A DNA stretch of 64,000 bases from Halorubrum sp. CBA1229 (GTDB lineage Archaea > Halobacteriota > Halobacteria > Halobacteriales > Haloferacaceae): assembly GCF_003721435.2 (NCBI RefSeq), contig NZ_CP054585.1:2480001-2544000 (forward strand), written 5' to 3'. The translations under genes and the position numbers were made by a program. Positions 1 through 64,000 of the stretch are shown here, one piece after another (within the stretch, counting starts at the first letter, position 1; each line of letters opens with the position of its first letter). Below the pieces are notes generated by a model. It saw nothing but the letters and a program-made list of their open reading frames with translations, was not told the origin of the DNA and made no database searches.

Positions 1-1
1 C

Positions 2-679
2 GAGCCCGACGGCGCGGATCCCGCGCCGGGGCTCGAGGCCGCCCTCGCGGAGCGGATGGCCGCGGCCGACCTCGACGAGACCATCGACGTCGTCGACGAT
101 CCCATCGAGCGCACCGGCGACGTGGTCCACGGCGGCGAGTGCCGCGTCGGGAACTTCGTCGCCGACGCGTTCCGGTGGGCCCACGACGCCGACGTGGGGC
201 TCTCGAACGCCGGCGGGCTGCGACAGGGCGACCCGTGGGCGGGCGAGGTGACGAAGGCCGACCTGATCAGCCTGATCCCGTTCGAGGAGCCCGTGGCGCT
301 CGCGTCGGTCACCGGCGCGGAGCTGCACGACGTGTTCCGCGAGATGGCCGCGCCCGACGTGGACTTCGGCGAGGACGACTGGTGGCACGGCCACGTCTCG
401 AACGCCGAGGTCGTCTGGGACGCCGACGCCGAGCTCGTCCTCGAGGCCACCGTCGGCGGCGAGCCGATCGACCCCGAGGCGCGCTACACCGTCGCCGTCT
501 CGGAGTACCTGCTCCACTCCGAACACGAGTTCCCGACGCTGGCGCAGCGCCACCGGATCGACGAGGCCGACATCCAGTACGAGGTGCTCGCCGCCTACGC
601 CCGCGAACACGGGATCGACCCCGCGGTCGAGGGGCGCATCGAGATCCGGAACCGGGCCGCCACGGCCGACGACGACTGA
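2..679 (+). CDS. 5'-nucleotidase, C-terminal part (cut by window edge)
   Basis: The reading frame is open from the window edge, so the N-terminal metallophosphatase domain lies outside. The visible 225 residues match the 5'-nucleotidase C-terminal substrate-binding domain (UshA/CD73 type): a GNFVADAFRW segment followed by SNAGGLR, which in the family positions the nucleobase and phosphate. The full enzyme would dephosphorylate nucleotides, usually outside the membrane. The gene ends 22 bases before a palindromic AT box that opens a repeat element. The family is clear; the substrate cannot be told from this half. Confidence 0.85.
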   Translation, partial: EPDGADPAPGLEAALAERMAAADLDETIDVVDDPIERTGDVVHGGECRVGNFVADAFRWAHDADVGLSNAGGLRQGDPWAGEVTKADLISLIPFEEPVALASVTGAELHDVFREMAAPDVDFGEDDWWHGHVSNAEVVWDADAELVLEATVGGEPIDPEARYTVAVSEYLLHSEHEFPTLAQRHRIDEADIQYEVLAAYAREHGIDPAVEGRIEIRNRAATADDD

Positions 680-700
680 CGAGACCGCGACGACGACGGC

Positions 701-1120
701 CTATTTATAAATAGACGCGGCGGCGCGTGCCTGCGAGCGGGCTGTAAGCCCGCGAGCAGCGCGCGCGAGGGAGTCGGTCGCCCGGAGCAACGCGGAGGGG
801 CGACCGACGAGGCTGGGGAGGTATGAGGCGCGGTGCGGTTGCGGTGGGAGGGAATCAAAGGGGCAGCCGTGAGGGCGAAGCACGGCGACGCAAGGACCGC
901 AGGGAAGGAGCGAAGCGACTGACCGAGGACCGCAGCGAGCCGCGCGAGCCCTCGCGGCTGGGGCTTTGGAGGTGTTCACCGCAAAGAGACCAGTCACGTA
1001 TCGCCGAGCGGCTGGGGCTTTGGCGGTGTTCACCGTCGGTTCTGCAGCAGACGTTTTTTAACCGAGCGGCTGAGGTTTTGGGAGAAATCATCGCTGACCC
1101 GTACTCGGCTATTTATAACT
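701..1120 (+). repeat. Dispersed structured intergenic element, copy A
   Basis: This fills most of the 502-base gap between the convergent 5'-nucleotidase and folD genes. It opens with a perfect palindrome, CTATTTATAAATAG (701-714). Hairpins follow: 737-743 with 747-753; 773-783 with 798-808 (11 bp); and 865-876 with 948-959 (12 bp, one G-U). The core GGCTGGGGCTTTGG occurs at 956 and 1010, with a degenerate third copy at 1068. A T6 run at 1053-1058 could end a transcript, and a second AT box lies at 1109-1120. Copy B at 57945 shares the same order of parts. Bases 1121-1181 show nothing recognisable. A structured RNA or mobile repeat is inferred; a tiny in-frame peptide is the alternative. Confidence 0.7.
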
Positions 1121-1181
1121 GACCGTCAACCACGTACAAACACCAACTGCAGCAATCCACCGAGCCCGCCGCCTCTCCGCC

Positions 1182-2102
1182 TCAGTCCAGATCCACGTCG
1201 ACGTCGTGCTGGAGCCCGGCCGCCTTCACCGTATTATAAAGGAGCATCGCGCGCGTCATCGGCCCGACGCCGCCGGGAACCGGCGTGATCGCCCCCGCCA
1301 CTTCGCTCGCCGACTCGTACTCCACGTCGCCCACCAGCTCGTACCCCTTCTCGGTGTCCGCGTCGACCCGATTGATCCCCACGTCGATCACCGTCGCCCC
1401 TTCCTTCAGCATCGAACCGTCGACGAACTCCGGGATGCCGGCGGCGGCGATCACGAGGTCCGCGTCCGCGAGCTTCCCTTCCAGGTCCTCGGTCCGGGAG
1501 TGACAGACCGTCGTGGTCGCGTTCCCGGTCGGCGCCTTCTGGATCAGGAGGTTCGCCATCGGCTTCCCGACGATATCTGACCGGCCGACGACGACCGCGT
1601 CGGCGCCCTCCGTCTCCACGTCGTACGCCGCGAGGAGCTTCTGGACGCCGTGCGGGGTACAAGGTTTAAATCGGGCGTCGCCCGCGACGAGCCGGCCGAC
1701 GTTCTCCGGGTGGAAGCCGTCAACGTCCTTCTCCGGGGCGATCCGCCGGAGGACGCTCCGCCTGTCGACGTGGTCGGGGACCGGCAGCTGGACGAGGATG
1801 CCGTGGACGTCCTCGCGCTCGTTGAGGTCGTCGATGGTGTCGTACAGTTCCTCGGCGGGCGCGTCGGCGTCGATCTCGACGTGGACGCTCTCGATACCGA
1901 CCTCCTCGCAGTCGCGCTGCTTCATCGAGACGTACGTCTCGCTGGCCGGGTCGTCGCTCATCAACACGGTGGCGAGCCCCGGGGTCACGCCCGCCGCCTC
2001 CAGCGTCTCGACGTGCTCGGTCACGTCGGCGCGCACGTCGGCCGCGACGGCCTCGCCGTCGATGATCGTCGTCGCGTCCGCGTCGTCGGTGCCTTCACTC
2101 AT
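1182..2102 (-). CDS. folD: FolD: methylenetetrahydrofolate dehydrogenase/cyclohydrolase
   Basis: This 306-residue enzyme interconverts 5,10-methylene-, methenyl- and 10-formyl-tetrahydrofolate, supplying one-carbon units in the cytosol. Y57 and K61 in the YVSMK motif are the catalytic pair; GILVQLPVP (101-109), CTPHG near 148, VVGRSDIVGKPMA near 167 and PVPGGVGPMT near 280 are family signatures. Length is normal. The start at 2102 (MSEGT) is preferred over an in-frame ATG at 2129, because a TATA-like CTTTTGTATC lies about 27 bases upstream of it and overlaps the earlier codon. Its 3' end faces repeat copy A. Confidence 0.97.
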   Translation of the reverse strand: MSEGTDDADATTIIDGEAVAADVRADVTEHVETLEAAGVTPGLATVLMSDDPASETYVSMKQRDCEEVGIESVHVEIDADAPAEELYDTIDDLNEREDVHGILVQLPVPDHVDRRSVLRRIAPEKDVDGFHPENVGRLVAGDARFKPCTPHGVQKLLAAYDVETEGADAVVVGRSDIVGKPMANLLIQKAPTGNATTTVCHSRTEDLEGKLADADLVIAAAGIPEFVDGSMLKEGATVIDVGINRVDADTEKGYELVGDVEYESASEVAGAITPVPGGVGPMTRAMLLYNTVKAAGLQHDVDVDLD

Positions 2103-2208
2103 ACTCGAACCGAGGGCGAGCCGATACAAAAGTGACGCGGGATCGTGTCGATCTCGGCGCTCCTGCCGCGATTTTTATACACGAAGCTGTACACACCGGC
2201 GTCGCGGG

Positions 2209-3033
2209 CTACTCCGGGAACAGCTCTTCCTCGCGCTCGACCGCGTCGATCGCGGCGATCTCCTCCGCGGTCAGCTCTAGCTCCGCGGCCGCGAGGTTCG
2301 CGCGGAGGTGGCGCTCGCTCGACGCCTTCGGGATCGTCACGACCGGTTCCTTCGCGGTCGCCCACGCGATCGCGACCGCCTCGGGCGTCGCGTCGCGCGC
2401 CTCCGCGACCTCGATCACGGCGTCGATCTCGCTCACTCGCCCGCCGGCCAGCGGCGAGTAGGCGACCACGGTGTAGCCGTGTTCCCGGGCGTGCTCCAGC
2501 AGCTCGGGCTTATAAAACAGCGGGTGCAGCTCGGTCTGGTGGGCCGCAAGCGGCGCGTCGAGGACCTCGATCGCGCGGTCCAGCTGGTCGAGTTCGAAGT
2601 TCGAGACCCCGACGTTCCGGACGAGCCCCTCCTCGACCAGCCGGTCGAGCGCGGGCAGCGTCGCCTCCGGGCCGTAGTCGCCCCGCGGGCGGTGGACGTA
2701 CAGCAGGTCGATCGCCCCGACGCCGAGCCGATCGGCGCTCTCGCGGGCCGCCGGCCCCACGTCGTCGCCGGCGAGGTCGTCGATCCACAGCTTCGTCGCG
2801 ACGGTCACGTCCTCGCGACGCACGCCGCCGCGGGCGAGATCTTCGCCGCCGGCGACGCCGTCGCCGTTCGCGTCGCTCGCGGCGAGCCCGTCGGCGAGCC
2901 CCTCGCCGACGACCGCCTCGTTGCCGTAGATCCGCGCGGTGTCGAGGTGACGGTAGCCGAGGGCGAGCGCGGTCGCGACCGCGTCGGGGTCGTCGATCCC
3001 CATCGTGCCGAGACCGACGGGCGGGAGGTCCAT
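2209..3033 (-). CDS. Aldo/keto reductase
   Basis: A 274-residue NAD(P)H-dependent carbonyl reductase of the AKR TIM-barrel superfamily. The catalytic set is visible: DTARIYGNE (Asp and Tyr), VTVATKLW (Lys) and LLYVHRP (His), followed by GVSNFE and a C-terminal IPKASS cofactor motif. It resembles 2,5-diketo-gluconate reductase-type enzymes, but the substrate is not predictable. The start at 3033 has CTTTTTG about 25 bases upstream. The frame stays open much further upstream only because it shadows the HAD gene. Confidence 0.93.
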   Translation of the reverse strand: MDLPPVGLGTMGIDDPDAVATALALGYRHLDTARIYGNEAVVGEGLADGLAASDANGDGVAGGEDLARGGVRREDVTVATKLWIDDLAGDDVGPAARESADRLGVGAIDLLYVHRPRGDYGPEATLPALDRLVEEGLVRNVGVSNFELDQLDRAIEVLDAPLAAHQTELHPLFYKPELLEHAREHGYTVVAYSPLAGGRVSEIDAVIEVAEARDATPEAVAIAWATAKEPVVTIPKASSERHLRANLAAAELELTAEEIAAIDAVEREEELFPE

Positions 3034-3092
3034 GCCCGACGCTGGGCCCGAGCGAAACAAAAAGCGTCCGGCTTCGCCCGGCTGAGGGCGGA

Positions 3093-3782
3093 TCAGACCG
3101 GACCGCCGCGCTCCGCGTCCACCGGCGCCCGTCCGCAGATGCTCACGAGGTCGTGGAGGTCGTCGATCTCGTAGGTCGGCTGGCATGAGAGCTCGGTCGA
3201 GCGCCGGTGCGGTCGCCGCACGAACGCGGAGTCGATCCCGGCGTTGTCGGCGGCGCGTACGTCCGACTCGTTGTCGCCGACGAACAGCGCCGTCTCGGCC
3301 CCGAGGTCCTCCAGAGCGCGTTCGAGGTAGTACGGCGACGGCTTCTTCCGCGAGAGGCTGGCGATCGACGGCTCGCGCCCGTACGCCACATCGAACTGCC
3401 CCGCGAGGCCGAAGTGGCTCAGGATTGCGTCGACGGTCGCCTGTTGGTTCGAGGAGACAACGCCGAGCGGGGTGTCGAGGAACCGGAGCGTGTCGACGTC
3501 CTCGTACGGCGTCTTCCGTCCCTTCCGGGCCGCGTCGATCTGGGCGGCCGAGGCCAGCTCGTCGCGAACGCGCCAGAACTCCCCCGGGTCGACCCCATAG
3601 CGCTCGCAGATGTCGGTGAGGGTCGCGGGGTCCACGCCGACGGCGACGTCGTCCACGTGGGCGAGGTCGGGGTCCTCGACGCCGAGGCTCACGAACGCGT
3701 CCCAGGCGGCCTCCCGGAGCGTGTCGAACGAGGTCCGTCCGACGAGCACTCCGTCGTTGTCGAGGACGACGGCGTCGTACAC
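3093..3782 (-). CDS. HAD superfamily hydrolase (phosphoglycolate-phosphatase-like)
   Basis: A 229-residue HAD phosphatase. Motif I is DNDGVL near residue 8 with the nucleophile Asp, motif II is VVSSNQ, motif III is the Lys in KKPSPYYL, and motif IV is GDNESD. The helical cap between motifs I and II is typical of subfamily I phosphoglycolate-phosphatase-like proteins. The substrate is unknown. It lies 59 bases upstream of the aldo/keto reductase on the same strand, but both have their own TATA-like box (CCTTTTTG near 3810 here), so co-transcription is uncertain. Confidence 0.9.
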   Translation of the reverse strand: MYDAVVLDNDGVLVGRTSFDTLREAAWDAFVSLGVEDPDLAHVDDVAVGVDPATLTDICERYGVDPGEFWRVRDELASAAQIDAARKGRKTPYEDVDTLRFLDTPLGVVSSNQQATVDAILSHFGLAGQFDVAYGREPSIASLSRKKPSPYYLERALEDLGAETALFVGDNESDVRAADNAGIDSAFVRRPHRRSTELSCQPTYEIDDLHDLVSICGRAPVDAERGGPV

Positions 3783-3884
3783 GTCTCACCCTCGGTGGGT
3801 AACCGGCAAAAAGGTTTCACCGGCTCTGCCGCGGCGACCGGCCACCCGACCGAGAGCCCTCGGAGCCGGGCGGCTCGCGCGGTC

Positions 3885-4025
3885 TCACGCGCCCAGCAGC
3901 CGGAGGACGGCGCCGGCGATCAGGGCGATCGTCCCGGTGAATAGGCCGATGAACGGGATCGGAATCGGTACCGGGATCACGATGAGCAGGACTCCGATCG
4001 CGATCAGCGCCGTGGAGAGTCGCAT
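3885..4025 (-). CDS. Tiny membrane protein (46 aa)
   Basis: A 46-residue protein made almost entirely of two hydrophobic segments (about 5-17 and 24-44), joined by an unusual alternating Pro-Ile turn (VIPVPIPIPFIG). The start at 4025 gives the only sensible product; the frame upstream reads antisense to the leader of the CBS gene. It is divergent from that CBS gene with 121 bases between starts. The role is unknown: a small integral membrane protein, perhaps a stress-linked two-helix hairpin. Confidence 0.7.
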   Translation of the reverse strand: MRLSTALIAIGVLLIVIPVPIPIPFIGLFTGTIALIAGAVLRLLGA

Positions 4026-4146
4026 ACGCTTTTCTCGTCGGCCGCACGGAAATGGGTTCAGCTTGACTGACGAGGGACTCGATCTCAGCATCGAGCACGC
4101 CTCCCGCACTTTCAATACCCGGCGCGTCGAACGTCCGAACTGGACC

Positions 4147-5286
4147 ATGAATATTGTTGATATCGCGGTGCCGGAGTACGTCGAGGTCGACGTCGATGAG
4201 CGACTCGCCAAGGTCCGGTCCATCTTCGAGCGCGAGAATCCGAAGGGGATCATCGTCACCGACGACGGCGAGTACGCCGGCGTGGTCGGGGAAAAACAGC
4301 TCATGCGCTCGCGCATGGAGGACGACACCAAGGTGTCGGCCGTCATGAAGCCCGCGCCCTCCGTCGACCGCCACGAGGACGTTCGCGAAACGGCCCGCCT
4401 CCTCGTCGAGGGCGACGTGAAGATCGCCCCCGTCTACGAGGGCGAGAAGCTCTACGGGATCGTCACGGTCGACCAGATCCTCGAGGCCGTCCTCGAGAGC
4501 CTCGACGCGATCACCGTCGGGCAGGTCGTGACCGAGGACGTCATCGGGATCAACGAGAAGGACAGCGTCGGCCGCGCGATCAACCGCCTGCGCGAGAACG
4601 GGATCTCCCGGCTCCCGGTCCTCGACGAAGACGGCCGGCTGGTCGGCGTCGTCACCACCAACGACATCGTCGAGTTCGTCGTCCGCGACCACGAGCGGCA
4701 GGGCAGCGGCGACCGCGCCGGCGACATCGACCGGATGCTCGACATCCCGGTGTACGACATCATGTCGAGCCCCGTCGTCACCGCGACGGCCGACGAGACC
4801 GCGGAGGCCGTCGTCGAACGGATGTTCGACAACGACATCTCCGGGCTCGTCGTCACGCCGGGCGACGCCGAGACCGTCGCCGGGATGGTGACGAAGACCG
4901 ACGTGCTCCGCGCGCTCACGTTCACCGAGCAGGACTCGATGGACGTTCAGATCACCAACGTCGAGCTGCTTGACACGACCACCCGCGAGCACATCGTCGA
5001 GTCGATCGAGCAGGTCGCCGACAAGTACGCCGCGATGCACGTCATCCACGCCCACGTCCGGCTCCACGCGCACAAGGAGAAGCTCCGCGGCACGCCCCTG
5101 ATCCAGTGTCAGATCCGTCTCCGGACCAACGAGGGCCAGGTCGGCGGCTCCGGCGAGGGGTACGGCGCCGAACACGCCTTCCACGTCGCGCTCGACAAGC
5201 TGGAGCGCAACGTCCTCGAAATCAAGGGCGTCAACGCCGACGAGGAGTACCGCGGCCAGCTGCTCCGCAAGCTCGGCGAGCTGTGA
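4147..5286 (+). CDS. Four-CBS-domain protein with HPF/RaiA-like C-terminal domain
   Basis: A 379-residue soluble protein. Four CBS motifs (about 1-55, 58-115, 130-187, 203-262) form two Bateman modules that in this superfamily sense adenine nucleotides or SAM. The last ~105 residues, starting VQITNVELLD, have the beta-alpha-beta pattern of ribosome hibernation factors (HPF/RaiA), including REHIVESIEQVADKY and AFHVALDKLERNV. An energy-sensing ribosome dormancy factor is inferred. The start at 4147 is set by the CBS domain edge and a TATA-like TTTCAATAC at about -30; the long upstream extension is not coding. Confidence 0.9.
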   Translation: MNIVDIAVPEYVEVDVDERLAKVRSIFERENPKGIIVTDDGEYAGVVGEKQLMRSRMEDDTKVSAVMKPAPSVDRHEDVRETARLLVEGDVKIAPVYEGEKLYGIVTVDQILEAVLESLDAITVGQVVTEDVIGINEKDSVGRAINRLRENGISRLPVLDEDGRLVGVVTTNDIVEFVVRDHERQGSGDRAGDIDRMLDIPVYDIMSSPVVTATADETAEAVVERMFDNDISGLVVTPGDAETVAGMVTKTDVLRALTFTEQDSMDVQITNVELLDTTTREHIVESIEQVADKYAAMHVIHAHVRLHAHKEKLRGTPLIQCQIRLRTNEGQVGGSGEGYGAEHAFHVALDKLERNVLEIKGVNADEEYRGQLLRKLGEL

Positions 5287-5385
5287 GCCGGTAGGACGGC
5301 GCTCGACGGCTCCGGCTTTTCACCGCGTCTTCTCGTCACTCTCCCGCTAAAACCGTCCGAGCGTGGCTGATCTCCGGCTTCCGGA

Positions 5386-6093
5386 CTACGCCTCGGTGCC
5401 CTCGGAGAGCCCGTCGGCGACGATCCGGAAGGTGGCGGTGTCGCCGGCGGGCTTCGAGCGGTGCTTCTCCAGCGTCGCCCGGCGGTTCCCGCCGCGGAAG
5501 CGGTCGACGCGGACGATTGCGCCGGTCCAGTGGTTGAGCGTGTTGCCGCCGAGCGCGCGGTCGCGGTCGGAGTCGGGATCGGTGAACACCTGGTTCGTGA
5601 TCACGACGGCGACGTCGTGACGCCGGGCCAGCGAGAGGAGGTGCGTCACCTGCTTGGCGACCTTCCGGAGGGACTCGCCGCCCTCCGTGTCGCCGGCGCG
5701 CTCCAGCCGGTAGAAGCCGGTCGCGGAGTCCAACACGATCAGCTCGACCTCCTCGGCGAGCTCCTCGGCGTCGCGGACCGCCTCGCGCTGGTCGTCGAAG
5801 TCGTACGCCTCCGAGATCACCAGCCGCGACGCGATCTCCTCGACCGTGTCGTCGACGGCGGGGTCGTCGGCTCTCCCCGCGGCCAGCTGCTCGAACCGGT
5901 CGATAGAGAGCCCCTCGGTGTCGATGTAGAGGGCGCGGTCGCCGCGGCCGGCGACCTCGACCGCCGCGGCCAGCGCGAGGTTCGTCTTCCCCGCCGCGGG
6001 CGGGCCGTACACCTGCGTGACGACGCCGCGCTCGAACCCGCCGCCCAACAGGTCGTCGACCGGCCGACAGCCGGTCGGGATCGGATCGCTCAC
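5386..6093 (-). CDS. radB: RadB, RecA/RadA-family recombination protein
   Basis: A 235-residue RadA paralogue of euryarchaea. Walker A is GPPAAGKTN (30-38) and Walker B is LIVLDSATG (119-127). It has the ATPase core but lacks the N-terminal helix-hairpin-helix domain of RadA, as is normal for RadB. Family members assist RadA filament formation and recombinational repair. TITNQVF-like and GGNTLNHWTGAIVR segments match the family. A strong TATA box GTATTTAAAC (6117-6126) sits 24-33 bases before the ATG, suggesting a leaderless monocistronic message. Confidence 0.95.
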   Translation of the reverse strand: MSDPIPTGCRPVDDLLGGGFERGVVTQVYGPPAAGKTNLALAAAVEVAGRGDRALYIDTEGLSIDRFEQLAAGRADDPAVDDTVEEIASRLVISEAYDFDDQREAVRDAEELAEEVELIVLDSATGFYRLERAGDTEGGESLRKVAKQVTHLLSLARRHDVAVVITNQVFTDPDSDRDRALGGNTLNHWTGAIVRVDRFRGGNRRATLEKHRSKPAGDTATFRIVADGLSEGTEA

Positions 6094-6116
6094 TGTGAGT
6101 CGCCTTGCCCGCGCTC

Positions 6117-6126
6117 GTATTTAAAC
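6117..6126 (-). promoter_or_regulatory. TATA box of radB
   Basis: On the minus strand this reads GTTTAAATAC, one of the cleanest archaeal TATA boxes in the window. It is centred about 28 bases before the radB ATG, the spacing expected when transcription starts at or next to the start codon. Confidence 0.65.
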
Positions 6127-6300
6127 GGTCGATCGCCGCGGCTCGCGGTCGGCGACCGGGAGCGCGTGACTGTAGTTAACTGTCCAGGCGCGTCGCTCGT
6201 CGGGGTGAAATAAGCGTGAAAGAACGGAACGGTCGCCGGTCTCGGTGACCGGCGACGGGGTCCGGTAGTGCGTGCGGACGCGGCGTCCGCGGTAGAATCG

Positions 6301-6507
6301 TTAGTTGCGCGTCAGGTTCGTCGCGCGGGGTCCCTTGGGGGACGACTCGATGTCGAACTCGACCTCCTGGCCCTCCTCGAGGTCCGGGCCGCCGACGTCT
6401 TCCATGTGGAAGAACACGTCCTCGTCGTCGTCGAGATCGCCGTCGTCAGTCGAAATGAAACCGTAGCCGCCAGTGTCGTTGAAGAAGTCAACCTTACCGT
6501 TTGCCAT
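6301..6507 (-). CDS. Cold-shock domain protein (CspA family)
   Basis: A 68-residue single cold-shock domain, likely a nucleic-acid-binding RNA chaperone in the cytosol. RNP1-like GGYGFIST and RNP2-like DVFFHMED are present, with the acidic insert DDGDLDDDED typical of haloarchaeal versions. The start at 6507 (MANGKVDFF) matches the family; three extra residues are possible from an in-frame ATG at 6516. It is a single-gene unit, with nothing co-directional nearby. Confidence 0.95.
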   Translation of the reverse strand: MANGKVDFFNDTGGYGFISTDDGDLDDDEDVFFHMEDVGGPDLEEGQEVEFDIESSPKGPRATNLTRN

Positions 6508-6688
6508 TGCAACCAAACGTACAGGCCTTTCGGGGATAACGCTTGCGAGGGTCGTGGTACCATGACCATCCCGGCCGGTCGGTCGCCGGCGACCGCTGTG
6601 ACTCTCTCGGGTACGGGCCGCCTGTGCTCATCGCGTGCCATCAGTCGCGAGGTTCATTTACGAGCGTCCGCGTAGGACGAACATACAC

Positions 6689-7384
6689 ATGGATCGTCGC
6701 ACCTACCTGCGGTCGCTCGCCGCGACCGGCGCCGCCACCACCACCACCGCGACCGCCGGCTGTCTCGGCGTCCTCGGCGCGGGCGGCGCCGAGGGGACCG
6801 TCCTCGGCCCGCCGGAGCGGGACCTCAGCGAGGCGTCGCACCCGAGCTACGGCGACGAGATGCCACACATCACGGTTCCCGATCCGATCACGGGCGAGGA
6901 GGTGTCCACCGAGGGCCTCGAAGGCGAGCGCGCCGTCCTGTGGACCTCGTTTTACACCAACTGCCCCGACGGCGTCTGTCCCGCGCTCATCCTCCGGCTC
7001 CGGCGCGCACAGGAGTACGCCGCCGAGCAGGGGTTCGGCGACGAGGCGGCGTTCCTCGCGCTCACGTTCGACCCCGAGCGCGACACCGCCGAGGTGCTCC
7101 GCGAGTACGCCGGCCAGCGCGGCGTCGACCTCGGCGCCGGCAACTGGCACTTCCTCCGCCCGGAGAGCTACGAGCGGGGACAGGAGCTGATGGACGAGGA
7201 GTTCGGGCTCGTGATCGAGAAGCGGGACGCGGACGAGTACCAGAACATCGAGTACCGGTTCCCTCACGTCGGTATCATCCTCCTCGCCAACGAGGACGGG
7301 ATCGTCGAGCGGGTGTACCCGAGGGGTCCCCAGACGGACGTCGAGCGGATCGTCGACGACTTCGAGCGGGTGGTCACCGCGTGA
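6689..7384 (+). CDS. SCO1/SenC-like lipoprotein
   Basis: A 231-residue thioredoxin-fold protein related to SCO copper chaperones, which help assemble the CuA centre of cytochrome c oxidase. A twin-arginine signal (RRTYLRS) leads to a lipobox with Cys25 (TAGC), so it is probably anchored outside the membrane. The metal/thiol motif is C92-PDGV-C97, one residue longer than the usual CxxxC; His193 in FPHVGII is the likely third ligand. The start at 6689 fits the signal peptide. A TTTACG box lies near 6657. It is translationally coupled (GTGA overlap) to the next gene. Confidence 0.88.
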   Translation: MDRRTYLRSLAATGAATTTTATAGCLGVLGAGGAEGTVLGPPERDLSEASHPSYGDEMPHITVPDPITGEEVSTEGLEGERAVLWTSFYTNCPDGVCPALILRLRRAQEYAAEQGFGDEAAFLALTFDPERDTAEVLREYAGQRGVDLGAGNWHFLRPESYERGQELMDEEFGLVIEKRDADEYQNIEYRFPHVGIILLANEDGIVERVYPRGPQTDVERIVDDFERVVTA

Positions 7385-7926
7385 GGCGCCGCCACCTCCT
7401 CGCCGGGCTCGCGAGCGTCGGCGCCCTCGGCGGGGCCGGCGCCGTCGCGACCGGCGGCGTCCCCGACGCGCTCGGCGGCGGTGACGCGCCGGAGCCGATC
7501 GAGCCGGTGACGCTCGACACGATCGAAGCGCCCGGGAGCCGCGACGGCGACGTGACGCTCCCGGCCCCCGACCGCCCGACGTTCGTCGACTTCTTCGCGA
7601 CATGGTGTAAGCCCTGCGTCGAGCAGATGCCCGACCTCGCGGAGGCCCACGACCGGATCGGCGACGAGGCGCTGTTCGTTTCGGTGACGCCTCAGGATGT
7701 CGGCGGCTCAGTGAGCGAGGAGAAGGTGGTCAACTGGTGGCGCGAGAACGACGGCGACTGGCTCGTCGCGGCTGACGTCTCGGCCGAGCTCGCCGCCCGA
7801 CTCAACGTCGGCGGCTACCCGAGCGCGCGAGCCATCGACGCGACGGGGCGCGTCCGCTGGGCGACGTCCGGGACCCACACGACGGAGGAGTTCGTCGAGG
7901 GAATCCAGAAGGCGCTCGACCGATGA
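7381..7926 (+). CDS. TlpA/ResA-type thioredoxin-like protein, Tat-exported
   Basis: A 181-residue exported thiol-disulfide oxidoreductase. The GTG start overlaps the stop of the SCO gene (GTGA) and begins directly with a twin-arginine-type RRRHLLAG signal. The active site is FFATWCKPC (C76, C79), followed by a VNWWREN helix and a cis-Pro in GGYPSARAI. It probably reduces cysteines of apocytochromes or the SCO/CuA site outside the cell, taking electrons from the CcdA homologue encoded just downstream. Confidence 0.92.
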   Translation: MRRRHLLAGLASVGALGGAGAVATGGVPDALGGGDAPEPIEPVTLDTIEAPGSRDGDVTLPAPDRPTFVDFFATWCKPCVEQMPDLAEAHDRIGDEALFVSVTPQDVGGSVSEEKVVNWWRENDGDWLVAADVSAELAARLNVGGYPSARAIDATGRVRWATSGTHTTEEFVEGIQKALDR

Positions 7927-8000
7927 CGGGACGCATCGACCGATCGATGACGGGAGGCGCCGACGGATCGGTGACGGGGCGCATCACCCGATGACCGACG
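7921..8000 (+). repeat. Short degenerate tandem repeat at the tlpA/ccdA junction
   Basis: Four imperfect copies of a motif like CGATGACGGGACGCATC begin at 7921, 7945, 7969 and 7989 (periods 24, 24, 20). The first contains the tlpA stop and the last contains the ccdA start. This looks like local duplication of the stop/start overlap, which would have pushed an originally ATGA-coupled pair apart. Confidence 0.6.
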
Positions 8001-8656
8001 TCTCGCTCGCGACCAACGTCCCGTTCGCCGTGACCGCGGGAGTCGCGACGTTCTTCTCGCCGTGCGCGTACCCGCTCTTGCCGGGGTACGTCGGCTTCTA
8101 CGTGAACTCCGTCGACGCCGACGAGGCCTCGGTGACCGGGGCGGGGGTTCGCGGCCTCGCGGCCGCGGTCGGCGTGCTGGCGACGTTCACGTTGCTCGCG
8201 GGCGCGACGGTCCGAGTCGGGCAGTCGACGCTGTCGAACATCACCGTCTTCGAGACGCTCGTCGGCGGGCTGCTGGTCGTCTTCGGACTGCTCGTCGTCG
8301 CCGGACGGGCGCCCTCGGTCTCCGTCTCGCTGCCGAAGCGCCGGACGAGCGTCTTCGGGTTCGGCCTCTTCGGGGCGGGGTACGCGCTCGCCGGCGCGGG
8401 CTGCGTCGCCCCCATCTTCCTCGCCGTCGTCGCGCGCGCCATCGCGCTCCCCGACGAGGCCGCCCTCCTCGTCCTCTCGGTGTACGCCGGCGTCGTCGCG
8501 GTCCTGATGGCCGCGACGACCGTCGCGACCGGCGTGGGGCTGATCAGCAACGCCAACCGGGTGATGACCCACGCCGGGACCCTGAAGCGCGTCGCCGGCG
8601 CGGTGATGATCGTCGCCGGGATCGGCCAGCTGTACCTCTCGCTCGTCGTCTACTGA
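7991..8656 (+). CDS. CcdA/DsbD-type transmembrane electron carrier
   Basis: A 221-residue protein with about six transmembrane helices. The family-defining cysteines are visible in FFSPCAYPLLPGYV (helix 1) and GAGCVAPIF (helix 4). It moves reducing equivalents from cytosolic thioredoxin across the membrane. With the SCO-like and TlpA-like genes directly upstream it forms a compact cytochrome/oxidase-maturation unit. The start at 7991 gives the usual short N-terminus before helix 1. Confidence 0.93.
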   Translation: MTDVSLATNVPFAVTAGVATFFSPCAYPLLPGYVGFYVNSVDADEASVTGAGVRGLAAAVGVLATFTLLAGATVRVGQSTLSNITVFETLVGGLLVVFGLLVVAGRAPSVSVSLPKRRTSVFGFGLFGAGYALAGAGCVAPIFLAVVARAIALPDEAALLVLSVYAGVVAVLMAATTVATGVGLISNANRVMTHAGTLKRVAGAVMIVAGIGQLYLSLVVY

Positions 8657-8862
8657 GGATCGACCGACGGTCGGCGAGAGGGTGGGAGGCGCACGCCGAG
8701 GGGGTAGTAGAGACGCGTTGAGGTGGCGACAGACGCCCACCGAGCGAGTGGCCGGGCCGCTCTACGAGTCGAGACCATGAACATTCATATCCGATAGCGA
8801 GGAAGTGTCACCCAGCCGAACCGGACGGCGAACGGCCGTCTATAAGGGTTCGGTCCCCGCTC

Positions 8863-9519
8863 ATGAATCTCGATCAGTTTACAGCCGAGAACGCACCGAC
8901 GGAGAGCGCGGAACCGTTCCAGCGCGAGAACAGCTACACCCTCGACGTTGACGTCGACGGCACGGTGATGGCGAAGGCCGGGTCGATGATAGCGTACACC
9001 GGCGACGTCTCGTTCACCGGGAAGGCGTCCGCGGAGGGCGGGCTCACCGGCTTCCTCAAGGAGGCGGCCACCGGCGAGGGGACGCCGATCATGGCCGTCG
9101 AGGGGCAGGGTCACGTCTACTTCGCCGACGGCGGCAAGAAGGTGCAGGTCGTCGAGCTCGACGCCGGCGAGTCGATCACGGTCAACGGCGAGGACGTGCT
9201 CGCCTTCGAGGAATCGCTCTCCTACGAGATCAGCACCATCGACAGCCTCGCCGGCTCGCTCGCCGGCGGCTTCAGCAACGTCTACCTCGAGGGGCCCGGC
9301 TACGTCGCGATCACCACTCACGGCGACCCGATCGTCTTGGAGCCGCCGGTCGCGACGGACCCCAGCGCGACCGTCGCGTGGGGCGGGACCTCCCCGAACG
9401 TGGAGGTCAACCGCAGCCTCTCCGACATGATCGGGCAGGAGTCCGGCGAGCGGTACCAGATGCGCTTCGACGACTCCGGCGGATTCGTGGTCGTGCAACC
9501 GTACGAGGAGCACGTCTGA
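8863..9519 (+). CDS. AIM24 family protein
   Basis: A 218-residue protein of the AIM24/DUF124 family, a double-sided beta-helix fold. Recognisable parts are the repeated G-rich turns, MAKAGSMIAYTGDV near residue 37 and VYLEGPGYVAITTHGDPIVL near 145. Family function is not well defined in prokaryotes; the yeast member is mitochondrial. The start at 8863 is supported by a TATA-like TCTATAAGG (8839-8847). It is followed after a short gap by a 49-residue ORF and a glycerophosphodiesterase on the same strand. Confidence 0.88.
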   Translation: MNLDQFTAENAPTESAEPFQRENSYTLDVDVDGTVMAKAGSMIAYTGDVSFTGKASAEGGLTGFLKEAATGEGTPIMAVEGQGHVYFADGGKKVQVVELDAGESITVNGEDVLAFEESLSYEISTIDSLAGSLAGGFSNVYLEGPGYVAITTHGDPIVLEPPVATDPSATVAWGGTSPNVEVNRSLSDMIGQESGERYQMRFDDSGGFVVVQPYEEHV

Positions 9520-9534
9520 CCGAGCGTGTCGACG

Positions 9535-9684
9535 ATGGCCGAAGGCGACGGCGAGCCGGCGGGCGATGCGACCGAGAGCGAGCGCGCTGACGACGCGGAC
9601 CCGACCGGCCCGCTCGCGCGGGGCAAGACCGCGCTCACCGAGGCGGTGGGTCTCGTCGTCGACGCCGTGCTCGACGCGCTATGA
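9535..9684 (+). CDS. Small acidic protein (49 aa)
   Basis: The ATG lies 16 bases after the AIM24 stop and the frame ends TATGA, overlapping the ATG of the phosphodiesterase. The product is 49 residues: a disordered acidic N-terminal half rich in D, E, G, A, then a short helix-like stretch (ALTEAVGLVVDAVLDAL). No family is recognised. The tight overlap and halophile-like codon use argue for a real, coupled gene, but there is no independent support. Confidence 0.5.
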   Translation: MAEGDGEPAGDATESERADDADPTGPLARGKTALTEAVGLVVDAVLDAL

Positions 9685-10544
9685 CCGACTCCGCGCGCTC
9701 CGAACCGACCCTGATCGCCCACCGCGGGTTCGCCGGCGAGAGCCCCGAGAACACCGTGGCAGCGGTCGAGCGGGCCGCTGGGGTCGGGAGTGCGGAGGGC
9801 GCCGACGGCCCCGCCGGCCGCCGGGCCGACTGGATCGAGGTCGACGCGGTGCCCACCGCCGACGGCGACGTGGTCGTCATCCACGACGCGGAGCTCTCCG
9901 GGCGTGACGGCCGCGGGCTCACCGACGCGACGGGCGTCGTCTGGGAGACGGACACCGCGACCGTCACCGGCGCCGAGGTGCTCGACAGCGGCGAGACCGT
10001 CCCGCTCCTCGCCGACGTGCTCGACGCGGTCCCCCCGGACGTCGGCGTGAACGTCGAACTCAAGAACCCCGGCCGGCGCGACCTCCGTCAGGGCGAGAAG
10101 CTCGCGGGGGACGCGCTCGCGGCGCGGACGGATGCGTGGCGGCCGTTCGCGGAGCGCGCGCTCGACGCGGTCGCGGGACACGGGAACGACCTGCTGTTCT
10201 CGTCGTTCTGCGAGGGGGCGCTCGCGGCGGTGCGGGAGCTGTCGTCGCGGCCGGTCGCCCCGCTGTTCGGAGCGTCGATCGCGGACGGGCTCGCGATCGC
10301 CCGCGAGCACGACGCGGCGGCGGTTCACCCGCCGGTCGACGCGATCCGCGGCACGCCGTTCTTCGACGCGGAGCGGTTCGGCGAGTCGCCCGAGAACGGA
10401 GCGCCGGACATCGTCGCCGCCGCGCACGACGAGGGCCGCGCCGTGAACGTCTGGACCGTCGCGACGTGGTATCAGGCCGACCGGCTCGCGGCGGCGGGCG
10501 TCGACGGGGTCATCGCCGACTACTCGACGCTGCTGCGCGACTGA
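9681..10544 (+). CDS. Glycerophosphodiester phosphodiesterase
   Basis: A 287-residue GDPD-family TIM-barrel enzyme that hydrolyses glycerophosphodiesters to glycerol-3-phosphate and an alcohol. Catalytic signatures are LIAHRGFAGESPENT (10-25) with HR and the E near the end, WIEVDAVPTADGDVVVIHD with the metal-binding E/D, and VELKN. The C-terminal VWTV and DGVIADYS pattern closes the barrel. No signal peptide is seen, so it is probably cytosolic. The start overlaps the 49-residue ORF by four bases. Confidence 0.93.
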   Translation: MTDSARSEPTLIAHRGFAGESPENTVAAVERAAGVGSAEGADGPAGRRADWIEVDAVPTADGDVVVIHDAELSGRDGRGLTDATGVVWETDTATVTGAEVLDSGETVPLLADVLDAVPPDVGVNVELKNPGRRDLRQGEKLAGDALAARTDAWRPFAERALDAVAGHGNDLLFSSFCEGALAAVRELSSRPVAPLFGASIADGLAIAREHDAAAVHPPVDAIRGTPFFDAERFGESPENGAPDIVAAAHDEGRAVNVWTVATWYQADRLAAAGVDGVIADYSTLLRD

Positions 10545-10604
10545 GTCGCCCGCCGAGACGGCGGTCGATAGTTAAAAAGCGTTCGACAGTCCGGTGCGAC
10601 TCGC

Positions 10605-11960
10605 TTATCGCGCGGCCAGCCACTCGGCGAAGTCGCCGGTGAGGAACCCGGCGTAGTCGACGATCCCGAGGTACAGCGAGACGATCACGACGATAACGAT
10701 CGGGATCCGGACCGCCCAGATCCACGCGTCGCCGAGGCCGCCGATGTCGGCGATCCCCTCTCGTAGTTCCTCGCGGGCGATGTCCGGAATGACCCAGCCG
10801 ACGAACAGCGCGAGCAGCAGCGAGCCGAGGACGAGCAGTATCCCGTCAGCGAGCAGGTCGTACAGGCTGAGGAAGATCAGGTCGATCGTGACCGGCACGC
10901 CGAGGAGGAAGACGGCGACGCCGAGCGCGACCGACGCCGGGATCCGAGCGACGCCGAGTTCGTCGATCAGGTAGGAGACGAGCACTTCGAGGATGCTGAT
11001 CGCGGAGGAGAGCGCCGCGATCCCGACCATCGCGAAGAACACGACCCCGATGACGCGGCCGCCGGGGATCCCGGCGAACGCCGAGGTGAGACTCACGAAG
11101 ATCGCACCGGGGCCGCCCGTTCCCGGTTCGATCCCGACCGTGAACAGAACGGGGAAGACGACGAATCCGACGAGGACGGCGACGAGCGTGTCGAGTGCGG
11201 CGATAACGCCGGCGTCCGACGCCAGATTCCGGTCCTCGCCGAGGTACGAGGCGTAGGTGATCATCACGCCCATCCCGAGCGAGAGGGTGAAGAAGGCCTG
11301 TCCAGCGGCGGCGGGCAGGATCTCGGTCCAGTTCGCCGCGATCGTTCCGAAGTCCGGCGAGAGGTAGTAGCTGTACGCCGCGCTCGCGCCGTCGAGGGTG
11401 AATCCGTAGGCGGCCAGCCCCAGCAGCAACACGAGGATCGCGGGCACCATCACCTTCACGCTCAGCTCGATGCCGCGCCTGACGCCGGCGGCGATGATCC
11501 CGATGACGAGCGCCATGAACACGGCGTGAAAGAGGAGCGTGTCGAGACCGGTGGAGACCGTTCCGAACAACGCCTCCGCCTCGGCCGGGTCGGTGATGGT
11601 GAACCCGTCGGTGAGTCCGATGAGGGTGTACCGGAGGAACCAGCCGGCGACGACGCTGTAGTAGGACAGGATGATGAAGCCGGTGACGACGAACAGCCAG
11701 CCGGCGTACGACCACGCGCCGCTACCGAGTTTCCGCAGCGCGCCGACGGGATTCCGTTCGGTCCGACGGCCGATCACGAACTCGACGAGGATCGCCGGGA
11801 ACCCGATCAGCGCGACGAACGCCAAGTAGGTAATCAGAAACGACGATCCGCCGTACTGGCCGGTGATGAACGGGAACCGCCAGATATTCCCGAGCCCCAC
11901 GGCGCTGCCGACCGCGGCGAGGATGAATCCCGCCCGCGTCGCCCATGTCTCGCGTGCCAT
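10605..11960 (-). CDS. Sodium-dependent transporter, NSS/SNF family
   Basis: A 451-residue integral membrane protein with about 11-12 helices, a relative of LeuT and MhsT. The N-terminal signature WATRAGFILAAVGSAVGLGNIWRFPF holds the helix 1 sodium and substrate site (GLGNIWRFP). It is expected to import an amino acid or similar solute with Na+, suited to a high-salt habitat; the substrate is unknown. A TATA-like GTTTTTAGA near 11990 supports the ATG at 11960. It is convergent with the phosphodiesterase gene, separated by 60 bases containing TTAAAAAG. Confidence 0.94.
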   Translation of the reverse strand: MARETWATRAGFILAAVGSAVGLGNIWRFPFITGQYGGSSFLITYLAFVALIGFPAILVEFVIGRRTERNPVGALRKLGSGAWSYAGWLFVVTGFIILSYYSVVAGWFLRYTLIGLTDGFTITDPAEAEALFGTVSTGLDTLLFHAVFMALVIGIIAAGVRRGIELSVKVMVPAILVLLLGLAAYGFTLDGASAAYSYYLSPDFGTIAANWTEILPAAAGQAFFTLSLGMGVMITYASYLGEDRNLASDAGVIAALDTLVAVLVGFVVFPVLFTVGIEPGTGGPGAIFVSLTSAFAGIPGGRVIGVVFFAMVGIAALSSAISILEVLVSYLIDELGVARIPASVALGVAVFLLGVPVTIDLIFLSLYDLLADGILLVLGSLLLALFVGWVIPDIAREELREGIADIGGLGDAWIWAVRIPIVIVVIVSLYLGIVDYAGFLTGDFAEWLAAR

Positions 11961-12160
11961 CTGTGACCGGAGAAATTCCGTTGCGGTCTAAAAACGTGTC
12001 TTTCCGCCGCTGAGACTATTGTCAACGTCCGTGATGGTTCGGCGGGGCGATACGGGACCGAGGGCGCTCGGCGACGAGGGCGCGGTCGCCACGGCCGCCG
12101 CGTTCCGTTCGATCGGTCGGGGACCGTGAATTTAATAGCCGGAGGGTTACCTCACGGGAT

Positions 12161-13582
12161 ATGGAACGCGTAGACGTCGCTATCGTTGGAGGCGGTCCGG
12201 CCGGCGCCTCCGCAGCGCACGCGGCCGCGACCGGCGGCGCCGACGCCCTCGTCCTCGAGAAGGGGGTCCCGCGGGCCGACCGCGACCGGCTCGGCCCGGA
12301 CTCGACGGACGCCGCGGGGATCTTGGACTACTGGGTCGACATCATGGGGATCCACCCCGACGAGTTCGACGACGGCGTCGTCCAGCGCGAGCTGAACCGC
12401 GCGGAGTTTCGCGGGCCCGACGAGGCGGCGACGCTCACCTCCACCGGCATCGAGTCGTCGTACGACGGGTTCGGCTACACCTTCCAGCGCGCCCGCTTCG
12501 ACGACTGGCTCCGCGACCGCGCCGAGGACGCCGGCGCGGAGTACCGGACCGGCGTGTCGGTCCGCGGCGTCGACACCGACCTCTCGGTGGACCCGAGCGA
12601 CGGACCGAACGGGGACGCCGGCCCGGACGGTCGCGGCGACCCCCGCCACGTCGTCGAGCTCGCCTCGGGCGAATCGGTCGGCGCCGACTTCGTTGTGCTC
12701 GCCGACGGTCCCCAACGCACCGTGACGAACCGCGTGCTCGACGAGTACCTCCCGGCGGACGCGGCCGCCTCCGAGCGGCTCGCCTCCCGGACGGCGAATC
12801 ACATCGCGTACCAGGAGTACCGCCGCGTGCCCGAGGACGTGTACGAGGCGGTGAACGACGCCCTCGTCTTCTGGTGGGGCGTGATGCCCGGCGAGACGGC
12901 GTACCCGTGGATCTTCCCGAACGACGACCGCGTCTGTCGGATCGGGCTGACGATGCCCATCGGGCTCGATATCGACGAGTTCGACCGGGACGCCTACGCC
13001 CTGCTCGACTCCGACGACGAGTCGATCCCGCAGGGCGGCGAGTACATCCGGCGCCTCCTAGAATGGCAGTACGGCGACGAGTACGACGTGGAGGACGACT
13101 TCCCGCTCGTCGAGGACGCGGGCAAGCGGAACGGGACGGAGACGTACCCCATCTCCTCGACCCGCCCGATCGACTCGCCGACGGACGCCGGCGTCGCGGT
13201 CGTCGGCGGCGCGATGGGGACGACCTCCGCCTTCCACGAGGGCGGCGACCACGTCGCGGTCAGAACCGGGGCCATCGCCGGCGAACTGGCCGCCGCGGGC
13301 GACATGGCCCCGTACAACCGGCGCTGGAAGGAGGCGATCGGCGACGAGATCGTCCGCAACGTCACGATGGCCGACATGGTCGCCGACTACGACCCCGACG
13401 ACTGGAACCGGATCATCGGCGCCGCGGACGCCATGCTGGCGGCCGAGACGGGCGACGGCCTCCTCGCGCAGCCGTACCGCTCGGGGTGGGAGTCGGTAAA
13501 GCTCCTGCTCGGCTACAAGTGGAACAAGCGGCGCGTCATGAAGGACTACGTCGGCATCGACGAGAGCGAGTACGTCTACTGA
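12161..13582 (+). CDS. Geranylgeranyl-reductase-family FAD oxidoreductase
   Basis: A 473-residue flavoprotein. The dinucleotide fold VAIVGGGPAGASAAHAAA (6-23) and a later G-D box-like VVVLADGP region mark the GGR/PHBH-type superfamily, whose archaeal members reduce isoprenoid chains of membrane lipids or quinones. The C-terminal part contains VVGGAMGTTSAFHEGGDHVAVRTG, matching the second FAD motif. It is longer than typical digeranylgeranylglycerophospholipid reductases (about 400-450), so the exact substrate is uncertain. GAATTTAATAG near 12130 is a good TATA box. Confidence 0.82.
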   Translation: MERVDVAIVGGGPAGASAAHAAATGGADALVLEKGVPRADRDRLGPDSTDAAGILDYWVDIMGIHPDEFDDGVVQRELNRAEFRGPDEAATLTSTGIESSYDGFGYTFQRARFDDWLRDRAEDAGAEYRTGVSVRGVDTDLSVDPSDGPNGDAGPDGRGDPRHVVELASGESVGADFVVLADGPQRTVTNRVLDEYLPADAAASERLASRTANHIAYQEYRRVPEDVYEAVNDALVFWWGVMPGETAYPWIFPNDDRVCRIGLTMPIGLDIDEFDRDAYALLDSDDESIPQGGEYIRRLLEWQYGDEYDVEDDFPLVEDAGKRNGTETYPISSTRPIDSPTDAGVAVVGGAMGTTSAFHEGGDHVAVRTGAIAGELAAAGDMAPYNRRWKEAIGDEIVRNVTMADMVADYDPDDWNRIIGAADAMLAAETGDGLLAQPYRSGWESVKLLLGYKWNKRRVMKDYVGIDESEYVY

Positions 13583-13632
13583 CGCCGCGCGTTCGGTGCG
13601 GTCGGGGTTCCGTTGCCGGGTTCGGCCCTCGC

Positions 13633-14754
13633 TCACCGGATGACCGGCGCCGACAGCTCCCGCGTCTCCGTCGGGATCCCCGCGACGTCGACCGGCTCCA
13701 CCTCGTGGGTCGGCCATTGGCCGGTTTTCGTCAGCGTCTCGGTGAAGTCGGGCGCGACGAGGTGGGTGTCCTCGCTTTTGGTCCCCCGCACGGTCGGATT
13801 CCACGCGTAGCCCATCGGTCGTCGGACCGGCTCGTCGCCGCCGGGCGCGGCGAACCACTCGCGGCCCGCGAACCCCGCCGCGCCGCCCTGGTGGTGCTCC
13901 CGCCACTCGTCGGCGAAGCCGACGGCGTCGTACGCCTCGCGGATCGCGTCGAAGACGTCGCCGGCGGTGTCGGGATCGTCTTCGCCCGCGAGATCGCCTT
14001 CCGCCGCGGCCTCGGTCGCCGCGAGCGCGGTCGCCTCGACGCGGGCCGCGGCGCGGTGGCGCTCCTCCAACCAGTCGGGGGCGTCGAAGGCGACGGTCCG
14101 TGTCAGGGAGGCGTACAGCCCCGCCCGCTCGGCGGTGACGGAGACGAGCGCGTAGTCGCCTAAGGTCGCGTCGCTCGGCGTGTAGTGGCGGAACCGCTGC
14201 GCGCGCTCCGCGCCGCCGACGAGCACGACCGGGGTGTCGACGTCGCGGGAGGCGAGCGAGATGTCGATCCCGGCGGCGACCTCGTACTCGGGGTCCTCGG
14301 GCTCGAGGTTGCGGCAGACGGTCTCGACGGCGGCGGCGGCCTCGCGGCCCAGCTCGCGGTAGCGTTCGACGTCGTCGTCGGTGAGCGGCTGGCGCAGCCG
14401 GCTCCCGTCGACGCGCTCGAACCCCGGCACGTCGAAGTCGGCGGCGGCGGGGGCAGGCGAGCGCTCGGCGACGGCCGTAGCCAGCGAGTCGGCGTGCCAT
14501 GGGAACGATTCGACGGCGATCGCGTCCGGCAGCTCCTCGTCGGCGAGCCGTTCCGCTTCGACGTTGTCCGTGATCACGCGGAGCGCGCCGTCGTAGCCGG
14601 CCGCGGCCACCCCGACGTCGGTGTCGGCGTCGACGACGTTGTCGCCGCCGGTGAGCCACGCGAACCCGTTCGGCTTAGCGAACCAGACCGCTTCGAGCCC
14701 GCGCTCGTCGAGGTACGCGTCGAGTCTGTCGGTGCGGGCGGCGAGATCGACCAT
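13633..14754 (-). CDS. M24-fold (Xaa-Pro aminopeptidase-like) protein lacking most metal ligands
   Basis: A 373-residue protein with the creatinase-like N-terminal domain and a pita-bread M24 domain. At the position of the two metal-binding aspartates it reads VSVTAERAGLYASLTRTV, so neither Asp is present although TRT remains. The glutamate expected in the IEP motif is replaced in YAWNPTV, while the last glutamate (KSEDTHLV) and a histidine in REHHQGG remain. A metallopeptidase mechanism is therefore unlikely; a metal-free creatinase-like hydrolase or pseudoenzyme fits better. The start at 14754 has CTTTTACTTG about 25 bases upstream, rather than the ATG at 14835. Confidence 0.8.
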   Translation of the reverse strand: MVDLAARTDRLDAYLDERGLEAVWFAKPNGFAWLTGGDNVVDADTDVGVAAAGYDGALRVITDNVEAERLADEELPDAIAVESFPWHADSLATAVAERSPAPAAADFDVPGFERVDGSRLRQPLTDDDVERYRELGREAAAAVETVCRNLEPEDPEYEVAAGIDISLASRDVDTPVVLVGGAERAQRFRHYTPSDATLGDYALVSVTAERAGLYASLTRTVAFDAPDWLEERHRAAARVEATALAATEAAAEGDLAGEDDPDTAGDVFDAIREAYDAVGFADEWREHHQGGAAGFAGREWFAAPGGDEPVRRPMGYAWNPTVRGTKSEDTHLVAPDFTETLTKTGQWPTHEVEPVDVAGIPTETRELSAPVIR

Positions 14755-14993
14755 ACCGATCGGCTCTCGTCCATCAAGTAAAAGCGGTCGAAAGGCCGCC
14801 GCGAGGGACGCGTCGCGGCCGTCGCGCTCGGTCACCGTGCGGCCCGTCGCAGCCGGCGGGGTCGGTCACTGCACGGCCCGTAATCGCCGCACGCGAGCGT
14901 CGGTCGATCGAGGGACCGCGTCCCGCCGCCGTCCGAAACGAAAGGTTCAATTATATCCCCCGGATACGACGAGATGCGTCAGTAAGCCCCCTC

Positions 14994-15068
14994 GGGTTGG
15001 TAGTCTAGTCCGGTTATGACACCTCCTTGACATGGAGGAGGCCGGCGGTTCAAATCCGCCCCAACCCA
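14994..15068 (+). tRNA. tRNA-Val(GAC)
   Basis: A complete cloverleaf: acceptor GGGTTGG pairs with CCAACCC, the anticodon stem CCTCC/GGAGG holds loop TTGACAT with anticodon GAC, and the T arm is GGCGG TTCAAAT CCGCC. The discriminator is A at 15068 and CCA is not encoded. A TTATATCC promoter box lies about 40 bases upstream. It decodes GUC and GUU. Confidence 0.95.
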
Positions 15069-15257
15069 CTTCTGACTTCTCGCACCGACGATCGACGGCG
15101 AGCGGAGCGACCGACTCGGTCTGGGATCGATTTATAAGTGATCGGCTCGACCGCTCGGCGTCTTCGTCGGCCGCCCAGCGTCCCGCGGTGAGACTGCCCA
15201 TTCGGGTTTTTTGTGACGTGCGATAGCGTCGAAACCGACCGATCGGTCGGCGACGTG

Positions 15258-15266
15258 TTTTTATAC
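15258..15266 (+). promoter_or_regulatory. TATA box of the phoU-like gene
   Basis: TTTTTATAC is 28 bases upstream of the ATG at 15294, in a clearly AT-richer patch. This gives the PhoU-like gene its own promoter, separate from any phosphate transport operon. Confidence 0.6.
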
Positions 15267-15293
15267 GTCCGGTGAGGCGGATCCGCTAAGACG

Positions 15294-15968
15294 ATGCCAC
15301 GAGAACAGTACCAGTCGAAGCTGGAGAAGCTCCGCGACGACGTGCTCTACATGAGCGAAGTGGTCGCGGAGCGGCTCAAGATGGGACTCGACGCCTTGGA
15401 GCGGCAGGACGGCGAGCTGGGCGAGGAGGTCATCACCGGCGACGCCGAGATCAACGACCTCTACCTCGAGCTGGAGGGCCAGTGCACCGACCTCATCGCG
15501 CTCCAGCAGCCGGTGGCGGGCGACCTGCGCTTCATCGCGGCCTCGTTCAAGATCATCACCGACCTCGAACGGATCGCGGACCTGGCGACGAACCTCGGGG
15601 AGTACGCGAAGCAGGCCGACCGCGAGGTGTTCCCCGACGTCGACGTCCAGCGCATCGGCGACGACACGCTGGCGATGTTAGAGGAAGCGATGCAGGCGTA
15701 CGCGGAGTCCGACCCCGAGCTGTGTCACGCCGTCGCCGAGGCCGACGACGAGATCGACGCCGCCTGCGAGGCCGCGAGCGACCTCGTCGTCCGCGACCTC
15801 ATCGAGCGCGACGAGCTCCGCGAGGAGGCGGACGTGGAGGGGACGATGCAGAACGTCTCGCGGCTCCTCCTCACTATCCGTGACCTCGAACGCGTCGGCG
15901 ACCACGCCGTCAACATCGCGGCGCGCTCGCTGTACATGATCGAGAACGACGACGAGCTGCTGTACTGA
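15294..15968 (+). CDS. phoU: PhoU family phosphate-signalling protein
   Basis: A 224-residue all-helical protein with two PhoU three-helix repeats (about 10-100 and 115-215). Metal-binding family motifs E/D-xxxD appear as FKIITDLERIADLATNL and LTIRDLERVGDHAVNI. PhoU proteins restrain phosphate uptake together with Pst transporters and signalling kinases. Here no pst or kinase gene is adjacent, so it is an orphan copy that must act on a transporter encoded elsewhere. The first-codon choice is supported by the TATA box. Confidence 0.95.
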   Translation: MPREQYQSKLEKLRDDVLYMSEVVAERLKMGLDALERQDGELGEEVITGDAEINDLYLELEGQCTDLIALQQPVAGDLRFIAASFKIITDLERIADLATNLGEYAKQADREVFPDVDVQRIGDDTLAMLEEAMQAYAESDPELCHAVAEADDEIDAACEAASDLVVRDLIERDELREEADVEGTMQNVSRLLLTIRDLERVGDHAVNIAARSLYMIENDDELLY

Positions 15969-16075
15969 CGGCGTCCCCTCCTTTTAAAAACCGCCGCGGG
16001 GACGCGACCTATCCCGCCGCCGGGAGGCGCGGCCGATCCCGACGCCTACATACCGCCTCCCGCGGAGACCCGTAC

Positions 16076-16474
16076 ATGAGCACGTACACGACCGAGATCG
16101 ACATCCGGTTCCGCGACATCGACGCGATGGGCCACGTCAACAACGCCGTCTACGCGACGTACGTCGAACAGGCCCGGACGGAGTACTTCCGAGACGTCCT
16201 CGACGCCGACCTCTCGCGGGTGTCGACGGTGTTGGCGTCGCTCTCGCTCGACTTCCGGCGACCGGTCGAGCTGACGGACGGGGCCGTCGCGGTCAAGCTC
16301 GACGTCGCGGAGCTCGGTCGCTCCAGCGTGACCATGACCCACGAGCTGCGCGTCGACGGGGAGCTCGTCGCCGAGGGCGAGGCGACGCTGGTCAGCCTCG
16401 ACCCCGACTCCGGGGAGCCCGCGCCGGTCCCGCCCGCGTTCCGCGAGGGGATGGCGTCGTACCACGAGTTGTAG
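16076..16474 (+). CDS. Acyl-CoA thioesterase, 4HBT hot-dog fold
   Basis: A 132-residue hot-dog protein. The family signature is the N-terminal EIDIRFRDIDAMGHVNNAVYATYVEQAR (5-32), where the Asp of DAMGHVNN is the usual catalytic residue. It probably hydrolyses acyl-CoA thioesters in the cytosol, like YbgC/4-hydroxybenzoyl-CoA thioesterases. It is monocistronic, with a TACATACC box about 30 bases before the ATG. Confidence 0.92.
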   Translation: MSTYTTEIDIRFRDIDAMGHVNNAVYATYVEQARTEYFRDVLDADLSRVSTVLASLSLDFRRPVELTDGAVAVKLDVAELGRSSVTMTHELRVDGELVAEGEATLVSLDPDSGEPAPVPPAFREGMASYHEL

Positions 16475-16594
16475 CGTCTCGCGGGCCGCGCACGTCGCGA
16501 ACGGCGGCCGCTCGCCTGCCCGCCTACCGTCCGGCCGGCAAGCAGCCGTCAGCGACACCGTACCTTCTTGCCGCCGCGCGCCGATCGATCGCGT

Positions 16595-16834
16595 ATGGCA
16601 GTCCGACTCTACGCGCTCGACGGGTGTCCGTGGTGCGAGAAGGCGTCCGACGCGCTCGACGAGGCCGGGATCGAGTACGAGACCGAGTGGGTCGACGCGC
16701 TCCACTCCGACCGCGACGAGGTGAAGCGGGTCAGCGGCCAGCGCGGCGTTCCGGTCCTGATCGACGAGGACCGCGGCGTGACGATGTCCGAGAGCGCCAA
16801 CATCGTGAAGTACGTCGAGCGGACCCTCGCATGA
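16595..16834 (+). CDS. Glutaredoxin-like protein
   Basis: A 79-residue thioredoxin-fold protein with a CPWC active site (LDGCPWCEKAS, 9-19), a cis-proline in GVPVLID, and TMSESANIVKYVE at the C-terminus as in glutathione-S-transferase N-terminal domains. Haloarchaea use gamma-glutamylcysteine rather than glutathione, so it may be a disulfide reductase for that thiol. Its TGA overlaps the ATG of the cobalamin adenosyltransferase gene (ATGA), so the two are very probably translated together. Confidence 0.9.
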   Translation: MAVRLYALDGCPWCEKASDALDEAGIEYETEWVDALHSDRDEVKRVSGQRGVPVLIDEDRGVTMSESANIVKYVERTLA

Positions 16835-17364
16835 CCATCTACACCGGACGCGGCGACGAGGGCGACACCGACCTCCGAGACATGAGCCGCGTGTCGAAGT
16901 CCAGCCCGCGGATCGAGGCGTACGGGACCGTCGACGAGGCGAACGCGCTGATCGGGACCGTGCGCCCCACGGGTCACGACGATCTCGACGAGCTGCTGGA
17001 GACGGTCCAGAACCACCTCCACGTGGTGCAGGCGGACCTCGCGAACCCGGACCCGGACCCGGACGACCCGCAGGTCGAGCCCGAGCTGGTCGAGGCCCTC
17101 GAAAACCGGATCGACGCCTTCGACGAGGAGCTGGAGCCGCTGACGTCGTTCGTCCTGCCCGGCGGCGGCGAGTCGGGCGCGCGCCTCCACCACGCCCGGA
17201 CGGTGACTCGCCGTGCGGAGCGCCGGGTCGTCGAGCTCGCGCGCTCCGAGCCGATCAACGAGACGGTCGTCTCCTATCTCAACCGCCTCTCCGACCTGCT
17301 CTTTACCCTCGGCCGGGTCGCGAACGCGCGCGACGGCGAGCCCGAGGAGTCGCCCTCGTACTGA
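16831..17364 (+). CDS. Cob(I)alamin adenosyltransferase, PduO type
   Basis: A 177-residue ATP:corrinoid adenosyltransferase that makes adenosylcobalamin. The N-terminal TGRGDEGDTDL binds ATP phosphates; RIEAYGTVDEANA (30-42), SFVLPGGG and the Arg-rich ARTVTRRAERRVVEL helix are hallmark segments of the PduO family. The N-terminal loop reads TGRGDEGDTDL where most members have TGTGDxGxT. The start is fixed by the four-base overlap with the glutaredoxin-like gene; the coupling may link thiol reduction to cobalamin reduction. Confidence 0.95.
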   Translation: MTIYTGRGDEGDTDLRDMSRVSKSSPRIEAYGTVDEANALIGTVRPTGHDDLDELLETVQNHLHVVQADLANPDPDPDDPQVEPELVEALENRIDAFDEELEPLTSFVLPGGGESGARLHHARTVTRRAERRVVELARSEPINETVVSYLNRLSDLLFTLGRVANARDGEPEESPSY

Positions 17365-17497
17365 CGCGCATCCGCGGCTTTCTCCGACTCGTCCCGCAAA
17401 TCGAACGGTGAGCGGCGCCCAGCGAGTGGTGACGCTCCGATCCTGTCGTCGCGGCGCAGCCACAAAGAATATATCCGTCCCCTTCCAAAGGACAGAT

Positions 17498-17776
17498 ATG
17501 AGTAAGCACTTCGAAGACGCACGGTACTACCTCGGACGCGCGGCGGAACACGCGAAGGCGGGCGTGAAAGAGGAGCTGGAGCCGGTCGAGGCGCGCGTGA
17601 AAGAGCTCGTCGGCCGCGGCGAGGACGAGCCGGAGCCCGAGGCGTCGCGACTCGACAAGCTCCAAGCCGACCTGAAGAAGCTTGAGGAGCGCGCGGAGGG
17701 CGAGGCACGCGAGGCGGTCGCCTCGGCCCGAGCGCGCGTGAAAGAGTACCGCGGCCACGACGCCGCCGAGGAATAG
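17498..17776 (+). CDS. Small helical acidic protein (92 aa), haloarchaeal DUF type
   Basis: A 92-residue protein predicted to be almost fully alpha-helical, with long charged heptad-like runs (HFEDARYYLGRAAEHAKAGV, then SRLDKLQADLKKLEERAEG). It resembles a conserved haloarchaeal small family (DUF7553-like, from memory). No catalytic motif is visible. A TATA-like AATATATCC lies about 25-30 bases before the ATG at 17498. A structural or nucleoid/protein-binding role is possible but unproven. Confidence 0.75.
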   Translation: MSKHFEDARYYLGRAAEHAKAGVKEELEPVEARVKELVGRGEDEPEPEASRLDKLQADLKKLEERAEGEAREAVASARARVKEYRGHDAAEE

Positions 17777-17981
17777 GCGCTCAGTTCCCCTCCGGTCTCC
17801 CGCTCTCCCTCCCGGTAGCGACGCGCTCGGCGGCCGACACCACGGCGCCGTCGATCCCTTCCGGCTCGAACGGCCAGCGGGGACGGCCTGTGGGTCACGG
17901 GCGGGCCGTGACGCGCTCGGCCGACGAAGCCCCGCGACAAAGTAACCCTTAAGTCCCGACATCGGATACCTCGACACGAGC

Positions 17982-18056
17982 GGGCTGGTGGTCTAGCTAG
18001 GTTATGACGGCTCCTTCACACGGAGCAGGCCGGCGGTTCGAATCCGCCCCAGCCCA
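17982..18056 (+). tRNA. tRNA-Val(CAC)
   Basis: Acceptor GGGCTGG pairs with CCAGCCC; the anticodon arm GCTCC/GGAGC encloses TTCACAC with anticodon CAC, reading GUG. The T arm is GGCGG TTCGAAT CCGCC. CCA is not encoded. It is the second valine tRNA within 3 kb. A near-copy of its 3' end occurs 46 bases downstream. Confidence 0.95.
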
Positions 18057-18101
18057 TTTCTGTCGACGCCGCAATCGCGAGCGACAGCGAGCCGAGCGAC
18101 C

Positions 18102-18125
18102 GCGGTTCGAATCCGCCCCAACCCA
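18102..18125 (+). repeat. Orphan tRNA 3'-end fragment (possible att remnant)
   Basis: These 24 bases repeat the T arm and acceptor end of a valine tRNA without the rest of the gene. The acceptor half matches tRNA-Val(GAC) (CCAACCCA) while the T loop matches tRNA-Val(CAC) (TTCGAAT). Only 45 bases separate it from the intact tRNA-Val(CAC). Such partial duplicates are typical scars of integration at tRNA genes, but no integrase is nearby. Confidence 0.6.
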
Positions 18126-18397
18126 GACGCCCACCGCGTTCGTGTGAAGTGGTAACGCCCATGGCGGGGAGGTTCTCGCCTTGCCCACTCGGTAATTCGC
18201 TAAGTCACCGGCGACTTCCAGTCCGACGTTCGCCGCCGACTGCAACGACGGGGTATCCGGTCGATACCAAAAACGGCCGCCGATGCGGGCATACGCGCCC
18301 GCCGTCCGCTATCGACGTCTCCCTGCCGACCGCCCTCGATCCGCGGGGCGAGGGCGCTCCCTTCTAGGCTGCCCCGGCTGCCTATCGGAAGGCGTCG

Positions 18398-18658
18398 TCA
18401 CGCGTCGTCGACGATGACGCACCCGTCGCTACGGACGGTCACGTCGTAGCCCACGTGGGCGAACGAAACCGTCACCGGACTCGAGTCGGATGCGCTCATA
18501 CAGAGGTCGTTGAGCGACTCCGGGTCGACCGTCTCGGCGAGGATCGGAATCTCGTCCGTATCGACGTCTTCGGCGTCGCTCACCGCCTTAATGACACCGA
18601 CCACGGGAGATACGTCGCTCCAGTCGTATCGTCTGCTGACGAGAGGGCTGCTGCTCAT
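18398..18658 (-). CDS. HalOD1 output-domain protein
   Basis: An 86-residue stand-alone HalOD1 domain, a small alpha/beta module widespread in haloarchaea and thought to act as an output domain of signalling systems. The pattern VSPVVGVIKAVSDAEDVD, EIPILAETVDPESLNDLC and a C-terminal beta strand VTVRSDGCVIV fits the family. It is a single gene; an AT-rich leader with CCTATTATGA (18714-18723) lies upstream. Its partner is not encoded nearby. Confidence 0.85.
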   Translation of the reverse strand: MSSSPLVSRRYDWSDVSPVVGVIKAVSDAEDVDTDEIPILAETVDPESLNDLCMSASDSSPVTVSFAHVGYDVTVRSDGCVIVDDA

Positions 18659-19044
18659 GTTATTGATCGGTCGATCCGGACGGGGAAACTGCCAATCTGC
18701 GCGTAATTCGTCTCATAATAGGTGTAATTGAAATTAGTCGAACATAGGTTTGACGGATCCGGCTTGATCTTCGAGGATTCCCGTCGGTAGTCGACCCTGC
18801 CCGGGACGACGGGGACCGGGTGATCGGGCAGGGTCGCGTTTCCGGTGATCGGTGGGGAGATTGAGAGCGATCTCCGGCTGATCAGCGACGGCACCAGAGG
18901 GTGAGCCCGCGGCGTCGCGGCGAGACCGCTGCGGAGCGCGCCGAGGCGGTCTCGATTCGGGCCGCCCCCCGTCGAATCCAGCAGCCCCCGCCGGGTCTCT
19001 CGGCCTTTTATACGCGTGTCTGCTAACACCGACCCGCTCGGGCC
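18659..19044. other. 386-base intergenic region with three inverted repeats
   Basis: It separates the divergent HalOD1 and MFS genes. The first 110 bases are AT-rich and probably hold the HalOD1 promoter. Then come three possible hairpins: 18793-18803 with 18835-18845 (11 bp), 18866-18871 with 18880-18885 (6 bp) and 18921-18929 with 18946-18954 (9 bp). A TATA-like CTTTTATACG near 19007-19016 precedes the MFS gene. No convincing ORF is seen. A leader or small RNA is possible. Confidence 0.5.
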
Positions 19045-20334
19045 ATGGCCCTCGGCAACTCGGTGCGCCTCCTGCGCGACGCGGAGTTCGCGTCGCTGGC
19101 CGGCACCGCCTTCGCGCGCAGTCAGGCGTACTCGACGATCCTCATCGCGCTGGCGCTGTACGCGGATCTGTTCGGCACCACCGGGTTCGTCGAGGGCCTG
19201 TTCGGCACCGCCTTCGCGGTCGTCCAGCTGGTCGTCGTGCTCCCGCTCGGGCGCGCGGTCGACACCGGGAACGCGAAGCGGTACCTGCTCGCCGGCTTCC
19301 TGGTCAACGTCGCCGTCTTCGTCGGCTTCGCGTTCGTGAGCAGTCCGGTCCACGTGATCCTGGTCCGGATGGTGCAGGGCCTCGGCGCGAGCCTGCTGTG
19401 GATCACGGGCACGACGGTCATCGGCGAGATCAGCCCCGACGACGACCAGGGGCTCTGGCTCGGCTCGTACAACCAGTTCGCCTCCGTTTCGTCGCTCGCG
19501 GGCGACCTGCTCGGGGGATACCTCCTGTACGCCTACGGGTTCACCGAGGCGTACGCGGTCCTCTCGCTGTTCACGCTCGGCGCGTTCCTGCTGGTGTGGC
19601 GCTTTCTGCGCGACAACCCCGGCGGGCGGACGGACCCGGCGGAGGCCGGCGGGGTCGAGACGTTCCGGTCGCTGCTCGCGCTCCCGATGCTCCGGTCGCT
19701 GGTCGTCTTCCGGTTCACGTTCAGCGTCGGCAAGATGGCCGTGATCATCTTCCTCCCCATCTACGCGCGGACGGCGTTCGGCATCTCGGCGTTCGCCATC
19801 GGCTGGATCATGGCCGGCGGGAAGGCGACGAAGGCGGTCACGCAGGGATTCGTCGGCGGGCTCACCGACCGGTACGGCCGCCGCCACGGGTTCGTCGCGC
19901 TCGGCGCGCTGCTGTACGGCGTCGGCACCGCGGCGGTTCCGCTCGCGGCGTACTTCGAGGGGACGGTGACGCCGGTGACGGTGTCGTACCTCGGCGACTC
20001 GCAGACGCTCGGGGGCGCCTTCTTCGCGCTGTTCGGCGCCTACTCGCTGCTCGGCGTCGCCGACTCGATCCGCCTGCCGGCGAGCATGTCGCTGTTCGTC
20101 GACGAGGGCGAGCGCCGCGACTCGGTCGCGAGCGCCATGTCGCTGCGCTCCATCTCCTGGAAGGTGGGACAGGTCGTCGGCCCCGTCATCGTCGGGACCA
20201 CGATGGACTTCACGACCACGGAGACCGGGTTCCTGCTCGCGGCCGGGTTCATCGCCTTCGCGACGACGCTGTTCGTTCTCCAGGCCCGCCGCGCGGCCGC
20301 GACGGGGGTCCCGGCGGGCCGGACCGCCGACTGA
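19045..20334 (+). CDS. MFS transporter
   Basis: A 429-residue major facilitator with about 12 helices in two halves. The cytosolic loop motif after helix 2 is PLGRAVDTGNAKR, and its counterpart in the second half is GLTDRYGRRHG, both classic MFS motif A variants. The substrate is unknown; the drug-efflux or sugar-exporter-like subfamilies are the nearest in appearance. It is monocistronic, with a TATA-like box about 30 bases upstream of the ATG. Confidence 0.9.
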   Translation: MALGNSVRLLRDAEFASLAGTAFARSQAYSTILIALALYADLFGTTGFVEGLFGTAFAVVQLVVVLPLGRAVDTGNAKRYLLAGFLVNVAVFVGFAFVSSPVHVILVRMVQGLGASLLWITGTTVIGEISPDDDQGLWLGSYNQFASVSSLAGDLLGGYLLYAYGFTEAYAVLSLFTLGAFLLVWRFLRDNPGGRTDPAEAGGVETFRSLLALPMLRSLVVFRFTFSVGKMAVIIFLPIYARTAFGISAFAIGWIMAGGKATKAVTQGFVGGLTDRYGRRHGFVALGALLYGVGTAAVPLAAYFEGTVTPVTVSYLGDSQTLGGAFFALFGAYSLLGVADSIRLPASMSLFVDEGERRDSVASAMSLRSISWKVGQVVGPVIVGTTMDFTTTETGFLLAAGFIAFATTLFVLQARRAAATGVPAGRTAD

Positions 20335-20422
20335 GCCCCGCAGGGCGTCGCTCCCGCGTCGCCGAGCGCCCCGCCGGGGCGGCCACCGGTATTTAGGGAC
20401 TTCGCGGCCTACCGGCTCCCCG

Positions 20423-20851
20423 ATGTCGGGATACGCCAAATACGTCGACGGGCTCGTGCACGAACAGACCCAGACCGAGGGCGACGGCGTCGACCTGACG
20501 GTCGCCGAGGTGTACGAGCTCACCGGACCGGGACGCGTCGACTTCGGCGGGGGCGAGCTCGAGGCCGCCGCCACCGAGCCGCACGAGCGCGAGAAGCGCT
20601 CCCCGGACGACGAGTACGGGTGGTGGTCGCTCGACCCCGGCACGTACCTCGTCGAGTACAACGAGTCGATCGCCGGGGGCGACCTGCGGCTCACCGTCCA
20701 GACGCGGGACGCCCTGCTGGAGCGGGGCGCGTTCCACCCGACGCTTCACGTCACGTCGCTCCCGCGGGTCCCCCTGTCGGTCGGCGGGGACGGGATCCGC
20801 ATCAAGGAGAACGCTCGCATCTCGACCGTCGTCGACGCCGACCCGGCGTGA
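20423..20851 (+). CDS. dUTPase/dCTP-deaminase-like fold protein
   Basis: A 142-residue protein resembling the dCTP deaminase/dUTPase superfamily: GVDLTVAEVYEL (S/G-VD-L motif), WWSLDPGTYLVEYNESI (strand that carries the usual PGxF/Y-L signature) and TRDALLERGAFHPTLHVT. The canonical dUTPase Tyr/Arg motif is not clear. It may hydrolyse dUTP to keep uracil out of DNA or be a non-catalytic relative. A GGTATTTAGG box lies about 30 bases before the ATG. Fragments of its 3' end recur downstream as tandem repeats. Confidence 0.75.
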   Translation: MSGYAKYVDGLVHEQTQTEGDGVDLTVAEVYELTGPGRVDFGGGELEAAATEPHEREKRSPDDEYGWWSLDPGTYLVEYNESIAGGDLRLTVQTRDALLERGAFHPTLHVTSLPRVPLSVGGDGIRIKENARISTVVDADPA

Positions 20852-20898
20852 GCCGTCAGCGCCAGCGTGAGTCGTCCGCGCCGGCGCGAGTCGTCCGC

Positions 20899-20980
20899 GT
20901 CACCGTCGACGGCGACCCGACGTGAGCCGTCCACGCCGGGTCACCGTCGACGGCGACCCGACGTGAGCCGTCCACGCCGG
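20899..20980 (+). repeat. Perfect 2 x 41-bp tandem repeat
   Basis: Two identical 41-base units lie at 20899-20939 and 20940-20980. Each resembles the last codons and stop of the upstream dUTPase-like gene (20825-20865), including CGACCCGACGTGAGCCGT against the gene's CGACCCGGCGTGAGCCGT. This is most simply a recent slip duplication of a gene end. Confidence 0.85.
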
Positions 20981-21046
20981 CGTCGGCGGCTCGATCCGCC
21001 TCGCGCCGCCGTCAGACCTTAGCCCGCCGCGCCCGCGGGATCTGCC

Positions 21047-22537
21047 ATGGACTCGCACACCGGATTCCACTCGCTCCGCGAGGAGACCGCCGCGTCGCTT
21101 CCGGTGCGCGGCGACCTGCCCGCGTGGCTTCGGGGGAGCCTGATCCGGAACGGTCCCGGGGCGTTCTCGTTCCCGGACGGGAGCGACGTCGACCACTGGT
21201 TCGACGGGCTCGCGATGCTGTACCGGTTCACGTTCGACCCGGGAGACGGCGCCGGATCGGTGACGGGAGGCGACACCGACGTCGTCCACTACCGCAACCG
21301 CTTCCTCCGTTCTGACGCGTACGAGGCGGCGACGAGCGGCGAGTTCGAGGGCGGCTTCGCCACCGGCGAGACGACGCTCCGCTCGCGGCTGGCGACGTTC
21401 CTCGCCGAGCCGTACGACAACGCGAACATCGTCGCCGAGCGGGTCGGCGACGCGTACGTCGCGCTGACCGAATCGCCGCGCGGCGTCGGCTTCGATCCGA
21501 ACACGCTCGAAACGACGGGTCACGTCGACCGCGACGGCGACGCCCCGAGCGGCCAGCTCTCGTGTGCGCACTTCAAGCGCGACCCGGCGACGGGCGCGCT
21601 CGTCACCGTCGACACCGAGTTCGGGCGCGCGAGCCGGTACCACGTCACCGCGTGGACCCCGGAGGGGGACCGGCGCCACGTCGGCAGCGTCGACACCGAC
21701 CGGCCGGCGTACATGCACAGCTTCGCGCTCACGCCGCGGTACGTCGTGTTGACCGAGTTCCCGCTCCGGCTCGACCCGCGCCGGTTCCTGAAGCCGGGCC
21801 GGCAACCCCCGTTCATCGAGCAGTTCGAGTGGGAGCCCGAGCGCGGGACTCGGATCGTCGTGCTGGACCGGACGACGGGCGACGTCGTCGCGGAGCCGAC
21901 CGCGGACCCGCTGTTCGGCTTCCACCACGTCAACGCCTTCGAACGGAAGGGCGGGGCGGAGATCGTCTTCGACCTGGAGACGATCCCGGACGCGACCGCG
22001 ATCGACTCGCTGTACCTGGAAAACGTCCGCGCCGGCGAGATGGGCGCCATGGCCGGTCGGATCGACCGGTTCACGGTCGATCTCGGGACGACGACCGGAG
22101 CGGGGAGGTACGCGGGCGGCGACGCGACGGTCTCCCGCGAGACCCTCTACGACGACGGCAGCGCGCTGCCGACCGCGTCGCCCGCGCGGTGGTGTCGCGA
22201 GCACCGGTACGTCTACGCGATGGGCATGGACACCCCGGTCACCGAGTGGGCCCGACGCGTCGTGAAGCTGGACGCCGAGGCGGGGACCGTGGAGACGTTC
22301 GACGCGGGCGGCGACTACTTCGGCGAGCCGATCTTCGTCCCGGCGCCCGACGGCGAGCGCGAGGACGACGGCGTCGTGCTGACGGTCGCACTCGACGTCG
22401 ACACCGAGCGCTCGCGCCTGCTCGTCCTCGACGGCGAGACGTTCGCGGAGCGCGCCCGAGCGACGCTGCCGTACGCGCTCCCGTTCGACTTCCACGGCCG
22501 GTATTTCCCGGAACTCCGCGCGGCGTCGGGCGGGTGA
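21047..22537 (+). CDS. Carotenoid cleavage oxygenase
   Basis: A 496-residue member of the RPE65/carotenoid oxygenase family, a seven-bladed propeller with a non-haem iron held by four histidines. All four are visible: H175 (CAHFKRD), H224 (YMHSFAL), H293 or H294 (FHHVNAF) and H483 (DFHGRYF). The N-terminal GSLIRNGPG is characteristic. It may cleave beta-carotene or an apocarotenoid; no rhodopsin or carotenoid gene is nearby, so a retinal role is only a guess. Length is normal. Confidence 0.94.
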   Translation: MDSHTGFHSLREETAASLPVRGDLPAWLRGSLIRNGPGAFSFPDGSDVDHWFDGLAMLYRFTFDPGDGAGSVTGGDTDVVHYRNRFLRSDAYEAATSGEFEGGFATGETTLRSRLATFLAEPYDNANIVAERVGDAYVALTESPRGVGFDPNTLETTGHVDRDGDAPSGQLSCAHFKRDPATGALVTVDTEFGRASRYHVTAWTPEGDRRHVGSVDTDRPAYMHSFALTPRYVVLTEFPLRLDPRRFLKPGRQPPFIEQFEWEPERGTRIVVLDRTTGDVVAEPTADPLFGFHHVNAFERKGGAEIVFDLETIPDATAIDSLYLENVRAGEMGAMAGRIDRFTVDLGTTTGAGRYAGGDATVSRETLYDDGSALPTASPARWCREHRYVYAMGMDTPVTEWARRVVKLDAEAGTVETFDAGGDYFGEPIFVPAPDGEREDDGVVLTVALDVDTERSRLLVLDGETFAERARATLPYALPFDFHGRYFPELRAASGG

Positions 22538-22605
22538 GGTCGGACCGCGGTGACGCCCGCCGCCGGAGCGACCACCGTTTTCACCCGGCGGTCCGTAGCG
22601 CGGGT

Positions 22606-23325
22606 ATGACTCGCACGGCAGTCGTCGCCGGGGTCGGTCCCGGACTCGGGGAATCGCTCGCGCGGAAGTTCGCGGCGGAGGGCTGTCGGGTGGCCCTCTT
22701 CGCCCGCTCGACGGAGTACATCGAGGAGCTCGCGGCCGACCTCCCCGACCCCGGTGAGGGGCTGGCGGTCACGACCGACCTGACCGACGTCAGGGCGATC
22801 CGGGACGGTTTCGAGACGGTGCGCGAGGCGTTCGGACCGGTGGACGTCCTCGTCAACCACGCGAGCGCGGCGTCGTGGACCGGGCTCATGGACACGAGCG
22901 TCGAGGAGTTCGAAGAGGCGTGGGCGGTCAACGGGCGCGGCGCGTTCGTCTGCTCGCAGGAGGCCGTCGACGACATGCTCGAGACCGGCGGCGGCACGGT
23001 GATCTTCACCGGCGCGACCTCGGCGGTCCGGAGCCGCGGCGGCGCGATCGGGTTCACGGCCGCGAAGTTCGCCGCCCGCGGGATGGCGATGGACATCGCG
23101 CAGGAGTTCGGCGGCGACGGCGTGCACGTCGCGCACGTCGTCATCGACGGCCAGATCGACTCGCCCGGCGCCCGCGAGCGCGACCCGGACCGCGAGGCAG
23201 AGACGTTCCTCGATCCCGACGAGCTGGCCGAGACGTACTGGCACCTGGTCGAGCGGGACGACGTCGGGACGCAGCCGTTCGAGGTCCACGTCACGAACGG
23301 GCCGAACCCCTCGGAGTTTATTTAA
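22606..23325 (+). CDS. Short-chain dehydrogenase-like protein with Phe for catalytic Tyr
   Basis: A 239-residue SDR Rossmann protein: TAVVAGVGPGLGESLARKF (4-22) binds the nucleotide, VDVLVNHASA is the NAG-like motif, and GATSAV holds the catalytic Ser region. The active-site YxxxK reads GFTAAKFA, so the proton-donating Tyr is Phe while Lys remains. This substitution occurs in some SDR subfamilies; ordinary dehydrogenase activity is doubtful. A CCGTTTTCACC box lies 22-30 bases upstream. It ends 21 bases from the convergent ABM gene, with TTTATTTAAAAAAG across its stop. Confidence 0.86.
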   Translation: MTRTAVVAGVGPGLGESLARKFAAEGCRVALFARSTEYIEELAADLPDPGEGLAVTTDLTDVRAIRDGFETVREAFGPVDVLVNHASAASWTGLMDTSVEEFEEAWAVNGRGAFVCSQEAVDDMLETGGGTVIFTGATSAVRSRGGAIGFTAAKFAARGMAMDIAQEFGGDGVHVAHVVIDGQIDSPGARERDPDREAETFLDPDELAETYWHLVERDDVGTQPFEVHVTNGPNPSEFI

Positions 23326-23346
23326 AAAAGGGCCGCGAGCCCTCCG

Positions 23347-23652
23347 TCAGAGCTCCAGTTCGTCCGCCGACTCGATCTCGAACCGAGTGACCTCCGGCTC
23401 ACCGGCGAGGAGGTCGGGGAGCGCCGCCTCGAACGCTTGGAAGTGGTCGGTCTTGGAGTGCGCCTCGAAGGCGGCCTCGTCCTCGTACCGCTCGAAGAAC
23501 CGCACCACGTTGGGGTCGTCGACGTCGGTGGTCGGTCGGTACTCGATCATCCCGGGCTCGGCGCGAGACTTCTCGGCGAGCTCGGCGATCAGATCGAGCG
23601 CCTCGTCGCGCTTGTCGGGGTCGAGCGGGAAGACGGCGTGGAGAACTATCAT
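23347..23652 (-). CDS. Antibiotic biosynthesis monooxygenase (ABM) domain protein
   Basis: A 101-residue ferredoxin-like alpha/beta domain. It starts MIVLHAVFPLDPDKRDEAL and contains RAEPGMIEYRP, RFFERYEDEAAFEAHSKTDHF and a C-terminal strand, the full ABM/YgiN pattern. Members oxidise quinones or degrade small aromatic or haem-like molecules, often as dimers. The start at 23652 is chosen by homology; CCTTTTATTAC at about -30 supports it. Confidence 0.9.
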   Translation of the reverse strand: MIVLHAVFPLDPDKRDEALDLIAELAEKSRAEPGMIEYRPTTDVDDPNVVRFFERYEDEAAFEAHSKTDHFQAFEAALPDLLAGEPEVTRFEIESADELEL

Positions 23653-23722
23653 CGCGGTCGTCGTTGGTCGACCGCGAGTAATAAAAGGAGGCTCGATTGC
23701 CGTTCCGTTCGACTCGACGGAA

Positions 23723-23977
23723 TCACTGCTTGCGGTGCGGTGCCGATAACGGGTCCCGATCGCTGAGGACCGAGTCACGCATGTCGGGCCCGGAGATGTG
23801 ACTGACGCCGACTATCAGCGAGATGGTCATGAGCGCTAACAGCCCCGCCACGGCGAGGAAGAACCCCGTCACGCCGATGGTGACGAGGAGCGACACCCCC
23901 AGTAGCTCACCGCTGATCGCGACGAGGAACGCGAGTACCGTGAGTCCGAGCGCTCGGTCTTGAGATTTCGTTGTCAT
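23723..23977 (-). CDS. Small membrane protein (84 aa)
   Basis: An 84-residue protein with two transmembrane segments (about 13-32 and 35-57), a basic N-terminus MTTKSQDR and a polar C-terminus. No family is recognised. The start at 23977 has a GACTTAACTCC box about 27 bases upstream; codons further upstream read across that promoter and are not credible. Confidence 0.65.
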   Translation of the reverse strand: MTTKSQDRALGLTVLAFLVAISGELLGVSLLVTIGVTGFFLAVAGLLALMTISLIVGVSHISGPDMRDSVLSDRDPLSAPHRKQ

Positions 23978-24150
23978 CTGTATCACTTGTACCCGAACGG
24001 AGTTAAGTCGCACCCGACACCTGCCGTTATGTCTCACGTTGCCACACGGCACAAAGTCGGGCTCCCGACGGCGCCGTCACGGGCGGCTCCGAACCGTGCC
24101 GTCACGGGCGGCTCCGAACCGCGCCACGCCCGGGACCGGGTCGTCGACGA

Positions 24151-24591
24151 TCAGTCGATCCGAACGAGGACCCAGCCGAAAAGCAGCGGGGAGACGAGCA
24201 GCGCGATCGGGACCGCGATCCAGACCTGTCCCGCGAACACGTTGTACTGACCGACCGTGACCGACACCGGCGTCCCTTCGACGTACCCGACGACGAACTC
24301 GAACCCGACGGTGAGCACCGTCCAGAGCACTCCGATACCGACGAGCTCGGCCGGTCCGTACTCGATCGGCGTCCGCGAGAAGTAGGCCAGCGAGACGAGG
24401 AGTATCGCGGCCACTAGGAGCGCCGTACTCACCACGTGTCCGGGGTAGTCGCCGAGGCGGGGAATGAGAACGACCTCTCGGAACCCGCCGTTGAGGACGG
24501 CGACGACCGCCATCACCGCCCAGACGCCCAGCGGGTACAGAAACGCCCGCGGTCGGATCGGTCCCGCTTCCGACGTGAGCATGAGTCCCAT
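24151..24591 (-). CDS. Four-helix membrane protein of unknown function
   Basis: A 146-residue protein with four predicted helices (about 20-36, 54-76, 84-105 and 121-143) and the charged loops FSRTPIEYGP and GYVEGTPVS. The start at 24591 is preferred over ATGs at 24618 and 24582 because GGCGGAG, a good ribosome binding site, lies six bases before it. The fold and function are not recognised. Confidence 0.65.
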   Translation of the reverse strand: MGLMLTSEAGPIRPRAFLYPLGVWAVMAVVAVLNGGFREVVLIPRLGDYPGHVVSTALLVAAILLVSLAYFSRTPIEYGPAELVGIGVLWTVLTVGFEFVVGYVEGTPVSVTVGQYNVFAGQVWIAVPIALLVSPLLFGWVLVRID

Positions 24592-24715
24592 CCGCGTATC
24601 TCCGCCGTGAGACAGCAAAGCTGTGCGAGGAGATTCTCCGAAGATGAGAGCGACTCCGATCGTCGGCGAGCGCGTCCTGCATCAGCCTTTTCAGTATCCT
24701 TCACAAAAATTAAAT

Positions 24716-25000
24716 ATGGATATCGAGACGGCCTTGACCGATGTCTGTGACCACCAGTACCCCGTCGCGTTCGACACCGTCGTCGAAGAGTGCGACGAGG
24801 GCGTCGTCGAGTTCGCGAACGGGGAGTCGATGCCGCTGGAGGACATCCTCGACGTCGTCGACGACGACCCCGACGCCTTCCGGTCGGAAGCGGAACTGGA
24901 GAAGTTCGTCACCTCGCTGCTCCCCGAGGACGCGGTCGGACGGAAGGGATACGACGACCGCGGGAGCGCCGCCACCGAGTCTGACGCGACCTCGTTCTGA
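24716..25000 (+). CDS. DUF5789-like small acidic protein
   Basis: A 94-residue, very acidic cytosolic protein of a haloarchaeal family I associate with DUF5789. Its pattern is YPVAFDTVVEECDEGVVEF, then ILDVVDDDPDAFRSEAELEKFV, then a short glycine tail. Function is unknown. The start at 24716 is preceded by an AT-rich run (CACAAAAATTAAAT) and TTTTCAGTATCC at 24688-24699. It is convergent with the DsrE gene. Confidence 0.75.
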   Translation: MDIETALTDVCDHQYPVAFDTVVEECDEGVVEFANGESMPLEDILDVVDDDPDAFRSEAELEKFVTSLLPEDAVGRKGYDDRGSAATESDATSF

Positions 25001-25042
25001 CCGCTCCGAGACGCCGACGCGGCCGTCGACGCCTCCGGCCGT

Positions 25043-25399
25043 TCAGAACGTGATGATCTCGTAGTCGTCGTCGACGAGCGAGCGGATGCTCGGGTGCCCG
25101 TCGTACTCGTCGAGCGTGACGAGCCCGGAGTCGGCCACGGTGTCCTCGACGCCGAACGCGCCGGAACAGAAGTCACAGACCGCGGCGTCGTCGCGGACCG
25201 CCTGGTAGAGCTCGTGGTAATCGCTCTCCTCGTCCTCCAGTTCCGGGATCCACTGGGTCCCGGCGCCGTCGAAGATCAGTTCCAACTCGTCGTCGTCGTT
25301 CTCGGCGAACTCCTTGGCCGCTTCGAGCGCGTTCGCGAGGCGGCCGTAGTCGGCGTGCGATTCGTTGCCGGCGAGAATCACGACTGCTGCGTTTGCCAT
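25043..25399 (-). CDS. DsrE-family protein
   Basis: A 118-residue DsrE/F-like alpha/beta domain. The family is marked by AVVILAGNESHADYGRLANALEAAKEF at the N-terminus, LIFDGAGTQW and VCDFCSGAFGV, which supplies a Cys pair (CDFC) near residue 74. DsrE proteins carry sulfur as persulfide or act as small peptide-binding partners. A TTATAAAT box lies only about 10-18 bases before the ATG, which is too close for a leaderless start and so does not clearly belong to this gene. Confidence 0.88.
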   Translation of the reverse strand: MANAAVVILAGNESHADYGRLANALEAAKEFAENDDDELELIFDGAGTQWIPELEDEESDYHELYQAVRDDAAVCDFCSGAFGVEDTVADSGLVTLDEYDGHPSIRSLVDDDYEIITF

Positions 25400-25517
25400 C
25401 GTGCTCAGTTATAAATGAGGTTCATACAAAACCCATCCGCGGATGTGTGTCCGTGATACCGACTCGGTATGAGATGACGTATCACCGGCGGCCGGGCGCC
25501 GCCAGCAGCCGGGCGCC

Positions 25518-26090
25518 TCACGGGCAGTCCGTCGCGTCGAACGAGCGCGGGTCTGACCCCTGATCGACCCCGCGTACCGCCTCCGCGTCGAGATCGACCA
25601 GGGCGGCGACCCCGCCGTACCCGTGCGTCTGATCGTGTCCGCGGACGACGACGCAGGTCGCGTCGTCGGGGACGGCGACCGTCTCGAGCCGCGTGAACGG
25701 CTGCTCCGAGTGCGCGTGGAGCAGGTCGCGCCGGCCGAGCCGCGTGCCGTCGAGCCGCTCGACCTGCCACCAGTCCGCGTACCCGTCCTCGCCGTCGTCG
25801 TCGTGGTGGAGCGTCACGTCGAACGCGTACCCGGCGTCGGCCGGCTCGAACGCCACGTCGACGACGTTCGCCTCTCGGAGGTCGAGCTCGGCGTCGATGG
25901 CTCCCGATCCGGCGTCCGCGTCGCTTTTGTCCGCCTCGTCCGCGTCGCCTTCGTCCGTCCCGTCGGAAGCACCGCCGTCTGCGGGGTCCGGTCCCGCGTC
26001 GTCCGCGCAGCCCGCGAGCGCGGCCAGCGCGCCGCCGGCGGCGGACGCGGTCAGAACTCGACGGCGGGAGACGCTCGGGAGGTCGGCCAT
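25518..26090 (-). CDS. Tat-exported lipoprotein of unknown function
   Basis: A 190-residue secreted protein. SRRRVLTAS is a twin-arginine motif and LAGC places the lipidated Cys at residue 28. An acidic, disordered Asp/Ala/Gly linker (29-70) leads to a compact beta-rich domain with LDLREANVVDVAFEPADAGYAFDVTLHHDDDGED. No enzyme motif is recognised. The start at 26090 fits the signal peptide, with ACGTATTGC at about -30. It runs in the same direction as the following helical membrane protein. Confidence 0.8.
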   Translation of the reverse strand: MADLPSVSRRRVLTASAAGGALAALAGCADDAGPDPADGGASDGTDEGDADEADKSDADAGSGAIDAELDLREANVVDVAFEPADAGYAFDVTLHHDDDGEDGYADWWQVERLDGTRLGRRDLLHAHSEQPFTRLETVAVPDDATCVVVRGHDQTHGYGGVAALVDLDAEAVRGVDQGSDPRSFDATDCP

Positions 26091-26133
26091 GCGTCTCGGT
26101 TCGACGGCGAGCCGCAATACGTCTTCGCCCGCG

Positions 26134-27846
26134 TCACGACTGTCCGATCGCGTTCCGGAGGGCGCGCTGGGCCCGGTAGAGCGTGTACGCGACCGAGAGG
26201 CCGACGAGGACGACGGCCGCCCCGGCGGCGGCGAGCACCGGCCCGGACGCCGGGGGCTTCAGGTCGTCGCCGCTCCCGCAGTTCCCGCAGCCGTCCTCGC
26301 CGCAGTTCCCGCAGCCGGGGAGGTCCGCGTCGGCGTCGTCGCCGGCCGCGTCCCGCTCTTCCGTAGCCGTCGAGCCGGCGGCCTCCGGCGCGTCGAGGCC
26401 CTCCGGGCTCGAGTGCTCGGCCGGATCGCCGACGGCGGACCCGGCGGCGTCCGCGGTCGCCGTCGGCGGCGTTCCGTCCGCGGCGCCCGAGGGGTCGGTC
26501 CGCCCGGTGGCAACGTCGATCGAGTCGCCCGCTCCCTCCGCCGAATCACCGGGCTCGTCCACCGATCCGCCGGACTCGTCGAACAGGTGCGGCGCGTGCG
26601 AGCGGAGCGCCTCCAGCCCCGCCTCGATCTCCTCGCGGTCCTCGTGGCCGACCGCGAACTCGGCGAGGTCCTCGACCATGGCCCGCGCGCGATCCGGGCG
26701 ATCCGTCTCCACGTAGCTCCGGGCGGCGTCGAACATCGCCCGGCCGAGCCAGTGTTCGAACACAGGGTTGTCGTACCCCCGTTCGAGCGCCTCGAGGCGT
26801 TCGAGCTTCGCCTCGCCCGCCTCCACGTCGCCGTCGAAGAAGGACGCCCGCGCGGAGAAGAACGTCGCCACCGCCGCCCACGTCGCGCTCGACGGGGTCG
26901 AGAGCCGCTCGTGGCGGTCGACGGTCTCGCCGGCCCAGTGTTCGACTCGGGCGACGTCCGCCGCCTCGAAGCCGGCGCGCGCGGCGTTCGCCGTCGCGAC
27001 CGGGAGCCAACGGACGATCGACTCCTCCTGTGCCGGGTATCGGTCCGCGAGCGCCTCGATCCGGCCGATCCGCTCCTCGATCGCCTCCACGTCCGTCCGC
27101 TCGGCGTCGGCGTTCGTGCGCCCGGCGAGGACCCCGGCCAGCCCCGCGGCGACCTCCCCGTCGGGGTGGGCCCGGAACAGCTCCTCGGCGCGGGCGACGC
27201 GGTCGCCTCGGGCGTCGCGCTCGGCCGGGACGGTTTCGGGGTCCGACTCGTCGCTTCCGAGGGTCACGTCGGCGGCGTCGCCGCCTTCGAGGTCCGCGTC
27301 GAGGTACAGCTCCGCGTGGGCGTAGGCCCGCAGCAGCGAGGCGGCGACGTCCGGCTCGGAGTGGGCGTCGTACACCGCTTCGAGCCGGTCCAGGAGCGGT
27401 CCGATCCGGTCGCGGCGACCGGCCTTCCCGTTCGCGTGGATCGTCTCGGCCGTCGCCCGGGCCAGCGGCGCCGCGATCGCCGGCTCCGGGCGGCGACCGT
27501 ACAGCTCCTCGATCCGCTCCCGGTACTCCTCGATCCGGTCGGGGTCGATCGCGGTCTCGTAGACGTCGTCGCGGTCCCGCACGCTCGTCGCGTTCGCGAG
27601 GGCGTTCGCGAGGTGGACGTCGACGTCGCCGCCGTCGTCCCCGGCGCGGCGCAGCCGGTCCAGCCGCGCGATCATCTCGGCCTCGGCGTCGAACTCACCG
27701 CGGTCGCCGTACGCGTCGGCGAGCGCGACGAGCGCGTCGGTCAGGCGTGCGCGGTCGTCCGCCTCCATCTCGCCCGGCGCCGCCGCGTCGAACGCCTCGA
27801 CGCGCCGTTCGAGCTCGCCGACCGAGCGCGTGTCGCTGGATACCAT
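26134..27846 (-). CDS. Large helical-repeat protein with CGNC pair and C-terminal membrane anchor
   Basis: A 570-residue protein. Residues 1-410 are alpha-helical repeats of the TPR/HEAT kind. A low-complexity linker of Asp, Gly, Ala, Ser, Pro (about 420-505) follows, then CGNCGEDGCGNCG (512-524), a CxxC-x4-CxxC arrangement that could bind zinc or form disulfides. A single transmembrane segment (about 537-556) and 14 basic residues end it, making a tail-anchored topology likely. No family is recognised. GCGTTTACGTC near 27880 is the promoter candidate. Function is unknown; a scaffold at the membrane is inferred. Confidence 0.75.
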   Translation of the reverse strand: MVSSDTRSVGELERRVEAFDAAAPGEMEADDRARLTDALVALADAYGDRGEFDAEAEMIARLDRLRRAGDDGGDVDVHLANALANATSVRDRDDVYETAIDPDRIEEYRERIEELYGRRPEPAIAAPLARATAETIHANGKAGRRDRIGPLLDRLEAVYDAHSEPDVAASLLRAYAHAELYLDADLEGGDAADVTLGSDESDPETVPAERDARGDRVARAEELFRAHPDGEVAAGLAGVLAGRTNADAERTDVEAIEERIGRIEALADRYPAQEESIVRWLPVATANAARAGFEAADVARVEHWAGETVDRHERLSTPSSATWAAVATFFSARASFFDGDVEAGEAKLERLEALERGYDNPVFEHWLGRAMFDAARSYVETDRPDRARAMVEDLAEFAVGHEDREEIEAGLEALRSHAPHLFDESGGSVDEPGDSAEGAGDSIDVATGRTDPSGAADGTPPTATADAAGSAVGDPAEHSSPEGLDAPEAAGSTATEERDAAGDDADADLPGCGNCGEDGCGNCGSGDDLKPPASGPVLAAAGAAVVLVGLSVAYTLYRAQRALRNAIGQS

Positions 27847-27992
27847 GTGTGTTGGTTCGAGGTTGGGACGGACCGACGTAAACGCTCGCCTTCGGGGCGC
27901 TCTCGCGGCGACCCGAGGGAGCGTTCGGCGACGCCGGTCGGGCGTGGTGCCCGAGCGGGAGCGTGGCGACGCCCGCCGGGCGCGGCGACCGC

Positions 27993-29453
27993 TCAGTGTC
28001 CGTGCCCGTGGTCGTGTCCGCCGCCGCGCGAGAACTGCCCCGAGAAGGCCCGGTCGACGACCTCGGAGAGCGCGGGGTGGATGTGGACCGCGTCGCGGAT
28101 GTCCGCCACCGTCTCCGACCCCGCCGTCATCGCGACGACGACCTCCTCGATCAGGTTCGACGCCTCCGGGCCGACGATGTGACAGCCGAGGATCTCGCCG
28201 TCGAGGTCGATGAGGACCTTCACGAAGCCGTCGGCGTGCATCGCGCTCCCGCGGGCCGTCTCGTCGTACGCGTATGTGTTGGTGGCGTACTCGACATTAG
28301 CCTCGCGGAGGTCCTGCTCGCGCGCCCCGACGCCCGCGACCTCGGGCGACGCGAAGACGGCGAACGGCATCGCCGAGTAGTCGACGGGTTCCGGCTCGTC
28401 ACCCAGCAGGTTCCGGACCACGGCCTTCGCCTCGTGGTTCGCGCTGTGTTTGAGCAGGTACTCGCCGACCGCGTCGCCGAGCGCCCACACCCCTTCGGCG
28501 TCCGTCCGGAGGTACTCGTCGGTCTCGACGAACCCCCGCTCGTCGGTCTCCACGCCGGTCGCGTCGAGGTCGAGCATGTCTGTGTTCGGGCGGCGCCCCG
28601 CGGCGACGAGCAGTTCGTCGCCCGAGACGGTCACGGACTCCGCCTCGTCGGGCGCGCCGACCATCTCCCCGCTCGCGCGGACCGAGTCGGCCTCGGGGTA
28701 CGGGCGGGCCTCGACGGTCACCTCGCCGTCGGCCGCGTCGGCGGCGACAGCCTCGTAACCCGTGTACACGTCGAACCGGTCGGCGTAGCGGTCGGTGAAC
28801 GCCTCGCCGACCTCCGCGTCCGCCTCCGGGAGGAGGTGCTCGCGGCGGCCGACGATCGTCACGTCGCTGCCGAACGTCCCGAAGAAGTGGCCGAGCTCGG
28901 CCGCGATGTACCCGCCGCCGACGATCACGAGGCGGTCCGGCGGCGACTCCAGGCGTAGCGCCTCCGTGCTCGTGAGGTAGTCGACGTCCTCGATCCCGTC
29001 GATCGGGGGGATCGAGGGACGGCTGCCGGTGGCGACGAGCACCGTGTCGGCGCGGAGCGTCGCGCCCGCGTCGTCGCCGTCGAAGATCTCCACCGTCCGG
29101 TCGTCGACGAACCGCCCGGTCCCCGAGAACAGGTCGTGGGCGTCCGAGGAGGTGAGGCCCCGCCGGATCGACTCGGAGCTCCCGGCGACGTCCTCGTTCA
29201 CTTTCTGGACGATCTCCGCGAAGTCGACGTCGCGCACCTCGGTGTCGATCTCGAACCCGCCGGCGCCCTCGATCGTCTCCATCACATCGGCGTGGTACAG
29301 CAGCTGCTTCGAGGGGATGCAGCCGCGGTTGAGACAGGTCCCGCCGAGCCGCCCCTCCTCGACGACCGCCACCGAGTTACCGCGGCCGGCCATCGCGTTC
29401 GCCACGTCCAACCCCGACCCGGATCCGATCACGAGGAAGTCGAACTCCTGCAT
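27993..29453 (-). CDS. Dihydrolipoamide-dehydrogenase-like flavoprotein with His tail
   Basis: A 486-residue pyridine nucleotide-disulfide oxidoreductase. FAD binding is FLVIGSGSGLDVANA, the redox disulfide is GTCLNRGCIPSK (C40, C45), NAD binding is VGGGYIAAELGHF, and the C-terminal HPALSEVVDRAF carries the catalytic His. It ends GGGHDHGHGH, an unusual metal-binding-like tail not typical of lipoamide dehydrogenase. No 2-oxoacid dehydrogenase genes are nearby; a mycothione-, gamma-glutamylcystine- or mercuric-reductase-like role is possible. The start at 29453 is set by homology. Confidence 0.9.
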   Translation of the reverse strand: MQEFDFLVIGSGSGLDVANAMAGRGNSVAVVEEGRLGGTCLNRGCIPSKQLLYHADVMETIEGAGGFEIDTEVRDVDFAEIVQKVNEDVAGSSESIRRGLTSSDAHDLFSGTGRFVDDRTVEIFDGDDAGATLRADTVLVATGSRPSIPPIDGIEDVDYLTSTEALRLESPPDRLVIVGGGYIAAELGHFFGTFGSDVTIVGRREHLLPEADAEVGEAFTDRYADRFDVYTGYEAVAADAADGEVTVEARPYPEADSVRASGEMVGAPDEAESVTVSGDELLVAAGRRPNTDMLDLDATGVETDERGFVETDEYLRTDAEGVWALGDAVGEYLLKHSANHEAKAVVRNLLGDEPEPVDYSAMPFAVFASPEVAGVGAREQDLREANVEYATNTYAYDETARGSAMHADGFVKVLIDLDGEILGCHIVGPEASNLIEEVVVAMTAGSETVADIRDAVHIHPALSEVVDRAFSGQFSRGGGHDHGHGH

Positions 29454-29577
29454 GGGTCGGCCGACGAGGGCCACGGTCATCAAGGCCCGTCCGCCGTGGC
29501 GCGAGCCGCACACGATCGCGGCAGCGAACCGAGACGGGTTATCGGCCGGTAACGGCCGGCGGGGGACCGTTCGGGGT

Positions 29578-30093
29578 TTATAAATACGATTTCCCGTCCG
29601 GGAGTTCGCACTCGTCGCCGTGACACTGCGCGGCGTGCTCGACGGCCTCGAGGTCGGGTTCGTCGGCGGTCTCCTCGCTCCGCCAGGCGTACTGCACCGT
29701 TCGGTCGGGGTCGACCACGAAGACCGCCGACCGCGCGACGCCGCGGTGGTCGTCCAGCTCGTCGGCGCGCACGCCGTACGCCTCGGCGACGCGCCCGTCG
29801 CTGTCGGAGAGCAGCGGGAAGTCGATCCGGTGTTTCTCCGCGAACGCGCGGTGGCTGTAGACGCCGTCCGTCGAGATCCCGAGGACGACGGTGTCCTCCA
29901 GCAGCGACAGCGCCTCGCTGTCCCGCAGCGTGCACATCTGCGAGGTACACACCGGGTGGAAGTCGAACGGGTAGAACACCACCACGACCGCCCACCCGTT
30001 GTCTGCGTACTCCGTCAGTCCGTGCGCGTCTATCCGCCCGCCCCCCGCGCCGGGGAGCTCGAACGTCGGCGCCTGTTGCCCGGGTTGAAGCAT
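29578..30093 (-). CDS. Peroxiredoxin, BCP/AhpE-like
   Basis: A 171-residue thiol peroxidase with the peroxidatic Cys49 in FYPFDFHPVCTSQMC and a second Cys54 five residues on, the BCP-type arrangement that forms an intramolecular disulfide. SRSD-like LLSDSDGRVAEAYGV and VFVVDPDRTVQYAW follow. It reduces peroxides in the cytosol. The start at 30093 is set by homology. A TATTTAAAT box directly abuts the ATG, too close for a leaderless transcript, so the actual promoter is unclear. Confidence 0.93.
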   Translation of the reverse strand: MLQPGQQAPTFELPGAGGGRIDAHGLTEYADNGWAVVVVFYPFDFHPVCTSQMCTLRDSEALSLLEDTVVLGISTDGVYSHRAFAEKHRIDFPLLSDSDGRVAEAYGVRADELDDHRGVARSAVFVVDPDRTVQYAWRSEETADEPDLEAVEHAAQCHGDECELPDGKSYL

Positions 30094-30244
30094 ATTTAAA
30101 TAGCGGTGGCGGAGCGGGATGAGTCTCGGCCGCTCGTGCGAGATAGACACACACATCCGAAAGCGCTTCTGCTGGGACCGGCGAGCGTGCCCTCGCGCCG
30201 CACACCCAACAGTCATTTATCAACGCTCGCCGCCTCCCGGCCGT

Positions 30245-31030
30245 ATGACCCTCGCGCTCTCGGCCGAACTGGCGGCGACGATCGTCCTCGTCGTCGCGGT
30301 CGCGGGCGCCGTCAACGGGGTGGCGGGGTTCGGCTTCGCCGTCGTCGGAACGATGGTGCTCGCGTCGACGCTCGACCCCGCGACCGCCGTCGCGTTCATG
30401 ATCCTCCCGATGTTCGCCGTGAACGTCGCGCTCGTCGGCGACCTCACCCGCGAGGAGCTCCGCACGTGCGGGAGCCGGTTCGCGCCGCTGCTCGTCGCCG
30501 CGCTCGTCGGCACGATCGCGGGGATGGCCCTGCTCGACCGGCTCCCCGAGGGGCCGCTGCGCGTCCTGCTCGGGCTCGTCTCGCTCGGCTTCGCGGCGAC
30601 CGCCCAGCGCGCCCTCCCGCTGCCGACGCCGTCGATCGGGACCGACCGCGACCTGGCCGGGAGGCCGCTCGTCATGGCCGCCGTCGGCGCCGTCTCCGGC
30701 GTCCTCTTCGGCGCGACCAACGTCGGCGTCCAGCTCGTCGCGTTCGTCCGGAGCTTCGACCTCTCGCACGGGGTGTTCGTGGGCGTCGTGGCGCTGGTGT
30801 TCGTCGGCATCAACGGCCTGCGCGTCGGCGCCGCCGGCGCGCTCGGCCTCTATCCCGACGCGGGGTTCGCCCTCGCGTCTGCGGCGGCCGCGGTCCCCGC
30901 GGTTGCCGGGGTCGAGGTCGGGAAGCGGCTCCGCGGTCGCGTGAGCGAACGGCTGCGTCGAGGCGTCGTCCTCGGCCTGCTGACGGTCATCGGCGTCCGA
31001 CTGGTGCTCGGCGGCGCGGGCGCCCTCTGA
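30245..31030 (+). CDS. TauE/SafE family membrane permease
   Basis: A 261-residue protein with about eight helices and the two related halves of the TauE/SafE family (DUF81): VNGVAGFGFAVVGTMVLA in the first half and GVLFGATNVGVQLVAFVRS in the second. Members export sulfite, sulfoacetate or similar sulfur anions. It is divergent from the peroxiredoxin, whose ATG is 151 bases away. The start at 30245 gives a short N-terminus before helix 1. Confidence 0.9.
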   Translation: MTLALSAELAATIVLVVAVAGAVNGVAGFGFAVVGTMVLASTLDPATAVAFMILPMFAVNVALVGDLTREELRTCGSRFAPLLVAALVGTIAGMALLDRLPEGPLRVLLGLVSLGFAATAQRALPLPTPSIGTDRDLAGRPLVMAAVGAVSGVLFGATNVGVQLVAFVRSFDLSHGVFVGVVALVFVGINGLRVGAAGALGLYPDAGFALASAAAAVPAVAGVEVGKRLRGRVSERLRRGVVLGLLTVIGVRLVLGGAGAL

Positions 31031-31180
31031 GGCGGGTGGCGACCCAACATCGCTACGCCTTCGCGTGGCAGGATGATCACGGCCCCGACTCGTTTAAGTA
31101 AGGGTTGCCGCCTTGTGCCGGTTTCGCAGCGTTCGTTTCCGTAATTTTTATCAATTGATTGCCGCTGGATCCACCCGGTC

Positions 31181-32164
31181 ATGTCAACCAAACAGCCCTC
31201 CACGGCCCTCACGTCGCGGCAGCAGCTCGCCGTCGTCGTGGTGGCCGCGGCGGTGGTCGGCGCCGTGCTCGCGCCCAGCGTGTACGCGGCGACCAACGAC
31301 CCGGACGATACCGTCGCCGTCGTCGAGATCGAAGGTCCCGTCACTTCGGCCCTCGCGGACGACGTCGAGAGCGAACTCGCGGACATCCGCGCCAACGACT
31401 CCGTCGGCGCGGTCGTTCTCAAGCTGGACACCCCGGGCGGCGCGCCAGTCGCCTCCGAGCGGATGTACAAGGCGGTCCAGCGGACGAGCGAACAGATGAC
31501 CGTGATCGCCAGCGTGCAGTCGATGAGCGCCTCCGGCGGCTACTACGCCATGGCGCCCGCGGACGAGATCTACGTGCTCCCGACCTCGACGGTCGGCAGC
31601 ATCGGCCTGAACGCGCCCGCGCCGCGGAACACCGCCCCGGTGCAGGGTCCCAGCGGCCCGGACAAGGCCGGCGGCAACGAGATCCAGGCGTGGGCCGAAC
31701 AGCAGACCCTCGCGGACACCTTCGTCGACGCGATGATGGCGGAGCGCGGCGACGAGTTCCAGATGCCGCGCGAGGAGGTCGCGCAGGCCGACGTGTACCT
31801 CGGCACCGAGGCGGTGCAGAACGGCTACGCCGACGAGATCGGCTCGCTCAACGAGGCGATCCACGCCGCCGCGACCGCGGAGAACCTCGGCGAGTACGAG
31901 GTCGACACCCGGGAGACCGGGCCGGACACCCGCTTCCCGTTCCTGCTCCGCACCGATACGCAGGTCGTCGCCGTCTACGCGAACGACCCCGGTTACGGAG
32001 AGGTGAAGCCGATGGGGCTCACCTACGTCCACCTGGAAGCCGTCCCGCACGTCGATACGGTCGAGCGCTTCTCCGAGAGCGACCTCGACCGCGGCGGGGC
32101 GGCGGCCGGCACGGGTGCGACTGGCAACGAGACGGCGCGGCTCATCGGGGGTGTCGGCGCGTGA
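31181..32164 (+). CDS. Signal peptide peptidase SppA-type serine protease
   Basis: A 327-residue membrane-anchored S49 protease. Residues 14-36 form the N-terminal membrane anchor; the Clp-like crotonase fold contains LKLDTPGGAPVASE and SMSASGGYYAMAPADEI, with S118 as nucleophile. Lys162 is a candidate general base. Members degrade leftover signal peptides at the membrane. An ATTTTTATCAA box lies about 30-38 bases before the ATG. The stop overlaps the GTG of the DUF4350 gene (GTGA), so both are probably made from one transcript. Confidence 0.93.
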   Translation: MSTKQPSTALTSRQQLAVVVVAAAVVGAVLAPSVYAATNDPDDTVAVVEIEGPVTSALADDVESELADIRANDSVGAVVLKLDTPGGAPVASERMYKAVQRTSEQMTVIASVQSMSASGGYYAMAPADEIYVLPTSTVGSIGLNAPAPRNTAPVQGPSGPDKAGGNEIQAWAEQQTLADTFVDAMMAERGDEFQMPREEVAQADVYLGTEAVQNGYADEIGSLNEAIHAAATAENLGEYEVDTRETGPDTRFPFLLRTDTQVVAVYANDPGYGEVKPMGLTYVHLEAVPHVDTVERFSESDLDRGGAAAGTGATGNETARLIGGVGA

Positions 32165-33228
32165 GCGACCTCCGGACGCTGGCTGCCGCCTTCGTCGTAA
32201 CGCTGGCGACGATCACCGGCGGCGCGGCGCTCACGGGCTTCGTGACCGCCGACGGCGCCGCCCCCGCGCCCGAGATCCAGAACGAGCACTACGTCGACGG
32301 CGACGCGGTCGCGAACGACACGCCGGGCCGGATGGACGTCGAGATGGAGTCCGCGGCGCGGTCCCAGACGGTGCTCGTCGACCCCGGCGTCGAACCGACC
32401 GGCGCCGTTCCGGTGAGCCCGCTCGCCCTGCTCGGCTTCGGCGGCCCGGAGGTCGCCGACCGCGACGTCCGGCCGCTGGCGAACGCCCTCATCGAGAACG
32501 GCCACGACGTCGGCGTCTACGTGCCGGACCCGGAGCGGCAGCGCCGGGCGGTGCCTCCCGGCGCCGAGCCAGGGCCGACCCAACTCGGCGAGCGGCTCGC
32601 CGAGGCGGACGCGTTCGTGACGTTCCGGACCGACTACGACGAGGCCGAGCTCGACGAGATCGAGTCGTTCGTCGAGTCGGGCGGCCACGTGGTCGTGGCG
32701 ACTGAGCCCGACGCGGCGTTCGATCAGCCCGGGGCGGTCGGGCTCGACGCGACGCTCGACGTCACCACGGAGCCCGGCTACGTGTACAACATGGAGGAGA
32801 ACGACCTGAACTACCAGCGCGTCTACGCGGAGCCGACCGAGGAATCCGACGCCGCGCTGACCGAGGGCGTCGACCGCGCTGTCCTGCCGTCGGCGACGCC
32901 GGTCGGGACGACGATCGCCGGCAGCGACGTGCTCCGTCCCGTCGAAGGGAGCGAGCTGTCGACGACCCGCGCGTCGACCGAGGCGCCGCTGCTCGTTCGG
33001 ACCGACGGCGTGGTGATGGTGGGCGACAGCGACTTCCTCTCGCCCGAGAACGCCGCGCGCGCCGACAACGACGCGCTGATCGGGAACCTCGCCGACTTCC
33101 TCGTGACGAACGACCGGACGCCGCCGGGACCGGAAGGCCAGCGGTCGCCGACCGGCCCGACTGGACCCACCGAGCCCGGACAGCCCTCCGAGCCGCGACA
33201 GCCCTCGGAGAACGAGACGGCCGGCTGA
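32161..33228 (+). CDS. Exported DUF4350-domain protein
   Basis: A 355-residue protein with an N-terminal hydrophobic signal or anchor (about 7-25), a DUF4350-like domain (about 65-330) and a Pro/Gly/Glu-rich tail. The domain reads VYVPDPERQR, ADAFVTFRTDYDEAELDEIESFVESGGHVVVATEPD and VGDSDFLSPENAARADN, resembling the glutamine-amidotransferase-like folds found next to ABC and SppA/MoxR genes in archaea. Function is unknown; coupling to SppA suggests a membrane proteostasis role. Confidence 0.82.
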   Translation: MSDLRTLAAAFVVTLATITGGAALTGFVTADGAAPAPEIQNEHYVDGDAVANDTPGRMDVEMESAARSQTVLVDPGVEPTGAVPVSPLALLGFGGPEVADRDVRPLANALIENGHDVGVYVPDPERQRRAVPPGAEPGPTQLGERLAEADAFVTFRTDYDEAELDEIESFVESGGHVVVATEPDAAFDQPGAVGLDATLDVTTEPGYVYNMEENDLNYQRVYAEPTEESDAALTEGVDRAVLPSATPVGTTIAGSDVLRPVEGSELSTTRASTEAPLLVRTDGVVMVGDSDFLSPENAARADNDALIGNLADFLVTNDRTPPGPEGQRSPTGPTGPTEPGQPSEPRQPSENETAG

Positions 33229-33285
33229 GCCGCGTCGCCCTCGCCGGCGACGTCGCTCGGTCTCGTCGCCCCGCGTCGCTTTTTA

Positions 33286-34029
33286 TCAGTCCCAGTTGCG
33301 TCGCACCGGCGTCTGGCTCGCGTTCACGTTCGCCAGCAGCCACGCCGCGGCGTCATCGAGCGCGCCGTCGTCGGTCGCGGTCACCTTCAGTCGGTTGTGG
33401 TCGGCCTCGCGGTCGGGGTAACAGCCGACGACGACGTCGAACCGCTCCATCGCCTCCTCGAGGGCGGGGACGATGTTCGACTCGGGCTCCACCGTGTAGA
33501 GGAACCGCGAGCGCCGGTCGCCGGCGAACTCGTCGGCGATAGTCGCGAAGGTCGCCTTCAGCTCGTCCGGGATGCCGGGCAGCACGTAGACGTCCTCGAT
33601 CTCGCAGCCGGGGGCGAGCCCAGCCTCGGTCATGAGCGGACGGCTCCCCTCGGGGATCGCCGCCTCCGCCTCCACGTCGATGTCGAACTCGCGGTCGGGG
33701 ACGCGCTCGCGGATCGCGGCCAGCCGGCGCTCGACCGACTCGCGCGTGAGGTCGGTGACGGCCATCTCGCGGTCGAACGCGTCCGCGACCGCCTCCATCG
33801 TCACGTCGTCCGGGGTGCTGCCGATCCCCCCGGTGACGATCACGGCGTCGAAGGTCTCCGCGTACTCGCGCACGTGATCGGCGATCGCCGTCCGGTCGTC
33901 GGGCACCGAGAGGATCCGCGGCACGGCGACGCCGCGGTCGCTCAGCTCGTCGGCGAGCCAGTTGGCGTTCGTGTTCACCGTGTCGCCCGAGAGCAGTTCG
34001 TCGCCGACCGTGACCAGCGCGACTTCCAT
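33286..34029 (-). CDS. CinA/MoaB-like molybdopterin-binding-fold protein
   Basis: A 247-residue protein with the MPT-binding fold of the CinA N-terminal domain: EVALVTVGDELLSGDTVNTNANWLADEL at the N-terminus, VIVTGGIGSTPDD and VLPGIPDELKATF. It lacks the C-terminal nicotinamide-nucleotide amidase domain, as is usual for archaeal members. A role in NAD-related nucleotide salvage (ADP-ribose pyrophosphatase-like) is known for bacterial CinA; here it is an inference. The start at 34029 is given by homology. Confidence 0.9.
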   Translation of the reverse strand: MEVALVTVGDELLSGDTVNTNANWLADELSDRGVAVPRILSVPDDRTAIADHVREYAETFDAVIVTGGIGSTPDDVTMEAVADAFDREMAVTDLTRESVERRLAAIRERVPDREFDIDVEAEAAIPEGSRPLMTEAGLAPGCEIEDVYVLPGIPDELKATFATIADEFAGDRRSRFLYTVEPESNIVPALEEAMERFDVVVGCYPDREADHNRLKVTATDDGALDDAAAWLLANVNASQTPVRRNWD

Positions 34030-34140
34030 CGGACGCCCTTTAGACCGGCCGACGGATGTACGTTTCCCGCCGCGGACCTGACCCGAGCGACGCCGTGATC
34101 GACCCGAAAAATCATAGGGGACCCGCGGCTCTGTCACAAG

Positions 34141-36600
34141 GTGACGAACGACACCACGCGCCGGGCCGTCCTCGCCGCGGCGCTCGCGGCCGGCACCGCC
34201 GGGCTGGCGCGCTCCGAGGCCGCCGCCCTCCTCGACTCGTTCGCACCGCTCTCCGGCGACGCGTGGGGCGCCGCGGACCGGTCGCCCCCGGAGACCGTCG
34301 AGAGTCCCCACGGCGACGCGACCGTCCGGATCGACGGCCACGGGGTCCCCCACGTCGAGGCCGACGACGAGGCCGCGGCGTACTTCGCGGTCGGCTACCT
34401 GCAGGCGTTCCACCGCCTGTTCCCGATGGACCTCCAGCGGCGGGTCATGCGCGGGCGGCTCTCAGAGGTCGTCGGCGAGGCGACCGTCGAGAGCGACGAG
34501 TTCAACGTCGCGATGGGCTTTTCCGCGGCCGCCGAGGCGACGTGGGAGCTCGTGAGCGAGACGGAGACCGGCCCCCTCGTCGAGGCGTACGCGGAGGGCG
34601 TCAACGCCGCGATGGAGGCCGAGACGCTGCCGATCGAGTTCGAGCTGCTCGGCTACGAGCCGGCGCCGTGGACCCCCGTCGACACGCTGCTGATGGAGAA
34701 ACAGATCTCGTGGACGCTCACGGGGAGCTTCGCCGGGCTCCGTCGGGCGCTGGTCGCGGACCGGCTCGGCATGGACCGCGCCGCGGAGCTGTTCCCCCGG
34801 CGGCTGGACCACGACGCGCCGATCCTCGACGGCGACGAGGAGCGGCTCGGCGGCGACGAGAAACGGCTCGGTGCGGGGAGCCGGCGGGCGCGTCGGGGAG
34901 AGCCCGACGCCTCGATAAGCGATTCGGACCCGATCGCCCCCGAACTGACCGGCTGGCTCTCCGGGTTCGAGTCGCCGACGGGCGTCGGCTCCAACAGCTG
35001 GGTCGTCGCCGGCGAGCACACGGCGAGCGGGACGCCGACGGTGGCGTACGACCCGCACCTCTCGCTGATGGCGCCGCCGCTGTGGTACGAGCAGCGCGTC
35101 GAGACGCCCGAGCGCTCCGTCCGGGGCGCGACGTTCCCCGGCGTCCCCTTCGTCATCGCCGGCGCGAGCGACCGCGCGACCTGGTCGTTCACCAACGTCG
35201 GCGCCGACGTGCTCGACTGCTACCGCTACGAGGTCGACGAGTCGGGCGAGCGCTACCGCTACGAGGGGGAGTGGCGCGACTTCGAGACCGAGACGCGGGA
35301 GATCCCCGTCGCCGACGGCGAGGACCGGACGCTGGAGACCAAGCGCACGGTCCACGGCCCGTTCATCGAGCGCGAGGGACGCCACGTCGGCGTCGCGTGG
35401 ACCGGCCACACCGCGACGCGCACGACGCTCGCCATCGACGAGTTGGGCCGCGCCGACGGGTTCGAGGACGCGCTGGCGGCGACCCGGAAGTTCGACCTGC
35501 CGACGCAGAACCTCGTGTACGCCGACGCCGACGGCCGCACGATGTACTACGCGACGGGACAGCTCCCGATCCGGCGGATCGAGGGCGAGGCGGTCGCGGG
35601 CGACCGGGTGTTCGACGGCTCCGCCGGCGAGGGGGAGTGGGAGGGGTTCGAGCCGTTCGGCCGGTCCTCGTGGGCGGGATTCGTCCCCTTCGAGGAGAAG
35701 CCGCACGCGATCGACCCCGACGTGCTCTCGACGGCCAACCAGCGCGTGACCGACGACCCGACCCACTACGTCGGCGTCGACTACGCGACCCCCTACCGCG
35801 GCGCGCGCATCGCCGAGCGCCTCGACGCCGCGGTGGCCGGCGACGAGCCGGTCGACCCCGATTTCCACCGCGAGCTCCAGCGCGACGTGCGCGACGGGCG
35901 GGCGGTCCAGCTCGTGCCGGACCTCGTGGCGGCGGTGGAAGATCGGACGGACGGCGACGCGCCGGAGACCGCCGAGCGCGTGCGGGACGCGGCCGCGGCG
36001 CTCGACGCGTGGGACCGCCGAATGGCCGCCGACTCCCGCGGCGCGCTGATCTTCGACCGGTGGGTCGACCGCTTCCGGCGGCTGGTCTTCGCGCCTGCCT
36101 TCGAGGCGGTCGACCTCGGCGAGGCGTACTACCCGAACGACTGGGTGCTCGCGACGCTGCCGGCCGACGACCCCCTGTTCGCCGATCGCTCGCGGGCCGC
36201 GGCGATGGTCGCGGCGCTGGAGGGCGCCCTCGACGAGATCGACGAGTCGGGGTGGGAGACGTACGGCGACCGGAACTCGACGGCCGCGATCGCTCACCCG
36301 CTCGGCGGCGAGGCGCCCTTCCTGAACTACCCGGCGCTCCCCGCGGACGGCTCCCCGGCGACCGTGATGAACTTCCGGGTCGACGACGCGGTCGGGTCGA
36401 GCTGGCGGATGGTGGTCCGGCCCGGCGAGGACGCCACGGCGGTGATCCCCGGCGGCAACTCGGGCGACTACTTCTCCGAGCACTACGACGACCAGCTCCG
36501 CGACTGGCTGGCGAACGACCAGAAGCCGATGGCGCTCGACCCCGAGGTCGACGACGCCGCCGACGGCGAGACCGTCAGTTTCCGGGGTGAGTCGTCGTGA
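34141..36600 (+). CDS. Penicillin acylase family Ntn hydrolase, Tat-exported
   Basis: An 819-residue precursor. A twin-arginine signal (TRRAVLAAA) is followed by a short alpha chain and a linker around 235-275; the catalytic nucleophile is Ser284 in GVGSNSWVV, where self-cleavage would produce the beta chain. Other family signs are TFPGVPFVIAG and the NQRVT and WRMVV segments. It probably acts outside the cell on N-acyl amides such as acyl-homoserine lactones or peptides. It starts with GTG after an AAAATCATAG box. The stop overlaps the next gene. Confidence 0.93.
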   Translation: MTNDTTRRAVLAAALAAGTAGLARSEAAALLDSFAPLSGDAWGAADRSPPETVESPHGDATVRIDGHGVPHVEADDEAAAYFAVGYLQAFHRLFPMDLQRRVMRGRLSEVVGEATVESDEFNVAMGFSAAAEATWELVSETETGPLVEAYAEGVNAAMEAETLPIEFELLGYEPAPWTPVDTLLMEKQISWTLTGSFAGLRRALVADRLGMDRAAELFPRRLDHDAPILDGDEERLGGDEKRLGAGSRRARRGEPDASISDSDPIAPELTGWLSGFESPTGVGSNSWVVAGEHTASGTPTVAYDPHLSLMAPPLWYEQRVETPERSVRGATFPGVPFVIAGASDRATWSFTNVGADVLDCYRYEVDESGERYRYEGEWRDFETETREIPVADGEDRTLETKRTVHGPFIEREGRHVGVAWTGHTATRTTLAIDELGRADGFEDALAATRKFDLPTQNLVYADADGRTMYYATGQLPIRRIEGEAVAGDRVFDGSAGEGEWEGFEPFGRSSWAGFVPFEEKPHAIDPDVLSTANQRVTDDPTHYVGVDYATPYRGARIAERLDAAVAGDEPVDPDFHRELQRDVRDGRAVQLVPDLVAAVEDRTDGDAPETAERVRDAAAALDAWDRRMAADSRGALIFDRWVDRFRRLVFAPAFEAVDLGEAYYPNDWVLATLPADDPLFADRSRAAAMVAALEGALDEIDESGWETYGDRNSTAAIAHPLGGEAPFLNYPALPADGSPATVMNFRVDDAVGSSWRMVVRPGEDATAVIPGGNSGDYFSEHYDDQLRDWLANDQKPMALDPEVDDAADGETVSFRGESS

Positions 36601-37028
36601 GCGACGACGGCGACGGGGAAGGTTCCGCGTCGTCCTCCGCATCCTCTCCGCCCGCCGTGTCCTCCTCGCCCGCCGCGTCCTCCCCGTCCTCTGCGCCCGC
36701 TCCGTCGACCGCGCTCACCCGGGTCCGGCGCGAACCCCGCCGCCGCCTCGTCGCTCTCGCGGTCGCCGTCGCGGTCGGGCTCGCGCTGGCGTCGGTCCAC
36801 TGGCTCGGCCTCGTCGCGGCCGGCGCGGCGGCCTCGCTCGTCGCGCCGACCGCTCGCCGAGGCGTCGCGTACGCGCTCGGCGTCGGCGTTCTCGCGCTCG
36901 TCGCGTTCGCGGTCTCGCTCGGGCCGGCGGCCGGCGTCCTCCCCGGGATGCGGCCCGTGATCTACGTCGCGGTCGCCGCCGCGCTCGGCCTCCCCCTGCT
37001 CGGGTCGCTGGCGAGGTGGGTTATTTAA
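36597..37028 (+). CDS. Small membrane protein coupled to the acylase gene
   Basis: A 143-residue protein starting with GTG that overlaps the acylase stop (GTGA). A Ser/Ala/Pro-rich, probably disordered N-terminus (1-45) precedes about four hydrophobic segments (about 50-70, 72-84, 87-110 and 118-140). No family is recognised. It ends in TTATTTAA, which may serve as part of the terminator. The coupling hints at a role in export, anchoring or immunity linked to the acylase, but that is only inference. Confidence 0.65.
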   Translation: MSDDGDGEGSASSSASSPPAVSSSPAASSPSSAPAPSTALTRVRREPRRRLVALAVAVAVGLALASVHWLGLVAAGAAASLVAPTARRGVAYALGVGVLALVAFAVSLGPAAGVLPGMRPVIYVAVAAALGLPLLGSLARWVI

Positions 37029-37135
37029 GACCCCGCTCGCCGTCTCGGGAGCGCTATTGAGGGCTCGGGACCGCTCTCGGGGGATTGGTACCACTCATAT
37101 AAGCGTTTACGAGGGGCTCTCGACAGGGGTGAGAC

Positions 37136-37981
37136 ATGGCAACGACTACCGACGACCCGGACGACTCCCGTGCGGTCATCGACGACGCGCGGGAGGCGCT
37201 CCGGGTCGAGCGGCGCCGCACCGTCGACGGGCGCGAGGCGTTCCGGGCGTTCCGCGGCCGGCTCGACTCCGTCCCGACGGCGACGGTCTCGTCCGGCGGG
37301 TCGCCCGCGTCGGCGGGCTCGGCCGACTTCTCGAGTCCCGCGGGCGGTTCCGGCCCCGCAACCGACGCGGGAGTCCGTGGGCCCGCGGCGCCGCCGGGGT
37401 CGGGGCTCGCTGCCGTCAGGGACGCGTACGCCGAGACCGTGATGTCGGTGCCCCACTACGAGGCGGAGTACGACGACACCTACGAGCGCAGTCTCGCCGC
37501 GGAGTTCGGGCCCGAACTGGCGTACGCGCTCACGCGGACCGCGGGGTACCACGCCGGGTACGAGTCCGCCCTGTTCGACGCCGTCGACGCCGCGATCGAG
37601 GAGCGCGAGCGGCTTCTAAAGCGGATCCGAGTCGAGTCGGACTCGCTCGACCGCGCCGGCTCCCGTCTCGCGGCGGTCCGCCGCGAAATCGTGTCGCTCG
37701 ACGCGGCGGTCCCGGAAGGGGGGTTCGGCGCGCTCGACGCGTGTCGGGCTCGCGCCGGCGTCCTCGTCGAGGACTGCGACCGGATCGCCGCGCGCCGACA
37801 GCGCGTGCTGGCGGAACACGAGCGCGAGCTCCGGCTCGACGACGACGCTCCCGACCTCCCGGCGTACCTCTATCAGGGGACCTCCGCGACGTACCCCGTC
37901 CTCGCGGCGGTCGGGTCGGTCGGGGACCGGCTCGACGACCTCAGGCGGCGGATCGAGCGCGCGATGGCGCGATCGGGATGA
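37136..37981 (+). CDS. Haloarchaeal DUF7260-like protein
   Basis: A 281-residue soluble protein that looks mostly helical: an N-terminal charged helix (DDAREALRVERRRTVDGREAFRAF), a Gly/Ser/Pro linker (50-90), then a helical core with YAETVMSVPHYEAEYDDTYERSLAAEFGPELA and coiled-coil-like ERERLLKRIRVESDSLDRAG. It matches my memory of a haloarchaea-specific DUF7260 family. Function is unknown. TATA candidates CATATAAGC and CGTTTACG lie about 25-40 bases upstream of the ATG. Confidence 0.75.
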   Translation: MATTTDDPDDSRAVIDDAREALRVERRRTVDGREAFRAFRGRLDSVPTATVSSGGSPASAGSADFSSPAGGSGPATDAGVRGPAAPPGSGLAAVRDAYAETVMSVPHYEAEYDDTYERSLAAEFGPELAYALTRTAGYHAGYESALFDAVDAAIEERERLLKRIRVESDSLDRAGSRLAAVRREIVSLDAAVPEGGFGALDACRARAGVLVEDCDRIAARRQRVLAEHERELRLDDDAPDLPAYLYQGTSATYPVLAAVGSVGDRLDDLRRRIERAMARSG

Positions 37982-38020
37982 GGACGACTCTCGAACCCGA
38001 CGAGCGGTCACCTCTCGCTA

Positions 38021-38056
38021 GATCGCGTCTCTTGGCCCGATCGCGTCTCCTGGCCC
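38021..38056 (+). repeat. 2 x 18-bp tandem repeat
   Basis: Two near-identical units GATCGCGTCTCTTGGCCC (38021) and GATCGCGTCTCCTGGCCC (38039), with a third partial GATCGCTCG, fill the 84-base gap between the convergent DUF7260-like and pirin genes. Too short for a CRISPR; probably slippage. Confidence 0.7.
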
Positions 38057-38065
38057 GATCGCTCG

Positions 38066-38845
38066 CTACCGCCCGATCGTGCCCTGTCGCGTGATCGGCG
38101 CCTCGGGATCGAGTCGGAAGGCGACGACGACCGCGTCCTCGGTCGCGGTCAGCGTCGGCGCCGGGCCGCCGGTCCAGAGCCCGCTCTCGGCGCGGTCGAA
38201 CGTCTGCCCCGCGGCCTCGACCGCGCCCTCGAACACGTAGAAGTAGACGTCCCAGCCGTCGGTGTCGCCCGTCGACTCGCCGTCCCCCGGAAGCGGGACT
38301 CCCTCGCCCGCGTCGAGTCGGAGGTCGTAGCAGTGGACGGCGTTGCGGACGGTCAGCGGGTGGTCCGTCGCGGCCGGCGCGAACAGGTGCCGCCACTCGT
38401 TCGCGACCGGATCCGGCAGGGGCTCGTGTTGGATCCCCGGTTCGAGGTCGAGGTCGTGCGGCCGGACGAAGATCTGGAGCATCCGGAGCGGCGGGTCGTC
38501 GGCGAGCGTCTCCTCGGAGTGCCGGAACCCGCCGCCGGCGTTCATGACCATGAGGTGGTCGGCGTCGGTGACGAGCCGGTTGCCCTCGCCGTCGTCGTGG
38601 CGCATGACGCCCGCCGGCACCCACGAGACGATCGCCTCGTCGCGGTGCTGATGCATCGGGATCAGCGTCCCGGGGTCCATGAACGACTCGACGACGGTCG
38701 ACAGCGGGCCGTACCCGTGGTCCTCGTGGTCCGGCCGGTTCCGGCCGGGGAAGTTGAAGTTCGTCCTGAACGCGCCCTGGTCCCGGGAGGCGGTCGTCAC
38801 CGGGGCCTTGTGGAGGTCGGGCTCGGACTCGGTCGCGTGTTCCAT
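38066..38845 (-). CDS. Pirin family protein
   Basis: A 259-residue bicupin. The N-terminal cupin has the metal-binding LIPMHQHRDEAIVSWV (His-x-His) and the final FRHSEE-type histidine, as in pirins, some of which are quercetin dioxygenases. The second cupin is less conserved (WDVYFYVFEGAVEAAGQTF). Unlike typical pirins it starts with a longer N-terminal strand. The start at 38845 is chosen over 38872 because GGAGG lies just upstream and CTTTTGTCC is at about -27. Confidence 0.88.
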   Translation of the reverse strand: MEHATESEPDLHKAPVTTASRDQGAFRTNFNFPGRNRPDHEDHGYGPLSTVVESFMDPGTLIPMHQHRDEAIVSWVPAGVMRHDDGEGNRLVTDADHLMVMNAGGGFRHSEETLADDPPLRMLQIFVRPHDLDLEPGIQHEPLPDPVANEWRHLFAPAATDHPLTVRNAVHCYDLRLDAGEGVPLPGDGESTGDTDGWDVYFYVFEGAVEAAGQTFDRAESGLWTGGPAPTLTATEDAVVVAFRLDPEAPITRQGTIGR

Positions 38846-38897
38846 TAGCCTCCGTACGGCGGGCTCGGACAAAAGGCGAGGGGTGTCGGCGGTCCGG

Positions 38898-40310
38898 TTA
38901 GTCTGCCGGCGCCGGCGTCTCGGTCTCCATCCCGGAGCCGCTCGGCGGGCGGAGGACGAGCGCCGCCAGCCCGGCGGCGATCGCGAGGCCGCCCCCGAGC
39001 GCGAACGTCGGGACCCAGCCGAACGACGCGACGAGGTATCCGGTGACCGTCCCCGCGAAGACGCCGCCGCCGACCTTCGCTGTGTAGAGGACGGCGTAGT
39101 TGCCGGAGGAGTTCTTGGCGCCGTAGTAGTCGGCGATCACCGACGGGAAGTAGACGAACAGCGGCGAGGAGAAGAACATCGCCGCCATCACCAGCCCCAC
39201 GAAGGCGATCCCGGCCTCGGCGCGCCCGGCGGCGATCAGCGCGAGCCGGAACACCCCGGCGAGCACGAACGAGGCCGCCATCACCTTCTTCCGGTCGAAG
39301 CGGTCCGATGCCTCCCCGAGGATCATCCGCGAGACGCCGGCGGCGACGGGCAGCAGGGTCGCCGCCGCGGTCGCGACGACCGCCGCCAATCCGAACTGCT
39401 CGGCGAACCGCACGACGTTGGCGATGACGATCAGGTCGGCGCCGGCCATCGCGACGAACATCGCGTACAGCAGCCAGAACTGCCAGGTCGACAGCATCTC
39501 GCGGGTCGTGTACGCCCGCCCGCGGAGCGAGGCCGCGAGGCCGTCGTCGCTCCCGTTCCCGCCTCCCCGGTCGTCTCCGTCCTCCAACCCGAGCCAGTCC
39601 TCCGGGGGGTCCCGCAGGAGGAACGCGCCGACGAGCGTGACGACGAGGATGGCGAGGCCGACGTTCCGGAGCACGTCGCTGTACGCCGACACGGTCGCGT
39701 TCGCCCGCACGTACGGCACCACGAGGGCGCTCCCGCCCGCGAACGCCATCGTCCCGATGCCGGTCGTGAGCCCCGTCCGGTCGGGGAACCACTTGACCGC
39801 TGTGTTCACCGCGACCGTGTACACGATCCCCACGCCGATCGCGCCGAGCGAGTACAGCAGGTAGAGCTGCCAGACGGCCGTCGCGTACGCCAGCCCGATG
39901 TACCCGCCCCCGGCCAAAAGCGCCGCGACGAAGGTGAGCGCGCCCGGACCGCGGCTGTCGCGCCACTTGCCGGCGGGGAACTGCGAGAGCGACTGGAAGA
40001 CGACGTAAAACGAGAACACCGCGCCGAGCGCCGGCAGCGCGATGTCGAGCCCCTGAGCGAGCGGCTGCTCGATAGACGACCAGACGTACTGGTAGGGGCT
40101 GACCGCGGCCATCATCCCCGCGGCGGCGACGATCTGCCACCACCGGGAGAACCCGAGGATCGACGACGCCCGACCGGCGTAATCGACGCCGCCGTCGGCC
40201 TCGTCGAGGTCGACGTCTCCGTCGCCGACGGGGTCCGACTCGGAGCCGTCGCCGGCGGCGCTCCTCCCGGTCTCGGCGTCGGTCCCGGAGCCCTCGTCGC
40301 CGTCACCCAT
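38898..40310 (-). CDS. OFA-family MFS transporter
   Basis: A 470-residue MFS carrier with 12 helices, related to the oxalate/formate antiporter family. Characteristic parts are WWQIVAAAGMMAAVSPYQYVWSS in helix 1, FPAGKWRDSRGPG after helix 2 and GTMAFAGGSA in helix 5. An acidic 45-residue N-terminal extension precedes helix 1. It probably moves a carboxylate such as pyruvate, lactate or formate. A short upstream ORF (40350-40303) overlaps its start. It ends 52 bases from the pirin ATG on the same strand. Confidence 0.9.
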   Translation of the reverse strand: MGDGDEGSGTDAETGRSAAGDGSESDPVGDGDVDLDEADGGVDYAGRASSILGFSRWWQIVAAAGMMAAVSPYQYVWSSIEQPLAQGLDIALPALGAVFSFYVVFQSLSQFPAGKWRDSRGPGALTFVAALLAGGGYIGLAYATAVWQLYLLYSLGAIGVGIVYTVAVNTAVKWFPDRTGLTTGIGTMAFAGGSALVVPYVRANATVSAYSDVLRNVGLAILVVTLVGAFLLRDPPEDWLGLEDGDDRGGGNGSDDGLAASLRGRAYTTREMLSTWQFWLLYAMFVAMAGADLIVIANVVRFAEQFGLAAVVATAAATLLPVAAGVSRMILGEASDRFDRKKVMAASFVLAGVFRLALIAAGRAEAGIAFVGLVMAAMFFSSPLFVYFPSVIADYYGAKNSSGNYAVLYTAKVGGGVFAGTVTGYLVASFGWVPTFALGGGLAIAAGLAALVLRPPSGSGMETETPAPAD

Positions 40311-40350
40311 CGTTGCCGTCCGTCGACTGCGTGGTGGTGTTCGGTGTCAT
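40303..40350 (-). CDS. Possible 15-aa leader ORF of the OFA gene
   Basis: An ATG at 40350 opens a 16-codon frame, including stop, that reads MTPNTTTQSTDGNDG and ends at TGA inside the first codons of the OFA gene (ATGGGTGA). The OFA promoter box GTTTTAATC lies near 40430-40438, so this ORF is within the probable 5' leader. The layout would allow translational coupling. No conservation evidence is available. Confidence 0.3.
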   Translation of the reverse strand: MTPNTTTQSTDGNDG

Positions 40351-40490
40351 GTCGTGTGTCTCCGGCCGCGCCGCGGGGGACGGAGCCGCCGCGGCGGTCG
40401 CGTCCGTACCGGTACTGTTCGGACTCGCCGATTAAAACGCGTCGTTGGGGTCGTTCTTGCCTCCTCGACCCCGACGGGAGGAGAGGGTAG

Positions 40491-40673
40491 CTACAGCGCG
40501 TCCGGGTCCGCCGCGGTGAACCGCACCGCCGGCGGGATCAGCCCCCCGGCGGCGAGCATCGCCAGGCCGACCGCCCAGAGCGCCGCGAGCCCGGCGGTCG
40601 CGCCGTAGCTGATCAGTGGAAGCGAGAGCGCCATCAGGACGAACGCCAGCGTGAATCGGTCGAGGACGCCCAT
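40491..40673 (-). CDS. Small two-helix membrane protein next to lctP
   Basis: A 60-residue protein with two transmembrane segments (about 9-25 and 28-50). Its ATG begins just one base after the lctP stop, so it is very likely co-transcribed with lctP. No known family is recognised. It could be an accessory subunit or stabiliser of the lactate permease. Confidence 0.7.
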   Translation of the reverse strand: MGVLDRFTLAFVLMALSLPLISYGATAGLAALWAVGLAMLAAGGLIPPAVRFTAADPDAL

Positions 40674-40674
40674 C

Positions 40675-42450
40675 TCAGGCCACCCCCAGCAGCCCCGCGG
40701 CGTTCAGCAGGACGATGGCGAGCCCGACGAGCGCGGCGACGGCGGCGACCCACGGGATGGTGACCCGGAGCACGTCGCCCTCGCGGCCGACGATGCCGGC
40801 CGCGGTCGTCCCCAGGATGACGTTGCCCGGCGAGATCGCGTTCCCGATGGCGCCGCCGGCGCTCTGGCCGGCGAGGATCAGCGCCTCCGAGATCCCGCCG
40901 AGCTGGGCGGCCGTCTGCTGTTGGAGCCCGCCGAACAGGATGTTCGACGCCGTGTTGCTCGACGTCATGAACGCGCCGAGCGAGCCGATGAGCGGCGAGA
41001 GGAACCCGTAGGAGCTCGGCGTCGCGACGCTCGCGGTCCCCTCCGCGAGGACGAGCACCTGCCCGCTGTGGTCCATCAGCTTCGCCATGACGAGGAAGGA
41101 GATCACCGCGATCGACGCCGGGACCGCGGTCGCGAGGACCGCCCGCGTGAACGCCGAGCGGTCCCCGTCGGCCCGCGACGCGGCGATCTCGTAGTAGCCG
41201 CCGCGACGGTACGCGAGGAACGCGGCCAGCGCGCTGACGAGCAGGAACGTCCCCGGGTGCGACAGCGGCGCGAACGGCGAGTACGGCGCCGCCGCCTCGG
41301 TCACGACGCCGAGCCCGGTCGCGATCTCGGGGAAGCTCAGGCCGACTTTGAGGCTCCCGAGCGCGTTACCGAGCGGGGTCACGACCGCGGTGACGAACGC
41401 GATCGCGGCGAGCACGGCGAACGGTAACGCCGCGAGTTTGAGGCTCATCAGGTCGTCGTCGGGAGCGGCCGCGTCGGCGGGCGTCGCCACGCCGCCGTCG
41501 GCGACCGCCCCGGTCCCGTCGCCGTCGGCGCCCGCGGCGGGACTCAGGTCCTCGGTCATCACGAGCCGCTCCCCGATCGCGTCGGTCGCGGTCGCGTACC
41601 GGTCCCACATCGCGAGCGGCCCGAGCGCGAGCAGCCCCACCGTCGCCGCGAAGAAGTTCGCGAACTCCGGGGGGATGACCGTCACCGCGGCGAGCTGGCC
41701 GCCGCCGTGGATCAGCGAGACGATCAGGATCATGGGGGCGGCGTACCGCACCGCGTCCGTCCGCCCGTAGATCCAGGCGATCGAGAAGCCGGCGATCAGG
41801 TTCGGGATCCACAGCAGGACGGCGAGCGCGAGCGCCGTGACCGCGACGCTCTGCATCTCGGTGACCTGCACTAACGCGAGCCACGCCACCCCGAGCGTGC
41901 CGAAGGTGTTCGCCCACGCGTGGCCGATCAGCGGGATCGCGACCGAGTACACCGGCTTCACGCCGAGCGCGAGCAGCAGCGGCGCGACGACGACGATCGG
42001 CGTCCCGAACCCGGAGATCGACTGCATGAACGAGACGAACACCCAGCCGAACGCGAGCACTAAGAACAGCTCGTTGTCGGTGAACGACTTGATTCGGGTG
42101 CGCAGCGCCTCGAAGCCGTCCGCCCGCTCGATGACGTGGTAGAACACCAGCGCCGGGAGGATCACGTAGAGGACGAACACCGCGTCCCACACCCCTTTCG
42201 CGCTCGCCACCGAGAGCGCCTCGACCGGCATCCCGTACGCCGTCAGCGCGACCGCGGCCGCCGAGAACATCCCGACCGACGCCGCCTCGTGGGCGCGCCA
42301 CCGCAACACCACGAGCGTGAACAGCAGCAACAGCAGCGGCAGCGCCGCCAGCCCCGCGTAGATCGGGTTAACTGGCAGCACGGCCTCCCCCCCGGAAAGC
42401 TCCCCCGTCACGCCGTTTCTCGGACGCCCGACTGCCGCGTTTAGTTTCAT
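40675..42450 (-). CDS. lctP: L-lactate permease LctP
   Basis: A 591-residue membrane protein with about 12-14 helices of the lactate permease family (LctP/GlcA), which takes up lactate or glycolate with a cation. Family signatures include FMQSISGFGTPIVVVAPLLLALG, HAWANTFGTLGVAW and GSLGAFMTSSNTASNILFGGLQ near the C-terminus. A polar loop of about 35 residues, rich in Asp and Gly, lies near position 310-345. The ATG at 42450 has a TATA-like CAATATATG some 50-60 bases upstream; an internal GTG at 42381 is a possible alternative start. Confidence 0.94.
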   Translation of the reverse strand: MKLNAAVGRPRNGVTGELSGGEAVLPVNPIYAGLAALPLLLLLFTLVVLRWRAHEAASVGMFSAAAVALTAYGMPVEALSVASAKGVWDAVFVLYVILPALVFYHVIERADGFEALRTRIKSFTDNELFLVLAFGWVFVSFMQSISGFGTPIVVVAPLLLALGVKPVYSVAIPLIGHAWANTFGTLGVAWLALVQVTEMQSVAVTALALAVLLWIPNLIAGFSIAWIYGRTDAVRYAAPMILIVSLIHGGGQLAAVTVIPPEFANFFAATVGLLALGPLAMWDRYATATDAIGERLVMTEDLSPAAGADGDGTGAVADGGVATPADAAAPDDDLMSLKLAALPFAVLAAIAFVTAVVTPLGNALGSLKVGLSFPEIATGLGVVTEAAAPYSPFAPLSHPGTFLLVSALAAFLAYRRGGYYEIAASRADGDRSAFTRAVLATAVPASIAVISFLVMAKLMDHSGQVLVLAEGTASVATPSSYGFLSPLIGSLGAFMTSSNTASNILFGGLQQQTAAQLGGISEALILAGQSAGGAIGNAISPGNVILGTTAAGIVGREGDVLRVTIPWVAAVAALVGLAIVLLNAAGLLGVA

Positions 42451-42896
42451 CCGTTGCCGTTCTCTCCGTACTCCCCCGCACTACGACGTGTTTCTCCATC
42501 ATATATTGACGACACGATCGAATTCCGATAGAATAGTAAAAACATACTCATAATACACGTGTGTCGACATGAGACGAGTAATGAATGTGCAAGCACCTAT
42601 TATACGTCCAGTTAAAATACAGATCGCGTAACAAACGAGAACTATTCTGAACTCAGTCCCGCGAGCACGGTTCCGATTCAGCGTGTCGATTTCGTGGCGG
42701 TCTGCGTGTCGCTTTCGTGGCCATTCGTGTACTAAAATCCGGATAGATCGTTAGAAACACAGATCGATCCGCGGACCGCCACCAGATAGATAATGATAAT
42801 CGTCTATACTGTCGAAAATTGTTAAGAGGAGGCCGCTCGAAGGTGGTATCGAACACGACCGGCGTCCGAGAACGGGCGATTCCGGCACTACCCACC
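42451..42896. other. 446-base AT-rich divergent regulatory region (lctP/usp)
   Basis: This is the largest AT-rich island in the window, between lctP (left) and a universal stress gene (right). CAATATATG near 42501 (minus) and GTCTATACTG near 42802 (plus) are promoter candidates. Between them lie TTATACG, GATAGATAATGATAATCG and a 22-base-period direct repeat of GCGTGTCG-TTTCGTGGC (42681 and 42703). No gene is seen. It could hold operator sites for lactate-dependent control. Confidence 0.55.
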
Positions 42897-43478
42897 ATGT
42901 CCGCCGACACCAACACCGCCGACATCGAGACCACCGACGTCGCCGCCGCCGGCACCGCCGATCCGACCGCCACCGGGGAGACCGCCGTCCCGAACGCGGT
43001 CGACGACGCGACCGATTCGACGCGCAGCGCGCCCGGCTCGACCGGGTCGGCGCGGAGCCCCTCCGTCTTCGAGCGCGTGCTCGTCGTCACCGGCGACGAC
43101 GAAGCCGGCCGCGCCGCGGTCGACGCGGGGCTCGACGTCGCCGCCGCCCACGGCGCGACGGTCGACGCGCTGTACGTCGTCGACACCAGCGAACACTGGG
43201 ACATGGTCGTCGAGCGCCGCGAGCGGACGGGCGAGGCGCTCGTCGAGGACGCCGCGGCCCGCGGTGAGGCCGTCGGCGTCGACGTGGAGAAGCGGTTCCG
43301 GTACGGCACCCCCCACGAGGAGGTGCTCGACTTCGCCGACGCCCACGGCGCCGATCTGATCGTGGTCGGCTCCGCGCGCCGCACCGGACTCGACCGGCTC
43401 GTCCACCCCGAGACGCTCCCCACTCGGGTCCAGCGCGGCGCCTCCGCGCCGGTGATGGTCGTCGGCGCCGACGACTGA
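42897..43478 (+). CDS. Universal stress protein, UspA domain with long N-terminal extension
   Basis: A 193-residue protein. Residues 1-55 are a Thr/Ala/Asp-rich disordered extension; the UspA domain starts at FERVLVVTGDD and contains HGATVDALYVVDTS and the ATP-binding-like HGADLIVVGSARRTGLDRLVHPETLP. The usual GxxGxxxxxxxGS motif is altered at the end (TLPTRVQRGAS). Function of individual Usp proteins is unknown. The ATG at 42897 was preferred over an upstream frame start at 42819. Confidence 0.85.
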   Translation: MSADTNTADIETTDVAAAGTADPTATGETAVPNAVDDATDSTRSAPGSTGSARSPSVFERVLVVTGDDEAGRAAVDAGLDVAAAHGATVDALYVVDTSEHWDMVVERRERTGEALVEDAAARGEAVGVDVEKRFRYGTPHEEVLDFADAHGADLIVVGSARRTGLDRLVHPETLPTRVQRGASAPVMVVGADD

Positions 43479-43492
43479 GCTCTTTTAATCCT

Positions 43493-43543
43493 CCTCGCGC
43501 TCCGCACCGCGCCTCGCGCTCCGCACCGCGCCTCGCGCTCCGC
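43493..43543 (+). repeat. 19-bp tandem repeat, 2.7 copies
   Basis: CCTCGCGCTCCGCACCGCG repeats at 43493 and 43512, with a 13-base partial third copy at 43531, in the short gap between the stress-protein gene and a flavin oxidoreductase. Confidence 0.85.
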
Positions 43544-43582
43544 GAGACGACCGGTTAAGTGACCGCGTCGCCTACGATCGGT

Positions 43583-44620
43583 ATGACCGAAATCGGCATC
43601 GTCGGCGCCGGCGCGGGCGCCGCGGCGGCGGCGTTCGTCATCGACGAGGCGGCACCCGACGCGGACGTGACCGTTCTCGAGAAGTCCGGCGGGCTCTGCG
43701 GCCGCGCGGCGACCCGGCGCCGCGACGAGCTCACGTACGACTACGGCGCGAACTACCTGAAGTCCGACGACGAGCGCGTCGTCGAGCTGATCACCGAGAC
43801 GCTCGACGACGAGGGGCTCGTCGACGTCACCGAGCCGGTGTACACCTTCGACGCCGACGGCGAGGTGTCGCCCGGTCGCGACGCCGACGAGCACAAGTGG
43901 AGCTACCGGCGCGGGCTCACGCAGGTCGCGAAGCGGCTGTTCGGTCGGACCGACGCGACGGTCCACCGGCGGACTCGCGTCGAGACCGTCCGCCGGGTCG
44001 GCGAGCGCTGGGCGGTCGACGACGCCGACGGCGAGACGTGGGGGCCGTTCGACGCGCTCCTCGTGAACCCGCCGGCGCCGCAGACGGCCGAGCTCCTCCG
44101 AGACGCCGAGTGGGAGTCGCCGGTCCGCGAGTCGCTCGTCGACGCCGCGGGCGGCGTGGCGTACCGGTCGGTGTGGACGGCGGTGTTGCACTACCCGTTC
44201 GCGGTCGACGTGCCCTACTACGGCCTCGTCAACACCGACGACGAGCACGCCGTCGGCTGGATCTCCCGCGAGGAGTGCAAGGCGGGCCACGTCCCGGACG
44301 GCGAGACGCTGCTCATCGTTCAGGCGGGTCCCGAGTGGTCGGCCGAGCGCTACGACGACGACCCGGCCGCGAACGTCGCCGATCTCGCCGACCACGCCGC
44401 CTCGATCGTGGGCGACGACCGGCTGGCGGACCCGGCGTGGACCGACCATCAGGGGTGGCGCTACGCGCTCCCCGACGACGGCGTCGACCGGGGCCCGATC
44501 GACTCCGCCCGGCAGGAGGGTCTCTACCTGCTCGGTGACTGGGTCGCCGGCGAGGGGCGACTGCACGCCGCTCTCGCGAACGGACTCGATACGGGCGAGC
44601 GCGTCGTCTACGGGCTGTAG
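43583..44620 (+). CDS. FAD-dependent amine-oxidase/renalase-like oxidoreductase
   Basis: A 345-residue flavoprotein. GIVGAGAGAAAAAFVI (4-19) is the dinucleotide fold and LEKSGGLCGRAATRR the GG motif of the amine oxidase/renalase group; the C-terminal LYLLGDWVAGEGRLHAALANGLDTGE is the second FAD-binding motif. The substrate is unknown; relatives act on NAD(P)H isomers or amines. A GGTTAAGTG box lies about 25-30 bases before the ATG. Confidence 0.87.
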   Translation: MTEIGIVGAGAGAAAAAFVIDEAAPDADVTVLEKSGGLCGRAATRRRDELTYDYGANYLKSDDERVVELITETLDDEGLVDVTEPVYTFDADGEVSPGRDADEHKWSYRRGLTQVAKRLFGRTDATVHRRTRVETVRRVGERWAVDDADGETWGPFDALLVNPPAPQTAELLRDAEWESPVRESLVDAAGGVAYRSVWTAVLHYPFAVDVPYYGLVNTDDEHAVGWISREECKAGHVPDGETLLIVQAGPEWSAERYDDDPAANVADLADHAASIVGDDRLADPAWTDHQGWRYALPDDGVDRGPIDSARQEGLYLLGDWVAGEGRLHAALANGLDTGERVVYGL

Positions 44621-44722
44621 TCGGCGCTCGACACGTCGGTTGATATTTAAAAGACAGGGGGTCCGCTTTCGTTTTCGATCCGCATGGTTGCGACCCGCAT
44701 GGCCGCGACCCGGCCGGTCGAC

Positions 44723-45001
44723 TTAGCTCCGCGTGAAGCGGTACTCGACCGTGCCGAGACCGGGGAGGCTGATCTTCCGGACCGTGCCGCGGTCGACGTG
44801 GCGGGCGATCGAGCGGCCCAGCGCGACGACGGCGATTCCCCCGGCGAGCAGCCCCGCGGAGACGAGCGGGTAGGAGGCGATCAGCAGGGGGAGCATGATC
44901 AGCGCCAGGAACGCGAGCGATACGCCGAGGCCGCCGTTGGGCGGACTGTCGGATCCGGCCGCGACCGCCCGCGCCGTGTATCCGTCGTTCATCGGTTGCA
45001 T
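44723..45001 (-). CDS. Small membrane protein (92 aa)
   Basis: A 92-residue protein with two transmembrane segments (about 25-45 and 47-63) followed by a basic cytosolic tail ending YRFTRS. The start at 45001 (MQPMNDGY) is chosen because GGTATTTACTT lies 23-33 bases upstream; codons further upstream read through that promoter. No family is recognised. Confidence 0.65.
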   Translation of the reverse strand: MQPMNDGYTARAVAAGSDSPPNGGLGVSLAFLALIMLPLLIASYPLVSAGLLAGGIAVVALGRSIARHVDRGTVRKISLPGLGTVEYRFTRS

Positions 45002-45264
45002 ATCTACCCGTACGTCACCCGGAAGTAAATACCTTTCATATTTCGGATAAGTTTTGAGTATCGTTACCACGGATCACTCATTCAGAGGGTCTGAAACGAT
45101 TGTTAACGGAGTGTAACGAGTAACATGGTACTCGTTCGTACACTTCTCGAAAAAGTGGAACGTTTCGGTGAATTCGGGTCCTTCGAGAGGCCGATCGCCG
45201 AGCGAGCAAGCGGCGGGTGCGGCCGGATCGGTGGGTTTCTCTCGCTCGCTGACTAGGGGTCCGT

Positions 45265-45669
45265 ATGGTCCGCACGCCGGGTTCGCGGTCGCGCTCGAAC
45301 GCCCCCTTTTGGACGACGGTCGCGGTCGCGGCGCTGTACCTCCCGGTGTCGATCGCGGCCCGCGCGCTCGTCGACCCGGAGTACGCGGCCGCGGTCGAGC
45401 CGGTCCCCCGTTCGGTTGTCGATGTCGCGGGGTCGCCGCTCGGGACGGTCTTGGCCGCGGCGCTGTGGCTCCCCGTCGCGGGCGGGTTCCTCTACGCCTT
45501 CGCGACCGAGCTGGCGACGATGCGGAGCCGGACCGCGTGGTCGCCGCCCGACAAGGGGTATCTCATCCTCGCGGCCGGCTCGCTGCTGGCGCACCCGCTC
45601 ACGGGGCTCCCGTTCGTGTTCCTCCTCGTCGCCGGCTACACGCTCCACCGGACGCTGCGGGTGCGCTAG
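45265..45669 (+). CDS. Membrane protein of unknown function (134 aa)
   Basis: A 134-residue protein with about four helices (17-36, 57-79, 98-113 and 112-128) and a basic N-terminus. The loop LATMRSRTAWSPPDKGYLILA is the most conserved-looking stretch. No family is recognised. The upstream 263-base gap holds AT-rich sequence (45020-45160) but no gene. Confidence 0.6.
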   Translation: MVRTPGSRSRSNAPFWTTVAVAALYLPVSIAARALVDPEYAAAVEPVPRSVVDVAGSPLGTVLAAALWLPVAGGFLYAFATELATMRSRTAWSPPDKGYLILAAGSLLAHPLTGLPFVFLLVAGYTLHRTLRVR

Positions 45670-45832
45670 TCGACGACGGCGTGGGCGACGGCCGACGGCG
45701 TGGGCGGTAACTGTCACCGTCGGGCCCGACGCGATCCGATCCGCCGATTCCGGACCCCGCCCGCTCACTCCGCTCCGTCGCGCCGTCCGTACTTTTATTT
45801 CGTCGCAGATCTATCCATAGATACGAACAGCC

Positions 45833-46135
45833 ATGTCAACGACACACGACGCTCCCACCACGCAACCGACGGCGCTCGACGCGGCGCAGGCGCGGCGGAC
45901 GGTCGCCGCGCTCGCCGACGGAACGGTCGAGACGCTCGCCGACCTCCGGGTCCGCGGCCGCGCGGACGAGATCGCCGACGAGCTCCGCGAGACCCACCTC
46001 CCCGCGCTGGAGGAGGCGGGGTATATCGACTGGGACCGCGAGTCGGGGACGATCTCGCCGGGGCCGAACTTCGACGAGGCCGCCGCCCACGTCGCCGACC
46101 TCCCCATCCCCACCGTCGAGCCGGCCGACGACTGA
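45833..46135 (+). CDS. Small helix-turn-helix-like haloarchaeal protein
   Basis: A 100-residue protein whose middle (DAAQARRTVAALADGTVETLADLRVRGRADEIADELRETHLPALEEAGYIDWDRESGTIS, about 16-77) has the helix-helix-wing pattern of the haloarchaeal winged-helix DUF7344-type family. It may regulate transcription. It is separated by 44 bases from the adenine methylase that follows; each has a TATA-like box (ACTTTTATTTCG near 45789; GTTTATACG near 46145). Confidence 0.72.
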   Translation: MSTTHDAPTTQPTALDAAQARRTVAALADGTVETLADLRVRGRADEIADELRETHLPALEEAGYIDWDRESGTISPGPNFDEAAAHVADLPIPTVEPADD

Positions 46136-46179
46136 GCCCGAGACGTTTATACGCCGCCGCGGGGGAGTCTCGACATCGC

Positions 46180-47100
46180 ATGGCCGAGCCGATCCTGAAG
46201 TGGGCCGGCGGCAAGCGCCAGCTGCTCGACGAGCTATACGCTCGGTTCCCGGCCTCGTACGGCCGGTACCACGAGCCGTTCGTCGGCGGCGGCGCCCTCT
46301 TCTTCGATCTGGAGCCCGCGGACGGGACGATCAACGACGCGAACCCGCGGCTGATCAACTTCTACGAGCGGGTGCGCGACGAGCCGGAGGCGCTCATCGA
46401 GCGGCTGGCGGCGTTCGACGACCCCGACGCCGACCCGGACCCGTCGCTCCCGTTCCACGAGGAGACGCCCCGCGGTCGCGACGTGGAGAGCTACTACTAC
46501 CAGCAGCGCGCGCGGTTCAACCGCCGGCCCTACGAGGGCGAGTTCGACCCCTTAGAGGAGGCCGCCCTCCTGTTGTACCTCAACCGGACCTGTTACAACG
46601 GGCTCTACCGCGAGAACGCCGACGGGGGGTTCAACGTCCCCGTGGGGCAGTACGCCGACCCGGACTGGGTCCAGCGCGACCGGATCCGCCGCGCGAGCGA
46701 CGTGCTCGCGAGCGCCGAGATCCGAAACGACGACTTCGCGTACGTCCTCGACGCCGCCGAGCCCGGCGACCTCGTCTACTTCGACCCGCCGTACGAGCCG
46801 ATGAGCGCGACCGCGAACTTCAACGAGTACGGCGCCGACGGGTTCGACCGCGAGGACCAGCGCCGGCTGCTCGACGTCGCTGGCGAGCTGGACGAGGCGG
46901 GCGTCCGGGTCGTGTTGAGCAACAGCGGCGTGATGTACGAGCCGTACGCCGACGCGGGGTTCCGCGTCGATCGCGAGGACGCGACCCGCGCGATCAACAG
47001 CGACGCCGACAACCGGGACGCCGTCGACGAGATCGTCGCGACGAACGTGCCGCCCGACGAGCGACGGACGGCGGGCCAGCGCGAGCTCTCCGGGTTCTGA
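46180..47100 (+). CDS. Orphan D12-class (Dam-type) adenine DNA methyltransferase
   Basis: A 306-residue N6-adenine methylase of the Dam family. WAGGKRQLLDEL (8-19) and FVGGGALFF are the SAM-binding X and I motifs; DPPYEP at 202-207 is the catalytic motif IV; LSNSG marks motif V. The target site (GATC for many relatives) cannot be read from sequence. No restriction nuclease is adjacent, so it is an orphan methylase, perhaps for strand marking or gene regulation. The GTTTATACG box is about 28-36 bases before the ATG. Confidence 0.94.
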   Translation: MAEPILKWAGGKRQLLDELYARFPASYGRYHEPFVGGGALFFDLEPADGTINDANPRLINFYERVRDEPEALIERLAAFDDPDADPDPSLPFHEETPRGRDVESYYYQQRARFNRRPYEGEFDPLEEAALLLYLNRTCYNGLYRENADGGFNVPVGQYADPDWVQRDRIRRASDVLASAEIRNDDFAYVLDAAEPGDLVYFDPPYEPMSATANFNEYGADGFDREDQRRLLDVAGELDEAGVRVVLSNSGVMYEPYADAGFRVDREDATRAINSDADNRDAVDEIVATNVPPDERRTAGQRELSGF

Positions 47101-47186
47101 GCCGTCGAGGGATCGCTCGCGGCGGGGATGCGAACCGCCGACCGTCTTGGGCGGGCTTTTTGAACTCTCCCGCCGACGACTCGCGT

Positions 47187-47636
47187 ATGACCGATCTCGA
47201 CATCGACCTCGTCCTCGTTCCCGTCGACGGTAGCGAGGAGTCCCACGAGGCGGTCGACTACGCGATCGCGGTCGCCACCGAGTACGACGCGAGCGTCCAC
47301 GCACTCTACGTGTTAGACGAGGACGTGGTCCGCGCCATCGACCACGGGGTGGTCGCCGAGAGCGACGTCGCCGACGACACCGAGGCGTTCACGGAGTCCG
47401 TCGCGCGGCGCGCGGAGGCGGCCGGGGTGGGCCACAGCAACTCCGTCGCGGCCGGCTTCTCGACGTCGGTGAAAACGGTTCACCCGGGGAGCGTCGTGCT
47501 CGACACGGCCGAGGAGCTGGACTCGGACTTCATCGTGGTCCCGCGCGAGCCCGTGACGGGCGACCCGGGCGAGGTGCTCGGGAAGGCGGCCGAGTACGTC
47601 CTCCTCTACGCGAGCCAGCCGGTCCTGTCGGTGTGA
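47187..47636 (+). CDS. Universal stress protein (UspA)
   Basis: A 149-residue single UspA domain: LDIDLVLVPVDGSEESHEAVDYAIAVA at the N-terminus, VHALYVLDEDVV, and FIVVPREPVTGDPGEVLGKAAEYVLLYASQPVLSV at the C-terminus, where the usual GxxGxxxxxxxGS ATP loop is not conserved. TTTTTGAAC near 47157-47165 is the promoter candidate. The stop overlaps the start of the DUF63 gene. Confidence 0.9.
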   Translation: MTDLDIDLVLVPVDGSEESHEAVDYAIAVATEYDASVHALYVLDEDVVRAIDHGVVAESDVADDTEAFTESVARRAEAAGVGHSNSVAAGFSTSVKTVHPGSVVLDTAEELDSDFIVVPREPVTGDPGEVLGKAAEYVLLYASQPVLSV

Positions 47637-48451
47637 TGGGCGGCGCGCCCCCGTTCCTCCCCGCCGGCACGACGCTCCCGCCGCTCCCGTACCTCGCCGT
47701 CGTCCTGCTCGCGGCCGGCGCGGTCGGCCTCGCACTCCGCCGGAACCCCCCGCGGGTCACCGGTCGCCACGTGCTCGCGCTCGCGCCGTGGATGGCGCTC
47801 GGGTCCGCGGCCCACGTGCTGTACGTCGTCGACGCGCTCCCGCCGGTCCTCTCACCGCTCGCCGGCTCCCCGACGGTGTACCTCACGGTCGGGTCGCTCG
47901 CGGGCGCGGCGTGGCTCGCGATCGCGACCGGCCCGCCGGAGCGGGTCCCGACCGCCCTCGCCGCCGCCGGCGCGCTCCTCCTCGTCCCGGTCGTCGGGAC
48001 CGCGCTCGCGACCGGGGTCTCGCCGGCCGGTGCGCGGTGGTCGACGGTCGCGCTCGTCGCGAGCCTGCCGGTCGCCGCCGCGGTCTGGGTCGGTCTGACG
48101 CGGCTCCGCCCCGAGACCGCCGTCACCGGCGGCGTGGGCGCGCTCGCGGTGTTCGGCCACGCGCTCGACGGCGTCTCGACCGCGGTGGGGACGACCCAGC
48201 TCGGCTTCGGGGAGCGCACGCCGCTCTCCCGGATCCTCCTGGGGTTTGACTGGATCCCGACGGTGCCGGTGCTCGGCGAGGGGTGGGTGTTCCTGCTGGT
48301 GAAGCTCGCGGTGGCCAGCGGCGTGGTCTGGCTGTTCGCGGAGTACGTCCGCGACCGACCGGCCGAGGGATACCTCCTGCTCGGGTTCGTGGCCGCCGTC
48401 GGCCTCGGGCCGGCCGCGCACAACCTCCTCCTGTTCGCGGTCGTCGGATAG
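47636..48451 (+). CDS. DUF63 family membrane protein
   Basis: A 271-residue integral membrane protein with about eight helices of the archaeal DUF63 family. A family-typical segment is FGHALDGVSTAVGTTQLGFGE near residue 177, carrying HxxDGxxT. The ATG overlaps the stop of the stress-protein gene (TGATG), with an alternative GTG one codon earlier at 47633. Function is unknown; sister genes in other archaea are also uncharacterised. Confidence 0.85.
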   Translation: MGGAPPFLPAGTTLPPLPYLAVVLLAAGAVGLALRRNPPRVTGRHVLALAPWMALGSAAHVLYVVDALPPVLSPLAGSPTVYLTVGSLAGAAWLAIATGPPERVPTALAAAGALLLVPVVGTALATGVSPAGARWSTVALVASLPVAAAVWVGLTRLRPETAVTGGVGALAVFGHALDGVSTAVGTTQLGFGERTPLSRILLGFDWIPTVPVLGEGWVFLLVKLAVASGVVWLFAEYVRDRPAEGYLLLGFVAAVGLGPAAHNLLLFAVVG

Positions 48452-48545
48452 CGGACCGGACGTTCGCGGCCGTCGGGTCTCGTCCGTGTCACGGCGCCGT
48501 TCGACGTCGCTACCGGGAGGTCCCGTCGGACCGCGCCGTCAGTAT

Positions 48546-49028
48546 TTATAGAACGGAGAGCGCAAATACGACGGCGACGCTGGCCAGCATAACCGCCTGT
48601 ATGAGCGAGCTGGCGAGGGCACCGATCACCGCGTACACCGACTGCCGGGCGGCGGCGCGCGGCTCGTCGGCGTTCCCGTAAAGCCCCGCGAGGAAGACGG
48701 TTCCGCCCAGTCCGACGACGAAACCGATCGGACCCAAAACGAACACCAACAGGACGCCGGCGACCGTGCCGGCGGCGACCGTCCGCGTCGGCGCGCCGCC
48801 GAGTTTCCCCGAGACGAACCCCGACAGTAGCTCCGCCGCGGAGGCCGAGAGCGAGACGAGGACGAGCGCGAGCAGCACGGCGAGACCGGGCTCGGCGAAG
48901 CCTGTGGTGTACGCGTACCCGACGACGGTCAGCGCCGCGAGGACGCCGCTCGGCACGAACGGGACGAACGAGCTGGCCGTCCAGACGACGAGCAGCGCGA
49001 TCGCGAGTTCGGCCGCGGGGAGAGCCAT
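48546..49028 (-). CDS. DUF456-like membrane protein
   Basis: A 160-residue protein with about four helices and the glycine-rich SGKLGGAPTRTVAAGTVAGVLLVFVLGPIGFVVGLGGTVFLAGLYGN segment typical of DUF456 proteins. Function is unknown. A GTTTTGAACG box lies about 25-30 bases upstream of the ATG. It is convergent with DUF63 across 94 bases containing AGTATTTATAG. Confidence 0.8.
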   Translation of the reverse strand: MALPAAELAIALLVVWTASSFVPFVPSGVLAALTVVGYAYTTGFAEPGLAVLLALVLVSLSASAAELLSGFVSGKLGGAPTRTVAAGTVAGVLLVFVLGPIGFVVGLGGTVFLAGLYGNADEPRAAARQSVYAVIGALASSLIQAVMLASVAVVFALSVL

Positions 49029-49125
49029 ACCGCACTCACGTCGCGAGCGTTCAAAACAGTTCAGTCGGCGCTATTCGCCCGGGGTACCCGAGACGCGTCC
49101 GACCGTCGCTCGCAGTCGCCGTCAC

Positions 49126-49545
49126 TCACCGAGCGACGATGACGGGAACGGGCGAGTTGCGGAACACCTTCTGGGCGACGTTCCCGACGACCAGTCGATC
49201 GGCCAGCGAGCCGCCGTGGCTCCCGATCACGACCGCGTCGAAGTCGCCGGCTCTATTCAGAATCGTCCGAGCCGGATGTCCCAACTGAACCTCGGTGCTG
49301 ACTTCGACACCGTACTCGGCCGCGAGCTCCCGAGCGTCGTCGAACACCTCCTTCGCACGCTCTTCGGCCGCCGCTTCGATATCCTCCTCGAGCGCGAGTG
49401 ACGTGGCCGCTCCTCCCCACGGCGACGGCCCGCCAGCGACGTGCAAGACGGTGATCTCCGCGTCGCGATGATTCTCGAGGGCGTACTCAAGCGCTTTCCG
49501 GGCCATCTCCGACTCGTCCATCGGGACGAGAACTCGCGATATCAT
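49126..49545 (-). CDS. Universal stress protein (UspA)
   Basis: A 139-residue single UspA domain with RVLVPMDESEMARKALEYALENH, ITVLHVAGG and a complete ATP-type motif VIGSHGGSLADRLVVGNVAQKVFRNSPVPVIVAR. ATTTATCAA (49567-49575) is the promoter box. It is divergent from a two-domain Usp gene 142 bases away, so both may respond to the same signal. Confidence 0.92.
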   Translation of the reverse strand: MISRVLVPMDESEMARKALEYALENHRDAEITVLHVAGGPSPWGGAATSLALEEDIEAAAEERAKEVFDDARELAAEYGVEVSTEVQLGHPARTILNRAGDFDAVVIGSHGGSLADRLVVGNVAQKVFRNSPVPVIVAR

Positions 49546-49687
49546 ACGGAAACTACGGGTAGGGTGTTGATAAATGGTGATCTCGTCTCAGGAGGAGCGA
49601 CGTATCGCCGACCGCTACACGTACCCCCTCTACCTTGCCGTGGGAACCGAACGTAGCGTTAAATCAACGGCGTTCGAATCTGCGGGT
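49546..49687. promoter_or_regulatory. Divergent promoter region between two usp genes
   Basis: This 142-base region carries a leftward box TTGATAAAT (49567-49575) and a rightward box GTTAAATCAA (49658-49667), each 20-30 bases from its start codon. Both genes encode stress proteins, so shared control is plausible. Confidence 0.55.
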
Positions 49688-50578
49688 ATGAGCCCGACGA
49701 TCGACTCAATTCTCGTGCCGACCGACGGCAGCGACGGGGCGCAGATAGGGGCACGGCGAGGGGTCGATCTCGCCGCCACGGTCGGTGCCGACCTCCACGC
49801 GGTGTCGGTGGTCGACAGCCACGAAATCGAATCCGGTCTGGACGCCGACAGTCAGGCCGAACGGGAGCGGCTGCTCGAAGCGGAGGCCGAACGGGCGGTG
49901 GATTCCGTCGCGGACCTCGCTCGAACTCATCTCTCCGGGGAAATCACTACCGCCGTGGAGTCGGGGGTCCCGGTCCAGACGATCAACGACTACGTCGATA
50001 CCCGCGACATCGATCTCATCGTGATGGGGACGCAGGGACGGACGGGGTTCGAACGGGTCGTGCTCGGGAGCGTCGCGGAGAAGACCGTCCGGACCGCGGA
50101 CGTCCCGGTCGTCACGGTGACTCCGGACGCGGACATCGGCGATATCGGCGATCAGCCGTGCGAAAACGTGCTTCTTCCGACCGACGGCAGCGAGGGAGCG
50201 GAACTCGCGATCGAGTGGGGGATCACCCTCGCCGAGGCGTACGGGGCAACGGTGCACACCGTCTACTCCGTCGACACGAGTCGGTTCGGTGGCGTTGAGG
50301 AGTCGGCGGAGATCCACGACGCGCTCGGGCAGGCCGGACGGGAGGCGCTCGAGACGGTCCGCGAACGTTCCCGAGCGGCTGACGTCAGCGTCACGGGCAG
50401 TATCGCGACCGGCCCGGCCGCACGCACGATCCTCTCGTACGGCGAGGAACACGATGTCGACATCATCGTGATGGGAACGCACGGCCGATCCGGCCTCAGA
50501 CGCCATCTCATCGGAAGCGTCACCGAGACGGTCGTACGCAACGCGGCTGTACCGGTCTGTTGTGTCCCGATGCGGTGA
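49688..50578 (+). CDS. Tandem universal stress protein (two UspA domains)
   Basis: A 296-residue protein with two UspA domains (1-145 and 155-296). The first carries LIVMGTQGRTGFERVVLGSVAEKTV and the second IIVMGTHGRSGLRRHLIGSVTETVV, both intact ATP-binding GxxGxxxxxxxGS motifs. It could work as a fused dimer. It is divergent from the single-domain Usp gene. Confidence 0.94.
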   Translation: MSPTIDSILVPTDGSDGAQIGARRGVDLAATVGADLHAVSVVDSHEIESGLDADSQAERERLLEAEAERAVDSVADLARTHLSGEITTAVESGVPVQTINDYVDTRDIDLIVMGTQGRTGFERVVLGSVAEKTVRTADVPVVTVTPDADIGDIGDQPCENVLLPTDGSEGAELAIEWGITLAEAYGATVHTVYSVDTSRFGGVEESAEIHDALGQAGREALETVRERSRAADVSVTGSIATGPAARTILSYGEEHDVDIIVMGTHGRSGLRRHLIGSVTETVVRNAAVPVCCVPMR

Positions 50579-50653
50579 GGCTCTCATCGATTTTCTGACG
50601 GCTCGCCGAACGGGAACGCACCGCGAGAAACGAAATCGGAACGACCGCCGCGC

Positions 50654-51235
50654 TCAGTCCTCTTCCTCGACGACTTCGGGGTCCTCGATCGCGGACTGCA
50701 GGGAGTCGAGCCCGTTGACCCACTCCGAGACGAGCCCGTACTCCAGATCCTCGACGAGGTCGATGTCGAGCTGTTCGCCGTCGATGACGCGGGTCCCGGC
50801 CTGCACGACGTAGCCGAGCGCGGCGTCGAGGTCGTCCTCGGCCTCCGCGTCGGCGGCCGCGCGCACGAACTCGGTCACGTCGCCCTCGACGACGCCGCCG
50901 ACGACGTACTCCTCGGCCGCGTAGAAGACGGGGACGAGCGAGGTCTGGACGCCGTCGATCAGCATCACCTTGTCCTCGTCGTCGAAGTCGACGTCGGCGA
51001 GGACGATGTCGCGCACGCCGCGGATCTCCTCGACTGCGCGGTCCTCGTCGATGCGGTCCTCGTCGAGCGCCGCGAGCACCTTCACGACGGCGATCGCCGC
51101 GTCGTCCTGGAGGTTCAAGAGGAGCCGCGCCGAGTCCTCGTTCTCGGGGTCGAGGTCCTCCTCTTTCAAGCGGTCGAGCCAGTTCTGCCAGCGGTCGTCG
51201 GTATAAAACGTTTCAACGGCGTCGTCGTCGGTCAT
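50654..51235 (-). CDS. DUF2150 family protein
   Basis: A 193-residue, very acidic soluble protein of the archaeal DUF2150 family. Typical segments are FYTDDRWQNWLDRLKEEDLDPENEDSARLLLNLQDDAAIAV and EYVVGGVVEGDVTEFVRAAADAEAEDDLDAALGYVVQAGTRV. Function is unknown. The start at 51235 is preferred over 51262 because GGCATTTGAG lies about 25-30 bases upstream of it. Confidence 0.85.
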   Translation of the reverse strand: MTDDDAVETFYTDDRWQNWLDRLKEEDLDPENEDSARLLLNLQDDAAIAVVKVLAALDEDRIDEDRAVEEIRGVRDIVLADVDFDDEDKVMLIDGVQTSLVPVFYAAEEYVVGGVVEGDVTEFVRAAADAEAEDDLDAALGYVVQAGTRVIDGEQLDIDLVEDLEYGLVSEWVNGLDSLQSAIEDPEVVEEED

Positions 51236-51339
51236 GTGCGGTACGTCGCCCGGACTACTCAAATGCCTTTCCTATCGATCGTCCCGAGAGAGGGCGTCTC
51301 ACCCGGTCGATGACGGGATTCGGGGGTCGGCACCCCCGG

Positions 51340-52503
51340 TCACGTCATCGGGTCGTCGCCGACGGACGGGTTCTCGCGGGCGAACGCCACGATCCGGTCG
51401 ACGTACGACTCGAACGGCGGGGGTTCGACGCCGGTTCCGTCCAGCGCCGCCCGCGCGTTCGGACAGCGGTAGCGGGTCGGGTGGTCGAAGTAGTCGATCG
51501 TCGCCGGCTCCACGCCGACTCCCGCGGCCGAGAGCAGGCGGGCCGCCGCCTTCGCGACCCGCTTCGGTGTCGGGACGGTCACCGTCCGGCGGCCGGCCGC
51601 GTCGCTCAGCGTCGCGACGAATTCCGGGACCGTCAGCGGCTCCGGGTCGCAGAGCTGAAACGTCTCGCCGACCGTCTCCGGCCGGCCGCTCAGCGCCGCG
51701 ATCGCGTCGACGACGTAGTCGCGCGGCACGACGTTCAACTCGGTCTCGTCGGCGCCGGGGAGGGTGAACGCGAACGCGAGCCGCGCGGGCTGTGCGAAGA
51801 GCAGCCGGAGGAGGTTGTACGGGCCGTCGAGCTTGTCGGTCTCGCCGGTCTCGCTGTCGCCGACCGTGATCGCCGGCCGGTAGACGGTCGCCGGGAGCCC
51901 GTCGGCCATCCGCTCCCGCACCGCGACCTCGGCGCGGTACTTCGACGCCTCGTAGCGGTTGTTGAACGACTGGCCCTCGCGGAGCCGGTCCGGGGTGAAG
52001 ACGCCGTCGTACCGGCCGCTGACGTAGCAGGTGCTCACGTAGTGGAGCCGGTCGACGGCGAGCCGTTCGGCGGCGTCAAGAACGTGCTCGGTCCCGCGGA
52101 CGTTGACCGACTCAGCGAGGTCGGCGTCGACGCTCAGGTCGTACACCGCCGCGAGGTGGTACACTTCCTCGACGCCCGCCAGCAGGTCCGGATCGTCGAG
52201 CGCCGAGCCGAGTCCCAGGTCGGGCTCGGTGATGTCGCCCTCGTAGAGGTGGACGGCCGGGGGATGCGCGGACTCGGAGTCGGTACCGTCCGCCTCGCTC
52301 CCGACCTCCGCGACGATCTCCCGAGCGCGATCCTCGGCCAGTTCGCGGTACCTGGGCTGAATGAGGCAGGCGACCGGCCCGTCGCCGCGGGCGAGGACCC
52401 GCCGGAGGAGCGCCGAGCCGAGGAAGCCGGGAAAGCCGGTGAAGAGGAGTTCGGGGGGCGCGGAGCCGTCCCCGGCGCTGTCCGCAGAGGCGCGGTCGCT
52501 CAC
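51340..52503 (-). CDS. Extended SDR / thioester-reductase-like epimerase family protein
   Basis: A 387-residue NAD(P)-binding protein. LLFTGFPGFLGSALLRRVLARG (19-40) is the nucleotide site of male-sterility/thioester-reductase-like SDRs; the catalytic YEASKYRAE carries Tyr and Lys and YVSTCYVSG the Ser/Thr. It could reduce a fatty-acyl or other carrier-bound thioester, or act on a sugar nucleotide. The GTG start overlaps the TatD stop (GTGA), so the two form an operon. Confidence 0.88.
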   Translation of the reverse strand: MSDRASADSAGDGSAPPELLFTGFPGFLGSALLRRVLARGDGPVACLIQPRYRELAEDRAREIVAEVGSEADGTDSESAHPPAVHLYEGDITEPDLGLGSALDDPDLLAGVEEVYHLAAVYDLSVDADLAESVNVRGTEHVLDAAERLAVDRLHYVSTCYVSGRYDGVFTPDRLREGQSFNNRYEASKYRAEVAVRERMADGLPATVYRPAITVGDSETGETDKLDGPYNLLRLLFAQPARLAFAFTLPGADETELNVVPRDYVVDAIAALSGRPETVGETFQLCDPEPLTVPEFVATLSDAAGRRTVTVPTPKRVAKAAARLLSAAGVGVEPATIDYFDHPTRYRCPNARAALDGTGVEPPPFESYVDRIVAFARENPSVGDDPMT

Positions 52504-53360
52504 GACGTCGGCTCCGCCAGCGTCGCCTCGGTGTCGATCCCGTACACGTCTCGGGGCGTCTCGACGTGAGCGCGTCGGACCGCCTCGTCGTGGCCCTCCT
52601 CCAGCAGCCAGCGGACGCGGCGCGGGACGGTCTTGGGGCCCATCACCATCCCCGGCTTCTCCGGGTCGTCGACGAAGTCGGTCTCCATCAGGAACGGCTC
52701 GCCCGACTCGGCGGCGCGTTCGATCCGGTCCTTCTCGCTCATCACGCTCGGCGTCGGGCCCGCGAGCCGGCCCTCGGCGTAGTGTTTGACAGCTTTCGTC
52801 GGATCGAGCCCGGACTCCTCGGCGACGGCGGCCAGGTCGGTGAGGTCCTCGCTGGCCTCGGTGTGGAGCTGGACGGCGCAGTCGAGCGCGGCGCCGAGCT
52901 CGAACGCGCGCCGAGTGACCGCGTTCGAGGCGTCCCAGACGGCGTCGGTCACGTCGTAGTGCGGGCGGCCGGACTTCAGCGCGAGCGCCCGGCCGTCGGC
53001 GACGAACTCGCTCGCGACCTCCAAGCCCCCCTGCATCAGGTCGCGGGCGTCCTCGGGCGCGAAGCCGCGCTCGTCGACCAGGCGGCTTATCAGGCCGGGG
53101 TGGACGCCGAGGACGGGCCACGCGCGCCCCGGGAGGACCTCGGTCGCGGCGGCGACCGCGTCGAGCGTCTCCTCGAAGACGGGGCGGAAGTCGGCCGGCT
53201 CGTCGGGCTCGACGCCGAGGTGCCACGAGGGCTTGTTCACCACGAGCAGGTGGGTGCCGCCGAGCCGGACGAAGTCCTCGACGGCGTCGATCCCGCGGCC
53301 GTGTCGCGGATCGAGGTGGAGGTGGTTGTCGAGCACCGGCGTGTCGAGGTCCTCGGTCAT
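52500..53360 (-). CDS. TatD-like metal-dependent hydrolase
   Basis: A 286-residue TIM-barrel amidohydrolase. DNHLHLDPRHG (11-21) has the paired His metal ligands, VLGVHPG a conserved turn, LHTEAS another His and METDFVDDP the Asp ligand, the full TatD layout; the mid-barrel KHYAEG replaces the usual HxxxG. It may act as a phosphodiesterase/DNase or an amidohydrolase. CCTTATATTTCG at about -25 is a good promoter box. It is translationally coupled to the epimerase-like gene. Confidence 0.88.
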   Translation of the reverse strand: MTEDLDTPVLDNHLHLDPRHGRGIDAVEDFVRLGGTHLLVVNKPSWHLGVEPDEPADFRPVFEETLDAVAAATEVLPGRAWPVLGVHPGLISRLVDERGFAPEDARDLMQGGLEVASEFVADGRALALKSGRPHYDVTDAVWDASNAVTRRAFELGAALDCAVQLHTEASEDLTDLAAVAEESGLDPTKAVKHYAEGRLAGPTPSVMSEKDRIERAAESGEPFLMETDFVDDPEKPGMVMGPKTVPRRVRWLLEEGHDEAVRRAHVETPRDVYGIDTEATLAEPTS

Positions 53361-53469
53361 GGTCGGTGGTTCGCCCGCGGCGAAATATAAGGTCCGATCG
53401 GGAGGCCGCCGCGGTCCGACGCCTTGAGGCCGATCACAGAGTCGCCGCGGTCCGACGCCTCGCGACCGA

Positions 53470-53925
53470 TCACGCCGGGTACGTCCCGTCGATCCGAGCC
53501 TTACCGACGGTCCGTCCCGTCATCGCGTCGATGAGGCCCTCCTTGTCGGTCGACGGCGGAAGGTCGAGCGGCTCATCGACCGCGTACAGCCGGAAGCGGT
53601 AGGTGTGCTCGCGGTCCGGTGGGTTCGGTCCGCCGTAGCCGTGCTCGCCGAAGTCGTTCTGTCCCTCGGTCGCCCCTGTCGGGGACCAGTTCTCCGGGAT
53701 CGCCTCGCGACCGGGGTCGATGTCCCAGACCAGCCAGTGGTCCCACACCGTTCCCGCCGGCTCTTCCGCATCGGGATCGTCGACGATGAGCACGAGCGCC
53801 GCCGCCTCGTCGGGGACGCCGTCGATCCGCAGCGGCGGATTGACGTTTCGCTCCGCGTAGCCGTGCTCCGCGGGGATGCGCTCGCCGTCGCCGAACGCCG
53901 GACTCGATAGGCTGAGATCACTCAT
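53470..53925 (-). CDS. YbhB/YbcL-type PEBP protein
   Basis: A 151-residue phosphatidylethanolamine-binding-like protein. Ligand-pocket signatures are LVLIVDDPDAEEPAGTVWDHWLVWDI (DPDAP-like and the WDHW His) and YGGPNPPDREHTYRFRLYAVDE (GPxPPxxxHRY-like). Its function in prokaryotes is not settled. The start at 53925 is chosen by homology; a CTTTTGGCG stretch lies about 55 bases upstream. Confidence 0.93.
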   Translation of the reverse strand: MSDLSLSSPAFGDGERIPAEHGYAERNVNPPLRIDGVPDEAAALVLIVDDPDAEEPAGTVWDHWLVWDIDPGREAIPENWSPTGATEGQNDFGEHGYGGPNPPDREHTYRFRLYAVDEPLDLPPSTDKEGLIDAMTGRTVGKARIDGTYPA

Positions 53926-54012
53926 GGGATCACCCGTCCGGATCCGTCCGGACACGTCGCAGTTGTCCCGTCGACGCCAAAAGCGTTCCCGCGGATAAGC
54001 CGTTCCGACGGG

Positions 54013-55050
54013 TCAGTCCGCCGACTCCGGCTGGCCGACCGGGGTCGGCGCGTCGCCGGTCTCGATCGCCCGGCGCGTCGCCTCGTCGATCTCGACGAGG
54101 TGACACAGGGGGTTGCCGGGGTAGACGACGGGGTTCTCCAAGAGCCCGATGAGCAGTCCGGTGAAGGGGGCCTCGACGGCGACCGCGTCCTCCTTGAAGG
54201 GGTTGGTGATCGTCGCGATCCGGTCGCCCTCGCGGACGAGCGAGCCGCTCTCGAAGTGCGTGTCGACGATTCCCCCGGAGTCGGCGCGGAGCCACGTCTT
54301 CTCGCCCGCCCCGGCGATGATCGTCCGCCAGCCGGGCCAGCGCACCGCCCCCGTCTCGAGCAGCCCGTACTCGGCGAAGACGGAGCGCACGCCGTCGAGC
54401 GCGTCGTCGATGAGCGGGCGCTGGAAGCGGTGGGCCTCGCCCATCTCGATCGTGATCGTGGGGATCCCGTCGGCCGTCCCCTCGCCGCGGAGGGTGCCGC
54501 TCGGCCCCTCGCTGTCGATGATCACCTTCGAGCCGAACGCCATCGCGAGGCGGTGGACGCCGTCGTCGGTCATATCCCCGCGAACGTGGAGCATGTTCGT
54601 CCGCCCGCGGGTGGAGGTGTGGAAGTCGAGCCCGAAGTCGCAGGGCTCGATGAAGTTCGAGTAGATCTGGTGAGCCATCCGCTTCGAGCTCGTCGAACCG
54701 GGCTCGCCGGGGAACGACCGGTTGAGGTCCCGGTCGTAGACGGGGAGGTAGCGCTGCTGGGCGATGAACCCGGGGACGTTGAGTACCGGGAGGCAGACGA
54801 GCGTCCCGGCGAGGCCGGCGAGGTCCCAGTCGTGTGCGACCTCGCGCACCACCTCGATCCCGTTGAGCTCGTCGCCGTGCGCGGCCGCCGTGAGGAACAC
54901 CGTCGGCCCGTCTCGCTCGCCGTTGACGATGGTCACGGGGATCCGGACGGGGTCGCCGAGGTACGTCTCGCTGATCCCGTAGCGGATGTTCTGCGTCTCG
55001 CCCGGCGGCACCGCGCCGCCGTTGTACGTGAACACCCGGTCGTCGCTCAT
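54013..55050 (-). CDS. Succinylglutamate desuccinylase/aspartoacylase-like deacylase
   Basis: A 345-residue zinc carboxypeptidase-fold deacylase. Zinc ligands are in AAAHGDELNGIE (His, Glu) and DFHTSTRGR (His); catalytic Glu is in ITIEMGEAHRF. The C-terminal domain from about residue 250 is a beta-barrel lid. It is close to DoeB/AstE-type enzymes that remove acyl groups from amino acids such as N-acetyl-diaminobutyrate, but no doe or ast partners are adjacent. A strong TATA box AAATATATATGG (55074-55085) precedes the ATG. Confidence 0.9.
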   Translation of the reverse strand: MSDDRVFTYNGGAVPPGETQNIRYGISETYLGDPVRIPVTIVNGERDGPTVFLTAAAHGDELNGIEVVREVAHDWDLAGLAGTLVCLPVLNVPGFIAQQRYLPVYDRDLNRSFPGEPGSTSSKRMAHQIYSNFIEPCDFGLDFHTSTRGRTNMLHVRGDMTDDGVHRLAMAFGSKVIIDSEGPSGTLRGEGTADGIPTITIEMGEAHRFQRPLIDDALDGVRSVFAEYGLLETGAVRWPGWRTIIAGAGEKTWLRADSGGIVDTHFESGSLVREGDRIATITNPFKEDAVAVEAPFTGLLIGLLENPVVYPGNPLCHLVEIDEATRRAIETGDAPTPVGQPESAD

Positions 55051-55145
55051 GTCTGACGGGAGCACCGCGGGGGAAATATATATGGCGACCCGGCGACGAC
55101 GGTCGCGAATCGGCCGACAGGATAGTATCCCGCGGCGCCCGACCC

Positions 55146-56429
55146 CTATCCGCGGTCCCACCGGCTCACCCACGCGGACCGGGACTCGTGTTCCCGGGCC
55201 CGCTCCGAGATCGCCGCCCGATCGAGCCGCCCCTCCTCGGTTATCACCCCGGTCAGCAGGTCGCCGGGGACGCGCTCGAATATCGGGTTCGCGACCTCGA
55301 CGTCGCGGTCGCCGTCGTACACGGTCGACGCCTCCCCCGACTCCCGAACGACCCGGTCCGTCGTCGCGATCTTGTCGGCGGCGGCGACCGCGTACACCGG
55401 GACATCGGCGTCGGCCGCGGCCAGCGCGAGCGGATACGACCCGACCTTGTTCGCCACGCCCCCGTTCGGCAGGACCCGATCGGCGCCGAGCAGGACGCAG
55501 CCGACGTCGCCCTCGCGAACGAGGCCGGGAAGCGCGGCGTCGGTCGTGAGCGTGACGTCCAGACCGGCGTCGACGAGCCCCTCGGCCGCGGCGACCCCCT
55601 CGCGACTCGGGCGCGACTCGCCGACGACGGCCGCGCTCCCGGCCCGCCGCAACGTCGCCGCGACGGTTCCGGACCGCGACAGCGTCGCGACGCTCCCGGG
55701 CAGGTCGGCGATCGGGGTCGCCGCCCGCTCCGCCGCCAGCCGGTCCGCGTCGTGCGCGGCGTCGAGCGCGTCGACGGCGCGGTCGTGGACCGCCTCGGGC
55801 GTCCGCTCGGTCCCGCTCATCGCCCGGTCGATCCGGTGTCGAACGACGATCATGCTCGGCCGAGCGCTGCGGAGCTCGCGCGCGAGCGCCGCGACCCGGT
55901 CGATCCCCCCGTCGCGCGCCCCGAACGCGACCGCGCCGGCCGCGTCGCGGACCGCCTCGAGCGCCCGGAGGGAGAGCCACGACGCGCCGTGGGTCTCGTC
56001 GGTCCGAACCAGGTCGACGTCGGGCGCGACGCGGCGGTAACTCTCCCACACCCCCGGAGCCGCGTCGCGCGTGAGGAAATCTGTCGGCGGGAGCCACTCG
56101 CCCTCGATGGCGGACGAACCGCTCGTCTCGCGGCCGGCCGCGGCCTCGAACAGGAACGGGTAGACCGTCCGGTCGACCGTTCCGTCCGAGACGGACAGCG
56201 GCTCACCGCAGCGGACGAGCTCGATGTCGCCGCTCAGCTCTGCCGCTCGCAGCGCCCGCCGCGCGCTCTCGGTCGGATCGGCCTCGTCCGCGCGCACGTC
56301 GCCGACGACCGCGTCGAGCGGGTTAGTCGCCGATTCGGGGTCCTCGCGACTGACGGCGAGCGGTCCGACACCGGGTCGGGCGAACACCCGAGAGCGGCGT
56401 CGCACGAACGCCCTGACGACTGCGGTCAC
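55146..56429 (-). CDS. eIF2B-like protein fused to a degenerate Nudix domain
   Basis: A 427-residue fusion. Residues 1-130 resemble a Nudix domain (TAVVRAFVRRRSRVF, ending TDFLTRDAAPGVWESYRRVAP), but the Nudix box reads GDVRADEADPTESARRALRAAELSGD, where the REUxEE catalytic core is lost. Residues about 140-427 match archaeal eIF2B alpha/beta/delta or ribose-1,5-bisphosphate isomerase relatives, with VLLGADRVLPNGGVANKVGSYPLALAA. The GTG start has GGTTAATGG about 22-31 bases upstream. The role may be regulatory or in ribose-phosphate metabolism. Confidence 0.86.
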   Translation of the reverse strand: MTAVVRAFVRRRSRVFARPGVGPLAVSREDPESATNPLDAVVGDVRADEADPTESARRALRAAELSGDIELVRCGEPLSVSDGTVDRTVYPFLFEAAAGRETSGSSAIEGEWLPPTDFLTRDAAPGVWESYRRVAPDVDLVRTDETHGASWLSLRALEAVRDAAGAVAFGARDGGIDRVAALARELRSARPSMIVVRHRIDRAMSGTERTPEAVHDRAVDALDAAHDADRLAAERAATPIADLPGSVATLSRSGTVAATLRRAGSAAVVGESRPSREGVAAAEGLVDAGLDVTLTTDAALPGLVREGDVGCVLLGADRVLPNGGVANKVGSYPLALAAADADVPVYAVAAADKIATTDRVVRESGEASTVYDGDRDVEVANPIFERVPGDLLTGVITEEGRLDRAAISERAREHESRSAWVSRWDRG

Positions 56430-56573
56430 GGGCCCGTGTTCGGGCGACGCGCCATTAACCGTACTCCCCCGACCCGCCGCTCGGCACCTCCGGCCCGCCA
56501 CTCGGACCTGACGGCGCCGCCGCCGCGCTCGCCGATCGGGCGACCTTTTACGTGGGGGAACGCAGGTGGGGCT
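56430..56573. promoter_or_regulatory. Divergent promoter region between the Nudix/eIF2B-like and RimK genes
   Basis: In 144 bases the leftward box GGTTAATGGC (56451-56460, minus) and the rightward box CCTTTTACG (56544-56552) each lie about 22-31 bases from the two start codons. Both messages should be leaderless, and shared control is possible. Confidence 0.55.
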
Positions 56574-57929
56574 ATGAGTTCGGACCCGGTCCGGGTGGGA
56601 GTGCTGTCGCTGCACAACAGCAAGGAAACGAAGGCGATCTGCAACGCGGTCGAGGACCTCGGGCACGAGCCCGTCTGGCTCCGCGAGGAGAACGCCGCGA
56701 TCAGCGTCGACGACGGCGAGGTCTCGGTGGAGCCCGCCGTGGACGTCATCGCGAACCGGCTGCTGCTCTCGAACACCGATCAGCCCGCGGAGCTGCTCGG
56801 GCTGGCGGCGACGTTCGAGCGCATCCGGCCGATGCTGAACGAGCCGAACGCCGTGCTCGCGTCGATCCACAAGTTCGCGACGGCGGCGACGCTCGCCGAC
56901 TGGAACATCCGTGTCCCCGACGCGCTGCTCGCGCTGTCGAACGACCGGCTCAACGAGGGTCGCGAGCGCTTCGGGGAGGTCGGCGTCTACAAGACCGCGA
57001 TCGGCACCCACGGCGGCGGCACGTGGAAGGTCGACCTCACGGAGCGCGTGAACCCGAAGGTCGGCAATCGACAGGCGTTCCTCCAGAAGCTCATCGACCG
57101 CGACGACGAGAAGCACCGCGACCTGCGCGTGTACATCGTCGGCGACGAGATCGTCGGCTCGATGTACCGATACGCGCCCGAGGGCGACTGGCGCACCAAC
57201 GTCGCGCTCGGCGGCGCGGTCGAGGACGCCACCGACGACATGCCCGAGGAGGCCGCCGAGACGGCGCTGTACGCGGCCGACGTGATGGACCTCGACTACG
57301 CCGGCGTCGACCTCGTCGAGGGGTACGACGGCTGGTACGTGCTGGAGGTGAACCCGACGGCCGGGTTTAAAGGCCTCTACGAGGCGACCGGCAGGAGCCC
57401 CGCGCCGCACATCGCGCGGCTCGCGATCGAGACGGTGGGCGGCGAGGTGGACGACGCCGACGTTGAGCGCATCGCGGCCACCCTCGACGACTCGCGGCCC
57501 TCCTGTGCGCCCGTCCCGAAGCCGACGCCGTCCGAACAGCCGGTCATCGGCTACATCGAGGAGGTCGTCGTCACCGGCACCTCCGGCTCCACCCAGGCGC
57601 TCGGGAAGTCCGACACGGGCGCGACGCGGACGAGCATCGACACCCAGCTCGCGGCCGAGATCGGCGCCGGCCCGATCAAGAGCATGACCCGAGTCAAGTC
57701 GGGCAGCGTGAAGGGCGGGAAGGCCCGCCCGGTCGTCGACCTCGTCATCGGAATCGGCGGGAACCAGCACACCGTCACCGCGAGCGTCGAGGACCGCGGG
57801 CACATGGACTACCCGCTCCTCCTCGGCCGCGACATCCTCACCGACTACCGGGTCGACGTGCGCAAGCGCGCTGACGTGGACGAGGCCGAACGCGGCGAGG
57901 TCGGCGAGATCCTCGAAGAAGAGGAGTAG
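56574..57929 (+). CDS. RimK-type ATP-grasp ligase fused to a retropepsin-like protease
   Basis: A 451-residue fusion. Residues 1-295 are an ATP-grasp glutamate ligase (VYKTAIGTHGGGTWKV phosphate loop, YVLEVNPTAGFKGL metal-binding end). Residues about 320-440 are the RimK-associated aspartic protease domain (PF05618-like), with the catalytic motif D347-T-G-A and a C-terminal LLLGRDILTDYRV. The ligase would add amino acids, probably glutamate, to a protein C-terminus, and the protease domain could trim them. A CCTTTTACG box (56544-56552) precedes the ATG. Confidence 0.92.
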   Translation: MSSDPVRVGVLSLHNSKETKAICNAVEDLGHEPVWLREENAAISVDDGEVSVEPAVDVIANRLLLSNTDQPAELLGLAATFERIRPMLNEPNAVLASIHKFATAATLADWNIRVPDALLALSNDRLNEGRERFGEVGVYKTAIGTHGGGTWKVDLTERVNPKVGNRQAFLQKLIDRDDEKHRDLRVYIVGDEIVGSMYRYAPEGDWRTNVALGGAVEDATDDMPEEAAETALYAADVMDLDYAGVDLVEGYDGWYVLEVNPTAGFKGLYEATGRSPAPHIARLAIETVGGEVDDADVERIAATLDDSRPSCAPVPKPTPSEQPVIGYIEEVVVTGTSGSTQALGKSDTGATRTSIDTQLAAEIGAGPIKSMTRVKSGSVKGGKARPVVDLVIGIGGNQHTVTASVEDRGHMDYPLLLGRDILTDYRVDVRKRADVDEAERGEVGEILEEEE

Positions 57930-57944
57930 GCGGACACGCAGTCG

Positions 57945-58237
57945 GATATTTAAATAATCACGGTGGCGCGCCTCCGAGCGGCCGCCCTCGGCGGCCGCGA
58001 GGAGTCCGCGAGGGAGTCGGTCGCCGCAGGCGACCGACGAGGCTGGGGAGGCGTGAGGTGCGGTCGCTGTGCGGGGCGGGATTCAAAGGGGCAGCCGCGA
58101 GGACGAAGCCTGACGACGCAAGCACCGCAGGAACGAGCGAAGCGAGTGACGAGGAGCGCAGCGAGTCACGCGAGTCCTCGCGGCTGGGGCTTTGGAGGTG
58201 TTCACCGTCGATCCCCAGTCAATCACTTATAAACTAC
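57945..58237 (+). repeat. Dispersed structured intergenic element, copy B
   Basis: This occupies most of the 342-base gap between convergent rimK-like and alkA-like genes. It opens at GATATTTAAATAATC (57945-57959). Hairpin 1 pairs 57978-57986 with 57990-57998 (9 bp); hairpin 2 pairs 58016-58025 with 58029-58038 (10 bp, GCA loop); the closing stem pairs 58093-58104 with 58174-58185 (12 bp, perfect). A conserved GGGATTCAAAGGGGCAGCC sits at 58078-58096, and the core GGCTGGGGCTTTGG at 58182. It ends at an AT box CACTTATAAAC (58224-58234). Order and sequence match copy A. Confidence 0.72.
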
Positions 58238-58271
58238 TTCCGGAGACATCAACCGTCGCCATTCCTCCCAC

Positions 58272-58868
58272 TCACGACTCGTACTCCGCCCAGATGTAGC
58301 GCGTCCCGTAGCTCCGGTAGGGCCGCCACGACTCGGCGATGTCGCGCATCTCCGCCCGCCCCAGTTCCTCGCCGTCGTTGTACACTCGCTCGATCCCCTT
58401 CCGCACCGCGAGGTCGCCGAGGGGGAGCACGTCCTCGCGGCCGAGCGCGAAGATGAGGTACATCCGCGCGGTCCACTCCCCCACGCCGCGAATCTCGGTG
58501 AGCGCGTCGACGACCGCCTCGTCGCTCGCGTCCGCCAGCCCCTCGCGGGTCAGGTCGCGGTCGCCGTCGCGGAAGGCGCCGGCGGCCTCTCGCAGGTACT
58601 CGACCTTCGTCCCGCTGAGGCCGGCCTCGCGCAGGGCCGCCTCGTCGGCCGCGAGCACGCGGTCCGGCGTCGGCTCGCCGCCGAGCACGTCCACGAAGCG
58701 CCCGCGGATCGCCGCCGCGGAGGCGGTCGAGAGCTGCTGGTTCACGATCGAGGTGCAGAGGCGGGCGAACTCGTCGTCCGCGGGCTCGATCGACAGCCGG
58801 CCGTGCCGGTCGATCAGTGCCGCCAGCGTCGGGTCCTCGCGCAGGGTCGCCGCGACTCGGTCGTCCAT
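58272..58868 (-). CDS. AlkA-type HhH-GPD DNA glycosylase
   Basis: A 198-residue base-excision enzyme of the AlkA/3-methyladenine glycosylase group. The helix-hairpin-helix is ALTEIRGVGEWTARMYL (122-138) and the catalytic aspartate is D152 in LPLGDLAV. It lacks the N-terminal beta domain of E. coli AlkA and, like MagIII-type short forms, is about 200 residues. It removes alkylated bases from DNA. The N-terminal EFARLCTSIVNQQLST segment is typical. Confidence 0.93.
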   Translation of the reverse strand: MDDRVAATLREDPTLAALIDRHGRLSIEPADDEFARLCTSIVNQQLSTASAAAIRGRFVDVLGGEPTPDRVLAADEAALREAGLSGTKVEYLREAAGAFRDGDRDLTREGLADASDEAVVDALTEIRGVGEWTARMYLIFALGREDVLPLGDLAVRKGIERVYNDGEELGRAEMRDIAESWRPYRSYGTRYIWAEYES

Positions 58869-59020
58869 CGCCCGTGGGTTGGAGCCGGAGCCACCCGACG
58901 GTTTCGGTCGCGAGCGTCGGACCGACGGATTGATCGATTCCGCGCGTCTAGTAAACTTACCGCGAGTTTCCCGTTTGGAAGATGGAAACGTTCAACCATG
59001 ACGGTTCCGACCGTTGCCGT

Positions 59021-61024
59021 ATGGAACTCGACGACGTGCAGCACGTGACGGTCCTCGGCGCCGGGAACATGGGCCACGGTATCGCGGAGGTGGCCGCGCT
59101 CGCCGGCTACGACGTGGCGCTGCGGGACATCGAGGAGGAGTTCGTTCAGGACGGCTACGACCAGATCGAGTGGTCGCTCGGCAAGCTCGCCGAGAAGGAC
59201 CGGATCGGCGAGGACGAGGCTGAGGCGGCGCTCGACCGCGTCGAGGCGTACGTCGACCTCGAGGACTCGCTGGCCGACGCCGACGTGGTGGTCGAGGTCG
59301 TCCCCGAGAAGATGGCGATCAAGAAGGACGTGTACGACGAGGTCGTCGAGTACACGCCCGAGGAGGCCGTCTTCGTCACCAACACCTCCAGTCTCTCGAT
59401 CACCGAGCTCTCCGAGGTGACCGACCGCCCAGAGCGCTTCTGCGGGATGCACTTCTTCAACCCGCCGGTGCGGATGGACCTCGTCGAGGTCATCTCCGGG
59501 AAACACACCTCGGAGGACACCCTCGAACTGATCGAGGGGCTCGCGGAGTCGATGGGGAAGACCCCGGTGCGCGTCCGGAAGGACAGCCCCGGCTTCATCG
59601 TCAACCGCATCCTCGTCCCGCTGATGAACGAGGCGGCGTGGATCGTCGAGTCCGGCGACGCCACGATGGAGGCGGTCGACTCCACGACGAAGTTCGACAT
59701 GGGGCTCCCGATGGGGTCGTTCGAGCTCGCGGATCAGGTCGGCATCGACGTGGGCTACCACGTGCTCGACTACATGCACGAGGTGCTCGGCGAGGCGTAC
59801 CGCCCCTGCCCGCTGCTCGTCGAGAAGGTCGAGGCCGAGGAGCTCGGCAAGAAGACCGGCTCCGGCTTCTACGACTACGAGGACGGCGAGGGCGCGCAGA
59901 TCCCCTCGGACGCGATCGACGCGGACGTCCGTCGGCGGCTGCTCGCCGTGATGGCCAACGAGGTCGCCGGCCTCATCGGGAACGACGTCGCCGACGCGCC
60001 CGCGATCGACCGCGCCGTGATGCTCGGCGCCGGGTTCCCGGACGGGCCCGCGAAGCTCGCCGACAACGAGGGGCTCGCCGACCTCGTCGACGTCCTCGAC
60101 GACCTCCACGAGGAGACGGGCGAGGCGCGCTACGAGGCGACCGACTACCTCCGCGAGGCGGCCGAGGCGGGCGGGTTCCACGGGGACGGCGCCGAGGGAG
60201 GCGACGCCGAGGACGGCGACGGAACGGGCGACCGCTTCGCCGCCTACGACACCCTCAACGTCGCCGTCGAGGACCGCGTCGGGCACGTCGAGATCGACCG
60301 CCCGCACCGGATGAACACGATAAGCGGCGAGCTGCTCGACGAGCTCGCCGACGCGATCGACCGGCTCGACGCCGACGACGACGTGCGGGCGATCCTGCTC
60401 TCCGGCGCCGGCGACCGCGCCTTCTCCGCCGGCGCCGACGTCCAGAGCATGGCCGCCGGCGGCGCCGAGCCGATAAGCGCGGTCGAGCTCTCGCGGCAGG
60501 GCCAACAGACGTTCGGCAAGTTAGAGGACTCCGATAAACCCGTGGTCGCCGCCATCGACGGCTACTGCCTCGGCGGCGGGATGGAGCTCGCCACCGCGGC
60601 CGACCTGCGGGTCGCCTCCGACCGCTCGGAGCTCGGCCAGCCAGAGCACAACCTCGGGCTCCTCCCCGGCTGGGGCGGCACCCAGCGGCTCGCCCGGATC
60701 GTCGGCGAGGGGCGCGCGAAGGAGATCATCTTCACCGCCGACCGCTACGAGGCCGAGACGCTGGCGGAGTACGGCTTCCTCAACGACGTGGTCCCGGGCG
60801 ACGAGATCGACGAGCGCGCGCGGGAGCTGGTCGAGTCGCTCGCCGCCGGCCCGCCGATCGCGCAGAAGTACACGAAGCGCGCGATGCACGCCGGCCGCAC
60901 CGACGGCGAGGCCGGCCTCGAGGTGGAGGCGATGGGCTTCGGCCACGTGATGAACACCGACGACCTCATGGAGGGCGTCACGGCGTTCATGGGCGACGGC
61001 GAGCCCGAGTTCGAAGGGAAGTAG
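59021..61024 (+). CDS. Fused 3-hydroxyacyl-CoA dehydrogenase / enoyl-CoA hydratase
   Basis: A 667-residue bifunctional beta-oxidation enzyme. Residues 1-185 bind NAD (VTVLGAGNMGHGIAEVAA), with TNTSSLSITEL and HFFNPPVRMDLVEVI; the 3HCDH C-terminal domain runs to about 385; a Gly/Asp/Glu linker follows; and 415-667 is the crotonase domain (FSAGADVQSMA, GYCLGGGMELATAADLRVAS, GLLPGWGGTQRL). The order dehydrogenase then hydratase is the reverse of bacterial FadB. The start may be 58982 instead, since a TAAACTTACC box (58951) is at leaderless spacing to it. Confidence 0.93.
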   Translation: MELDDVQHVTVLGAGNMGHGIAEVAALAGYDVALRDIEEEFVQDGYDQIEWSLGKLAEKDRIGEDEAEAALDRVEAYVDLEDSLADADVVVEVVPEKMAIKKDVYDEVVEYTPEEAVFVTNTSSLSITELSEVTDRPERFCGMHFFNPPVRMDLVEVISGKHTSEDTLELIEGLAESMGKTPVRVRKDSPGFIVNRILVPLMNEAAWIVESGDATMEAVDSTTKFDMGLPMGSFELADQVGIDVGYHVLDYMHEVLGEAYRPCPLLVEKVEAEELGKKTGSGFYDYEDGEGAQIPSDAIDADVRRRLLAVMANEVAGLIGNDVADAPAIDRAVMLGAGFPDGPAKLADNEGLADLVDVLDDLHEETGEARYEATDYLREAAEAGGFHGDGAEGGDAEDGDGTGDRFAAYDTLNVAVEDRVGHVEIDRPHRMNTISGELLDELADAIDRLDADDDVRAILLSGAGDRAFSAGADVQSMAAGGAEPISAVELSRQGQQTFGKLEDSDKPVVAAIDGYCLGGGMELATAADLRVASDRSELGQPEHNLGLLPGWGGTQRLARIVGEGRAKEIIFTADRYEAETLAEYGFLNDVVPGDEIDERARELVESLAAGPPIAQKYTKRAMHAGRTDGEAGLEVEAMGFGHVMNTDDLMEGVTAFMGDGEPEFEGK

Positions 61025-61072
61025 GGCGCGAGAGGGTCGGCGGTGGCGGCGGGTGCGCTCACGTCTCCGACT

Positions 61073-61231
61073 ACTTATTTATAAGCGATTAATCGCGAAG
61101 CGGCAAAGAACACCACCGAAGCCCCAGCCTCGTCGCCGGGGGCTCTGCCGCCGGCTGCCGGTGGCGCCACGCGCTACTGGACACCTCGACGTTCCGATCC
61201 GCGGTCCAGTCGCTGCCGGTTATTTAAAAAC
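61073..61231 (-). repeat. Shorter relative of the dispersed element, copy C
   Basis: On the minus strand this region starts at GTTTTTAAATAA (61220-61231) and continues to the core GGCTGGGGCTTCGG (61116-61129), then GTGGTGTTC, a 12-bp palindrome GCGATTAATCGC (61085-61096) and the AT box GCTTATAAATAAG (61073-61085). The core differs from copies A and B by one base. The front part lacks the three hairpins of A and B. It also lies between convergent genes (beta-oxidation fusion and asd). Confidence 0.55.
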
Positions 61232-61276
61232 AGTCGCGGTTGCTGGGAGCGACGGTGCTTGATCCGGCGGCAATCG

Positions 61277-62323
61277 TTAGACGTACCCTTCCTCGACGAG
61301 CAGCTCCCCGTTGAGCAGCGAGGCGCCCGCCGCGCCGCGGACCGTGTTGTGCGCGAGGCAGTTGTACTTCGCGCCGGCCTCGGTCGACTGCACGCCGCCG
61401 GCGACGATGCCCATGCCGTCGGCGTACGTGCGGTCGAGACGGGGCTGCGGGCGCTCCGGCTCGTCTTCACCGAACACCTTGATGAGCTGGTCGGGCGAGC
61501 TCGGGAGCGCGCCGGCGCCCTCGAACGAGCGCATCGCCTCGCGGAGGTCGGCCGGAGACGGGTCCTCGGCGAACTCGGCGAAGACGTTCTCCAGGTGGCC
61601 GTCGAGCGTGGGGATCCGGTTACAGGAGGCCGCCACGTCGGCGCCGTGGAGGTGCACCTCCGCCCCGTCGAACTCGCCGAGGAGCTTGCGCGACTCCGTC
61701 TCCATCTTCTCCTCTTCGCCGCCGATGTGCGGGATCGCGTTGTCGATGATCTCCATCGAGGTGACGCCGGAGTAGCCAGCGCCCGAGACCGCCTGCAGCG
61801 TGGAGACGCGGACGCTCTCGACGCCGAACCGGTCGATGGCCGCGAGCGTGGGCACCATCGTGATCGTCGAGCAGTTCGGGTTCTTCACGAGGGCGCCGTC
61901 CCAGCCGCGCTCGTCGCGCTGGACCTCGATGAGGTCGAGGTGGCCCGGGTTGATCTCGGGGATGGTGAGCGGGACGTCCGCCGCCATGCGGTCGTTCGAG
62001 GAGTTCGAGGAGACGACGTACCCCTCCTCGAGGAAGGCGGGCTCGACCTCGGCGGCGACCCCCGAGGGAAGCGACGAGAAGAGCAGGTCGACGTCGTCGT
62101 CCGCGATCCCCGCGGGCGTCGTCTCCGCGACCTCCATCTCCGCGACGCTCTCCGGGATGGGCGTGTCGACGCGCCATTTGGCCGCCTCGCGGTACGTCTT
62201 CCCGGCGCTGTCCCCGCTCGCCGTGACGGCCGCGAGGTCGAACGTCGGGTGGTCGTCGAGCAACTGGATGAACCGCTGACCCACGGCGCCGGTGGCACCG
62301 AGGATGCCGACTCGTACAGACAT
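61277..62323 (-). CDS. asd: Aspartate-semialdehyde dehydrogenase
   Basis: A 348-residue cytosolic enzyme that makes aspartate semialdehyde from aspartyl phosphate for threonine, methionine and lysine synthesis. GILGATGAVGQRFIQLL (6-22) binds NADPH; the catalytic cysteine is C151 in NPNCSTI; SGAGYSGV and LHGADVAASCNRIPTLDGHLENV follow. Its length fits the archaeal/fungal form. The ATG at 62323 has CACTTACGTCC about 25-33 bases upstream. Confidence 0.96.
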   Translation of the reverse strand: MSVRVGILGATGAVGQRFIQLLDDHPTFDLAAVTASGDSAGKTYREAAKWRVDTPIPESVAEMEVAETTPAGIADDDVDLLFSSLPSGVAAEVEPAFLEEGYVVSSNSSNDRMAADVPLTIPEINPGHLDLIEVQRDERGWDGALVKNPNCSTITMVPTLAAIDRFGVESVRVSTLQAVSGAGYSGVTSMEIIDNAIPHIGGEEEKMETESRKLLGEFDGAEVHLHGADVAASCNRIPTLDGHLENVFAEFAEDPSPADLREAMRSFEGAGALPSSPDQLIKVFGEDEPERPQPRLDRTYADGMGIVAGGVQSTEAGAKYNCLAHNTVRGAAGASLLNGELLVEEGYV

Positions 62324-62577
62324 TGCACGTGGGTCGGTCACAGGGACGTAAGTGCGTTCGGATACGCGCCGACGCCGCCGGTCCCGCCGGCGACGGGCGC
62401 CGTCGCCTCGCACGCTCGCTCGTCGGTTTGTCACCGGAACTCACGACTGCGGCAACGACCGATCGGCTCTTCGCCGATTCTCTTGTGATTACTACGCAAC
62501 CGATCCGTATCCGCGTGTATCCGTCAGCTGACCCTCTCGGAGAGGTATTAAATACTCTCGCGTGAGTGCAGGAGATA

Positions 62578-64000
62578 ATGACCGACTTCGGAGCGCTGTC
62601 CGTCGCCCCGCCGCTGCTCGCGATCGTCCTCGCGGTGATCACCCGGAAGGCGGTGCTGTCGCTGTTCCTCGGCATCTGGTCGGGTGCCGTCATCGTCACG
62701 GGCGGGCTCGGGATCGTCCAGACGTTCGAGTGGATCGTCGCGGCGGTCTCCGACGAGTTCCAGGCGACCATCCTCGTGTTCACCCTGCTGCTCGGCTCCG
62801 GCGTCGCCATGGTGTGGAACCTCGGCGGCACCGCCGCGGTCCGCGACTGGGCGCTCGAGCGCCTCGACAACCAGCGGCAGGCCGGGCTCGTCGCGTGGGG
62901 GCTCGGGATCGTCCTCTTCTTCGACGACTACGCGAACACCGCCATCGTCGGATCCGCGATGAAGGACGTCTCCGACCGGCTCCGGATCTCCCGCGAGAAG
63001 CTCTCGTACATCGTCGACTCGACGGCGGCGCCGGTGGCGACGCTGGGGATCTCCTCGTGGGTCGCGTTCCAGCTCTCGCTCATCGCCGAGGGGTACGAGT
63101 CCGCGGGCGTCGCCGCCGCGAACCGCCCGGGCACCTTCGAGGTGTTCGTCTCCTCGATCCCGTTCAACATGTACGCGATCCTCGCGATCGTGATGGTCCT
63201 CCTGATCGTCGGCACCGGGCGGGACTACGGCGAGATGCTGACCGCCGAGAACCGCTCGTGGACCTCCGGGCGGGTGACGCGCGACGGGGCCGTGCCGATG
63301 CAGGACGTCGCCGGCGAGCTGGGCGAGCCGCCGGCGTCGACCCCGCGGCTCGTCAACTTCTTCGTCCCCGTGGCGGTGCTCGTCGCCGTGACGGTCGGGA
63401 CCGCGCTGTGGTCCGGCGACTTCTCGCCGGTCGGCTTCGGCGGCGACCTCCTCGCCGGGGAGCTCGGCGCGGCCGGCGGGCGGCTGTGGGACGCCGCGCT
63501 CAACGCCTCGTACGAGGTCGCGCTCATGATCGGCTCGTTCGCGATGGTCGCCAGCGGCTTCGTCCTCGGGAGGGCCTACGACATCTTCGGCGTCGGCGAC
63601 GCGACCGAGTACACGATCGACGGCTTCGGGATCATGCTCACCGCGGCCTCGATCCTCGTGCTCGCGTGGGGGATCGGCGGGGCGATCGACGCGCTCGGCA
63701 CCGGCGCCTACGTCGCGAACGTCGCGGTGGGGTCCGTCTCCCCGGCGTTCCTGCCCGCCCTCGTGTTCGTCGTCGCCGGCGTCATCGCCTTCTCGACCGG
63801 GACCTCGTGGGGGACGATGGGGATCGTCACCCCGATCGCGATCCCGATCGCGTGGGAGATCAGCGGCGGCGGCGCAGCCGGCCACACGCTCGTGGCGGCG
63901 ATGGTCGGCGTCATCTTCTCGGGCGCCATCTTCGGCGACCACAGCTCGCCAATCTCCGACACGACCGTTCTCTCGGCGACGTTCACCGGCGCCGACCTGA
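62578..64000 (+). CDS. NhaC-family Na+/H+ antiporter, 5' part (cut by window edge)
   Basis: An open frame of at least 474 residues runs off the window. It has many transmembrane helices and NhaC family motifs FFDDYANT (ion site), GISSWVAFQ, FSTGTSWGTMGIVTP and FGDHSSPISDTTVLSA. It exchanges cytosolic sodium for protons or is a related organic cation/amino acid antiporter. GGAG sits four bases before the ATG and TATTAAATAC lies at 62545-62554, so the leader is short. The stop lies beyond 64000. Confidence 0.93.
   Translation, partial: MTDFGALSVAPPLLAIVLAVITRKAVLSLFLGIWSGAVIVTGGLGIVQTFEWIVAAVSDEFQATILVFTLLLGSGVAMVWNLGGTAAVRDWALERLDNQRQAGLVAWGLGIVLFFDDYANTAIVGSAMKDVSDRLRISREKLSYIVDSTAAPVATLGISSWVAFQLSLIAEGYESAGVAAANRPGTFEVFVSSIPFNMYAILAIVMVLLIVGTGRDYGEMLTAENRSWTSGRVTRDGAVPMQDVAGELGEPPASTPRLVNFFVPVAVLVAVTVGTALWSGDFSPVGFGGDLLAGELGAAGGRLWDAALNASYEVALMIGSFAMVASGFVLGRAYDIFGVGDATEYTIDGFGIMLTAASILVLAWGIGGAIDALGTGAYVANVAVGSVSPAFLPALVFVVAGVIAFSTGTSWGTMGIVTPIAIPIAWEISGGGAAGHTLVAAMVGVIFSGAIFGDHSSPISDTTVLSATFTGADL

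Follow-up and report, generated by a model that had tools for sequence, protein, structure and literature searches.

A conserved, unnamed haloarchaeal protein combining a predicted TPR-like superhelix, a tail anchor and a putative metal-binding cysteine knuckle

The window analysed here, a stretch of 64,000 nucleotides from a Halorubrum genome, carries a gene whose product ends in a cluster of cysteines next to a hydrophobic segment, which raises the question of what kind of protein this is and what such a cluster would do beside a membrane. The gene (26134..27846, minus strand) is an open frame of 570 codons plus the stop that starts with ATG, translates into 570 residues and can be aligned with its orthologues over the full length. 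The plus-strand frame over the same positions is also stop-free, but it is arginine-rich and was not taken as the gene. An earlier note on this DNA had left the strand unsaid and had not recognised the family, in agreement with our finding that no Pfam or NCBIfam family reached threshold when the profiles were run against the whole protein. Likewise, PADLOC gave no match for the 570-residue protein, a sequence search against the PDB gave none and a further search three chance-level matches, the BFVD fold search returned nothing at E 0.001 or better, and general terms found no paper on the protein in the open-licence literature. Nevertheless, this is a real and conserved, if unnamed, protein in which known parts (a TPR-like superhelix, a tail anchor and a C(P)XCG-type knuckle) are combined in a new way. 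As for its molecular function, we infer, expecting to be right about as often as wrong, that it is an adaptor with a TPR-like body and a tail anchor, and that the C(P)XCG-type knuckle near the membrane would bind a metal, probably zinc.

The gene is found as a single copy in its own genome. In all, there are 16 orthologues, in 14 of 52 Halorubrum genomes and two in another family of the order, and all of them were aligned over their full length (alignment A2). An order-wide search gave matches with E-values up to 0.001 in 19 of 392 genomes, made up of 11 with full-length orthologues (nine Halorubrum, plus G055 and G084 from the other family) and eight with matches to the repeats only. When the alignment was used as the query, 14 of the 392 genomes matched, namely the identical 11 and three weak ones; in these order-wide searches three candidates were scored per genome, and distant relatives have possibly been missed. 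A scan of named genomes gave 11 records, all of them from Halorubrum.

In its own locus, the gene lies between those of an lpd-type flavoprotein and a lipoprotein-like protein, with a DsrE-like gene beyond, the last two names being readings of the sequence that have no Pfam match. The lpd-type pyridine-nucleotide-disulphide oxidoreductase (27993-29471, minus strand) has a His-rich end, GGGHDHGHGH, and a peroxiredoxin-family (AhpC-TSA) gene lies upstream of it (29578-30096, minus strand), so that the two may form a metal- or redox-related pair. The small DsrE-like protein (25043-25399, minus strand) carries a CDFC motif and shares up to 97% identity with copies outside its own genome. It is encoded next or next but one to the gene in seven orthologues, this one included. 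The neighbours are different elsewhere: FKBP and Usp-like genes follow the gene at L019, L109 and L110, three further copies (L020, L022 and L108) have each a different setting of their own, and in the two copies of the other family (L023 and L107) the gene precedes those of an alpha/beta-hydrolase and a phosphate transporter. There are, thus, six kinds of neighbourhood over 15 of the 16 copies, five of them within the genus, L021 being left out as it lies at a contig end. The DsrE-like gene was considered as an operon partner and rejected, as it occurs in 41 of the 52 genomes whether or not the target gene is present. Among 30 loci around the DsrE-like gene, the target gene is upstream in seven, the lpd gene is upstream with no target gene between in 13, and 10 were unclassed. 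The lipoprotein-like gene is present in nine of the 13 target-less arrays, and the other four have no match to it; one of these 13 arrays is that of G361, a genome that nonetheless has the target gene elsewhere. Together, the target-less arrays and the varied neighbourhoods suggest that the gene is gained and lost as a single unit.

The DNA ahead of the gene is also conserved and goes with it. A block, CGAA..GCGAGCGTTTA (27847..27897, minus strand), is shared by the 14 Halorubrum copies, and the TTTA starts 36 nt before the ATG in the window copy and 35-38 nt before it across the 14. The mean majority fraction in these copies is 0.82 within 20 nt on each side of the TTTA, against 0.47-0.48 further upstream; with one copy per neighbourhood (five copies), eight and eight of 20 positions flanking the TTTA are invariant, against one and none of 20 further upstream. 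The block resembles a haloarchaeal promoter, which suggests that the gene is probably transcribed alone.

Most of the protein is predicted to be helical. AlphaFold2, run on an alignment of 16 sequences, gave a mean pLDDT of 72; 241 residues score 90 or above, and the model has 21 helices as far as residue 417, in keeping with the helical-repeat protein of 570 residues that had been proposed for this frame. In the model, antiparallel helix pairs are stacked in a superhelix that spans residues 9-421 (26584..27822), where most 10-residue blocks have a pLDDT of 76-98. In the PDB, Foldseek gave 17 matches with E-values no higher than 0.001, the TPR domains of LGN/Pins ranking first (E 4.8e-05), and VIA-align against LGN (5a6c_A) gave Z 19.1 with 325 residues aligned at 4.3 A, on a scale where values below about 13 among helical repeats may reflect a mere common arrangement. 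A designed PPR protein (5orm) ties with LGN on the VIA-align Z, at 7.1 A. A TPR/PPR-like superhelix is, thus, well supported as the predicted fold class, though no particular relative is. At the sequence level, no TPR profile reached its cut-off, Pfam TPR_4 giving E 0.75 and 11 bits where 27 are required; the distant orthologue L025 matched YfiO at E 0.00078, under the cut-off, L024 had no profile match, and some relatives of the repeats gave sub-threshold matches to TPR profiles.

Conservation is uneven along the superhelix. An acidic loop within it (residues 184-214; 27205..27297) has no invariant column among 31 in the 16 aligned rows, and is reduced to two residues in the two distant copies and to five in L022. 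With the helices paired as read from the helix list, without model coordinates, 77 of 146 positions are invariant in A helices and 42 of 130 in their B counterparts, a higher share in the former (p 0.0007 by Fisher's test). The A helices of TPR proteins line the inner face, and their better conservation suggests that the concave face is the part most likely to hold a partner peptide or helix. A ligand groove is, thus, plausible in the modelled superhelix, although the contrast between A and B helices may stem from helix packing instead.

Beyond the superhelix, residues 424-535 are disordered in the model (pLDDT <50). They include a low-complexity acidic linker (residues 425-508; 26323..26574) with 21 D/E against 2 K/R in 87 residues and not one invariant column among 84. 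Near the end of the disordered region, CGNCGEDGCGNCG (26278..26313) holds the protein's only four cysteines, C512, C515, C520 and C523, in the spacing CxxC-x4-CxxC of a putative C4/C3H metal knuckle; by simple arithmetic, four cysteines placed at random would fall within 12 of 570 residues about 2 times in 100,000. A juxtamembrane PASGP motif comes next (residues 532-536; 26239..26253), of which P532, A533, S534 and P536 are invariant in the 16 rows. A single hydrophobic segment at about residues 537-555 (26182..26238; mean Kyte-Doolittle value of 2.08 across its 19 residues) is present in all 16 rows and overlaps a final model helix (538-569) predicted at low confidence, and the protein ends in a basic tail (residues 556-570; 26137..26181), LYRAQRALRNAIGQS, with three Arg and no acidic residue. 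The acidic low-complexity linker, the cysteine spacing and the single membrane segment with its basic tail had all been described in the earlier note, and all of them were borne out.

This architecture is that of a tail-anchored protein, with one C-terminal segment, a short tail and, in the window protein, an N-terminus without any signal-like hydrophobic stretch (the best 15-residue hydropathy mean is 0.29 for stretches starting at residues 1-30). Because such an export signal is absent, the body would be placed in the cytoplasm. By contrast, the C-terminal tail is net positive (+1 to +4) and the N-terminal flank of the segment has a charge of -4 to 0 in all 16 rows; under the positive-inside rule, the net-positive side of a membrane segment is the cytoplasmic one, and the flanking charges would, thus, argue for a cytoplasmic tail and against a cytoplasmic body. 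The genome encodes ArsA/Get3-family ATPases and an EMC3-type insertase, but the ArsA/Get3-type family is found in all 14 control genomes, bacteria included, and this is therefore only permissive.

Unlike the linker, the cysteine cluster is conserved. All four cysteines, with the CxxC-x4-CxxC spacing, are present in the 14 Halorubrum orthologues, so that the loss in close orthologues that the earlier note named as refuting its proposal is not seen. In both distant orthologues, the first Cys is replaced by His (HxxC-x4-CxxC, HGSC) and the other three cysteines are kept. Residues 511-524 have 10 of 14 columns invariant in the 14 Halorubrum rows, against one of 84 in the linker, and six of 14 in the 16 rows, against none of 84 in the linker and none of 31 in the internal loop. 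In addition, the codons of the cluster show synonymous differences among copies, and this, together with the conserved columns, points to selection on the protein. The two CxxC(G) knuckles would supply four ligands, and CGxCG is found twice in 13 of the 16 rows; copy L022 is without the last Gly of the knuckles (CGNCE), and the distant copies, with HGSCE and CGDCN, have lost the Gly after each knuckle. The gap of four residues is unusually short for two CxxC knuckles. The residue x of the two CGxC knuckles is matched within each Halorubrum copy, N/N in 12 and S/S in two of the 14 and mixed in none, whereas the distant rows have Ser and Asp. In copy L024, the two Ser come from different codon boxes (TCG and AGC), so that the copying of one knuckle onto the other is a poor account of the S/S match. 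From its sequence, we infer that the cluster would be a metal site whose two halves resemble each other.

Other proteins with such a cluster ahead of a membrane segment were also sought. A DNA pattern for CGxC-x4-CGxC was found in 56 of the 392 genomes, several of the matches being orthologues, and 22 of 30 non-orthologue loci that were fetched have an open frame of at least 60 codons with the motif; in none of the scorable ones does a membrane-like stretch follow it, the best downstream hydropathy mean being 1.17. Seven of the other loci have frames of 23-59 codons, and L066 has a stop inside the pattern. The second match to the pattern in the genome of the window lies in a frame that appears non-coding. 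A search of the 52 genomes with the tail only gave no convincing second carrier beyond the 14 orthologues, further matches beginning at E 0.002 with 26-54% identity. The best profile matches of three tails (HflK at E 0.049, DUF7550 at E 0.52 and FeoB_associated at E 0.76) are far under the cut-offs and were taken as chance.

Several other explanations of these observations have to be weighed. The cluster might act as a redox sensor whose CxxC pairs form and break disulfides, changing the state of the scaffold at the membrane; there are two CxxC motifs and no further Cys in the window copy, and oxidoreductase and peroxiredoxin-family genes lie just upstream in the same genome. We nevertheless regard this as unlikely, as the change of the first Cys to His in two of 16 rows keeps a metal ligand and loses a disulfide partner, and the neighbours are inconstant, lpd and DsrE-like genes occurring together in 13 of 30 loci with no target gene (that of G361 included, with its target gene elsewhere). 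The earlier proposal of a redox-sensing membrane scaffold is, thus, kept in its second half, as the TPR-type model and the PDB matches favour a scaffold, while the redox-sensing half is left unsupported by the His in both distant orthologues, by the C(P)XCG kind of motif, which bound zinc in nine of 14 tested H. volcanii proteins (PMC11241148), and by the inconstant lpd neighbour. An iron-sulfur centre, held within one chain or between two in a scaffold for electron transfer or iron sensing, would also accommodate the His, as C3H ligand sets are known among Fe-S proteins, and the C-x4-C-x2-C spacing is similar to that of plant-type [2Fe-2S] ferredoxins. However, the ferredoxin signature requires Gly/Ala where the window protein has Asp, the model is disordered around the cluster, and the Pfam and NCBIfam matches include no Fe-S family, all of which makes such a centre very unlikely.

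The order of the C-terminal parts is also that of the tripartite MYXO-CTERM tags, in the part of their description available (PMC11980579), and the cysteine motif, helix and basic tail could be a sorting signal that is cut and lipidated, leaving the body outside. In all 16 rows, the charges would fit a tail inside, and an invariant P-A-S-x-P precedes the helix; yet the window protein has no N-terminal hydrophobic stretch, whereas, in the available part of that description, all 35 MYXO-CTERM proteins of M. xanthus have signal peptides (PMC11980579). Moreover, the 52 genomes hold no convincing second carrier of the tail, against dozens in myxobacteria, and no CTERM model matched up to E 1 with the whole protein or up to E 10 with the tails, where the filters drop most weak matches. 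We consider a sorting signal quite unlikely. Finally, the gene might be a mobile passenger of little constant function, gained and lost with its promoter among Halorubrum strains, as its presence in 14 of 52 genomes, the five kinds of neighbourhood in the genus and the target-less arrays at 13 of 30 loci would suggest. But body and cluster are strongly conserved while the linker changes fast, which argues for a selected function, and tblastn against plasmids and phages, as well as viral contigs, found no copy, so that we hold this explanation to be highly improbable.

The adaptor with a metal knuckle remains our preferred reading, and it would work as follows. The predicted TPR-type superhelix of residues 9-421 would grip a partner peptide or helix, most likely with its concave face, and an acidic, disordered leash some 90 residues long would connect it to the membrane. 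Right ahead of the anchor, the two CGxC knuckles would hold a single metal ion, with Zn2+ as the likeliest, through the ligands that conservation suggests, and this metal clasp would cap the leash or pair two chains. The C-terminal helix would insert and anchor the protein by its tail, leaving the body on the cytoplasmic side if the missing export signal is a reliable guide. As the product of a gene that stands alone under a promoter of its own, the protein would bring a soluble client to the membrane. Counting against this reading are the lack of any TPR profile at cut-off, the charges around the membrane segment, the short gap between the knuckles and the lost Gly residues of the distant copies, as well as the five of 14 tested C(P)XCG proteins that bound no zinc and the rarity of the motif in larger H. 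volcanii proteins (PMC11241148). A more daring version, which we hold to be rather improbable, is an archaeal docking receptor analogous to Tom70 or FKBP38, in which the tail-anchored superhelix would take the tails of clients, the clasp would pair chains in a manner set by the metal or its oxidative loss, and the single promoter-carrying gene would be passed between strains.

If the adaptor reading is right, archaea would gain a TPR receptor that is tethered to the membrane and carries a metal clasp, in a field (the docking of soluble proteins at archaeal membranes and archaeal tail-anchored proteins) that has been little studied. It would also offer a clean test case, as the rare C(P)XCG site of a large protein could be compared in its natural C4 and C3H forms. 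If it is wrong, a well-conserved unnamed haloarchaeal family is still at hand as a candidate for a domain model.

The closest comparison for the body is with TPR superhelix proteins such as LGN/Pins, Tom70 and the TPR domain of O-GlcNAc transferase, which share the stacked antiparallel helix pairs. In contrast to them, the window protein is archaeal, has no TPR profile at cut-off, has its array split by the acidic loop and is anchored at the C-terminus, whereas the anchor of Tom70 is N-terminal. There are also the repeat-only relatives that the order-wide search found in eight other haloarchaeal genomes. Eleven of them (L026, L028-L033 and L035-L038) are similar over the repeats, with phmmer E-values between 1.6e-05 and 1.3e-20 when a small set of frames taken from the loci was searched, and are longer than the window protein; L027 was left out. 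None of the 11 has a comparable cysteine cluster, some of their frames being cut by the ends of the loci, which suggests that the cluster is a feature of the tail-anchored orthologue family.

Among these relatives, L036 (G188:C44, 2343 aa), L030 (G251:C48, 1823 aa), L029 and L031 are very long haloarchaeal open frames that consist largely of one TPR-like repeat, LDRLETLA..HPD.EEIQ..LA.AL.NA, with poor Pfam coverage in L029 and L031. L026 and L035, both from G169, apparently end in several hydrophobic segments, perhaps an alternative tethering of the fold, and L033 (G183:C2) has similar repeats behind what reads as a STAND/NACHT-type ATPase region, with no match in PADLOC.

At the C-terminus, the bacterial tail-anchored proteins DjlC and Flk, as far as the available part of their description goes (PMC6794478), have, as here, a single helix at the extreme C-terminus and no N-terminal signal; the window protein differs from them in that its tail has a net positive charge and the flank is neutral or acidic. 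MYXO-CTERM and other tripartite tags, in the part of PMC11980579 available, have a Cys motif, a membrane helix and a basic tail in common with the window protein, which is set apart by the lack of a signal peptide, the single carrier found per genome and the absence of a model match. For the cluster itself, the best comparison is with the C(P)XCG zinc-finger micro-proteins of haloarchaea (PMC11241148). According to the available part of that work, 49 small proteins of H. volcanii carry at least two C(P)XCG motifs, and, of 14 that were purified, nine bound zinc and five did not, three of these five (those analysable) holding another metal, likely cobalt or nickel; AlphaFold2 is said there not to decide metal binding in such proteins (PMC11241148). 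The micro-proteins, so far as described there, are also haloarchaeal and have two CxxCG knuckles with four Cys, but they are stand-alone and shorter than 70 aa, whereas here the knuckles are four residues apart in a membrane protein of 570 aa (PMC11241148). In the same account, the motif occurs in only 0.6% of the H. volcanii proteins above 100 aa (PMC11241148), so that the window protein would be among the rare large carriers of a C(P)XCG-type site.
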